The translations under genes and the position numbers were made by a program. From Bacilli bacterium (GTDB taxonomy: Bacteria; Bacillota_I; Bacilli_A; RFN20; UBA1709), in assembly GCA_028693955.1 (NCBI GenBank), contig JAQUUH010000006.1, positions 1-47,937 of the forward strand: a stretch of DNA of 47,937 bases, given 5' to 3'. Each line of letters begins with the position of its first letter. Positions within the stretch are counted from its first letter, which is position 1. Shown here piece after piece: positions 1 to 47,937 of this stretch. The notes below the pieces were generated by a model. It made no database searches. It was not told where the DNA came from and worked only from the letters and a program-made list of their open reading frames with translations.

Positions 1-302
<302 letters not shown>

Positions 303-307
303 TTACA

Positions 308-336
308 ATTCTAACAAATATATAGTCTTATTTCAA
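308..336 (-). promoter_or_regulatory. Sigma-A-type promoter for guaB (TTGAAA-N17-TAGAAT)
   Basis: Read on the reverse strand: tttcaa 331-336 and attcta 308-313, 17-nt spacer. Confidence 0.6.
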
Positions 337-365
337 TATCATTAGTGTAAAAATTATAATATGCT

Positions 366-394
366 TTGCATAAGCAAAAATTATTATTTATAAT
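366..394 (+). promoter_or_regulatory. Sigma-A-type promoter for the cysteine desulfurase operon (TTGCAT-N17-TATAAT)
   Basis: TTGCAT 366-371, TATAAT 389-394, 17-nt spacer; followed by GAGGTG SD and ATG at 418. Confidence 0.65.
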
Positions 395-417
395 ATAGTA
401 GATTTAGAGGTGATAAT

Positions 418-1533
418 ATGATTTATCTAGACTATAGTGCAACTACACCTGTTAATATTAAAGTTCTTAAATATTTTGAAGATGTTTCCCTTAGATATAT
501 AGGAAATGCAAATTCAATTCATTCTCTAGGGAAAAACTCTTTTAAAGCTATTAATAGTTGTAGTAAAAAAATATCATCACTTTTAAAGTTAAAAGATCAA
601 GAAATAATTTATACAAGTGGAGCAACAGAGTCTAATAATCTAGCAATCAAAGGAATAGCTTTTAAATATGCAAATCAATCTAAACAAATAATTACTACTT
701 ATTATGAGCATTCTTCAATAATTGCCTCAATAAATTACATGAGAACCCTTGGATTTAAAGTTCAAATAGTTAATAGTAACAATAAAGGTATTGTTGATTT
801 AGAACATCTTAAAAAATTAATCAATGATGATACTGTACTCGTTTCAATTGGTTCAGTAAATAGTGAAATTGGAATACGTCAACCAATAAATGAAATAAAC
901 AAAATTGTAAAGCAACATAAAAACTGTATTTTTCATTGTGATATGACACAAAGTATAGGAAAAGAAAGAATTGATTTATCACAAATTGATTTAATTTCCT
1001 TTTCTGCCCATAAATTTTATGGAATCAAAGGAGTTGGAGCTTTAATTAAGAAAAATAATTTACAATTAGACCCACAAATTCATGGTGGAAAAAGCACAAC
1101 AATATATAGAAGTGGAACTCCTGCAACACCATTAATTCTTTCAATGGGAAAAGCCTTAGAATTAATGTATGTAAACTTTGATAAAAAATATAATCATGTA
1201 GCAATGATAAATAAATATTTACGGGGAGAACTTGAAAAGATTAAGGAAATTAAAATAAATAGTACTATAGAATGTTTACCTCATATATTAAATATTAGTA
1301 TCCCTTCTTTTTCCAGTAAAAAGATGGTGAAAGAATTGGCTAAAAATGATATATATATATCTAATCACACAGCATGTTCAAGCGATGAATCAAAATCTCT
1401 TGCAATTTATGCTTTAACTAATGATTTAAAATTAGCAAGAACGAGTATTAGAATAAGTTTATCTTATCTTACTACTAAAAAGGAAATTAATATGCTCGTT
1501 GAGCAAATAAAAAGGATGTTAAAGAATGTTTAA
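418..1533 (+). CDS. Cysteine desulfurase family protein (NifS/IscS-like, class V aminotransferase)
   Basis: MIYLDYSATTPVN, YTSGATESNNLAIKG, PLP-lysine motif SFSAHKFYGIKG, candidate catalytic Cys in NHTACSSDES. Confidence 0.9.
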   Translation: MIYLDYSATTPVNIKVLKYFEDVSLRYIGNANSIHSLGKNSFKAINSCSKKISSLLKLKDQEIIYTSGATESNNLAIKGIAFKYANQSKQIITTYYEHSSIIASINYMRTLGFKVQIVNSNNKGIVDLEHLKKLINDDTVLVSIGSVNSEIGIRQPINEINKIVKQHKNCIFHCDMTQSIGKERIDLSQIDLISFSAHKFYGIKGVGALIKKNNLQLDPQIHGGKSTTIYRSGTPATPLILSMGKALELMYVNFDKKYNHVAMINKYLRGELEKIKEIKINSTIECLPHILNISIPSFSSKKMVKELAKNDIYISNHTACSSDESKSLAIYALTNDLKLARTSIRISLSYLTTKKEINMLVEQIKRMLKNV

Positions 1534-1798
1534 AATTATTATTATAAGCGCCTTATGGTGTCCAAGTTGTTTGATTATGAGTGAGAAATACGATAGATTA
1601 AAATCTGAATTTAGCAATTTTGAATATATTAATTTTGATTTTGATTTTGATAAAGACAAAACAGCAAAATATAATATTGGTAAAATTTTACCAATATTAA
1701 TTATTGAAAAAAATAATGAAGAAATTTTAAGAATTATTGGTGAAAAGTCATACAAAGAATTAAAAAAACAAATCGAGGAGTTAATAAATGATAAGTAA
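1526..1798 (+). CDS. Small thioredoxin-like protein with CPSC motif
   Basis: 90 aa; IIISALWCPSCLIMSEKYDRLKSEF. Start codon overlaps the desulfurase stop (ATGTTTAA). Confidence 0.75.
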   Translation: MFKIIIISALWCPSCLIMSEKYDRLKSEFSNFEYINFDFDFDKDKTAKYNIGKILPILIIEKNNEEILRIIGEKSYKELKKQIEELINDK

Positions 1799-3008
1799 AT
1801 TTTTGAAGTCTATATTTTTAGGTCTTTCATTATTATTTACTTCAATAAACCCCATAAGTATTAAAAGTCTTGATACAAATGTGGCCAATGAAGTTAATAT
1901 TTATTTTTTTCATGTTGAAAATTGTAGTAGTTGTGCAAAAATTGAAAATCTTTTGGATGATATTAAAAAAGAATACGAAAATGTTAATATCATTAAATAC
2001 ATGATTAATGATGATAACCCCGAAAGTGCTGAATTATTAAATAAAATAGCTGAAGCATTTGATGAAGATCAAGTTGCAACTCCTTTTGTAACTTTAGGTG
2101 GTAAACATTATGTCGGTTATAATGTCTATGTGAGCGCTCAAATAACAAAGTATGTTGAGAAATATACAAATAATGATTTTATTGATGTGACCTCAAAAAT
2201 AATAAATAATCAGCCAATTAGTAATAGTGATTTTGATTTATCAAGTGATGATGAGTTTTATTTACCAATAATTGGAAATATTAATATCAAAAACACTTCT
2301 TTAATACTAATATCTGTTGTTCTTGGACTTGTTGATGGATTTAATCCTTGTGCAATGTGGGTTTTAATATTTTTAATAACCTTACTTTTACCAACAAAAG
2401 ATAAAAAAAGAATTTGGATAATTGGGGGAATATTTTTACTAACATCAGCCATTTTTTATTTCATAATAATGATGGCATGGATAGAAACAATTTCTTTAAT
2501 CAGTGCAAAAACCATTTTCCAAATAATAATTGGTGCTTTTGCGATGGGAGCAGGTATATACAATTTATATAACTTTTTTAAGAATTTAAAAAATAAAGAT
2601 GTTGGATGTGAAGTAACAAATGAAAATCAACGCATGAAACTTATGCAAAGAATTCAAAGACTGACATCTCAAAAAAGTTTGCTAATTGCTGTAGGTGGAG
2701 TCATTGTTTTGGCAATTGTTGTAAATTTTATTGAACTTGCATGCTCTACAGGCTTACCAGTATTATTTTCTCAAATATTACTTATTAACAACATTTCTGG
2801 TATACAAGCAATAGGTTATGTACTAGTTTATATATTATTTTTCCTAATTGATGATCTTTTTGTTTTTATTACAGTTATTACAACTTTAAAACTTAAAGGT
2901 ATTTCAAATAAAATTGGCAAATATTCTAGTCTAATTGGTGGAATAATTATGCTTTTAATAGGCATTTTAATGATTTTCTTTCCAAATATTATAATGTTGA
3001 ATTTTTAA
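1788..3008 (+). CDS. Glutaredoxin/thioredoxin-like domain (CSSC) fused to CcdA/DsbD-like membrane domain; thiol-disulfide transporter-like protein
   Basis: N-terminal hydrophobic segment, FFHVENCSSCAKIENLL redox motif, then several TM segments with GLVDGFNPCAMWVL and ELACSTGLPVLFSQ typical of the CcdA/DsbD family. Overlaps the upstream ORF. Confidence 0.78.
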   Translation: MISKFLKSIFLGLSLLFTSINPISIKSLDTNVANEVNIYFFHVENCSSCAKIENLLDDIKKEYENVNIIKYMINDDNPESAELLNKIAEAFDEDQVATPFVTLGGKHYVGYNVYVSAQITKYVEKYTNNDFIDVTSKIINNQPISNSDFDLSSDDEFYLPIIGNINIKNTSLILISVVLGLVDGFNPCAMWVLIFLITLLLPTKDKKRIWIIGGIFLLTSAIFYFIIMMAWIETISLISAKTIFQIIIGAFAMGAGIYNLYNFFKNLKNKDVGCEVTNENQRMKLMQRIQRLTSQKSLLIAVGGVIVLAIVVNFIELACSTGLPVLFSQILLINNISGIQAIGYVLVYILFFLIDDLFVFITVITTLKLKGISNKIGKYSSLIGGIIMLLIGILMIFFPNIIMLNF

Positions 3009-3012
3009 AATA

Positions 3013-3038
3013 AAAGAATAGTTGCAAAACTATTCTTT
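3013..3038. terminator. Bidirectional intrinsic terminator between convergent genes
   Basis: AAAGAATAGTT-GCAA-AACTATTCTTT, 11-bp perfect stem between a + stop at 3008 and a - stop at 3037. Confidence 0.7.
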
Positions 3039-3354
3039 ATAATTTATTATATTTTTTTGAAGTATCCTTTGATTTATCTAAAGGATATTTTTCTTCGTTT
3101 TTAAGCATTTTTTTACTTATAATATCACTAACATTTAATTCTAATTCATCGCACATTTGCAAACAATATATTAACACATCAGCTAATTCATCTTTTACAT
3201 TATCAATATCATAATTATTGTCATCCCACTGAAAACATTCAAGTAATTCTCCGGCTTCAATTACTATAGATTTTGCTAAGTTAGCTGGAGTATGAAACTG
3301 CTTCCAATTTCTTTCATCTCTAAATTTCACAATTTTTTTAATAATATCTTCCAT
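3037..3354 (-). CDS. MazG-like nucleotide pyrophosphohydrolase
   Basis: LAKSIVIEAGELLECFQWDDNN...DELADVLIYCLQMCDEL matches the all-alpha NTP-PPase (ExxE...ExxD) pattern. Confidence 0.85.
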   Translation of the reverse strand: MEDIIKKIVKFRDERNWKQFHTPANLAKSIVIEAGELLECFQWDDNNYDIDNVKDELADVLIYCLQMCDELELNVSDIISKKMLKNEEKYPLDKSKDTSKKYNKL

Positions 3355-3367
3355 TAATAAATCCTCC

Positions 3368-4066
3368 CTATAAAATGCTTTTTATATCTTCCAAACTAGT
3401 AATAATATAATTAATATTTAAATCATAATTTATGGTGCTTTTTTTATTGTTGTACCAAATACAATCTATTTTCATATTATTAGCCCCTTGAATATCGCTT
3501 CCCAAAGAATCACCTATTATTATTAAATCCTCTTTTTTAAAAGAACTTAAATTATATTTTTTAAAAACAAAATTAAAATACTCAACTCTAGGTTTATTAA
3601 AACCTGCTTCTTCAGAATAAACAACGCCATCAATATATTTATCTATTCCTGATATTTTTAATCTTTTATTTTGAACACTTATAACACCATTTGTCACAAT
3701 TATTATTTCATATTTTTTTTGGAGATATTCTAAAATTTCTAAACAATTATCTTCATAAAAAATAATTTCGCTTAAATAATTTAAAAATTTAGAATTTAAA
3801 ACTTCATAGTCAATATTTGTTTTGATATTTTCAAAAGTTTTTTTAAATCTTTCTATAACTAACTTTTCCTTACTAATAAAACCTTTTTCAAAATTTAACC
3901 AATATTCTTCGTTTATTTTTTTATATTTTTTGTACAATTTGGCATCATAAACAATATTATAATCTCGAACTATTTTTTTAAAAGCTTCAATTTCAGCTTT
4001 ATCAAAATTTAATAAAGTATTATCCAAATCTATTAATACTATTTTATACATTTTTCTTTTTATCAT
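3368..4066 (-). CDS. HAD-superfamily hydrolase (YjjG-like); start may be the internal ATG at 4051
   Basis: IDLDNTLLNFD motif I, IVTNGV motif II, KP-x-EYF, IGDSLGSDIQGANN motif IV. Confidence 0.85.
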   Translation of the reverse strand: MIKRKMYKIVLIDLDNTLLNFDKAEIEAFKKIVRDYNIVYDAKLYKKYKKINEEYWLNFEKGFISKEKLVIERFKKTFENIKTNIDYEVLNSKFLNYLSEIIFYEDNCLEILEYLQKKYEIIIVTNGVISVQNKRLKISGIDKYIDGVVYSEEAGFNKPRVEYFNFVFKKYNLSSFKKEDLIIIGDSLGSDIQGANNMKIDCIWYNNKKSTINYDLNINYIITSLEDIKSIL

Positions 4067-4274
4067 ATTTCATTCTTACCAATTCATATAAAATGAAAGG
4101 AATTACTCCTAAAAGTGGACCAAATTTATTAGGAATTGACCAATTTACTTCTCCACTTGCATTCCACTGCATCGGAATTTGTTCAGGTAAATAGGGAGTA
4201 ACAAAAAACATTATCAAAACTGGTATTATTAAAATACATAAATCTAAAACTATCCTTTTTACTTTTGAATTCAT
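4044..4274 (-). CDS. Short DUF1648-like membrane protein
   Basis: 76 aa; VTPYLPEQIPMQWNASGEVNWSIPNKFG is the DUF1648/SdpI-like signature; stop overlaps the downstream HAD start region. Confidence 0.7.
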   Translation of the reverse strand: MNSKVKRIVLDLCILIIPVLIMFFVTPYLPEQIPMQWNASGEVNWSIPNKFGPLLGVIPFILYELVRMKYDKKKNV

Positions 4275-4279
4275 TCATA

Positions 4280-5110
4280 TCATTCCTTTCTTATATCATA
4301 ATCTTCAATAATATTAAGCCCCAGTTCCCTAGCAAATTTTTCAATTACTTTTGTAATTTCATCATTAAAATTTTGATAATCATGCGCATCTCTTCCAATA
4401 ACTATTTTAGCGTTAGGATATTGCTTAACAATTTTCCAAAACTCACTTCGCGGATAATAAAATTCGTTAAATTTATTTTTTCCAAGATGAACTGCTCCAC
4501 AGTTCAATTCTATAAAAACATCATTTTTTATTGTAGACTCAACAATTCTTCTTGTTATTTGCTCACATTTTTCATCCCATTTATGAAGTATGTCATCTTT
4601 TGATATATAATTAAACATAAAAATATCTGGATGAGCTAAAAAAGAAAATAATTTTGTATCTAAAGCTTCTTCAATTGTATTTGCGAATCCATCAATATTA
4701 TCAAACCTAGTGGTTGTTTCATAAACATTCATTATTTTATTATTATATTGATAAAAATGTGGACCAAGAATTAAATAGTCAACTTTATTTTTAAGCCATT
4801 TATAGTAATCAATATGATTACTTAAATATTCTATTTCAAGACCTTTATAAATCTTTATTTTGTCAGCATACTTTAATTTACATTCATCAATCTGCTTAAA
4901 ATAGATGTTTTCCATTTGTTCAAGTCGCATATGTCTTTGCAACCACAAATAATGATATGTATTTTTGTCCATAAATGATTCTGGTATAGTACCATGATCA
5001 CTCATGCCAATTATTCTAAAACCTTTTGCAATTGCCGATTTAACATAATCTTCAGTTTCACCAACAGCGTGATTACATAACTTAGTATGGGTATGAAAAT
5101 TTATATGCAC
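4280..5110 (-). CDS. PHP-domain histidinol-phosphatase (HisJ family)
   Basis: HINFHTHTKLCNHAVGETEDYVKSAIAKGFRIIGMSDH; ORF track begins at 5134, but GAGGTG SD favours a GTG start at 5110. Confidence 0.85.
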   Translation of the reverse strand: MHINFHTHTKLCNHAVGETEDYVKSAIAKGFRIIGMSDHGTIPESFMDKNTYHYLWLQRHMRLEQMENIYFKQIDECKLKYADKIKIYKGLEIEYLSNHIDYYKWLKNKVDYLILGPHFYQYNNKIMNVYETTTRFDNIDGFANTIEEALDTKLFSFLAHPDIFMFNYISKDDILHKWDEKCEQITRRIVESTIKNDVFIELNCGAVHLGKNKFNEFYYPRSEFWKIVKQYPNAKIVIGRDAHDYQNFNDEITKVIEKFARELGLNIIEDYDIRKE

Positions 5111-5163
5111 ATGATTCACCTCTAATGCTCTCATTTTAACATCATGGAAAGGTATTTAAAAGA

Positions 5164-5195
5164 AAATAAATTATAGTATGAACTATAATTTATTT
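5164..5195 (-). terminator. Terminator hairpin at the glnA 3' end
   Basis: AAATAAATTATAGT-loop-ACTATAATTTATTT, 14-bp perfect stem followed on the reverse strand by TTCTTTT; overlaps the glnA stop. Confidence 0.55.
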
Positions 5196-6523
5196 AAATA
5201 ATAATCTATTTCCCATTTTGTTACTTGAGTTCTATATTTTTCCCATTCACACATTTTTGCTTCTATAAATTTATTATATGTATGATTACCTAAGCATTCT
5301 ACAAGCAAATCATCTTTTTTCAAAAATTCTATTGCTTCTTTTAGATTTTCTGGTAAACTTCCAATTTTTAATGAGTTTAATTCTTCTTGAGTTGCATTAA
5401 ACAAATTCTTACTAACATTTTCTATTGGAATTTCACAGTTTTCTATTCCATCTAATCCAGCAGATAATATCGCTGCTGTTGCTAGATAAGGATTAGTACT
5501 AGAATCCACACTTCTAATCTCAGTTCTAGTCGAAGAGCCTCTAACAGAAGGAATTCTAATCATAGTAGAACGATTTGAATCTGCCCAAGCAATATAGCAA
5601 GGTGCCTCGTAGCCTGAAACTAAACGTTTATAACTGTTTACTGTTGGATTAGTTACAGCACATAATCCATGTGAATGATTTAAAATACCACTAATCCATT
5701 TTCTACATATTTTACTAAGACCATTTGCATCTTGTGGATCATCAAAGGCATTATTACCATTAATATCTTGTAATGAACAATTAGTGTGCATTCCATTACC
5801 CGCAAAACCCTCTACTGGCTTTGGCATAAAAGTAGCATATAATCCATATTTACGAGCAATATTTTTTACCACTATTTTAAATGTTTGAATATTATCACAA
5901 GCTGATAATGCATCAGCATATGTGAAATTAATTTCATTTTGACCAGGTCCAACCTCGTGATGAGAAACTTCCATTTTAAACCCCATATTTTCTAAAGAAA
6001 TTACAATATCTCTTCGACACTCTTCTGCTCTATCTATTGGTGCCATATCAAAATATCCACCATGATCAGAAAACTCTAATTTAGCACTTCCATTATCTTT
6101 GGTTTTTAACAAATAAAACTCAGCTTCAAATCCTACATTAAATTTTGAAAAACCAAATTTTTCCATTTTCTGTAAATTTCTTTTTAAAATATATCGAGGA
6201 TCACCTTCAAATGGATTACCATTAGGTTTATAAACATCACAAATCAATCTTGCAACCTTAGGACCTGTCTTATTTTCCCAATCAAGAATCAAAAAAGTTG
6301 AAAAATCGGGATGTAAATACATATCTGCTTCATTAATACGAATAAAGCCCTCAATTGAAGAACCATCAAACATTATTTTGTTATCTAAGGCCTTCTCCAA
6401 TTGTGATGAAGGAATTTCCACACTTTTGACCATCCCTAACATATCACTAAATTGTAAGCAAATATATCTAATATCTTCTTTATTAACTATTTCTAATATG
6501 TCTTTTTTTGTATATTTTTCCAT
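5183..6523 (-). CDS. glnA: Glutamine synthetase type I
   Basis: FDGSSIEGFIRINEADMYLHPD, HHEVGPGQNEINF, NGMHTNCSL, NRSTMIRIPSVRGSSTRTEIRS. Confidence 0.97.
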   Translation of the reverse strand: MEKYTKKDILEIVNKEDIRYICLQFSDMLGMVKSVEIPSSQLEKALDNKIMFDGSSIEGFIRINEADMYLHPDFSTFLILDWENKTGPKVARLICDVYKPNGNPFEGDPRYILKRNLQKMEKFGFSKFNVGFEAEFYLLKTKDNGSAKLEFSDHGGYFDMAPIDRAEECRRDIVISLENMGFKMEVSHHEVGPGQNEINFTYADALSACDNIQTFKIVVKNIARKYGLYATFMPKPVEGFAGNGMHTNCSLQDINGNNAFDDPQDANGLSKICRKWISGILNHSHGLCAVTNPTVNSYKRLVSGYEAPCYIAWADSNRSTMIRIPSVRGSSTRTEIRSVDSSTNPYLATAAILSAGLDGIENCEIPIENVSKNLFNATQEELNSLKIGSLPENLKEAIEFLKKDDLLVECLGNHTYNKFIEAKMCEWEKYRTQVTKWEIDYYLNKL

Positions 6524-6602
6524 TCCTTCACTCTCCTTATAAAAAAATAATATAGTATAAATATATTACTAATAGACTGTTTTATGCAAGGATTTTTTAA
6601 TA

Positions 6603-6627
6603 AAAAAAAGATGCAAAGCATCTTTTT
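6603..6627 (-). terminator. Intrinsic terminator downstream of the M42 peptidase
   Basis: AAAAAGATGC-AAA-GCATCTTTTT with a T-run on the reverse strand. Confidence 0.65.
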
Positions 6628-6632
6628 AAAAT

Positions 6633-7712
6633 TTATCTTTTACTTTCTTGAAGTTTTTGATACATTTTTTTATCGCATCTCATACAAAATTCTGTTAGAA
6701 GATCTATTGCTGCCAAATAATCCGTTTCATGAACTATTCCATAGTGAGAATGAATATATCTTGCAGGTATTGATAATGTACAATTAACCACTCCTTCTCC
6801 AAATATATGCATAGCGCCAGAATCTGTTCCACCAGCCGCCAACATATCAAATGTATAAGGTATATTCTTCTCTTTACAAATATCAATTAATGTATTAATT
6901 AATGCCTTATGCCCAATAACACTACCATCTGCAAATGAAATTGAAACACCCTTACCCAACTTTGCTTCTGTACTCATTCCAGGAACATCTCCTGCAATTG
7001 TTACATCAAGAGCAAAAGCAATATCAGGTTTTACAGCGTAAACAGCAGTTCTTGCGCCTCTAAGACCAACTTCTTCTTGAACCGTTCCAACAGCATAAAC
7101 AGCATTAGGATGATTTTTGCCTTTTAAATTATGTAATACCTCAATTCCAACAGCAGCCCCTAGACGATCATCAAATGCTTTAGCAGCCCAATATTTTGGA
7201 TCTGCTAGTTGCATGAATTCTGCTACAGGAGTAACAGGATCTCCAGGACGAATTCCTAATTTTTCAACTTCATCTTTACTTGAAATACCAATATCAACAT
7301 AAATCTGCTTTAAGTCCATTACTTTATTTCTTTGATCTGGTTGTAAAACATGAGGGGCAGTTGACCCTACAATTCCCATGAATTTTTTGCCTTCACTAGT
7401 ACAAACTTCCAATCTTTGACTTAATAATACATGTGGCCACCATCCACCAATTGGATGTAATCTTAGATATCCTTCAGATTCTATTTTACTTACTAAAAAT
7501 CCAACTTCATCAATATGACCTGCTATCATAATTTTTAAATCATCACTACCGTTTTGTTTAGCAATTATTGATCCAAGATTATCATAACTTAATTCATCAT
7601 AATAGCCTTCAACATATTTTTTAAAAACACGACTAGCATTTTTCTCATGACCAGAAATACCATCTACTTCAGTAAATTCTTTTATAAATTTTATTCTTTC
7701 TTTATTCTCCAT
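6633..7712 (-). CDS. M42-family aminopeptidase (glutamyl aminopeptidase/endoglucanase-like)
   Basis: MIAGHIDEVGFLV, AKAFDDRLGAAVGIEVL, GTVQEEVGLRGA, AAGGTDSGAMH, HSHYGIVHETD. Confidence 0.93.
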   Translation of the reverse strand: MENKERIKFIKEFTEVDGISGHEKNASRVFKKYVEGYYDELSYDNLGSIIAKQNGSDDLKIMIAGHIDEVGFLVSKIESEGYLRLHPIGGWWPHVLLSQRLEVCTSEGKKFMGIVGSTAPHVLQPDQRNKVMDLKQIYVDIGISSKDEVEKLGIRPGDPVTPVAEFMQLADPKYWAAKAFDDRLGAAVGIEVLHNLKGKNHPNAVYAVGTVQEEVGLRGARTAVYAVKPDIAFALDVTIAGDVPGMSTEAKLGKGVSISFADGSVIGHKALINTLIDICKEKNIPYTFDMLAAGGTDSGAMHIFGEGVVNCTLSIPARYIHSHYGIVHETDYLAAIDLLTEFCMRCDKKMYQKLQESKR

Positions 7713-7789
7713 AATTATCGCTCCCTTACAAAGATATATTATATATATATCTTGTATTAATTACAATTGACAAAGCGCTTACATCTTTT

Positions 7790-9262
7790 CTACCTATTAA
7801 ATAATTTTGAAAGTGAGGATAGATAACTTATTATACTTTCATCAATAAGATTTGGATTTAACATGAAACCCCAATTTCCTTTAGCAATACCTGGCGTATT
7901 CATTCTTTTCAAATTTATATCTCCAATGACATCTTGAATAGAAAATATTACCAAAGATGCATTACTTCTACTCAATAATTTCATTAATTTTCTATTAAGT
8001 TCATGCTCTGTTTCTATTCCAGAATAAGAATATACCTGTCTTTTAGTATCATTATCTAAATTGTTCCACCACCTTGAGATTATCTCATTATCATGTGTGC
8101 CCAAATATGCAACACAATTTTTTTCATAATTATGAGGTAAATATGGGTTTTTAGAATCATTATTAAAAGCAAATTGCAGTATTTTCATACCTGGAATTTT
8201 ATAATAATTTCTTAATTTCATAACACTTTGAGGAATATCTCCCAAATCTTCAGCAATTATTTCACAATTTTTTGCGGATTTAATTATTACATCTAATAAT
8301 TTCTTTCCTTCTCCTTTAATATAATGTCCCTTGCTAGCATCTTTGTTATGACTAGGAATAATATAGTAACTATCAAAAGCTCTAAAATGATCTATTCTCA
8401 AAACATCACATAGCCTACTTGCATGCTTAATTCTATTTCTCCAAAATTTATAATTATTTTTTCTCATAATATTGTAATCATAAATTGGATTTCCCCATAA
8501 TTGTCCTTTTACTGACATCGAATCTGGAGAAGCACCTGATAAATATTTTGGTTTTCTATTTTGATTTAACAAAAAACTTTTTTGATTTTTCCAAACATCA
8601 ACAGAATTATATGAAACATACATTGGAATATCTCCAATTAATTTTATGTCATATTTTTTCAGCATATTTTTAAAATCATTATATTGTTTATAAAATAAAT
8701 ACTGTACATATTTATAATAATCTATTTCTTTTTCCAATTTTTCTTGGTACTCTAAAATGGTTTTTTTATTTCTTTTTACTAATGGTAATGGCCATTCATC
8801 CCATTGTTTTTTAAAATAATCAAATAATGACATAAATAATGCATAATCATTTAGCCAAGATTTGTTTTCAAAAACAAATTCTTCATATTCGTCTAATTTA
8901 TTTCTAATTTTAAATTTATTATAACTTATTAATAGTAATTTATCTTTAATTTCTCTAGCTTTTTTATAATCTGTTATATACATCTTAGATATTGGAATTT
9001 CTTCTAAATCAACTAATTCTAAAAAATTATCTTCAACTAATTTTTCTATATCAATCAAATATATATTACCTGCAAAAGAATCAGAAGATGAATATGGAGA
9101 ATTTTCAGCATCTATAGGATTAAGTGGAAGTATTTGCCAATATTTTTGCCCAGAATCATGTAAAAAACTTGCAAACTTCTCGGCCTCTTTTCCTAAAGAT
9201 CCGATAAAATAGTTTGATGGAAGGCTAGAAATATGCATTAAAATCCCACTTGCTCTATCCAC
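7790..9262 (-). CDS. malQ: 4-alpha-glucanotransferase
   Basis: RASGILMHISSLPSNYFIGSLG, WQILPLNPID, LRIDHFRAFDSYY, IAEDLGDIP, YLGTHDNEII; GTG start. Confidence 0.95.
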   Translation of the reverse strand: MDRASGILMHISSLPSNYFIGSLGKEAEKFASFLHDSGQKYWQILPLNPIDAENSPYSSSDSFAGNIYLIDIEKLVEDNFLELVDLEEIPISKMYITDYKKAREIKDKLLLISYNKFKIRNKLDEYEEFVFENKSWLNDYALFMSLFDYFKKQWDEWPLPLVKRNKKTILEYQEKLEKEIDYYKYVQYLFYKQYNDFKNMLKKYDIKLIGDIPMYVSYNSVDVWKNQKSFLLNQNRKPKYLSGASPDSMSVKGQLWGNPIYDYNIMRKNNYKFWRNRIKHASRLCDVLRIDHFRAFDSYYIIPSHNKDASKGHYIKGEGKKLLDVIIKSAKNCEIIAEDLGDIPQSVMKLRNYYKIPGMKILQFAFNNDSKNPYLPHNYEKNCVAYLGTHDNEIISRWWNNLDNDTKRQVYSYSGIETEHELNRKLMKLLSRSNASLVIFSIQDVIGDINLKRMNTPGIAKGNWGFMLNPNLIDESIISYLSSLSKLFNR

Positions 9263-9273
9263 ACTATCACTCC

Positions 9274-9774
9274 TTAATAATTATTCTCTTGTCTTTGATA
9301 ATTTATTTTATTTTTTGCATAATAAGCACTTAAAATCTCATTATATGAATATCCTAGTTTTTCACCAAGTCCTAAAAATCTCGATAGCAGGTGTTTATAT
9401 GTCATTAAATTTAGATTATTATAAAGATTACAAGCACTGTTATATAAATCCAAAAAGCACTCAGTCATAGAAATATTTTTTTTACAGTTAAAAACCTCAG
9501 TTTTTTCCCTATCAATATATTTTAAGAAAATACCTAATGAAACAACAAAATGAATACCATCAACATATTCTTCTAATACAATTTTTTTATCTGAAGATGG
9601 CTTTAAACTCCAATATTTAAAACAACGAGTCTCATTAGCCAATTCCCCAATTTCCACTAAGAATGCAAGTATTCTTTTCTTATAAGTGTTTTCATAATCT
9701 ACATTATGAAGAGAATGAATATGGCTATCTAATTTTTCTTGCATATCAAATATTTCTTGTAAATTATAAAACAT
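9274..9774 (-). CDS. Dimeric dUTPase-like (dUTPase_2/MazG superfamily) protein
   Basis: MFYNLQEIFDMQEKLDSHI, AFLVEIGELANETRCFKYW, LEEYVDGIHFVVSLG. Confidence 0.78.
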   Translation of the reverse strand: MFYNLQEIFDMQEKLDSHIHSLHNVDYENTYKKRILAFLVEIGELANETRCFKYWSLKPSSDKKIVLEEYVDGIHFVVSLGIFLKYIDREKTEVFNCKKNISMTECFLDLYNSACNLYNNLNLMTYKHLLSRFLGLGEKLGYSYNEILSAYYAKNKINYQRQENNY

Positions 9775-9784
9775 TTTATCACCC

Positions 9785-12181
9785 CTATATTTTTGTTAAA
9801 TTCCATATTTTTTCAACATAATCATTGATAGATCTATCACTTGAAAAATAGCCTGATTTTGCAATATTTGTTAAACACATTTTAGCCCACTTTTCTTTTT
9901 CTAAATATAAATAATCAATTTTTTGCTGAGAATCAATGTAATCTTTGAAATCTTCAAATAGAAAATATTCATCATTTTTTAATAATATCTCATTGAATAT
10001 TAATGAAAACTTTTCTTTTTCTGTACAAAAAGTTCCATCAATTAAAGAATTCATTATTTTATTTATCACTTGATTGCTTTTATATATTTCTTTTGCATCA
10101 TATTTTCCAGAATTTCTTAATTTTACAACATCATCATCGTGCATTCCAAAAATAATTATATTTTCCTTTCCTACTAAATTACATATTTCAACATTGGCAC
10201 CATCCATTGTTCCTAATGTTAATGCTCCATTCATCATAAATTTCATATTTCCTGTACCACTAGCTTCTTTTCCTGATAATGAAATTTGCTCAGAAACATC
10301 ACAAGCTGGCATAATAATTTCTGCTTTAGTAACATTATAATTTTCAATAAATATAACCTTAAACCATTTACTAATATCTTTGTCGTTGTTTACTTTTTCC
10401 GCTATATGACATATAAGTTCAATGACCTTTTTAGCAAAAGCATATGAGGGCGCTGCCTTTGCTCCAAATATAAATGTTCTAGGAATCATTTTAAATTCAG
10501 GATTACTTTTAATTTCTTGATACAAATATATTATGTGAAATATATTGAGCATTTGTCTTTTGTAAGCATGCAATCTTTTTACTTGAATATCAAAAATAGA
10601 ATTAATATCAACTTCAATATTATTATGTTCTTTTATATATTTTGCTAATATTTTCTTTCTTTCTTCTTTAACACTTAAAAATCTTTTGATTACTTCTTGA
10701 TCATCAATATGATAAGATAACTGTTCTAATTTAGCCGGTTCTTTTATCCAATCTTTGCCAATATAATCTGCTATTAAATCTGATAATTGGGGATTAGAAA
10801 ATGCTAAAAATCTTCTATGAGAAATACCATTTGTTACATTAGTAAATTTATTTGGAAAAATTTGATAAAATCTTTTTAAAACTTGATTTTTTAAAATCTC
10901 GCTGTGCAAGGTTGCGACTCCATTTACTGAATAACTACCTACAATTGCAAGATTTGTCATATATACTAACCCATCTTTTATTATTAATGTATCTTTTACA
11001 ATATCATCAGAATTAGTTTTTTGACGAACATAGTTACTAAATCTTCTATTTATCTCTTCTATTATAGTATAAACTCTAGGGAGTAAGTTTTTAATATAGT
11101 GTGTTGGCCATTTTTCAAGAGCTTCACTCATAATAGTATGATTAGTATAGGCAAAAGTTGATGTTACTATTTTCCAAGCATCATCCCATTCATAATTATA
11201 TTCATCAAGAAGTAACCTCATAAATTCAGGAATTCCAAGAACTGGATGAGTATCATTTAATTGAAACACATAATGAAGAGGAAAATCATCAAGATTATTA
11301 TGAGTTTTCATATAATAATTTATATTAGTTTTAATACCTGCAGATACAAAAAAATACTGCTGCTTTAATCTTAATATTTTCCCTTGTTCTGTAGAATCAT
11401 CAGGATATAATCCATAGCATAATTGTTTTACTTCATTTAAATATGTATAAAAATCTTTATCTTTAGGTAATAATTCATCAGAAGGCTCTGCAGACCATAA
11501 TCTAAGTGTATTAACTATTCCATTTTTATAGCCAATCATTGGTACATCATATGGAACAGCATTGACATGCTCAGCATTTGTTAATCTATAATAATTTCTT
11601 CCGTTTTCATAGAAAGATTCAACATTTCCATAAAAGGTTATATCTATCTTTCTATGGGGTTTTTTCACTTCCCAAACATTACCATTTTTTAACCATTGAT
11701 CAGGAACTTCTACTTGCTTTTTATTATCTATTACTTGTTTAAAAAAACCAAATTCATACCTTATTGAATTGCCATGGCCAGCATAACCACATGCAGCTAT
11801 TGAATCCATATAACATGCGGCTAAACGTCCCAAACCACCATTACCTAAACCCGCTTCTTTTTCAGTATCAATAAGATCTTCAAGATTAATATTTAAATCT
11901 TTAAGACCATCTTTTACAACATCATATATTCCTAAATCATACAAGTTATTTTTCAATAATTTACCAATCAAAAATTCCATTGAAAAATATACTACTTGTT
12001 TCACCTGTTTCTTTTCTATTTCATCTTTTGTGTGCTTCCATTTTAAAGAAGAATATTCCCGAATCATTGTACCAAGAATATCATAATATTCATCTAAATG
12101 AGCATCACATAAAGAACGCCCGTACTTTTCAATTAATTTTTTTTCAAATATTTGACAAAATTCTTTTTTATCTTTAAACAT
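9785..12181 (-). CDS. glgP: Glycogen/maltodextrin phosphorylase
   Basis: YFSMEFLIGKLL, GLGNGGLGRLAACYMDS, QLNDTHPVLGIPE, VKRLHAYKRQMLN, EQISLSGKEASGTGNMKFMMNGALTLGTMDGANVEI. Confidence 0.97.
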   Translation of the reverse strand: MFKDKKEFCQIFEKKLIEKYGRSLCDAHLDEYYDILGTMIREYSSLKWKHTKDEIEKKQVKQVVYFSMEFLIGKLLKNNLYDLGIYDVVKDGLKDLNINLEDLIDTEKEAGLGNGGLGRLAACYMDSIAACGYAGHGNSIRYEFGFFKQVIDNKKQVEVPDQWLKNGNVWEVKKPHRKIDITFYGNVESFYENGRNYYRLTNAEHVNAVPYDVPMIGYKNGIVNTLRLWSAEPSDELLPKDKDFYTYLNEVKQLCYGLYPDDSTEQGKILRLKQQYFFVSAGIKTNINYYMKTHNNLDDFPLHYVFQLNDTHPVLGIPEFMRLLLDEYNYEWDDAWKIVTSTFAYTNHTIMSEALEKWPTHYIKNLLPRVYTIIEEINRRFSNYVRQKTNSDDIVKDTLIIKDGLVYMTNLAIVGSYSVNGVATLHSEILKNQVLKRFYQIFPNKFTNVTNGISHRRFLAFSNPQLSDLIADYIGKDWIKEPAKLEQLSYHIDDQEVIKRFLSVKEERKKILAKYIKEHNNIEVDINSIFDIQVKRLHAYKRQMLNIFHIIYLYQEIKSNPEFKMIPRTFIFGAKAAPSYAFAKKVIELICHIAEKVNNDKDISKWFKVIFIENYNVTKAEIIMPACDVSEQISLSGKEASGTGNMKFMMNGALTLGTMDGANVEICNLVGKENIIIFGMHDDDVVKLRNSGKYDAKEIYKSNQVINKIMNSLIDGTFCTEKEKFSLIFNEILLKNDEYFLFEDFKDYIDSQQKIDYLYLEKEKWAKMCLTNIAKSGYFSSDRSINDYVEKIWNLTKI

Positions 12182-12182
12182 C

Positions 12183-14021
12183 TTATTCCTGCCTTCCCTT
12201 ATATTTCAATATTATGGATGCAAAAGGTCCAATTTTCAAGCCCAGTCTTTGATTGCATTTATCTAATGCGTCTCCTCCACTTATTAATATACTATTTTTA
12301 TTTACTATTCCAGTTCCTCCATAAATTACATCATCGCTATTTAATATTTCCTTATATTCTCCACTATAAGGGACACCAAATTCATAATAATCATAGCGAT
12401 TTGGAGTCATATTTAAAATTACGATTAGACTTGAAGTCTTTGTTTTTCTTTCATAAACAAAAATGCTTTGATCTTTATTGTCGGCCATAATATAGTTAAA
12501 GTTATTAAAATTATATTCATCATAATAAAGAGATTTGTATCTTTTATATATTGAAGTTATTTTTTTGAAAAATACATTAAATTTTTTATGCAAATCATAG
12601 TCAAACAAAAACCAATCAAGAGGTTTATCTTCATCCCATTCACGAAAATGAGCAATTTCGTTTCCCATAAAATTCAATTTTTTCCCTGGATGAGTATACA
12701 TGTATGTATATAAATTTCGTAATTGAGCAAATTTTTCCTCATAATTACCCCACATTTTATTGATAATTGATTTTTTGCCATGAACAACTTCATCGTGTGA
12801 AAAAGGCAAAATAAATTTTTCACTAAAAAAATAATACATCGAGAACGTTATCTTAGAATGCTCATGTTTTCGATAAATAGGATCAATAGAATAATATTTC
12901 AAAGTATCATTCATCCACCCTAAATCCCATTTATAATCAAATCCTAATCCACCGTTAGAAACAGGTAAAGTTACTTTTTGAAAGTCAGTAGAATCTTCTG
13001 CTATCATATATAATGAAGGGTGCTCTTTATGAATTTCTTTATTAATAAATTTCAAAAAACTAATTCCTTCATTATTTAATCCTAATCCCTTATTACCATT
13101 ATAATAAATTAAATTACTAATGGCATCCAAACGCAGACCATCAAGATGATAGTATTTAGCAAAAAAATTAATTGATGAAGAAACAAAGCTTTTTGTTTGA
13201 CCTTTTGAAAAATCAAAATTTGCAGTTCCCCAATTATTATTTCTTTTTTTAACATCATCATATTCATAAACAGGACTACCATCAAACATTGATAATCCAA
13301 ATTCATCTTTTACCATGTGAACTGCTACAAAATCAAAAATAACTCCTATTCCATTTAAGTGAAGTTCATCTATTAAGTGCATAAGTTGATATGGGTTACC
13401 ATATCTTGATGTAATACTGTAAAAACCAGTTACTTGATAACCCCAAGAACCATCAAGCGGATGCTCCATAAGAGGTAAAAATTCTACATAATTAAAATTA
13501 TTATCTTTTAAATAATCTATTAAATGCTCTACAAATTCTTGATAAGAAAAGATTCTTCCATCAAAATCTCTTATCCATGAGCCTAAGTGCATTTCATATA
13601 TATTCATTGGTATATTATAATCTAATTTTCTATTTTTCATATATCCTTCATCATGCCAAAAAAAGTCTTCAATATTAAATATTTTTGAAGCAGAACTAGG
13701 TCTTAATTCTGAATAAAAAGCAAAAGGGTCACTTTTATCAATCCAAGTATTATCATTTGTTAAAATATGATACTTATATTGATCATAATTTTCTAAATTA
13801 GGAATAAAAAGTTCAAAAACTCCCTGCCATTCTACTTTATTCATTCTGTGACTACTACCTAGCCAATTATTAAAATTTCCAATTATCTCGATCTGTTTTG
13901 CAAATGGTGCATACACTCTGAAAATCACACCTTGTTTATTATCATAAGACAAAAAATGTGCTCCAAAATATTCATATGCATTAATATTTTTTCCCATTAA
14001 ATAATCATCAATGTGTGACAT
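12183..14021 (-). CDS. glgB: 1,4-alpha-glucan branching enzyme
   Basis: VLSYDN..GVIFRVYAPFAKQIEIIGNFNNW, YEMHLGSW, EFLPLMEHPLDGSWGYQVTGFYSITSRYG, GLRLDAI, FSHDEVVHGKKS, MGNEIAHFREWDE. Confidence 0.95.
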   Translation of the reverse strand: MSHIDDYLMGKNINAYEYFGAHFLSYDNKQGVIFRVYAPFAKQIEIIGNFNNWLGSSHRMNKVEWQGVFELFIPNLENYDQYKYHILTNDNTWIDKSDPFAFYSELRPSSASKIFNIEDFFWHDEGYMKNRKLDYNIPMNIYEMHLGSWIRDFDGRIFSYQEFVEHLIDYLKDNNFNYVEFLPLMEHPLDGSWGYQVTGFYSITSRYGNPYQLMHLIDELHLNGIGVIFDFVAVHMVKDEFGLSMFDGSPVYEYDDVKKRNNNWGTANFDFSKGQTKSFVSSSINFFAKYYHLDGLRLDAISNLIYYNGNKGLGLNNEGISFLKFINKEIHKEHPSLYMIAEDSTDFQKVTLPVSNGGLGFDYKWDLGWMNDTLKYYSIDPIYRKHEHSKITFSMYYFFSEKFILPFSHDEVVHGKKSIINKMWGNYEEKFAQLRNLYTYMYTHPGKKLNFMGNEIAHFREWDEDKPLDWFLFDYDLHKKFNVFFKKITSIYKRYKSLYYDEYNFNNFNYIMADNKDQSIFVYERKTKTSSLIVILNMTPNRYDYYEFGVPYSGEYKEILNSDDVIYGGTGIVNKNSILISGGDALDKCNQRLGLKIGPFASIILKYKGRQE

Positions 14022-14047
14022 AAATAAATTACCTCCAAACTTTTAAA

Positions 14048-16102
14048 TTAAACTTCAAATATAACAAAGCATTTTTGGGGAATTATTATATCCCCGTCTA
14101 TAATTGAAATACTTTTTGATGACAAAATTACTTTCGAAAAACTCATTTTTTTAAAATTACTATCATAATTTGTTCCATTGTAAACTATTTTAACTTGATG
14201 ATTATCTCCCAAAATCTCATATATAATAACTTTATAATACTCACTTATAGTTACATTTTTTTCAATAGTTTCATAATTATCAAAAAACAAATCTGGATTG
14301 TTTTTTCGAAAATTTATTAATTCTTTCATAATTTTTATATTACTTAAAGAATCGTTTATTAAATCATAATTAATATTATTGACATTGTTGGGATTCAAAT
14401 AAGTATTATCATACATATTTTTATCTTTTTTTACTTCTTGTCCCATATGTAAAAAAGGAATCCCTTGAGCTAATAATAACATTGAAAGTGCTAAAATTGC
14501 CACATCATCTTTGTACTCTCCGCACTCTTTTACAATTTTATCATGCATTGTTAAACCATCATGAGATTCTAAATAATTAATACTTTGAAGTGGACTTACA
14601 AAATCATTACTATGATGACCTTTTAATACATCTATAGCATAGTAAACCTTTGATAAATCACCTAAGGCATAACCAAACATTGAAGAACTGCTCCATGGTT
14701 GACCAAGAATATTGTCACGAAAATAATCGTTAAAAAACCCTGTTCTTGATATTTTTTTGGCATTCATAAATGTTGATTTATCTTTACTATCTAGTGATGA
14801 ACCATTATTCCATCCTTCCCCATATATTAAAAATTTTTCATTTTTACTTTTCACTATTTTAGTTATGGCATTTATTGTTTCTATATCAAGAATTCCCATC
14901 AAATCTAAACGAATGCCATCAATCAAAAAATTATCTTGCAAATAATTTATGCTATCAATTATTAATTTACATGCCATTAATCTTCTACTATCAAAATCAT
15001 TTCCACACATTGAACCATTTGAAAGATTACAATTTTTATCGTAAAGAAAATAGTAATAAGGTACAATCAAATTTAATGAATTTGTTTCTACATTGTAAAC
15101 ATGATTATATACTAAATCTAAAATGACACCAATATTATTTTTGTGGAGCATGTTTATCATTTGCAAAACTTCTAATATTCCACTTTCATAATTTTGAATG
15201 TTTTTAATATAACTTCCTTCAAAACAAAAATATTGGACTGGATCATACCCCCAATTATAATACTTATGAGGATTTAATTCATCTTTAGTAGCAAAATCAA
15301 TTATTGGCATTAATTGAACATGAGTTATTCCAAGATATTTTAAATAATCAATTCCTACTGGTTGATTAAACTTATTTACTAATCCTTCTTCAGTAAATGA
15401 TACGAATTTCCCTTTATTTTTATGATATTTTTCATTTGAAAAATCATAAACTGACAATTCATAGATTATGCTATTTTGTAAATTGCATTTCAAAGATAAA
15501 GGTATTCTATTAATTTTTTTTATAACTTTTTTAACATCAACAACTATCGAAGATGTAGAATTTGCACTTGAAACTTTGGCATATGGATCAACAACTTCAC
15601 TTATTTGACCATTTACATTTACAACATAGTTATATATTTCACCTTGACAATCTCTATCTATTTTATAATACCAAATTCCTTTATCAATTCTTTTCATATC
15701 ATGATAAAATCCATTAATTTTTAAAGCTACTTTATTTGCTGTTGGTGCCCATAATTTAAATGACGTCTTGTTATTTTTTATGGTGCTTCCTAAATCATCA
15801 TCATCATAAAAAAATTCTTTTTCAAATCTTTTTGTCTTGGTAATAAATCTATATTCTACAAGACTTTTTATATTTTTATTATCAGTTATATAGTACTCAT
15901 CACCAATTATTAATGATTTCAAAACATTTATATAATAGATATGTGAATTATTTTTTATTTCTTCTTTAATAATTTTAGTATCACAATATTTATTTGATAA
16001 TTTATCGACAATATATAGTTTAGAAGGATTCAAAATAAAGTTATCGGCTTCAATTACCATAACTATATTCATATAATCGTCTAAAAAGGATAAAATGTTC
16101 AT
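14048..16102 (-). CDS. pulA: Type I pullulanase / glycogen debranching enzyme
   Basis: FKLWAPTANKVALKI, YNWGYDPVQYFCFEGSY, GVILDLVYNHVYN, GIRLDLMGILD, YGEGWNNG. ORF track start 16129; ATG at 16102 has a better SD (GGTGA). Confidence 0.92.
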   Translation of the reverse strand: MNILSFLDDYMNIVMVIEADNFILNPSKLYIVDKLSNKYCDTKIIKEEIKNNSHIYYINVLKSLIIGDEYYITDNKNIKSLVEYRFITKTKRFEKEFFYDDDDLGSTIKNNKTSFKLWAPTANKVALKINGFYHDMKRIDKGIWYYKIDRDCQGEIYNYVVNVNGQISEVVDPYAKVSSANSTSSIVVDVKKVIKKINRIPLSLKCNLQNSIIYELSVYDFSNEKYHKNKGKFVSFTEEGLVNKFNQPVGIDYLKYLGITHVQLMPIIDFATKDELNPHKYYNWGYDPVQYFCFEGSYIKNIQNYESGILEVLQMINMLHKNNIGVILDLVYNHVYNVETNSLNLIVPYYYFLYDKNCNLSNGSMCGNDFDSRRLMACKLIIDSINYLQDNFLIDGIRLDLMGILDIETINAITKIVKSKNEKFLIYGEGWNNGSSLDSKDKSTFMNAKKISRTGFFNDYFRDNILGQPWSSSSMFGYALGDLSKVYYAIDVLKGHHSNDFVSPLQSINYLESHDGLTMHDKIVKECGEYKDDVAILALSMLLLAQGIPFLHMGQEVKKDKNMYDNTYLNPNNVNNINYDLINDSLSNIKIMKELINFRKNNPDLFFDNYETIEKNVTISEYYKVIIYEILGDNHQVKIVYNGTNYDSNFKKMSFSKVILSSKSISIIDGDIIIPQKCFVIFEV

Positions 16103-16198
16103 TAATATATCACCACTAAAATTATACAATATTTATTCATTTCTTAAAATAATAAATAATATTCATATATCTAAATAAAAATAAGGAAGTGAAATTGA

Positions 16199-17224
16199 AT
16201 GGAAAGATTATATATAGTAACTGGTGCTAATGGTCATCTTGGAACAGCATTATTAAAATTACTTGATAAAAACAATAGTAAGGTTCGTGCATTAATTTTA
16301 CAAAATGATATAATTCACGAAAAATATAGCAAAAATATTGAGTTTTATTATGGTGATGTAACAGTAAAAGATACACTTAATAGCATATTTTCTAATATTG
16401 AAATGTATGAAACTGTAGTTATACATTGTGCTGGTATTGTATCAATTGCTTCAAAATTTGACACTAATGTATTTAATGTAAATGTCAATGGCACTAAAAA
16501 CATCGCAGATTTAGCACTAGAAAACAAAGTGAAAAGATTTATTTATATAAGTTCTGTTCATGCATTTGAAGAACTAAAAAAAGGCAAAACGATTAAAGAA
16601 GTGAAAAGATTTAATCCTGATAAAGTTGTAGGATTATATGCGAAAACAAAAGCAATTGCCTCAAACTATGTTTTAGATAAAGTAAATGAAGGATTGGATG
16701 CAATAATTATTCATCCTTCTGGAATATTTGGACCATACGATTATGGAAAATCGCATTCATCACAATTTTTAATTGACTATGCTAATGGAGATTTAAAAGT
16801 ATCTTTAAATGGAGGATATGACTTTGTAGATGTTAGAGATGTTGCTAAAGGTGTTTTAAGTGCAGTTGATAAGGGGAAAAAGGGTGAATGTTATATTTTA
16901 TCAAATGATTTTTTCAAAGTTAATGATCTTATGAATTTAATTGCATCATTCACAAATAAAAAACCAATACGATATATATTCCCAATGTGGATTGCAAAAT
17001 TAACCGCACCTTTTAGTGAAATATATTATAAATCAAAAAAACAGCCACCTCTTTTTACAACATATTCATTATATACACTAACCAGTAATGCAAAGTTTTC
17101 GCATAAAAAAGCTACAAAAACTTTAAATTATGCTCCAAGAAAAATGGTAGATACCTTAAAAGATACAATTATATTTATGAAATCAATTGGAAAAATAAAA
17201 AAGAATTTAGTTTTCACAAAATAA
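16199..17224 (+). CDS. NAD-dependent epimerase/dehydratase (extended SDR)
   Basis: VTGANGHLGTALL dinucleotide-binding motif, VIHCAGIVS, FIYISSVHAF, GLYAKTKAIA (YxxxK), IHPSGIFGP. Confidence 0.9.
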   Translation: MERLYIVTGANGHLGTALLKLLDKNNSKVRALILQNDIIHEKYSKNIEFYYGDVTVKDTLNSIFSNIEMYETVVIHCAGIVSIASKFDTNVFNVNVNGTKNIADLALENKVKRFIYISSVHAFEELKKGKTIKEVKRFNPDKVVGLYAKTKAIASNYVLDKVNEGLDAIIIHPSGIFGPYDYGKSHSSQFLIDYANGDLKVSLNGGYDFVDVRDVAKGVLSAVDKGKKGECYILSNDFFKVNDLMNLIASFTNKKPIRYIFPMWIAKLTAPFSEIYYKSKKQPPLFTTYSLYTLTSNAKFSHKKATKTLNYAPRKMVDTLKDTIIFMKSIGKIKKNLVFTK

Positions 17225-17257
17225 AAAGAAGGAATTAATTATATTCCTTCTTTTTTT
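17224..17257. terminator. Bidirectional terminator between convergent epimerase and rplT
   Basis: AAAAAGAAGGAAT...ATTCCTTCTTTTTTT hairpin. Confidence 0.7.
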
Positions 17258-17262
17258 AAATA

Positions 17263-18024
17263 TTATTCAGCAACTTTTTTAGTTGTTTTTTTAACTGTCT
17301 TTTTTGCTGCAGGCTTCTTTTCTTTATCAGTTACTTTTTCTTTAACTTCTTTTTTGACAGTGGTTTTCTTTTTTGTAGTTGTTGTTTTCTTTTCTTTAGC
17401 AGTTTCTTCTTCAACCTTTTTTGTTGTCTTCTTAACTGTAGGCTTTTTATCCTCTACAACTATTTCTTTTTCTTTAATTTCTTTTTTAACAACAGGTTTT
17501 TTAGGTGCTGTCTTTTCAACAGCCTCTTTTTTTACCACTGCTTTTTTTGTAACTTTCTTTTCCTTAACTGGAGCTTCAACAGCAACTAAAACCTTTCCAT
17601 CTTCTTTTTCACTTACTTTGATTTTTGGAGCCTTTTCAACTGGTGCTTTTTCAACTGGTTTCTTACCACTTTGTAAAGCTTTTTTTGCAGTTACAACTAA
17701 ACTTTCAAATGCTTTTGGATCTGTTATCGCGATTTCTGAAAGCATTTTGCGATTGATTTCAATACCTTCAATTCTTAATCCATACATAAACTTTGAATAA
17801 GATATTCCTAATTGATTACATGCTGCATTAATTCTTGTAATCCATAATTTACGGAAATCTCTTTTCTTATTACGACGATCCCTATATGAGTAAGCTAATG
17901 ACTTCATTACTTGTTCATTGGCTGTTTTATATAGACGATGTTTTGAACCAAAATATCCTTTTGCTAATTTTAATACCTTTTTATGATAACGACGAGTGGA
18001 GAATCCACCTTGTACTCTTGCCAT
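17263..18024 (-). CDS. rplT: Ribosomal protein L20 with long Lys/Ala/Val/Thr-rich C-terminal extension
   Basis: [43 protein letters not shown]...; L20 core about 117 aa followed by about 135 aa low-complexity basic tail. Confidence 0.96.
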
Positions 18025-18040
18025 TTGTATTTACCTCCCT

Positions 18041-18235
18041 TTATCCTTGAAATAATTCTTTAATACGCTTTAAGTCACTTTCATGAACCATAGCAGGTTT
18101 ACTTAAATGGCGTCTTTGTTTTTTTGTTAAACCATGAGCAATATGTTGACGATAAGCATGTTTTCTTTTTAATCCGCCATTAGCGGTTTTTTTAAAACGC
18201 TTTGCTGCAGACTTTTTTGTTTTCATTTTTGGCAT
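18041..18235 (-). CDS. rpmI: Ribosomal protein L35
   Basis: [47 protein letters not shown]. Confidence 0.97.
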
Positions 18236-18262
18236 ATAAACTCCTCCTAATAATATGACAAA

Positions 18263-18826
18263 TTAACTTTTCTTTTTACTTGAAAGAATGGTGAATAATT
18301 GTCTTCCCTCCATTTGTGGAGCTTTTTCAACAATACAATATTCTGAAATAAGTTCTAAAAATTTTCGCATTGTTTCTTTACCAACTTCAATGTGAGACAT
18401 TTGTCGACCTCTAAATCTTACTGTCACCTTTACCTTACAATCATCTTGTAACCACTTTATAGTAGCTTTTGCTTTCACTTCTAAATCATGCATATCAGTT
18501 TGTGGAGTAAAGCGAACTTCTTTTGTTTCAATTATTTTTTGATTCTTTTTTATTTCTTTCGCTTTCTTTTGTTGTTCAAAACGATATTTACCATAATCTA
18601 AAATCTTACAAACTGGTGGTTTTGCCATTGGGGCAACGCAAAGTAAATCTAAATTAGCTTCTTCAGCTATTTTTAGAGCTTCTCTACGTGATTTAACTCC
18701 AAGAGATTGACCATTTTCATCGATTACTAAGACTTCTGCAAATCTAATTAATCCATTTACTAAGTCTTCGTTTTCCTTAACTGGCATTCTATTACCGCCA
18801 TAAGGATTATTGCTTGCTGCTGTTAT
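18263..18826 (-). CDS. infC: Translation initiation factor IF-3; proposed AUA start at 18826 (ORF-track ATG start at 18787)
   Basis: LVNGLIRFAEVLVIDENGQSLGVKSRREALKIAEEANLDLLCVAPMAKPPVCKILDYGKYRFEQQKKAKE; strong SD GGAGGTG lies 7 nt 5' of an in-frame ATA codon. Confidence 0.92.
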   Translation of the reverse strand: MTAASNNPYGGNRMPVKENEDLVNGLIRFAEVLVIDENGQSLGVKSRREALKIAEEANLDLLCVAPMAKPPVCKILDYGKYRFEQQKKAKEIKKNQKIIETKEVRFTPQTDMHDLEVKAKATIKWLQDDCKVKVTVRFRGRQMSHIEVGKETMRKFLELISEYCIVEKAPQMEGRQLFTILSSKKKS

Positions 18827-18840
18827 AAGCTGACACCTCC

Positions 18841-18975
18841 AAACTCAAATAAAAACGAGTGCAAACGCACCCGTTAAAAATCATTTATTTCTAAATTTTT
18901 GTGACATTTTACCCAAAGTTATAAACAATCAGGTGAGAAGCGGGTGCCTCTTCTTTTCACGTATTCGTTTTTGCT
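18841..18975 (-). ncRNA. Candidate L20-type autoregulatory leader of infC-rpmI-rplT
   Basis: RNA contains GAGGCACCCGCTTCTCACCTGATTGTTTATA..., and GCACCCG (18941-18947) is complementary to CGGGTGC (18867-18873), which is also the 5' arm of a terminator hairpin. Confidence 0.7.
18851..18874 (-). terminator. Leader terminator (attenuator) upstream of infC
   Basis: Reverse strand ACGGGTGC-GTTT-GCACTCGTTTTT. Confidence 0.75.
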
Positions 18976-18980
18976 AATTA

Positions 18981-19009
18981 ATAATACCATTTAACATTAA
19001 ACATGTCAA
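18981..19009 (-). promoter_or_regulatory. Promoter of infC operon (TTGACA-N17-TATTAT)
   Basis: tgtcaa 19004-19009 and ataata 18981-18986, read on the reverse strand. Confidence 0.75.
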
Positions 19010-19018
19010 CTAATATCT

Positions 19019-20305
19019 TTATAGAATTTTAAAACACGGAACTTCAATATGACTTGGTCCACTATAATTCTTTCTTGAAATAATTTCTTTTGAAAAGAAC
19101 ATATTTTCTTTGATTTTTTCCAAATCACCACTTATTGATAATCCAGTAACAGGATATGTTTTTTCACCATCAAAATAATATGCTAATCTAACTTCTCCTC
19201 CAACATAACCAGTAAATGGATCTACTTGAAGTCCTGAATAGGAGACACATTCTAAATATGGCTCTTTTTTCATTTCTGATAAAGATTTTGTTCCACCATC
19301 TACTATCATATTCGGAATCATTCCTGTTGGCTTTTCTTGCTTCAAGTAATAACCAAATCTTTGATTTCCCCAATATTTTTGACATATACCATCTTTAATT
19401 ATTTGCTCGTTTTTCAAAACTATTCCGTCAAAATCAACTGGTGAAGATGATGAACTTTCAAGAACAAATGGTGACATCGTCAATGTTAACTTATCACCTT
19501 TTAAAGATTTTCCTTGACAAGATTTATTAAGTTCAAACATTGACATTTTTTGATAAACTGTGGCATATTGAAGTTGATTTGCAAAATAACTAAAAAATGA
19601 ATTAATATCTCTTCCACTCAATAAAACTTTAACATCAACATTTTTTGGTAATTTTACTGCTTCACTTCTATCTCTAGATTGAAGAAGAATCTCATTAACT
19701 TCAGCCGTTATTCTTTTTAAATCAATAGAAGAAAATTCATAATTTTTATATAACTCAAATTCTTCTTTATTTTTACTCCATGTAGGGATTACCTCAATCA
19801 TTCCACTATATTTTTTGTATTCATGAAATACACCATTAGAATTTATAAAAATATTTTTTGTATCATATAAAAATATTTCTGTAGAGTTAATCCAACCATT
19901 TTTATAAACATCGGCCTCAAAAACAGCATCTGTAATTAATTGTGCCCATTCATTCAAACTTTTATCAGAAAAATTGCTACTGATATTTATCATTTCATCA
20001 TCAGATTTTGAAGGTATGTCATAATACTCATCTTTTACAAATGAGGCACGATAGACTGCCTTATCAATTTCTTTTACCATTTCATTTTCGTCCATAAATG
20101 GCTCAATTACTATAGTTGATGAACCTCTATACTTATCAAAATCATGATAAATTGTTACATCACACCTAACATCTTGTGTTGCTCTATTTATTTCAAGTTT
20201 TTTTAAGACATAGAATAATTCACAACTTTTTATTTCACTATAATTAATTTTCCAAGCATTAATTTTCTTGTTATTATTTAGTATTTTCTTAATTTTTTCT
20301 ATCAT
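19019..20305 (-). CDS. TldE/PmbA-family protein (metallopeptidase partner)
   Basis: Adjacent to TldD and overlapping its stop by 4 nt; GVFHEYKKYSG, VKVLLSGRDINSFFSYFANQL, SGLQVDPFTGYVGGEVRLAYYFDGEKTYPVTGLSISGDL. Confidence 0.85.
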   Translation of the reverse strand: MIEKIKKILNNNKKINAWKINYSEIKSCELFYVLKKLEINRATQDVRCDVTIYHDFDKYRGSSTIVIEPFMDENEMVKEIDKAVYRASFVKDEYYDIPSKSDDEMINISSNFSDKSLNEWAQLITDAVFEADVYKNGWINSTEIFLYDTKNIFINSNGVFHEYKKYSGMIEVIPTWSKNKEEFELYKNYEFSSIDLKRITAEVNEILLQSRDRSEAVKLPKNVDVKVLLSGRDINSFFSYFANQLQYATVYQKMSMFELNKSCQGKSLKGDKLTLTMSPFVLESSSSSPVDFDGIVLKNEQIIKDGICQKYWGNQRFGYYLKQEKPTGMIPNMIVDGGTKSLSEMKKEPYLECVSYSGLQVDPFTGYVGGEVRLAYYFDGEKTYPVTGLSISGDLEKIKENMFFSKEIISRKNYSGPSHIEVPCFKIL

Positions 20306-21705
20306 CCTAATTTCACCCTAGCTTTCAAATATGGACCTCCATCACTGACTCTAACCCATTCTTTATATCCTTTGCCACATTGACCAGCACCAATAACTTC
20401 TAAATCATCAGAAACCATGGAAATAGACTTTAATAAATCTGGAACATATCCACTCATAACAACTGGTGAAACATAGTTTTCAGTTAATTTTCCATCAATA
20501 ATTTCTATTCCATATTCAGCAACACATTGAATTCCCCAATTTTTTGGGTCCTCCATTCCGTTATTAGTTTCAAAAAGCATATAACCATGCTTTATTGATT
20601 TTATCATATCATCTAGTTTATCACTACCAGGAGCAAAAAATGTATTAGTCATTCTTGAATATGCTTTTCTTTTATAAGATTCTCTTCTTCCATTACCTGT
20701 AGGAATTGTCCCTAATTGCAAGGCAGAAAGGCTATCACTAATACCCTTTTTTAGTATTCCTTTTTCAATAATAACTGTGTCTTTTGCTAAAATACCATCA
20801 TCATCAAAAAAGTAAGAAGCAACACTATTATATGCTTTACCTCCATCATGCATTGTTACAAGTGGGCTTGCAACATATTGACCAATGAAGTTTTTTGCTT
20901 GGGCTCTATTTTTTACAAACATATCCATCTCAACACCATGTCCAAAGGCTTCATGAGCAATTAAGCCTGAAATTGAAGGTGTACAAATAATATCATATTC
21001 ACCAGGAGTAATATGTTTTGCATTAAGCATTTTCTTTGTTATATCAATAGTGTGCTTAACTTTTGATGGAAGTTCATTTATGACCTTTTCCATATTGTCA
21101 TAACACACTCCCGATCTTTCCATTGACATCTTATCTTTATCGCGCATAACACACATCAAATAGCCATTAGTCCAAGTATAGTATTGTTCTAAATCTTTAT
21201 GCTCTGAGATAAACATTTTTGAAACGATTACCTGACCAATAACTGATACTGCATTAATTACTAATTTGTCCCCTGCTAACATTTCATCTCTTAGTGAAGT
21301 ACAAACTTTAACTAATTCTTCAGTAGTATATTTTTTACCAGTATCTGGTCTTGAAAATTTTTCAATATGTGGTTTATCTTCCATGATTCCAACATTTACC
21401 ATTTTTTTGCTCAAATATGTTGATAATGTGATTTCTTTTTTAATTTTTTCAGCAAAATCTTTTACATTACTATCAATATCTTTGAAAGAATACTCGGAGT
21501 AACTAGCTCCATTATAAATTTTCAAAACAAATCCACACTGAGCATCAAAAGAGCTACCAATCGCAGTAGAAACTTTATTAACCATAACAGTTTCTCCTTC
21601 AATATGGCTTCCTAGTAAAGAAACATATTTATAATCATGTAATAACTCTTTAACTAATTCCTTTGCAAGTTCTTTTCTGCTTTTTAAAAAACTTGAATAT
21701 CCCAT
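20302..21705 (-). CDS. TldD-family metallopeptidase
   Basis: Metal motif HEAFGHGVEMD, GQYVASPLVTMHDGG, SRMTNTFFAPGSDKLDDMI; SD AAGGATG supports the ATG at 21705 (ORF track start 21765). Confidence 0.9.
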   Translation of the reverse strand: MGYSSFLKSRKELAKELVKELLHDYKYVSLLGSHIEGETVMVNKVSTAIGSSFDAQCGFVLKIYNGASYSEYSFKDIDSNVKDFAEKIKKEITLSTYLSKKMVNVGIMEDKPHIEKFSRPDTGKKYTTEELVKVCTSLRDEMLAGDKLVINAVSVIGQVIVSKMFISEHKDLEQYYTWTNGYLMCVMRDKDKMSMERSGVCYDNMEKVINELPSKVKHTIDITKKMLNAKHITPGEYDIICTPSISGLIAHEAFGHGVEMDMFVKNRAQAKNFIGQYVASPLVTMHDGGKAYNSVASYFFDDDGILAKDTVIIEKGILKKGISDSLSALQLGTIPTGNGRRESYKRKAYSRMTNTFFAPGSDKLDDMIKSIKHGYMLFETNNGMEDPKNWGIQCVAEYGIEIIDGKLTENYVSPVVMSGYVPDLLKSISMVSDDLEVIGAGQCGKGYKEWVRVSDGGPYLKARVKLG

Positions 21706-21765
21706 ACTATCATCCTTTCTTAATAATAAATAGATTATATAACTTTTAACCTTAGATTTAAACAA

Positions 21766-21791
21766 AAAACAGAGATTAACTCTGTTTTATT
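21766..21791 (-). terminator. Terminator downstream of thrS
   Basis: AAAACAGAG-ATTAA-CTCTGTTTT followed by TTTTTTG on the reverse strand. Confidence 0.7.
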
Positions 21792-23694
21792 GCTTAGAAG
21801 CGATTTCATCTTTCAACAATTTTATGAAATCTTTATAATTTACGGTAATTTGTTCTTGATCTCCATGTCGACGGTAAGTTACTAAATCATTACTAACCTC
21901 ATTTTCACCTACAACAACAATATATGAAACCTTTTTAAGTTGTGAACTACGTAAACGATAGCCTAGTTTTTCGTTTCTATCATCAATACTTACTCTGATT
22001 TCATCTTTCAAGAATTTATCATATAACTTATGTGCATATTCACCATGAGCTTCTCCGTTTACAGGTAAAATTTCTACTTGAATTGGAGCAAGCCATAATG
22101 GGAAATTACCAGCATAGTGTTCTGTCAATATACCAATAAAGCGTTCAATTGAGCCAAATATTACTCTATGTAGCATTATTGGTCTTTTCTTTGAACCATC
22201 AGCATCAATATATGTTAAATCAAATCTTTCAGGCATTTGCATATCTAATTGAATAGTTCCACATTGCCATACTCTTCCTAAAGAATCTTTTATTTTAAAA
22301 TCTAGTTTTGGACCATAAAAAGCCCCGTCTCCTGGATTAATTTTTAAATCCTTACCTGCTTTTTCACAAGCAGATGCCAAAACGCTTTCAGCTTTATCCC
22401 ATACAGAGATGTCTCCTATGTATTTATCAAGAGGTCTTGTTGATAGTTCAACCTCATATGTTAAACCAAATACTTTATAAATTCTTTCAATAAAATTTAT
22501 TAAACGAACAACTTCACTTTCAATTTGATCATCTCTCATGTATATATGAGCATCATCTTGAGTAAAAGTCCTTACACGGAACAAGCCATTCAATGCCCCA
22601 CTTGCTTCATGACGATGTACTAATCCTAATTCTCCCACTCTTAATGGTAATTCTTTATATGAATGTAAATTATTTTTATAAACAAGCATGCCACCAGGAC
22701 AATTCATAGGTTTAATGGCAAATAGATGATTATCTATTTCAGATGTGTACATATTTTCTCGATAATTTTGCCAATGACCAGAAATTTGCCATAACTCTTG
22801 ATTAAGCATTATTGGAGTTTGAATAAATTGATATCCTTCAAGAGTATGTTCTTTATACCAAAAATTTTCTAATTGTTTACGCAATACTAACCCATTAGGT
22901 AACCAAAAAGGAAATCCTGGCCCATATTCACTTATCATGAATAATTCCATTTCTTTACCAATTTTTTTATGATCTCTTTTTTTAGCTTCTTCTAGCATAT
23001 TTAAATGATTTTCTAACTGTTCTTTAGATGAAAAGCAAACTCCATAAATTCTTTGCAGCATCTTGTTTTTAGAATCACCCTTATAATAAGCTCCCGAAGC
23101 TTTTAATAATTTAAAGTTTTTTAATTCTTTAACATTATCTACATGAGGTCCTCTACATAAATCAATAAATTCACCTTGCTCATAAACACTTATTTTTTCA
23201 TTTTCTGGAAGATTTTCGATTAGTTCTACTTTATAAGGATTATCTTTGAAAATTAAAAGAGCTTCTTTTTTGGATAATACTCTATGAGTGATTTTTTCAC
23301 CATTTTTAACTATTAATCGCATTTCTTTTTCTATTTCTTGTAAATTTTCTTCATTTATTGATTCATTTTGTAGATCAATATCATAGTAAAACCCCTCTTC
23401 AATTGCTGGCCCAACCCAAAAAAGAGCATTCGGATATAATCTTTTAACTGCCTGTGCCAATAAATGAGCACATGAATGATTAAGAAGTTCATATGCTTCT
23501 TTATCTTGAAGTGTTATGAACTTAACTTTTGAATCTTTTTCAATAATTTCTGATAAATCCGTAATTTTATCATCTACTATGGCTGCCAAAGTTTTCTTTC
23601 TTAAAGATGGTGATATACTAGAACATAAATCACCATAACTTTTGTTTTCTTCTACTTCTATAATTTTCCCATCTGGTAATGTAATTTTGTACAT
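21787..23694 (-). CDS. thrS: Threonyl-tRNA synthetase
   Basis: MYKITLPDGKIIEVEENKSYGDLC (TGS), NHSCAHLLAQAVKRLYPNA, MNCPGGMLVYK, RVGELGLVHRHEASGALNGLFRVRTFTQDDAHI; GGAGG SD supports the ATG at 23694. Confidence 0.97.
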   Translation of the reverse strand: MYKITLPDGKIIEVEENKSYGDLCSSISPSLRKKTLAAIVDDKITDLSEIIEKDSKVKFITLQDKEAYELLNHSCAHLLAQAVKRLYPNALFWVGPAIEEGFYYDIDLQNESINEENLQEIEKEMRLIVKNGEKITHRVLSKKEALLIFKDNPYKVELIENLPENEKISVYEQGEFIDLCRGPHVDNVKELKNFKLLKASGAYYKGDSKNKMLQRIYGVCFSSKEQLENHLNMLEEAKKRDHKKIGKEMELFMISEYGPGFPFWLPNGLVLRKQLENFWYKEHTLEGYQFIQTPIMLNQELWQISGHWQNYRENMYTSEIDNHLFAIKPMNCPGGMLVYKNNLHSYKELPLRVGELGLVHRHEASGALNGLFRVRTFTQDDAHIYMRDDQIESEVVRLINFIERIYKVFGLTYEVELSTRPLDKYIGDISVWDKAESVLASACEKAGKDLKINPGDGAFYGPKLDFKIKDSLGRVWQCGTIQLDMQMPERFDLTYIDADGSKKRPIMLHRVIFGSIERFIGILTEHYAGNFPLWLAPIQVEILPVNGEAHGEYAHKLYDKFLKDEIRVSIDDRNEKLGYRLRSSQLKKVSYIVVVGENEVSNDLVTYRRHGDQEQITVNYKDFIKLLKDEIASKQ

Positions 23695-23729
23695 AATTCT
23701 TTCCTCCAATTTTTACTAATAAAATAAAA

Positions 23730-23955
23730 AACGCCCTAGAAAATACATTTTCTAAGGACGAAATCCGCGGTACCACCTTAATTCACACCATACGATAATA
23801 TTGTGTGCACTTAATTCCTGTTAACGCCAGCAACGTCATTGTTCACAATGATTCTCAAAAGCGGTAAGTAATAAATAATTTATAAAGTATTTCACCAATT
23901 TACTTCTCTCTATAATAAATTAAACATACTCTTGTCTTTTTCAAAGAATTTAAAC
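23730..23955 (-). ncRNA. T-box leader of thrS with terminator
   Basis: Reverse strand has AGAGAG...TTGGTGAAA, Stem I-like ends (ATTCT/AGAAT), hairpin TCATTG-TGAA-CAATGA, canonical GGTGGTACCGCGG (T-box core 23765-23774) and terminator CGTCCTTAGAAAATGTATTTTCTAGGGCGTTTTTTATTTT. Confidence 0.92.
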
Positions 23956-23964
23956 TATATAATA

Positions 23965-23993
23965 TTTATAATACTTTTTATTATTAATGTCAA
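23965..23993 (-). promoter_or_regulatory. Promoter of the thrS T-box transcript (TTGACA-N17-TATAAA)
   Basis: tgtcaa 23988-23993, tttata 23965-23970. Confidence 0.65.
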
Positions 23994-24034
23994 TATCTTT
24001 ACAACATTCGTTTATATTGACTTAAATATTGAAA

Positions 24035-24063
24035 TTGACTTTAGATATCAATGTCATTATGAT
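24035..24063 (+). promoter_or_regulatory. Promoter of the ABC exporter pair (TTGACT-N17-TATGAT)
   Basis: TTGACT 24035-24040, TATGAT 24058-24063; SD GAGGGATG and ATG at 24082. Confidence 0.6.
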
Positions 24064-24081
24064 GTTTTTGAGGGATGTAAA

Positions 24082-25770
24082 ATGCAGCAAAGAAAATTAG
24101 ATAAAATTTCTACATATTTCTTAAACCATATATATATTTGTATATCAATCTTAATTACTGGATTAACATTTAATGGTCTAATGAGTCTTGTACCAATTAT
24201 TCAAGGAAAATTAGTTGATGCCTTTTTTTTGCGGGATTCTTTGGAATTAATTTTAAAATTATCAGTAACATTTATTTCTTTTGTAATTTTTGTCCAAATT
24301 AATCGTTTTTTTAAAAGATATTTTGTAAGATTATTAGCAAATAAAATAATAATTACAATGCGTTCTCAAAGCATGAAAAATTTGATGAACATGGACATTA
24401 ATAATATAAACGCTGAAAACAAAGGCGATATAATGAACAAAAATTTAGGTGATATTGCTGATACTGCAGAGGGAATTAGAAAAGTAACCACCGAAATTTT
24501 TGATACAATTGTCTTGATGCTAAGTTATTCAATTTCAATGCTAATAATGGACCTAAAAACTACAATTATTGTTTTTATTTTTATTGCATTGGCAATATTT
24601 TCTTCTTCTATTCTTAAAAAAATTATTTATAAAGCAACACTTGACTACAAAAAAGAATTTGGCAATAATAAATTAAAAACCTTAACAATGATTAAAAATG
24701 AATTGTATTATAGGAGTTTAGGGGCTAGTGAAAACTATCAAAATAATTACGAAAACAATTTAAATAATCTTAGAAAAAAGTCAATAAAAGCCATGGTATT
24801 CCAAGGTTCAATGGAACCTATTTATAATATAATAGCAATGATTGGTGTTATTTTTGTAATATATCTTACTGGTCAAAAAGTAATTAATGGGGTTTGGCAA
24901 ATTGGAACTTTCAGTGCTTATCTAACAACTTTTATTCTTGTTGCTAACAAAGCAAGTAAAACAGGCAAAGTTTTTAATGCTTATCAAAAGGCAAAAGTAT
25001 CCTGGGAAAGGTGTAAACCATTTCTAAAACAAATAGATATGAAAGAAAAATATAATATTTCAGGAAACTTGAAATTAGAGTTAAATAATGTTAATTTTGG
25101 CTTTAATGATAACTGTATTTTAAAAAATTTAAACTATTGTTTTGAAGAAGGAGAAATTATTGGAATATCTGGCAAAGTCCATATGGGAAAATCTACTTTT
25201 GCTTCTTTACTAACTGGATTATATGACTATACTGGGAATATTTATGTAAATGGAGTTGAACTTAAAAATATTCAAAAGAACGAAACAGAAAATTTAATTG
25301 GTTATGCACCAAGTAATATTGATATTTTTAATTCATCAATAAAAGAAAATATTTCTTTGGGAAAAAATGGCGACTATGTGCAAGCAGCTATAGATAGCCA
25401 ACTAAGCGTTGATATTGAAAATTTCCCTCAAAAGTATAATCAAATAATTTCTCATTCAACAGCAAATCTTTCTGGCGGTCAACAAAAGCGCTTAGCAATA
25501 GCTAGAGCCATATTCAACTATCCTAAAATAATCATACTAGATGATCCATTTAATTCTATTGACTCTTTAATGGCAAAAAAAATATTCAAGAATTTAAAAA
25601 CAAACTATAAAAATTGCTTGATTTTCATAGTTTGTAATCAAAAAGATATTTTGGAGTTGACTGATAAAGTTATTTATTTTGAAAAAAATAAACATTGCCT
25701 AGAAAATTATAAATTACTAATTAACAAATGTAATAGTTTCAAACTATTGATGCAAGGAGTTAATGAGTAA
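24082..25770 (+). CDS. ABC exporter subunit A (TMD-NBD), degenerate Walker A / catalytic site but canonical LSGGQ
   Basis: TMD plus NBD: GKVHMGKSTF Walker A variant, NLSGGQQKRLAIARAI, IIILDDPFNSID. ORF track start 23932 would run into the T-box promoter; MQQRKLDK at 24082 has an SD. Confidence 0.88.
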   Translation: MQQRKLDKISTYFLNHIYICISILITGLTFNGLMSLVPIIQGKLVDAFFLRDSLELILKLSVTFISFVIFVQINRFFKRYFVRLLANKIIITMRSQSMKNLMNMDINNINAENKGDIMNKNLGDIADTAEGIRKVTTEIFDTIVLMLSYSISMLIMDLKTTIIVFIFIALAIFSSSILKKIIYKATLDYKKEFGNNKLKTLTMIKNELYYRSLGASENYQNNYENNLNNLRKKSIKAMVFQGSMEPIYNIIAMIGVIFVIYLTGQKVINGVWQIGTFSAYLTTFILVANKASKTGKVFNAYQKAKVSWERCKPFLKQIDMKEKYNISGNLKLELNNVNFGFNDNCILKNLNYCFEEGEIIGISGKVHMGKSTFASLLTGLYDYTGNIYVNGVELKNIQKNETENLIGYAPSNIDIFNSSIKENISLGKNGDYVQAAIDSQLSVDIENFPQKYNQIISHSTANLSGGQQKRLAIARAIFNYPKIIILDDPFNSIDSLMAKKIFKNLKTNYKNCLIFIVCNQKDILELTDKVIYFEKNKHCLENYKLLINKCNSFKLLMQGVNE

Positions 25771-27382
25771 TATGAGTGTAAAGAAAAGTTTAATTAATTA
25801 TTTCAAAAAACATTTATTACTTCTTTTTGTTATTATTTTAGTAATAATTTTTGTGACTCTTTTAGCATTAGTACCCCCACAAATTTTAAGAATAATTGTT
25901 GATAATATTATTTTGAAAGGTGAAACTGAAAAACTTTTGTCATTCTCAATACTTTATTTAGCCACTTACCTTTTAATTGGAATAACTAATTTCATAAAAG
26001 AATTGGTATTAATTATACTAAGTCAAGGAATATCAACTAATCTAAGAAAAGAAATGATGCTTCATGTCCATAAAATGAATTATATAAATTTTATAAAAAA
26101 TGATGCTGGAACACTAGAGTCTTATTTTAGTAACGATGTAGATGCAATTGATGCTCTTATCACTAGTGGTGTTATTTCAATGATAATTGACTCATTAAAA
26201 ATGATTGGAATAATTATTTCAATATTTGTTTTTTCTACAATGTTTGGATTTTTAAGCATTGCTATATTACCATTAATAATTTTTATAACATTTGGATTTA
26301 AAAAATTAATGTTTAAGGCCCAAATCAATAATAGAAAAATTGAAGGAAATGTCAATAATCTTGTTTTAGAAGGACTTGATAACATAATTTCAATAAAAGC
26401 ATTTCAAGCTTACAATTATTTTCAAAATAAATATATTAGTGTTTTAAAAAATCACTATCAAACAATAAAAAAATCCAACTTTTATGACTCAATATTTTCT
26501 CCAATTATGCAAATAATTAAAACTATAGTAATTGTCTTGATTATTTTAATATCAAGTTATAACTATAATCTATTTGGTATATCTGTTGGAGTTTTAGTTA
26601 GTATAATTGACTTGATAACAGATTTATTTAAGCCAATTGAAAATTTAGGAATGGAATTACAAACTATTCAAAAATCAATGGCAGGAATTAAAAGAATAAA
26701 CCAATTTTTCGAATTTGAGGCATCAAAATGTCAAGAAAATAATGTAAATATTGAAAATTTCGAAAAAAACATAAGAATAGAATTTAAAAATGTAGATTTT
26801 GAATATGAAAAAAATACTCCAATAATTAAAAACTTTAATTTAATTATAGAAAATAATGACAAAATTGTATTAAAAGGAAGAAGTGGTGCTGGGAAATCTA
26901 CAATATTTAAACTAATTAGTGGAATTATATTTCCAACTTATGGTGATATTTTTATAAATGATATCTCGACACGCTCTTTACCTTGTGAAATAAAATCAAC
27001 ACTATTTTCAATTTTATTTCAAGATACATTTTTTAGTAATGGTACTATAAAAGAAGAACTTACTCTTTTAAAGCAAAATATTCCTGATGAGGTTATCTGG
27101 AATGCATTAGAAAAAATAGGATTGAAACATAGAGTAAATAGTTTAGATGAAAAACTAAATTATTTTGATTTTTCAACCGGAGAACAAGTTTTATTAAATC
27201 TTGCTAGAGTAATAATTAGAAATTCAAAAATTATTTTACTTGATGAAATGAATGCAAAAATAGATCCATTAACAGCCAATAAAATAATTAAATTAATAAA
27301 TGAATTTGCAAAAGACAAAATAATATTATCTATTAATCACTATGGTGAAAACATTAAAAATGCAAAAATAATAAAATTATAA
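25763..27382 (+). CDS. ABC exporter subunit B (TMD-NBD), canonical Walker A/B/H but degenerate signature
   Basis: GRSGAGKSTIFKL, DFSTGEQVLLNLARVI in place of LSGGQ, IILLDEMNAKID, SINHYGE; start overlaps subunit A stop. Confidence 0.88.
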   Translation: MSNMSVKKSLINYFKKHLLLLFVIILVIIFVTLLALVPPQILRIIVDNIILKGETEKLLSFSILYLATYLLIGITNFIKELVLIILSQGISTNLRKEMMLHVHKMNYINFIKNDAGTLESYFSNDVDAIDALITSGVISMIIDSLKMIGIIISIFVFSTMFGFLSIAILPLIIFITFGFKKLMFKAQINNRKIEGNVNNLVLEGLDNIISIKAFQAYNYFQNKYISVLKNHYQTIKKSNFYDSIFSPIMQIIKTIVIVLIILISSYNYNLFGISVGVLVSIIDLITDLFKPIENLGMELQTIQKSMAGIKRINQFFEFEASKCQENNVNIENFEKNIRIEFKNVDFEYEKNTPIIKNFNLIIENNDKIVLKGRSGAGKSTIFKLISGIIFPTYGDIFINDISTRSLPCEIKSTLFSILFQDTFFSNGTIKEELTLLKQNIPDEVIWNALEKIGLKHRVNSLDEKLNYFDFSTGEQVLLNLARVIIRNSKIILLDEMNAKIDPLTANKIIKLINEFAKDKIILSINHYGENIKNAKIIKL

Positions 27383-27404
27383 AAAAACTAGGAATATCCT
27401 AGCT
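27382..27404 (-). terminator. Terminator downstream of the ROK kinase
   Basis: Reverse strand GCTAGGA-TAT-TCCTAGTTTTTTT. Confidence 0.65.
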
Positions 27405-28309
27405 TAATGAGAAATGTAAAAAGCTTGAAGGGCTGCTCCAATTATTCCCGAATCCGGGCCAAGTTTTGCTTGAACTAAAACTGTTTTCCCTTTGCAACCT
27501 TCAAAGACATATTTATCTACTTCTTCTTTTATTTTATCAAAATAAAATTTTGCAGAATTGGAAACTCCACCTCCAATTATATAAATGTTTGGTTCAATAT
27601 ATAAATTTATATTAGCTATTGCTATTCCCATATCTTTTATCCAATCACTAATAATCTTTTGAGCAATTGGATTTTCTTTTTTTTCTAATTCAAAAACATC
27701 TCTTGTATTTTTAACTTTTAATCCTTCTTCAATTGCACGATTATATATTGCTGTTCCTGAGCATTGAGATTCCCAAGAACCATAATTTGTTGTTTTGCTT
27801 TGCTTTCTTTTTGAAGAAGAAATAATCATATGTCCTATTTCTTGGGCAAATCCATCTCTTCCTTCAATAACCTTACCATTTATAATAAGGGCTCCACCAA
27901 TACCTGTTGAAACAGTTATATACTGAACAATTTTATGATTAATCCCTGAACCTAGTTTTGCCTCAGCAAGACCAGCCATATTTGCATCATTCCCAACAAA
28001 AATTGGGATATCTATTTTTTCTTGAACTAATTTTTTTAAATTAAAATTTCCTATACCTAAATTAGGAAGAACATAAACATATCCTGTTTTTTGATAAACT
28101 GGCCCACAAATTCCTATTCCTACTCCCACAGGGTTATATTCTTTAGCATTAATTTTTTGATATAGTGCAACTATTTTATCTCTTAAATCTTCGCCATTTC
28201 TTAGTTTCCCAGTTTCTTCTTTAATAATTTTTATAATACTCCCGTACTCAGAAATAATTGCTACTCTAATATATGTTCCACCAATATCATAACCAACACC
28301 ATACTCCAT
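27404..28309 (-). CDS. ROK-family sugar kinase, likely glucokinase
   Basis: GVGYDIGGTYIRVAII, VGVGICGPV, FVGNDANMAGLAEA, STGIGGALIINGKVIEGRDGFAQEIGHM. Confidence 0.88.
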   Translation of the reverse strand: MEYGVGYDIGGTYIRVAIISEYGSIIKIIKEETGKLRNGEDLRDKIVALYQKINAKEYNPVGVGIGICGPVYQKTGYVYVLPNLGIGNFNLKKLVQEKIDIPIFVGNDANMAGLAEAKLGSGINHKIVQYITVSTGIGGALIINGKVIEGRDGFAQEIGHMIISSSKRKQSKTTNYGSWESQCSGTAIYNRAIEEGLKVKNTRDVFELEKKENPIAQKIISDWIKDMGIAIANINLYIEPNIYIIGGGVSNSAKFYFDKIKEEVDKYVFEGCKGKTVLVQAKLGPDSGIIGAALQAFYISH

Positions 28310-28327
28310 TATTTTTCCCCACCTTAT

Positions 28328-29749
28328 TTATTCTACAATTAAAATTTTCATAAAATTAGTACTTCCAAATCCATTGCCTCCAGTTAATAAAAATGTATCC
28401 CCTTTTATTAACCCTGCATTCTTAGCAATATTCATTGCCTGATTATCTAATTCTTCGCGATTTGTCTCAATAGCCGACATTGTAACACCATAAACTCCCC
28501 AATTAAGACATAATTCTTTTGCTTTTCTAGGGTTGGTACTTACTGATATTATAGGACATTTTGGTCTATATTTAGCAATTCTTTTTGAAGTAGCTCCAGA
28601 TTCACTAAAAGCTATAATTAATTTTGATGATGTAATAATTGCTGAATTAGCAACTGAAAATGCTATTGCATCATTATTTGCTTGAGTAGATGTACTAAAT
28701 GCTTCCTCTGCTAATTTATGATATTCCAATATACTTTCAATTCTTTTTGCAATTTTTGCTTCCATCATTACAGATTCAACTGGATAATCTCCACTTGCAG
28801 ACTCCCCAGAAAGCATTATTGCATCGCATACTTCAAAAATAGCATTAGCAACATCGCTAACCTCTGCTCTTGTTGGATTTGGATTTTTTTGCATAGAATC
28901 TAACATTTGTGTAGCAACAATAACTGGTTTACCAATTTTTCTACATTTATTTATTAACATTCTTTGAACAACAGGCACATCCTCAGGAGGTATTTCAACT
29001 CCTAAATCTCCTCTTGCTACCATTACTCCATCGCATACATCAAGAATTTCATCGATATTATCTACACCTTCTTGATTTTCTATTTTAGCAATTATTTGAA
29101 TAAATTCTTTATCTTCTTGTTTTAATATTCTTTTTATATCAAGTATATCTTGCTTTCTTCTAGTAAATGAAGCAGCAATATAATTAATATTATTCTTACA
29201 TCCAAAAACAATATCATCGTAATCACTATTAGAAATAAATGGGGCACTTATTCTAGCAAATGGGGCAATGCAATTTCTTCTGCTTCTTATTGTGTGACTA
29301 TTTAATGCTTGACACCTTAGTAATTGTTTTTGATAATCTTTTTCTAATACTTTAAAACTTATTTTACCATCATCAAATCTAATTAAATTTCCTACTTCAA
29401 CATCGTGAATCAATCCTGGATATGAAACACTAAACTTTTTATTATCTCCAAGTTGAGGAATCATGGAAATCTCTACTATGTCATTTTCTTGAAAATGAGC
29501 TTCATCATTTAAAAAATCACCACTTCTAATTTCTGGCCCTTTTGTATCTAACATAATAGAAATATTATGTCCTTCTTTTATTAAATCTTTAAGAATATTT
29601 ATTTTTTCCTGATGAGTTTCATGGTTCCCGTGAGAAAAATTTAATCTTGCAACATTCATTCCTGCATCAATTAAACGCAAAATAATTTCTTTTTTATCAG
29701 AAGATGGACCAATGGTCGCAATTATTTTTGTTTTCTTATTTATAATCAT
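28328..29749 (-). CDS. pyk: Pyruvate kinase
   Basis: KTKIIATIGPSSDKKEIILRLIDAGMNVARLNFSHG, IAKIENQEGVDNIDEILDVCDGVMVARGDLGVEIP, VIVATQMLDSM, SGESASGDYP. Confidence 0.98.
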   Translation of the reverse strand: MIINKKTKIIATIGPSSDKKEIILRLIDAGMNVARLNFSHGNHETHQEKINILKDLIKEGHNISIMLDTKGPEIRSGDFLNDEAHFQENDIVEISMIPQLGDNKKFSVSYPGLIHDVEVGNLIRFDDGKISFKVLEKDYQKQLLRCQALNSHTIRSRRNCIAPFARISAPFISNSDYDDIVFGCKNNINYIAASFTRRKQDILDIKRILKQEDKEFIQIIAKIENQEGVDNIDEILDVCDGVMVARGDLGVEIPPEDVPVVQRMLINKCRKIGKPVIVATQMLDSMQKNPNPTRAEVSDVANAIFEVCDAIMLSGESASGDYPVESVMMEAKIAKRIESILEYHKLAEEAFSTSTQANNDAIAFSVANSAIITSSKLIIAFSESGATSKRIAKYRPKCPIISVSTNPRKAKELCLNWGVYGVTMSAIETNREELDNQAMNIAKNAGLIKGDTFLLTGGNGFGSTNFMKILIVE

Positions 29750-29750
29750 C

Positions 29751-30707
29751 TTATTTCAACCTTTCAGAGTCTGTGTATAACCTTAAATCAACCATTCTTG
29801 GCATTTTTAAACTCGTCTCTAAGTCCATAACAACGACCTGATTGTTTTTTACACCAATACAGCAAGATGAATAACATGACTCAAATGCTTCTACTGCACG
29901 AGATCCCATTCTTGATGCAAGAACCCTATCAAAAGCTGATGGTTTTCCACCTCTTTGAAGATGTCCTAAAATTGTTGCTCGTGCTTCCATTCCAACTTTT
30001 TGCTGTATTTCTTCGGCTAATTTATTAACATCAAACAATTTCTCACTAACTATAACAATTTCATGCCTTTTGCCTTCGGATTTTGCCTGAATAAGTTCAT
30101 TTAAAATCATTTCTTTGGTCATTACTCTTTCACTTGATAATATTAATTCTGCTCCTGCTGCAATACCAGAATATAAAGCCAAATCGCCACAGTTTCTCCC
30201 CATAACTTCTATTATTGAGCATCTTTGATGAGAACTTGAAGTATCTCTAAGTTTATCAACTGCCTCAATTATTGTATTTAAGGCCGTATCAAATCCAATT
30301 GTAAAATCTGTACTACTTAAATCATTATCAATAGTTCCTGGTAGACAAACACACTTAATTCCAAATTTTGATAAAGCTAATGCACCTCTATATGACCCAT
30401 CTCCACCTATAACAACAAGATTTTTTATTCCTAAATCCTTCAAATTATTCGCGGATTTTTCTTGGACATCGACATTCACAAATTGAGGTAATCTTGCTGT
30501 ACCAATTATAGTTCCACCTCTATTAATTATTTCACTAACAAAATATCGTTCAACTTGTTTTATTTTTCCTTCGTATAATCCTTTATATCCATCATAAACT
30601 ACATAAGTTTCAAAACCTTCTACTAATGCTGAACGCACTACTGCACGAATAGCAGCATTCATTCCTGGAGCATCACCTCCAGATGTCAAGATTGCGATTT
30701 TTGCCAT
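29751..30707 (-). CDS. pfkA: ATP-dependent 6-phosphofructokinase
   Basis: MAKIAILTSGGDAPGMNAAIRAVVR, IGGDGSYRGA, LPGTIDNDLSSTDFTIGFDTALN, GHLQRGGKPSAFDR. Confidence 0.98.
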   Translation of the reverse strand: MAKIAILTSGGDAPGMNAAIRAVVRSALVEGFETYVVYDGYKGLYEGKIKQVERYFVSEIINRGGTIIGTARLPQFVNVDVQEKSANNLKDLGIKNLVVIGGDGSYRGALALSKFGIKCVCLPGTIDNDLSSTDFTIGFDTALNTIIEAVDKLRDTSSSHQRCSIIEVMGRNCGDLALYSGIAAGAELILSSERVMTKEMILNELIQAKSEGKRHEIVIVSEKLFDVNKLAEEIQQKVGMEARATILGHLQRGGKPSAFDRVLASRMGSRAVEAFESCYSSCCIGVKNNQVVVMDLETSLKMPRMVDLRLYTDSERLK

Positions 30708-30722
30708 AAATACTCCCCCTTG

Positions 30723-31610
30723 TTATTTGACTTGGATACCTAGAAGTTCAATCTCGGTACAATAACTTTCTAATCGTGAAAACAACTTTCTGTTTTTTAA
30801 ATCTCTTTTACCATATAATTCTTTTAATTCATCTATAGAATAATCCGATGTAAATATTGTTAATAATCCTTTTTGATAACGAGTATCAACAATATCGTAT
30901 ATTTCTTCTTTTGACCAATCAGTAATTTTTTCATTACCAAGATCATCAATAACTAAAAACGCTACTTCAAATAAATCTTTTTTAATAATATTATAATCAT
31001 CATTTAATTTTTCATATAAAAGGCTTCTCAAATTATCAATAATTTTTTTAGCATTAACAAAAGCAACTTTATTATTTGTAACATAAGTATACTCATTTAA
31101 TGTAGCCGCAGAAATATATGATTTACCTACTCCAGTTTTGCCATGTATATACAATGACTTTATTTTGCCCCCTATCAAATCAATACACTTTTTTATAACT
31201 AATTTCCTATAATTATTTGTTACTAATCCATCAAGTTTTGCATCTACCCAATAATCTTCAAAATCATGGTATAGATAATTATTTATTTTCCTTGTAAATT
31301 CAAGTTGATATTTACATGGAACATACTCAATTTCGAAAAATCTACCATATGATATATTTAAATTTGCTTGATATCCTTTTACATCTTTTGGACATTCATA
31401 TATTGATTTGCAATTTAAACAACACTCATTTTCATCAGCAAAGCGCAATAAAACTGCTAAATTTACATCAACAATACTTTCATCAAGATTATTTTCTTTA
31501 ATAAATTGTTGAACAACTTTACTATCTAAAACTTTTTTGATGATTTCTTTTCTATAATCACTATTTTCTTCACTTTTATGTAAATCAAAACTTACCTTTT
31601 TAAATTCCAT
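30723..31610 (-). CDS. dnaI: Primosomal helicase loader DnaI-like ATPase
   Basis: LYIHGKTGVGKSYISAA Walker A, FLVIDDLGNEKITDWS Walker B, CLNCKSIYECPKDVKGYQ Cys motif, next to dnaB. Confidence 0.9.
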   Translation of the reverse strand: MEFKKVSFDLHKSEENSDYRKEIIKKVLDSKVVQQFIKENNLDESIVDVNLAVLLRFADENECCLNCKSIYECPKDVKGYQANLNISYGRFFEIEYVPCKYQLEFTRKINNYLYHDFEDYWVDAKLDGLVTNNYRKLVIKKCIDLIGGKIKSLYIHGKTGVGKSYISAATLNEYTYVTNNKVAFVNAKKIIDNLRSLLYEKLNDDYNIIKKDLFEVAFLVIDDLGNEKITDWSKEEIYDIVDTRYQKGLLTIFTSDYSIDELKELYGKRDLKNRKLFSRLESYCTEIELLGIQVK

Positions 31611-31614
31611 ATAA

Positions 31615-32895
31615 CTACCTCTTATTCAATGCACTTTCACGTAATTTTTTTAAATCATCAAGTGCCTTATTATAATCTGCATCATCTAATTCATTATCAA
31701 TAACTTTAACTTCATCTTCTGTGATTTTCTTTTTACTACTAGATTTCTTAGGTGTTTTGCTATTATTTAAAAATAGCATAGCCTCATAAGGATCATCAAC
31801 ACCTTCACGCATCAAAGAACCCGCTATTCTATATATATATGCACTACTTAATTTATTATTTGATTGTAATAACGCATAATCTAGTAAAACATTTATTATT
31901 GAATCATTCAAATCTGTTGCCTTTTTTAAATCATTTAATAATTTAATATCTGTATATAAAGGAGTTTTACCATTATATTTTATTTGTAAGAATTCTAATG
32001 GGGTTATTGTAGAAAATAATTTTATTTTTTCATCTAAAGTAATATTCCCAGAAAAAGAAATTTTTGATTCTTTTTTAGTGTTTTTTGAAGTGTAATCAAC
32101 ATTAATGTGTTCTTTGCATCTATTTTTTAATTTTGATAAATCAATTTTTCTATTTTTAGTATCAATGGAAGCAATAACAATATTTCTCATATCAAAAACA
32201 CCTATATTATAGGCATTAGCAAGAATTTTTATCTCTTCTTCTATTTCTGGAGTTATTGAATTTTTAGGTATTTGGTATTCTTGAAGACTTCTATAAAATT
32301 GAGGAAAATCAAAAGATAATAATGGTTTTCCCTCTACTCTAGTTATAGAGTTATTCTTAAAATTCATAATTTTTTTGAAATCATGTTGAGCATCAATATC
32401 ACTAAACACCTCGTTAAAATTAGCACTTATTTCTTCGTATTCTTTTGGTAAAGTGTTTTGCTTTTGAAAATACAATCTAGTTCTTTCATATTCATCATTA
32501 CTTAAAGATTTTTTGAATAAAATATGTAATATTTCATTAGCAAAAAAATTACTTGGATATAAAGGAGAATTTAATTTATATATGTAATTAACTTCTTTAT
32601 TAATCTCTTTTTTATAAGTTTTTAACAATCCAATTGCTTCTAATAAACAAGAAAACTGTCTTATTAATGGAAGGTTACATCCCATTATATCAACTAAACG
32701 CGAATGATTTTTTTCATAAGTAGTTATTGTTTGCTCTCCTTCTAGCTCTGCCCATAAAGTAAAGAAAAAACTTAGAGCACCAAATCCAATTATTGGTTGA
32801 TATAAACGCGTTAAAATCTTGCGATCATAATCAGTTAAAAAACTATCCGCAATTACTTCATATTTATCATTTACTTTTAAAACAATATCTCTCAC
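31615..32895 (-). CDS. dnaB: Replication initiation/membrane attachment protein DnaB (DnaB/DnaD family)
   Basis: LTDYDRKILTRLYQPIIGFGALSFFFTLWAELE; C-terminal TPLEFLQIKYNGKTPLYTDIKLLNDLKKATDLNDSIINVLLDYAL DnaD-like domain. Confidence 0.88.
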   Translation of the reverse strand: MRDIVLKVNDKYEVIADSFLTDYDRKILTRLYQPIIGFGALSFFFTLWAELEGEQTITTYEKNHSRLVDIMGCNLPLIRQFSCLLEAIGLLKTYKKEINKEVNYIYKLNSPLYPSNFFANEILHILFKKSLSNDEYERTRLYFQKQNTLPKEYEEISANFNEVFSDIDAQHDFKKIMNFKNNSITRVEGKPLLSFDFPQFYRSLQEYQIPKNSITPEIEEEIKILANAYNIGVFDMRNIVIASIDTKNRKIDLSKLKNRCKEHINVDYTSKNTKKESKISFSGNITLDEKIKLFSTITPLEFLQIKYNGKTPLYTDIKLLNDLKKATDLNDSIINVLLDYALLQSNNKLSSAYIYRIAGSLMREGVDDPYEAMLFLNNSKTPKKSSSKKKITEDEVKVIDNELDDADYNKALDDLKKLRESALNKR

Positions 32896-32975
32896 AAAGA
32901 ACTCTCCTAACCTTCAACTGATTATATCATATACGCATTATTTTTTATAGATTAAATCATCCTTGATAAATATAA

Positions 32976-34445
32976 TTACTTAATTTTATTTATCAAATAT
33001 TTAACCTGATTTTTAGTGTTTTCAATAGATAGAGAATTATCAATGATATAGTCAGCCATTTTTATTTTTTCGGTATCACTGATTACTCTTTTATTTAAAT
33101 CTTTTGCGTGTTTTAATGGCATTGTATCTCTTTGAATTAAACGTTTTTTCCTTATTTTTTCATCTATATTTACAAAAACAACAAAATCACATAACTTATC
33201 CATTTTTGATTCATACAATAATGGCACATCTAATATTATATATTTATCTATATTATTTTTTATTTCATTTTTTGTTTTTTCAATTACATATGGATGAATA
33301 ATATTTTCTAAATCAATTATATTTTGTTTATCCTTGATTACAATTTCACGTAAAACTGAACGATTTATAGTTTTATCATCATTTAAAATCGCACTAGAAA
33401 ATCTTTCAATAGATTGATTATAACTTTTTGTTCCAATATTCAAAGCCTCTTTAGAATAAATATCAGAATCCAAAATTATAAACCCCTCATTTTTAAATAG
33501 ATTACTAACACTACTTTTACCGCTACCAATTAAACCAGTTATACCAATTATTCTTATATTTTTACTATTAATCTTTTTGGCCTGACATTGTGGGCAAAAA
33601 TGAGTTCCCCTTCCTCCTAAAGATGTTTTTACAATTGGAGTATTACAATTATAACATTCTTCTCCTTCTCTACCATATACTTTTATTTGCAGTTGAAATT
33701 TTCCATCAACACCATTTGCAGCATGGTATGTCCTTATCGTCGAACCACCACTTTCAATCGCTTTATTCAAGATTTTTCTAGCGGAAAAAATAATGTTTTC
33801 ACAATCAAATTTAGATAAACTATTGGTTAAAGAAAAAGGTGATAATTTACAGTCAAAACATATTTCATCTGCATAGATATTACCAATTCCAGAAATTATT
33901 TTTTGATTTAGTAATACTTGTTTTAATGGCTTTTTAGTATTTTGCAACTTTTTAAAAAGATAATCAGAATTTGCTTCAAAAGGATCTGGTCCCAAATTTA
34001 TTAATGGTTCTTCTTTTAAATAATTATCAGTACCTTTTAAATACATTCTTCCAAATTTTCTAACATCATGGTACATCAATATACTACCATCTTCAAATTC
34101 AAATATTACATGAACATGTTTTAGATTTTTATCATTTTTTGCAGTTTCTTTATCATAAATTATTCCTGAAGTAAATTTTTTATTATTACTATAATGTCCA
34201 TAATGATATTTACCTTCCATTCTTAAATGAGAAATTATAACATTTTTTTCTAAAATGAAAATCAAAAATTTACCTTTTCTTGAGATTTCTTTAATTTTTT
34301 GCCCTATTAATTTGCTTTCAAAAACACTAGGAGTAACATTAGAAATTATTGGAGGATAAATAATGTTTATACCTGTAATTTTTTTATTAACTATCCAACT
34401 TTCTAGTACCTTTCGTACAGTTTCTACTTCTGGTAATTCTGGCAT
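32976..34445 (-). CDS. mutM-coaE: Fused formamidopyrimidine-DNA glycosylase (MutM/Fpg) - dephospho-CoA kinase (CoaE)
   Basis: MPELPEVETVRKVL Fpg N-terminus, CYNCNTPIVKTSLGGRGTHFCPQCQ zinc finger to about residue 288, then IRIIGITGLIGSGKSSVSNLFKNEGFIILDSD CoaE domain in the same frame. Confidence 0.93.
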   Translation of the reverse strand: MPELPEVETVRKVLESWIVNKKITGINIIYPPIISNVTPSVFESKLIGQKIKEISRKGKFLIFILEKNVIISHLRMEGKYHYGHYSNNKKFTSGIIYDKETAKNDKNLKHVHVIFEFEDGSILMYHDVRKFGRMYLKGTDNYLKEEPLINLGPDPFEANSDYLFKKLQNTKKPLKQVLLNQKIISGIGNIYADEICFDCKLSPFSLTNSLSKFDCENIIFSARKILNKAIESGGSTIRTYHAANGVDGKFQLQIKVYGREGEECYNCNTPIVKTSLGGRGTHFCPQCQAKKINSKNIRIIGITGLIGSGKSSVSNLFKNEGFIILDSDIYSKEALNIGTKSYNQSIERFSSAILNDDKTINRSVLREIVIKDKQNIIDLENIIHPYVIEKTKNEIKNNIDKYIILDVPLLYESKMDKLCDFVVFVNIDEKIRKKRLIQRDTMPLKHAKDLNKRVISDTEKIKMADYIIDNSLSIENTKNQVKYLINKIK

Positions 34446-34456
34446 ATTATCACTTC

Positions 34457-37042
34457 CTAACTATACCAATTATATCCATATTCATATTCAACTTTTAATT
34501 TTACTTTTAATTCTATTGCATCATTCATGGACTTTTCTATTATAGGTATTACTTGCATTAATTCATCAAAGGGAACTTCAAATACTAGTTCATCATGAAC
34601 TTGCATTATCATTTTTGTTTTATAGTTTCCTTTTTTTAACGATTCATAAACTTTAATCATTGCTAGTTTTATAATATCAGCAGCACTACCTTGTATTGGA
34701 GTATTCATTGCTACTCTTTTGCCAAATTCTCGTACATTATAATTAGGATCATTAATTTCTCTAACATATCTATAGCGACCTAAAATAGTTCTAACATAAC
34801 CGCAACTCTCGCATTCTTTTACAGCCTGTTTTAAATAATCTTGTATTTCTGGAAAACTTGAAAAATATTTTGCAATAAAATCTTTTGCATATTTAACATC
34901 AACATCAAGTTCTTCTGCTAGACCCCAATCACTCATCCCATAAATTATACCAAAATTGACTACTTTTGCCTGTCTACGCATTTCTGGAGTCACATCTTTT
35001 GATGATACATTAAAAATACGAGTAGCTGTAATATTATGAATATCTAAATCATTATTAAAAGCTTTTATTAAAGATGCTGAATTAGCCATATGTGCCAATA
35101 CTCTTAGTTCAATTTGTGAGTAGTCAAAAGATAAAATATAATTATTTAATTTTGAAGCAATAAATGCTTTCCTTACTTCTTTTAATTCTTCATCTCTAGC
35201 AGTAATATTTTGAAGATTTGGATCTTTTGAAGAAAGCCTTCCTGTTTGAGTAAGCATGTTATTATATATAGTATGTATTTTCCCATCATCCAAAATATAA
35301 TTTTGAAGTCCTTGCAAATAAACACTTTGTAATTTTGAATATTTTCTATAATCCATTATTAGTGGAATAATTGGATGCATATCTTTTAAATATTTTAAAT
35401 TACCAGCACTAGTAGAGCGTTTTTTAGTCTTAGGAAGAGCTAGTTTATCAAAAATAATGCATCCCATTTGAGATGGAGAATTTATATTAAATTCTTCTTC
35501 AGAATGCTTATAAATCTCATTAGTTAAATTCTCTAACTTTTTAGCTACTATATTACTTTTATTCTTTAAGAATTCTATATCTAATTTCACACCATTTTCT
35601 TCCATATCAGCTAAAATTTTTGCTAATGGTAGTTCAACATTATAAAACAAATAATTCAAATCTAAATTCTTCAGCTTTTCTTTAACATTCGGCAATAAAT
35701 CATACAAAATTTTTGCTTTACTGCATGAATATTTGACAACATTAGTAATTTCATAACTCTTCTTCACGTAAATATTACTTAAAAAATCAATGTTTTTATC
35801 ATAATAAGCATAAATATTTGCAGGATCTTCTTTTAATGATGGCTCCATTAAATAAGTTGCAAGTGGTAAATCAAAAGTTAAATTATTTATTAAAACATCA
35901 AATCTATTTAATGCAACAATTGTTCTTTTGGCATCATAACAATATTTTTCATATTTATCACTGGCAAGGTAATTTAAAAATTCTTTATCTTTTAGTAAAT
36001 TAGGTAAAGTTATAAAACAGGTTTTTGTTCCTTTTGAGACTGCAACTCCTATTACATTTCCAAGATGATAATTATCTTCCATCATCTCCATTATAATAGC
36101 CAAATCAGCATTAAGATATTCAGAAGGAACTTTTTCCACTACTCCATAATCAAAATCAAAAACCAACTCTGGTGAAGGCAATTTTTTTAAAAGAGAATTT
36201 AAATCATATTTCTTGTAAAAATCTCTTAATTTATCACATTCAAAATTACGAAATTTGGTATCTTCAATACTAAAAGGAAATTCCATTTTTGTAAAAATTG
36301 TCGCAAGATTTCTAGATTCAAGTGCAATTTCTTTAGAACTCTTTATTTTATCACCGAGTTTACCATCTATTTCAGCATTCAAAATAATATCAAGATTATC
36401 ATACTCTTTAATAAGTTTTAATGCTGTTTTTTCTCCTATTCCTTTAATGCCTGGAATATTATCACTGCTATCACCCATTAACCCTTTCAAATCAATAATT
36501 TGTCGTGGAAAAATTCCAAGTTCCTCATATAATTCTTTTTCATCCATTTTTTTAATATCAGATAAGCCTTTTTTAGTTAAATTAACAACAATATTTTTAT
36601 CAATTAATTGTAATAAATCTCTATCTCCTGAATATATTTCTACTTCATAACCTTCTTCTTGAGCTTTTTTTGCTAAACTACCGATAATATCATCTGCTTC
36701 ATATCCATCACTTTTGTATGTATTAAATCCAAGACATTCTAATAGTTCTTCTGCAAGAGGAAATTGAGCTATTAAATCAACTGGAGTTTCTTTACGACCA
36801 GCTTTATAATCGGGATATTTATCATGTCTAAAAGTTTTAGCCCCCGTATCAAATGCCACAAGTGCATAATCTGGTTTATTCTCTTGTGTAATTTTATTTA
36901 ACATATTTGCTAGAGCATAAATAGCATTTGTTGCTGAACCATTTTTAGCACGCATAATAGAAGTAGAATCACCTCTAAAAGTCCCATAAAATGCCCGGAA
37001 TAGTAATGAATTACCATCTATTAACATTAATTTTTTACTCAT
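34457..37042 (-). CDS. polA: DNA polymerase I
   Basis: KLMLIDGNSLLFRAFYG, GYEADDIIGSLA, DYSQIELRVLAH, RRQAKVVNFGIIYGMSDWGLAEEL, MIMQVHDELVFEVP. ORF track start 37057; GGAGGT SD favours the ATG at 37042/37045. Confidence 0.97.
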   Translation of the reverse strand: MSKKLMLIDGNSLLFRAFYGTFRGDSTSIMRAKNGSATNAIYALANMLNKITQENKPDYALVAFDTGAKTFRHDKYPDYKAGRKETPVDLIAQFPLAEELLECLGFNTYKSDGYEADDIIGSLAKKAQEEGYEVEIYSGDRDLLQLIDKNIVVNLTKKGLSDIKKMDEKELYEELGIFPRQIIDLKGLMGDSSDNIPGIKGIGEKTALKLIKEYDNLDIILNAEIDGKLGDKIKSSKEIALESRNLATIFTKMEFPFSIEDTKFRNFECDKLRDFYKKYDLNSLLKKLPSPELVFDFDYGVVEKVPSEYLNADLAIIMEMMEDNYHLGNVIGVAVSKGTKTCFITLPNLLKDKEFLNYLASDKYEKYCYDAKRTIVALNRFDVLINNLTFDLPLATYLMEPSLKEDPANIYAYYDKNIDFLSNIYVKKSYEITNVVKYSCSKAKILYDLLPNVKEKLKNLDLNYLFYNVELPLAKILADMEENGVKLDIEFLKNKSNIVAKKLENLTNEIYKHSEEEFNINSPSQMGCIIFDKLALPKTKKRSTSAGNLKYLKDMHPIIPLIMDYRKYSKLQSVYLQGLQNYILDDGKIHTIYNNMLTQTGRLSSKDPNLQNITARDEELKEVRKAFIASKLNNYILSFDYSQIELRVLAHMANSASLIKAFNNDLDIHNITATRIFNVSSKDVTPEMRRQAKVVNFGIIYGMSDWGLAEELDVDVKYAKDFIAKYFSSFPEIQDYLKQAVKECESCGYVRTILGRYRYVREINDPNYNVREFGKRVAMNTPIQGSAADIIKLAMIKVYESLKKGNYKTKMIMQVHDELVFEVPFDELMQVIPIIEKSMNDAIELKVKLKVEYEYGYNWYS

Positions 37043-40000
37043 CATTACTACCTCCATTTTTGAATATCTTTAAATCATTTACTATAAAAGAAATGTCTTG
37101 ATTTTTTGATTTTATATCTCCTGCAACATAAAAATAATTATTTTTTGATAAAATATTTTTATATTTTTTATAAACATTGGGGAAAATAATCAATGATATT
37201 TTAGCAGTTTCATCGAATCCATTAATTATTGCCATTTCTTCACCATTTTTTGTCTTCATAAAACGAATATCTTGAGCATAAATAAAACTTTTAACACTTA
37301 TTTTTTTCTTTTTGCACTCTTTTAAACTAATGCATCCTTGTTCATATAATTTTTTGCGATATTTTGTAAAAATTGAAGAACTAAATACCATACCTAAAGA
37401 GGAGAATTCTTTCCTTATAATATCTTCTTCATCATCACTATATTCATGAACTATTGGACGATCACTCAAAAGAGTATTTATTTGAATATTACTATCTTTA
37501 CGAACTAATATTATTGAGATATATTGCGCAATATTGTCAAGATTACTTGCAAGCGTAGTTCTATTGATTTTAAACTCATCAAAACAACCAGAATATATTA
37601 AATTAAGAACTTGATCTTTAGTTACTCCTCTTAAATAAACTCTTTCCATAAAATCTAGAAAATCATTAAATTTTTTTTCTTTTCTAGCTTCTAATATCGA
37701 AGAAATGGCTACTTCTCCAATTCCTTGTATATTATTGAAAGAAAGTCTAATCTGTTTGCTATCTTCTATACTCAAATCTACCATACTCTTATTTATTGAT
37801 GGTGGTAATATTCTAATTTCTTGCTCTTTTAATTCATCAATAAATTTAAAAATATTAGATTGACTCATACAAGAACAATAGAACTCTTCTTGATAATGCA
37901 ACTTTAGATAAGCCATCTGAACAGCAATCATAGCATAAGCGACAGAATGTGAACGATTAAATCCATAATTTGCAAATTTTAATATTAATTCAAATACTTT
38001 ATCTATTGATTGCAATGAATGACCTTTTTTCATTGCTCTTGAAGTAAAACTTTCTTTTTGTCTTAGTAATTCTTTTTCATCTTTTTTTGCTATGGCTCTC
38101 CTTATAATATCTGCCTCTCCTAAAGAAAAACCCGCAAACATTTGTAATACTTGCATTATTTGTTCTTGATATATCATAATTCCGTATGTTGGTTCTAATA
38201 TTGACTTTAAACACTCATCTATATAATCTATTTTTGCATTATAATTTTTCCTTCTTGCATAAGTATCAATAAAATCCATTGGTCCTGGTCTAAATAAGGC
38301 TAGTATTGCCACTAAATCCTCAAATGAATTAGGCTTTACAGTTTTTATTGCTCTTTTCATTCCTGGACTTTCGAGTTGAAATATCCCATTTGTATTAGTA
38401 GTGTTAATTAACTCATATATTTTTTTATCATTTAAATTAATATTATTAATATCTATATCTATACCATGTCTTTTTTTTATGTTAAATAAACAATCCTCAA
38501 TAATAACTAGAGTTTGTAATTTCAATAGATCCATTTTTAATAATCCTATATCTTCTAAATAATTCATATTATATTGGGTAGATATAACACCATTATTAAT
38601 ATAAATAGGCATTACATCACTTAATTTCTCTTTTGATAAAACTATTGCTGAAGCATGATAAGAACTTTGTCGTGGTAATCCCAAAAGTTTTAAAGCAACA
38701 TCATATACTTGATGATACTTGTTTCTACTATTAATAAACTTTTGAAAATCTAAATTGTTTTCATATATCTTTCCAAGTTCTGTATCCTTACCACTTCTTT
38801 CGCGAATATTCAAAGGTAGATGCTTACTTATTATATTTCCTTCTTTTTCACTTAATCCCATTACTTTTGAAGCATCCATTATAGCTTGCTTTGTTCCAAA
38901 TGTTGCAAAGGTAATTACTTTTGCAGAATGATCTTTTCCATATTTTTGAAAAATATAGTCAATTACTTCATCAATACGATTATTGGCAATATCAATGTCG
39001 ATATCAGGCATAGTTACTCTTTGAGGATTCAAAAATCTTTCAAACAAAAGCTTGTATTTAATAGGATCAACATTTGTAATTCCAAGCACATAGGAAACTA
39101 AACTACCAGCTGCACTTCCTCTACCTGGTCCAACAAGAATATTTTTTTTCTTAGCAAATTTTATATAATCCCAAACAATTAAAAAATAATCTATAAAACC
39201 CATTTTTTCAATCACTGATATTTCATATTCAAGACGCAATTGATACTCTTCATACATTTTGTTATTAAGTCTTTTTTGTAATCCTTTATAACATAAGGCC
39301 TTAAAATAATCTTTATTACTAACATCATCTAATGAATTTTGATATTTTATTAAATTTGTTTTCAATTCAAATATATTTAGATTTATCATGTTAGCAATAT
39401 TCTCATTCATTTTTATTTCATCTTCATTAAAATTTGAAAAAATGAACTGGTCATTATCAAGAGCATAATTATATTTTTTAGTATAATTTAATGTTGTATG
39501 ATTTTCTATTGAAAAAAGAACATCTAACATATTCTCATCACTATTTTTTAAATAGCGGACTTCATTTATAACACATTTTTCAAAATCTAAACTTCTTAAA
39601 TAATTTAAAAAATCTAAATTTTCAATACCATAATATTCTAATCCTAAAAAAGTTTCCTTATTTATGGCCTTAAAAAAATTAAGAAATTCTAGAATTTTAT
39701 TACTATCATTTTTTAAATACATTTCATATATTATACTTCTTAATGAAGGAATGATTATTATTATTCCTTCTAAATAATCTTCTAATTGTTCTATTGGTAT
39801 AATATATTCTTTATTATCTTTACTAACAAAAGAACTCAACCGACATAAGTTTTTGTAGCCTAATATATTTTTAGCATACAAAATTAATGAAGATACTTGG
39901 TCATCTTTTAAAATTTTTATTTCAATTCCAATTATATACTTAATATTTTTAGACAAACAATAATGTGCAAAAGGCATTACTCCAAACATAACATTTTTAT

Positions 40001-40118
40001 CTGTTAAACAAAGGATATTAATTTTATTTTGAGATGCGTAACTGATAATATCCTCAATTTTCAAACAACTATGAAAAAAAGAATACCCACTTTTTATATT
40101 TAATGGAATATATTTCAT
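37035..40118 (-). CDS. dnaE: DNA polymerase III alpha subunit, DnaE type
   Basis: PHP N-terminus, [96 protein letters not shown]. Confidence 0.97.
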   Translation of the reverse strand: [1027 protein letters not shown]

Positions 40119-40141
40119 AGCGCATCTCCTTTCTTAAATTA

Positions 40142-41131
40142 CTACTTTCCTTGATTAATTATTTCTTTATCCAAATCTACAATTATATTTAAAGTTTCTT
40201 GATAATTTTTAGCTCTTGCACCTGAGGCAAACTTATGACCTCCTCCAGCATATTTATTAGCAACTTTGTTTACTACTATATCACGAGATCTAATACTCAC
40301 TCGATAATTATTTTTGCGAGAATCATAAGCAAAACATACCCAAACTTTTATTTCATCACAAAAAGTAAAAAGACTTAAGTATTTTTTTGCTTCATCGCTA
40401 TCAATATTAAACTCTTGCAAATCTTCTTTTTCAAGATGATAATAAGCAACGTTTCCCCCATTAGAAATTTTGTATTTGCTCATAACTCTTTTTTCAATTT
40501 CTAAATCTTTGATAGTTCTATTGTACATTGGCATATAAACATCATTCATCAAATTAAAATCATATTTTAATAATCCAGCTGCTGCTACAAATGTATAATA
40601 TGTCGTGTTTGAATTTTGAAATCTTGAGGTATCTCCTGCTATTGCAACATACAAATATTTTGCGCATTCTGAATTAAATTTATATTTTTTAGAAATAATT
40701 CTATTTGATAAAATTGCATACAACAGTTCACCCACTGCAGAAAAACTTGTATTTATTATTTCTAAATCCGCAAAATGCTCATCAGCAGGATGATGATCTA
40801 TTTTAATTTTGTAATCCGCTTTTAAAAACCTTCTATCGCTTATTCTTTTTTGATCAGAAGTATCTAATAATATTCCTAAAAATGGTTTAGAAAATAACTC
40901 GTCATCGCTAATTGATGGGTACTCTGGAAAAAGATTTTTTCCAACCTCAGTATTTGAATCGCCCAAAACAAAGAAATTCTTTTCTGGAAAATTGTTTTTT
41001 AGCCAAAAATATAGGCCATTTTGTGAACCAAGAGCATCAAAATCAGGAGCTTCATGGCGAAAAATTGCAATATAATCATATTGTTCAATTTTATTTATTA
41101 ATTCTTCTATCTTATTTTTTTGTAATCTCAT
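40142..41131 (-). CDS. DHH-family phosphoesterase (NrnA-like oligoribonuclease/pAp phosphatase)
   Basis: IFRHEAPDFDALGSQNGL, KIDHHPADEHFADLEIINTSFSAVGELLYAIL, GGGHKFASGA. Confidence 0.9.
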   Translation of the reverse strand: MRLQKNKIEELINKIEQYDYIAIFRHEAPDFDALGSQNGLYFWLKNNFPEKNFFVLGDSNTEVGKNLFPEYPSISDDELFSKPFLGILLDTSDQKRISDRRFLKADYKIKIDHHPADEHFADLEIINTSFSAVGELLYAILSNRIISKKYKFNSECAKYLYVAIAGDTSRFQNSNTTYYTFVAAAGLLKYDFNLMNDVYMPMYNRTIKDLEIEKRVMSKYKISNGGNVAYYHLEKEDLQEFNIDSDEAKKYLSLFTFCDEIKVWVCFAYDSRKNNYRVSIRSRDIVVNKVANKYAGGGHKFASGARAKNYQETLNIIVDLDKEIINQGK

Positions 41132-41190
41132 TTAAATCACCAATAACATTATAACAAAAAAGATTATCATTAGTAAAAATTATTAATAAA

Positions 41191-41215
41191 AAAAAGCAGC
41201 AATGCTGCTTTTTAT
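41191..41215 (-). terminator. Terminator downstream of ackA
   Basis: AAAAAGCAGC-AAT-GCTGCTTTTT with T-run on the reverse strand. Confidence 0.75.
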
Positions 41216-41219
41216 AATT

Positions 41220-42410
41220 TTATAACTTTAATAACTTTACTGTATCTCTTGCAATAACAATTTCTTCATTAGTTGGTATTACAAATACTTTTACTTTAGA
41301 ATCTGGAGTTGAAATCAAAGTTTCTTGACAACGAACATTATTTTTCTCTTTATCTAGTTTAATTCCAAATGATTCAGAAATTTTATCAATAATTAATTCT
41401 CTAAATTTAATATCATTTTCTCCTAAACCAGCAGTAAAGACTATGGCATCGCATCCTCCAAGTTCAATATAATATGAACCTAAGAAATTACATACTGTGT
41501 TAACATGAATTTTCCTTGCTAACAAAGCTCTTTGATTTCCTTGATCAATACCAACTTGAATATCTCTAGCATCACTTGATAAACCACTAACTCCAAGTAA
41601 TCCAGATTTTTTATTCAATATATTAACAATATCTTCTGCTGTTTTTCCTAATTTACCTGACAAGAAAGTAACAATTGCTGGATCAATATCCCCACTTCTT
41701 GTACCCATCATTACTCCGGCAAGTGGTGTAAATCCCATAGATGTATCAACACATTTACCATCTTTTATAGCTGCAAGTGATGCTCCATTTCCAATGTGAC
41801 AAGTAATAATTCTTGAATGCACTGGATTTCCTAACAATTCTTGACAACGTTGAGAAACATAAAGATGACTTGTTCCATGAAATCCATATCTACGAACTTT
41901 AAAATTCTCATAATATTCATAAGGAATAGGATAAATAAAACGATCTGATTCCATTGTTTGATGAAATGCTGTATCAAAAACAGCAACATGTTGAACTTTT
42001 GGTAAAGCATTTTTAAAGGCTTTATAACCTGTCAAATTTGCTGGATTATGTAATGGTGCTAAATCAGATAAATCACTAATTACTTTAGCTACTTTATCTG
42101 TAATAATAACTGATTTATTGAACTCTTCACCACCATGTACAACACGATGACCTACTCCATTTATTTCTTCAAGACTTTTTACTATTTTTTCATCAACTAA
42201 CTCGTGAAGCAAAATATCTACTGCTTCAGTATGATTTTTAATAGGAATAGTATAATTTTTCTTTTTACCATTGAATTTTAATGTAACAATAGCATCCTCC
42301 ATACCTATTCTTTCGATTGTACCTGCTAATTTAACTTCTTCACTTGGCATTTCAAACAACTGAAACTTTAAAGATGAACTTCCAGCGTTAACAGCCATAA
42401 TTTTTGACAT
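41220..42410 (-). CDS. ackA: Acetate kinase
   Basis: MAVNAGSSSLKFQLFEMP, GHRVVHGGEEF, HNPANLTGYKAF, FDTAFHQTM, CHIGNGASLAAIKDGKCVDTSMGFTPLAGVMMGTRSGDIDP. Confidence 0.98.
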   Translation of the reverse strand: MSKIMAVNAGSSSLKFQLFEMPSEEVKLAGTIERIGMEDAIVTLKFNGKKKNYTIPIKNHTEAVDILLHELVDEKIVKSLEEINGVGHRVVHGGEEFNKSVIITDKVAKVISDLSDLAPLHNPANLTGYKAFKNALPKVQHVAVFDTAFHQTMESDRFIYPIPYEYYENFKVRRYGFHGTSHLYVSQRCQELLGNPVHSRIITCHIGNGASLAAIKDGKCVDTSMGFTPLAGVMMGTRSGDIDPAIVTFLSGKLGKTAEDIVNILNKKSGLLGVSGLSSDARDIQVGIDQGNQRALLARKIHVNTVCNFLGSYYIELGGCDAIVFTAGLGENDIKFRELIIDKISESFGIKLDKEKNNVRCQETLISTPDSKVKVFVIPTNEEIVIARDTVKLLKL

Positions 42411-42499
42411 ATTAATACCCCCTAGTTTTATAACTATATATTATAATACATCAAAAACTTTCCCTTATCAACTTTATATTATTCCTTTGGAATAAACTA

Positions 42500-43684
42500 T
42501 TATAAAAATTGATTATCTAGTGAACTATCAATATACAAAGTTTCAATATTTTCAATGCATTCTTGAAGCAAATCCTCATAATTAAATCTTTTTTCTAATT
42601 CCTCTGCTCGATATAATGTTGGTTTAATTATTGGATTTACTGGATTAAAGATGGTACAGCAATCAATATATGGTCGAATCGAAATATCATATGTATTAAT
42701 TCTTTTAGATATCTCAATTATTTCATTCTTATCCATTGTTGCTAATGGTCTTATCATTGGTAGACTAATAACATTATTTATTACTAACATGCTATTTAAG
42801 GTTTGCGAAGCAACTTGTCCAATACTTTCCCCACTAACAAGAGCTAAACATTTTCTTTTTATTGCCACTCCTTCAGCAATTCTATACATCATTCTACGCA
42901 TTATAGTTATAGCATAAGATTCATCACCCATATCATATATTGCTTCTTGAAGTTTAGTAAATGGAACTATATGCAAAGTAATTGCTCCGCCTTTTATGTT
43001 TGAAATAATACGTAATAAGTCTATAACTTTTTGTTTTGCATTTTGGCTTGTATAAGGAGGTGATGCAAAATGAATTGCTTCTATATTTACACCCCTTTTC
43101 ATCATCAAATAAATCGCTACTGGAGAATCTATTCCTCCAGAAATCAAAGCTAAGGCTTTACCTCCAACACCTAATGGATAGCCTCCAGCTCCTTTTATTA
43201 CATTAGAAAATATAAAAGCACCCTCATTCCTAATCTCAATTTTTACATAAAAATCCGGATTATGAACATCTACATGATGTTTTGTATTGTTAAGTATTTC
43301 ATTTGCCACTGACCTATTTATCTCGTCTGAATGATACGGAAATGATTTATCTGATCTAGTTGTTTTTACTTTAAAAGTACCAACTTCTTGTTGAAGCGCT
43401 AAATCTAACGCTACATTTATTATTGAAGTAATATCCTTACTTGTTTTTGTAACCAAAGACATATTAGCAATACCTGATACTTCTTTTAAAATTTTGATTA
43501 CTTCATTTTCATCTTCACCATTCAAGTGTATATATATTCTATCATGAGCTCTTAAAAACTCTAATTTTTCAAATTTCTTTAGTACTTTTTTAATATTATG
43601 GAAAAGTGCAATAATAAAATCTTTTTTATTTTTTCCCTTAGTATTTAGTTCTCCAAAACGTATTAGTATATGTTCATATTTCAT
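42500..43684 (-). CDS. thiI: tRNA 4-thiouridine synthetase ThiI
   Basis: ILIRFGELNTKGKNKKDFI, LALISGGIDSPVAIYLMMKRGVNIEAIHFASPPYTS, ALVSGESIGQVASQTL. Confidence 0.95.
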   Translation of the reverse strand: MKYEHILIRFGELNTKGKNKKDFIIALFHNIKKVLKKFEKLEFLRAHDRIYIHLNGEDENEVIKILKEVSGIANMSLVTKTSKDITSIINVALDLALQQEVGTFKVKTTRSDKSFPYHSDEINRSVANEILNNTKHHVDVHNPDFYVKIEIRNEGAFIFSNVIKGAGGYPLGVGGKALALISGGIDSPVAIYLMMKRGVNIEAIHFASPPYTSQNAKQKVIDLLRIISNIKGGAITLHIVPFTKLQEAIYDMGDESYAITIMRRMMYRIAEGVAIKRKCLALVSGESIGQVASQTLNSMLVINNVISLPMIRPLATMDKNEIIEISKRINTYDISIRPYIDCCTIFNPVNPIIKPTLYRAEELEKRFNYEDLLQECIENIETLYIDSSLDNQFL

Positions 43685-43688
43685 TTTT

Positions 43689-44819
43689 TTACCCCTTTAT
43701 CGAAACTACTATTTCATCTAAAACTTTTAAAAATTGTTTTATTTCTTCTAATGTTGTAAATTTTGATAAACTTACTCTTATTGATGATTCTGCCCTTTTA
43801 ATATCTTTAAAAGTCTCAAATACAACATGTGATGGCATCTCTGTTTTAGTACTACAAGCACTTATAGTTGATAAACATATGCCTTGGTCATCAAATGCTT
43901 GAGCAACTACTGCTGCTTTTTTATTTTTAATTGAAAAGTTAATTATATATGGAGATGAATCTTCTATTGGGCTGTTAATTTGTATGCTTTCCATCTTTTT
44001 TAAATGTTCAATTATTATTTTTTTAAATTGTAAAACGTGTTCATAATTTCCCATTTGACTATTTGTTGCCAATCGTAATGTTTTGGCAAACATAACATTT
44101 ACTGGCCAGTTTGATGTTCCACTACGATATCCATATTCTTGACCCCCACCTGCAATTAAAGGAAGAATTTCAATGTTTTTTTTCTTAACAAGAATTCCGC
44201 TTCCTTTTAATCCATAAATTTTATGAGCAGAAATACTAACTAAATCGACATTTTTTAAATCAATTGGTATTTTACCAATCGCTTGAGTAGCATCGCAATG
44301 AAATATAATTGTTGGTTTTTCCAATAAAAAAGACCCAATTTCTGGAATAGGATTTATTGTACCAATTTCATTATTTACATACATTATACTAACAAGAATT
44401 GTATCTTTTCTTATATGCTTTTTAAGTGTTTCAAGAGTAATTTTTCCATTTTCATCTGGTTGCAAGTATGTTATTTCAAAACCAAATTCCTTTTCTAATT
44501 GTTTGCAGCACTCTAAAACACTTTTATGCTCTATTGATGAAGTTATAATGTGCTTGCCTCTATTTTTGTATTTAAAAGCCACTCCTTTAATTGCAAAATT
44601 GTTTGCTTCACTAGAACCACTAGTAAATATTACTTCATCCATTTTAACTTTTAATATATTGGCAATCTGATTTCTTGCCTGATTTTGCAAAGAATCTACT
44701 TCAAGTCCTAATTGATGATTTGATGCACTATTTGCATAATATTTGTTTAATAATTCCCAATAAGACTTCAAAACTTCTTTATCAATTGGTGTTGTTGATG
44801 CATAATCTAAAAAAATCAT
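43689..44819 (-). CDS. Cysteine desulfurase paired with ThiI
   Basis: MIFLDYASTTPIDKEVL, FTSGSSEANNFAIKG, SSIEHKSVLECC, SISAHKIYGLKGSG, candidate Cys in STISACSTKTEMPSHV. Confidence 0.94.
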   Translation of the reverse strand: MIFLDYASTTPIDKEVLKSYWELLNKYYANSASNHQLGLEVDSLQNQARNQIANILKVKMDEVIFTSGSSEANNFAIKGVAFKYKNRGKHIITSSIEHKSVLECCKQLEKEFGFEITYLQPDENGKITLETLKKHIRKDTILVSIMYVNNEIGTINPIPEIGSFLLEKPTIIFHCDATQAIGKIPIDLKNVDLVSISAHKIYGLKGSGILVKKKNIEILPLIAGGGQEYGYRSGTSNWPVNVMFAKTLRLATNSQMGNYEHVLQFKKIIIEHLKKMESIQINSPIEDSSPYIINFSIKNKKAAVVAQAFDDQGICLSTISACSTKTEMPSHVVFETFKDIKRAESSIRVSLSKFTTLEEIKQFLKVLDEIVVSIKG

Positions 44820-46555
44820 TATAATGCCTCTTCCATATTATCAATTTTAGTTAATTGCTCTGGTATATAAAATCTAGAAGTGGCTTCAATAGTTAAATCT
44901 ATTGCATCTTTAAAACGTCCTTCAAAATAAAACATTTCTGCTTTTGCTAGATTTCTTGCTACATCGCTGAAACTTGATCTATAACTATTAGCATGCATTA
45001 GTAATTTTTCGGCTATTTTTAGCAAAAGAATGTCTTCATTAACATTGTTAATAACTTCATTACAATTACTACTTAATTCCTTAGAATATTTGTTTACACT
45101 TTGAGTATCTATTGGAGCTTTACTAATTAATGAACTTAATTTTTCTATTAATGAATATGAATAATTGAAATTATCAACATATTTATCTTGTAAAAATTCA
45201 TGTTTTGAATTTCTAATTGCGATTTGAGCATTTTTTAGTTTATAAGATGAATCATAAACTAAATCGTAAGCATATTCTGCATTATCGCGCATATTTGCAA
45301 TAGAATCCTTATACTCTTTTATACCTCTTTCTACAGCTTCTACTTGAATTACCATTTCTCTCATTTTTTCTACTCTTAATGAATAAGGTTGTTGTCCATA
45401 ATTTAGACTATCTAAAGTTTTGCGAATTATTGACAATTTATTAACTTCATTTTTTACATAGAGTGATTTTTGTTCCAAATCTTTATCTATTTGATAGATA
45501 GTTCCTAATTGGGAGGCTTCTCTCATATATTTTATATATGCTCTTTCAAGATCTTCAGCTTGGTCATAACATAATTTATTTTTTTCATCAAACTCAATTC
45601 TACTATTTTTTTCATTATCTAATTTACTATGCAAATCAGCAATTTTATTATCAACTTCACTTATTGCTTCATCTATTCCATCAAAAGAAAAATTTCTTAA
45701 TAAAGAAACAATGTCACTAACTGAATCTTTTATGGAATTTATGGTTGTGACAGCCACTATATGATATAATGGATAATCTTGTCCTTGCATCTCATTATAT
45801 AAATCAATTACTTCATTAAGATGCTGTGGAATTATTTTAGTTGCTCTTTTTATTGGGTTTTGTCCTTGCAATAATTTATTTTTTAAATCAATTACTTCCT
45901 TTTCAATTATTTCAAGAATATCTTTAGCATCAGTGTAATTACCACTTTTCACATCATTATCGTATAAGTCAAATTTATTGTTGATATTTTCAAAAATACT
46001 TAAATACTCTACTTCTAACACTTCTAAATCGCTTTTTATATCATCATAATTTTTCTTGCAATCTACATACAAAGAGCGAACTTTTTCTTCATATGATTTT
46101 GTATCTATCTCATCTTTCATTATCTCTTGGAGTTGACTATCTAATTGATTAACTTTTTGCATATACGATGATACACTTACCTCAATAGATTTTATTGTAT
46201 TACTAAAAGAAGTGTATTCTTTATTAGATACTTGAGCTTTTGCAATATCAAATTGTTTTTTCAATTCTTCATCATAATAGTCACATGTATCTTTATAATT
46301 TTTACTATATTCAGCAAAAACAGATGCATAAACAACATTATTTTTACCAATGACTTCAAGTTTTGTTAATTTACTTTGAACTGGAATATTGTTAATATCC
46401 AAAACTTGATGCTCATAATTAAATATAATACTTGCTAATCTTTTTTGTTTTGTTTTCAAGCGAAACAATATAATAACAACTGCAAAAACAACTAATAATG
46501 CTACTACAATTATTACAATACCTTGTGTTGATGAAATAAATTCTTGCCAACCCAC
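44819..46555 (-). CDS. ezrA: Septation ring formation regulator EzrA-like
   Basis: N-terminal TM, long coiled-coil protein; ends SYRSSFSDVARNLAKAEMFYFEGRFKDAIDLTIEATSRFYIPEQLTKI; conserved neighbourhood ezrA-nifS-thiI. GAGGTG SD suggests GTG start at 46555 (ORF track 46570). Confidence 0.85.
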   Translation of the reverse strand: MGWQEFISSTQGIVIIVVALLVVFAVVIILFRLKTKQKRLASIIFNYEHQVLDINNIPVQSKLTKLEVIGKNNVVYASVFAEYSKNYKDTCDYYDEELKKQFDIAKAQVSNKEYTSFSNTIKSIEVSVSSYMQKVNQLDSQLQEIMKDEIDTKSYEEKVRSLYVDCKKNYDDIKSDLEVLEVEYLSIFENINNKFDLYDNDVKSGNYTDAKDILEIIEKEVIDLKNKLLQGQNPIKRATKIIPQHLNEVIDLYNEMQGQDYPLYHIVAVTTINSIKDSVSDIVSLLRNFSFDGIDEAISEVDNKIADLHSKLDNEKNSRIEFDEKNKLCYDQAEDLERAYIKYMREASQLGTIYQIDKDLEQKSLYVKNEVNKLSIIRKTLDSLNYGQQPYSLRVEKMREMVIQVEAVERGIKEYKDSIANMRDNAEYAYDLVYDSSYKLKNAQIAIRNSKHEFLQDKYVDNFNYSYSLIEKLSSLISKAPIDTQSVNKYSKELSSNCNEVINNVNEDILLLKIAEKLLMHANSYRSSFSDVARNLAKAEMFYFEGRFKDAIDLTIEATSRFYIPEQLTKIDNMEEAL

Positions 46556-46687
46556 AAATATACACCTCATTTTTCTTATTCACATAATTAATACTACATC
46601 TAATATAGATTATAATATAATAACAAGCATTTATCACTAATAACTTTGATTTATAAGGCAAAAAAACATAAAAATTATATATTTTCA

Positions 46688-46716
46688 TTGACTTTATTAC
46701 TAATAAAAAGTAAAAT
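46688..46716 (+). promoter_or_regulatory. Promoter of rpsD (TTGACT-N17-TAAAAT)
   Basis: TTGACT 46688-46693, TAAAAT 46711-46716. Confidence 0.55.
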
Positions 46717-46721
46717 TATAT

Positions 46722-46880
46722 AGCATGAATGATAGCAGCTCATAAATACTACTTGACTGGAGTTAGCAACATTGGAATAAAGTAACCTTGCTGAATGGTG
46801 AAATATATTATGCTAACAGCCGAAGTTTTTGGAATTTATGCCAAGTTATTGTTTTAGCAATTAAAACGTAATTAGGAGGA
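46722..46880 (+). ncRNA. Candidate S4-type autoregulatory leader of rpsD
   Basis: About 160-nt untranslated leader with pairing GTTAGCA (46762-46768) / TGCTAAC (46811-46817) just upstream of rpsD; higher GC than the flanks. Confidence 0.55.
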
Positions 46881-46887
46881 AAAAATT

Positions 46888-47496
46888 ATGTCACGTTATA
46901 CAGGACCCGCTTGGAAAGTATCACGCCGTTTAGGTTTTTCAACATTAGAAACTGGCCGTGAACTTGCAAAGCGTAATTATGCACCTGGTAAACCAAAACC
47001 AGATCGCAAAAAGAAAGTAACAGAATATGGTAAACAACTTCAAGAAAAGCAAAAAGTTAGAGTTATGTATGGAGTTAACGAAAGACAATTCCGTCGTCTA
47101 TTTGTAATTGCTAGAAATTCAAAAGAAGTAACTGGAACAGAATTCTTAGGAATTCTAGAATCACGTCTAGATAATGTCGTCTACCGTCTAGGACTAGCAA
47201 GAACTCGTCGTGGTGCTCGCCAATTAGTTAATCATGGACATGTATTAGTAAATGGAAATAAGGTAGATATTCCATCATATCTAGTTAACCCAGGTTCAAA
47301 AATTTCTTTGAAAGAATCATCAAAATCTTTAAAAATCATTCAAGAAGCATTACAAGTTGCTCCTACTCTAGTTCCATTTGTTACTTTTGATAAAGAGAAA
47401 CTTGAGGGTGTATTTGTTAGAAAACCTGAAAGAAGTGAACTAAATCAAGAAATTGATGAATCACTAATTGTTGAATACTATAACCGCTTAGTATAA
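46888..47496 (+). CDS. rpsD: Ribosomal protein S4
   Basis: [75 protein letters not shown]. Confidence 0.98.
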
Positions 47497-47506
47497 TAGA
47501 AAAATT

Positions 47507-47535
47507 AAAAAGAACTTATAAATTAAGTTCTTTTT
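47507..47535. terminator. Terminator downstream of rpsD
   Basis: AAAAAGAACTTA-TAAAT-TAAGTTCTTTTTTTTT. Confidence 0.75.
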
Positions 47536-47547
47536 TTTTATTAAATA

Positions 47548-47937
47548 TTACTTTTTTGACTCAAGTTGATGTTGCTGATTGTACTTTTTAACATAATCAA
47601 TAAATAACCTTGTTGCTTTCGATAAATATTGACCTTTCTTTGTAATAAGTCCAATTGTCCACTCATTTTGTGAGCCTTCAATATCAAGCAACTTTAATAC
47701 TGGATTCCTATACTTTTCCATTAATGGTCTTGGCAACATACAAATACATTGATTATTTGCGACTAAAGTAGCCATAAAATCCCATTGAGATGTATAGACC
47801 AATACTTCTGGAGTAAAACCAGCCTTTTCACAATTACTAATAAAAATATGGTTAGTTGTGTAAGTTTTAGTTAAAGTAGTAAAAACTTCGTTTTTCAACA
47901 TTTCAAATGTGACTTTATCATATTTAGCAAGAGGATT
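47548..47937 (-). CDS. LysR-family transcriptional regulator, substrate-binding domain (runs off window end)
   Basis: Reverse frame remains open to the window edge (NPLAKYDKVTFEMLKNEVF...); VLVYTSQWDFMATLVANNQCICMLPRPLMEKY, TRLFIDYVKKY typical of the LysR effector domain. Confidence 0.7.
   Translation of the reverse strand, partial: NPLAKYDKVTFEMLKNEVFTTLTKTYTTNHIFISNCEKAGFTPEVLVYTSQWDFMATLVANNQCICMLPRPLMEKYRNPVLKLLDIEGSQNEWTIGLITKKGQYLSKATRLFIDYVKKYNQQHQLESKK

Follow-up and report, generated by a model that had tools for sequence, protein, structure and literature searches.

A conserved operon of a cysteine desulfurase, a minimal thioredoxin and a putative CcdA/DsbD-like membrane protein in reduced-genome Bacilli

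Three overlapping genes near the start of a 47,937-nucleotide stretch of DNA from a Bacilli bacterium (contig JAQUUH010000006.1; the whole analyzed stretch is hereafter the window) encode a cysteine desulfurase (DES), a minimal thioredoxin (TRX), and a putative CcdA/DsbD-like membrane protein (CCD), and constitute a genuine operon, conserved in reduced-genome Bacilli and assembled from known kinds of parts (Table 1). No account of this triad was found in the literature searched, which is weak evidence for absence, and the operon is apparently undescribed so far. The preferred reading, with a probability of roughly 0.45, is of a cysteine-sulfur and thiol-redox operon in which TRX serves as a hub for both DES and CCD; judged from sequence, coupling among the three proteins is plausible.

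Table 1. Positions of the operon, its signals, and the second desulfurase locus in the window.
Feature	Position	Strand	Basis
Promoter-like site, TTTGCA-18-TATAAT	365–394	+	Consensus scan, 10 of 12
Ribosome-binding site GAGGTGATA and DES start codon	409–420	+	Sequence
DES, group-I (IscS/NifS-type) cysteine desulfurase, 371 aa	418–1533	+	Pfam, NCBIfam, alignment, tree
TRX, minimal thioredoxin, 90 aa, WCPSC, cis-Pro56	1526–1798	+	Pfam, alignment, AlphaFold
CCD, CcdA/DsbD-like membrane protein, 406 aa	1788–3008	+	Invariant residues, model, hhalign, charge pattern
A+T-rich 11-bp hairpin	3013–3038		RNA fold, −11.2 kcal/mol, z = −3.2
ThiI tRNA sulfurtransferase, adjoining DES2	42500–43684	−	TIGR00342, 395 bits
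DES2, second group-I desulfurase, outside the operon	43689–44819	−	Adjoins ThiI; separate clade

All three ORFs lie on the forward strand with overlaps of 8 nt (DES/TRX) and 11 nt (TRX/CCD), bearing out the coordinates and both overlaps recorded in an earlier note on this DNA, which had also placed the triad under one promoter and ahead of a terminator. A single promoter for the whole triad is likely and the site upstream of DES is a plausible candidate, but matches of this type are no more common in the window (n = 30) than in shuffled sequence (26.6 ± 4.4). RNA folding recovered a hairpin immediately behind CCD, missed by a simple terminator scan because it is A+T-rich; it sits between CCD and a convergent MazG-like gene and is probably a bidirectional terminator. 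Elsewhere in the window, a single ORF (32976–34445, −) resembles a fusion of MutM (Fpg, formamidopyrimidine-DNA glycosylase) and CoaE (dephospho-CoA kinase), ribosomal protein L20 (17263–18024, −; 253 aa) carries a C-terminal extension of ~135 residues rich in Lys, Glu, and Ala, and two leaders score above the Rfam gathering score, an L20 leader ahead of an IF-3-like gene (18841–18961, −) and a T-box leader ahead of a threonyl-tRNA synthetase-like gene (23751–23953, −).

Using CCD to scan GTDB contigs, 454 relatives were detected and the best 80 retained, most of which belong to loci with DES, TRX, and CCD in the same order. Among these best 80 of 454, 58 full-length triads were tabulated (35–56% protein identity) from diverse Bacilli MAGs, with flanking genes that differ or are unrelated. 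TRX and CCD abut or overlap at every locus (57/57), as do DES and TRX at 48/57, with occasional insertions between the latter pair (a pentapeptide repeat protein or a ComEB-like deaminase). Full-length CCD occurred in 34 of 247 genomes in a class-level sample; together with two further relatives (n = 36), 29 CCD-bearing genomes have DES directly upstream of CCD at a constant, TRX-sized gap. Chance adjacency of the three genes is ruled out by this conserved order (58 loci; 29/36 genomes), which recurs across many families of Bacilli and far past close relatives, as the earlier treatment of the genes as one unit had supposed. Strong CCD matches in a phylum-level sample were confined to the window's own class, CCD without DES was found in other phyla (Patescibacteria and allied groups, an Aenigmatarchaeota MAG, and a cyanobacterial plasmid), and the plasmid and viral collections yielded one distant CCD apiece. 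One genome (G066:C6) has CCD divided between two ORFs, and one search match (G146:C1) contains a single in-frame TAA, either of which may reflect decay or a sequencing error.

DES matches Pfam Aminotran_5 (1.7e-69), and its best NCBIfam families are of the IscS/NifS type (group I; IscS, 4.8e-88), with scores under every equivalog cut-off (IscS, 295.9 bits compared to a curated 643; NifS, 280 compared to 531; DndA, 281 compared to 480). The PLP lysine (Lys199, SAHK) and the catalytic cysteine of the C-terminal loop (Cys320, TACSS), the latter previously listed as a candidate, are both present and invariant across the aligned desulfurases (alignment A2), and members of the triad clade share the motif IHGGKSTTxYRSGTP. 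In a 118-row tree, the type of desulfurase phylogeny proposed as a check in the earlier note, desulfurases from triads and from loci with TRX only cluster together almost without exception. Outside this clade lies a starred group (98*) holding ThiI-linked enzymes of the window's order, including DES2, and E. coli IscS, and the nearest outsiders are ThiI-linked desulfurases of family f17. The window DES neither clusters with ThiI-linked enzymes nor adjoins ThiI; the second, ThiI-associated desulfurase reported earlier is present as DES2. Two outcomes that the earlier note would have taken as refuting, a gene order restricted to close relatives and a desulfurase placed tightly among housekeeping enzymes, were therefore both absent.

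TRX matches Pfam Thioredoxin (1e-8) and carries WCPSC, its Cys12, Cys15, and cis-Pro56 are invariant in 44 relatives (alignment A3), and its AlphaFold model (pLDDT 95) adopts a thioredoxin fold (TM up to 0.90), in agreement with its first description as a minimal CPSC thioredoxin-like protein. The DES–TRX pair is retained without CCD in three genomes (G146, G158, and G234) and the TRX–CCD pair without DES in four (G087, G181, G219, and G008); TRX is therefore considered the shared partner, or hub. These partial loci also bear on an explanation by co-expression only, a serious possibility if not the favored one, in which DES is a housekeeping donor for tRNA thiolation, TRX and CCD maintain the reduced state of extracytoplasmic proteins as an ordinary relay of the CcdA/Etrx type, DES and TRX make no contact, and the operon is shared because both functions are needed together. 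Systems in which CcdA serves extracellular thiols and MsrAB are already known, and the occurrence of TRX–CCD and of CCD without DES fits such an arrangement, but DES and TRX remain paired after CCD has moved off, which is hard to reconcile with a TRX that served CCD only, and the linkage outlasts deep divergence with changing flanks.

The desulfurase complement of the triad genomes fits co-expression only and the preferred reading alike. Of 29 triad genomes, 19 have no group-I (IscS-type) desulfurase other than DES, and most of these encode MnmA and ThiI elsewhere (in G163, ThiI lies immediately 3' of CCD); by elimination, DES probably donates the sulfur used in tRNA thiolation in the genomes where it stands alone. 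The window genome differs in possessing a ThiI-linked copy as well, and the earlier suggestion that this leaves DES free for another role does not generalize because DES is the sole group-I enzyme in so many triad genomes. An Fe–S assembly role for the triad was considered and rejected, as no scaffold gene adjoins it and SUF with its own SufS is found in nearly all sampled genomes. SufB/D occur in 54 of 57 sampled genomes and SufU in 54. In the window genome (G000, contig C22), no SufB/SufD, SufU/IscU, or SufS was found, and ten radical-SAM matches, which need Fe–S clusters, were; the missing SUF may reflect a gap in the assembly (95% complete) or else Fe–S supply of an unusual kind.

CCD is laid out as a signal/anchor helix, an extracytoplasmic thioredoxin-like domain (C46/C49, CSSC), and a six-helix membrane domain with C188 (FNPCAMW) and C319 (ELACS) in the membrane and C274 (GCEV) in a cytosolic loop. 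These are its only five cysteines, all invariant across 41 relatives, including those from Patescibacteria; the CSSC, FNPCA, and ELACS cysteines had been pointed out before and C274 had gone unlisted. In the predicted structure (mean pLDDT 83), the N-terminal helix and the thioredoxin-like domain are joined by six TM helices arranged as two halves, each holding one membrane cysteine, and two of these helices are modeled as broken at C188 and C319, as in CcdA. Judged by the charge pattern, the N-terminal domain faces the exterior and the loop with C274 faces the cytosol. Profile alignment (hhalign) of CCD to a sister family (A4) gave 9e-31 with the NPCA and E-x-x-C motifs aligned, and two of eight members of that family match DsbD_TM at 2e-5 to 4e-5, which is sub-threshold. 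None of the 41 CCD members matched DsbD_TM (PF02683) above threshold (one weak DsbD_2 match occurred), CCD is unassigned to DsbD_TM by the Pfam and NCBIfam cut-offs, direct comparison to E. coli DsbD gave no membrane-domain match, and a Foldseek search with the whole model returned only thioredoxin-domain and spurious matches. The original CcdA/DsbD-like assignment is plausible on the helix and cysteine layout, together with the profile tie to a DsbD_TM-like family; CCD is predicted to work in the manner of DsbD_TM proteins but is no member by the Pfam threshold.

Gene neighborhoods extend the picture in Izemoplasmatales-type genomes (family f28), where an operon of an Lpd-like flavoprotein (in some cases followed by a further gene), DES, TRX, CCD, CysE, and CysK is found in G140, G176, and G214, with coordinates that fit this flavoprotein disulfide reductase-type arrangement in G194 too, and where G146, G158, and G234 have the same operon minus CCD. 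The flavoprotein, CysE, and CysK place the unit within cysteine-sulfur metabolism, and the extended operon points beyond the repair of exported proteins alone. The flavoprotein is a candidate TRX reductase in these genomes, and the replacement of CCD by CysE–CysK beside DES–TRX hints at a possible part for CCD itself in supplying cysteine, perhaps through reduction of cystine on the outside. A sulfide-release module, in which TRX would mainly strip the DES persulfide to H2S, to be exported or used by cysteine synthase, while CCD would do no more than drain excess electrons, draws on the DES–TRX(–CCD)–CysE–CysK order of six such genomes and on established chemistry, since thioredoxin removes persulfides and releases their sulfur (PMC10433728). 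It is nonetheless unlikely: conversion of cysteine to sulfide and back to cysteine would be futile, and CysK is absent from the window's genome and nearly all CCD carriers of family f17. A driving role of cysteine auxotrophy for CCD was inseparable from ancestry, with f17 genomes lacking CysK whether or not they carry CCD. In the window and in 17 loci, the operon showed no cysteine-responsive leader (T-box or SAM), and no transporter accompanied it in the loci tested. These results count against the preferred reading.

Beyond the triad, CCD occurs beside Trx-like lipoproteins in clusters with ArsR and a CadA-type (heavy-metal) ATPase (L160, 4849–9530; L233, 28–4597) and, in Patescibacteria, with a glutaredoxin and a TrxB-like protein as neighbors (L036 and L060), as an electron relay would predict. 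One of the two heavy-metal loci is on a viral-collection contig. That CCD also occurs without any desulfurase, the heavy-metal context included, counts against the preferred reading, as does the fact that other group-I desulfurases function without a dedicated thioredoxin. On a Pseudanabaena plasmid (L232, 4803–6711), a CCD relative annotated as 'glutaredoxin family protein' lies directly 3' of a DsrE-family protein, with cysK nearby. This neighbor, the fixed DES–TRX–CCD order, and the additional invariant thiol that C274 provides at the cytosolic face would suit a relay of sulfane sulfur itself, rather than electrons, handed on by DES through TRX to the membrane cysteines of CCD and out. Such sulfur export is very improbable, as every motif is of the electron-relay type, the Patescibacteria CCD keep company with the TrxB-like protein and glutaredoxin and no sulfur enzyme, and the DsrE-family protein bears an apparent signal sequence.

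Under the preferred reading of TRX as a hub, the computed features (genes, linkage, invariant cysteines, TRX fold, DES grouping, and extended operon) can be joined into a scheme whose electron- and sulfur-transfer steps, outer substrate, and tRNA-thiolation clients we infer. DES would take cysteine sulfur as an enzyme persulfide and hand it to cytosolic acceptors, in most carriers for MnmA/ThiI-type tRNA thiolation. TRX would be reduced by TrxB, or probably by the co-encoded Lpd-like flavoprotein in Izemoplasmatales-type genomes; the window genome encodes a TrxB-like protein with CAVC that scores under the curated cut-off. Reduced TRX would act on DES or its acceptors, either freeing the persulfide sulfur in the form of sulfide or reducing disulfides that arise in sulfur transfer, and would also charge CCD, from which electrons would pass via C188/C319 to the outer CxxC, with C274 perhaps a cytosolic docking thiol. 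The outer CxxC may then reduce disulfides outside the cytoplasm, of which cystine or small S–S compounds are the most plausible, and so allow uptake of cysteine or sulfide. The earlier idea of desulfuration driving electron export has the redox direction wrong and is unlikely because sulfide release from a persulfide consumes two electrons. It is also decidedly unlikely that DES is physically coupled to the transmembrane relay, with TRX exchanging sulfane sulfur or persulfide-linked oxidizing equivalents from DES with the outside via CCD; if true, extracellular redox would directly set cysteine-sulfur use, or sulfur itself would be exported.

From the triad one would predict that an IscS-type desulfurase has a redox partner of its own, and that CysK-less, reduced-genome gut Bacilli may have a route linking cysteine-sulfur use to thiol reduction outside the cell. 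CCD represents a five-cysteine CcdA-like family that is missed by the major profile libraries and whose conserved thiols form a compact set. CcdA takes electrons from thioredoxin in the cytosol and delivers them to thiols outside (PMC12288474). With the CcdA/DsbD relays (Etrx, TlpA, MsrAB, and cytochrome c clients), CCD shares six helices with one cysteine in each half, an outer Trx-like CxxC domain, and, as proposed here, a cytosolic thioredoxin as donor; it differs in its sub-threshold DsbD_TM score, the extra cytosolic C274, an N-terminal ectodomain, and an operon shared with a cysteine desulfurase. DES resembles other group-I desulfurases (E. coli IscS and DES2) in its PLP lysine, catalytic cysteine loop, and full-length homology, but belongs to a separate clade, replaces the GGG(H/Q)E-type loop with IHGGKSTTxYRSGTP, and has a partner thioredoxin with no IscU/SufU alongside. 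For serine acetyltransferase in the nif desulfurase cluster, a role in enlarging the cysteine pool has been proposed (PMC6006210), and the Izemoplasmatales-type version of the operon likewise combines a desulfurase with cysteine biosynthesis genes, as in nifUSV-cysE1/nifP and cysK-cysE operons; in that version the thioredoxin, flavoprotein, and membrane relay are built in as well, and the window version is without CysE/CysK. Relative to the desulfurase-IscU-MnmA and desulfurase-ThiI operons of Firmicutes, the triad has in common a group-I desulfurase and, by elimination, probable tRNA-thiolation clients, but its thiolation enzymes are encoded elsewhere and its redox partners next door.
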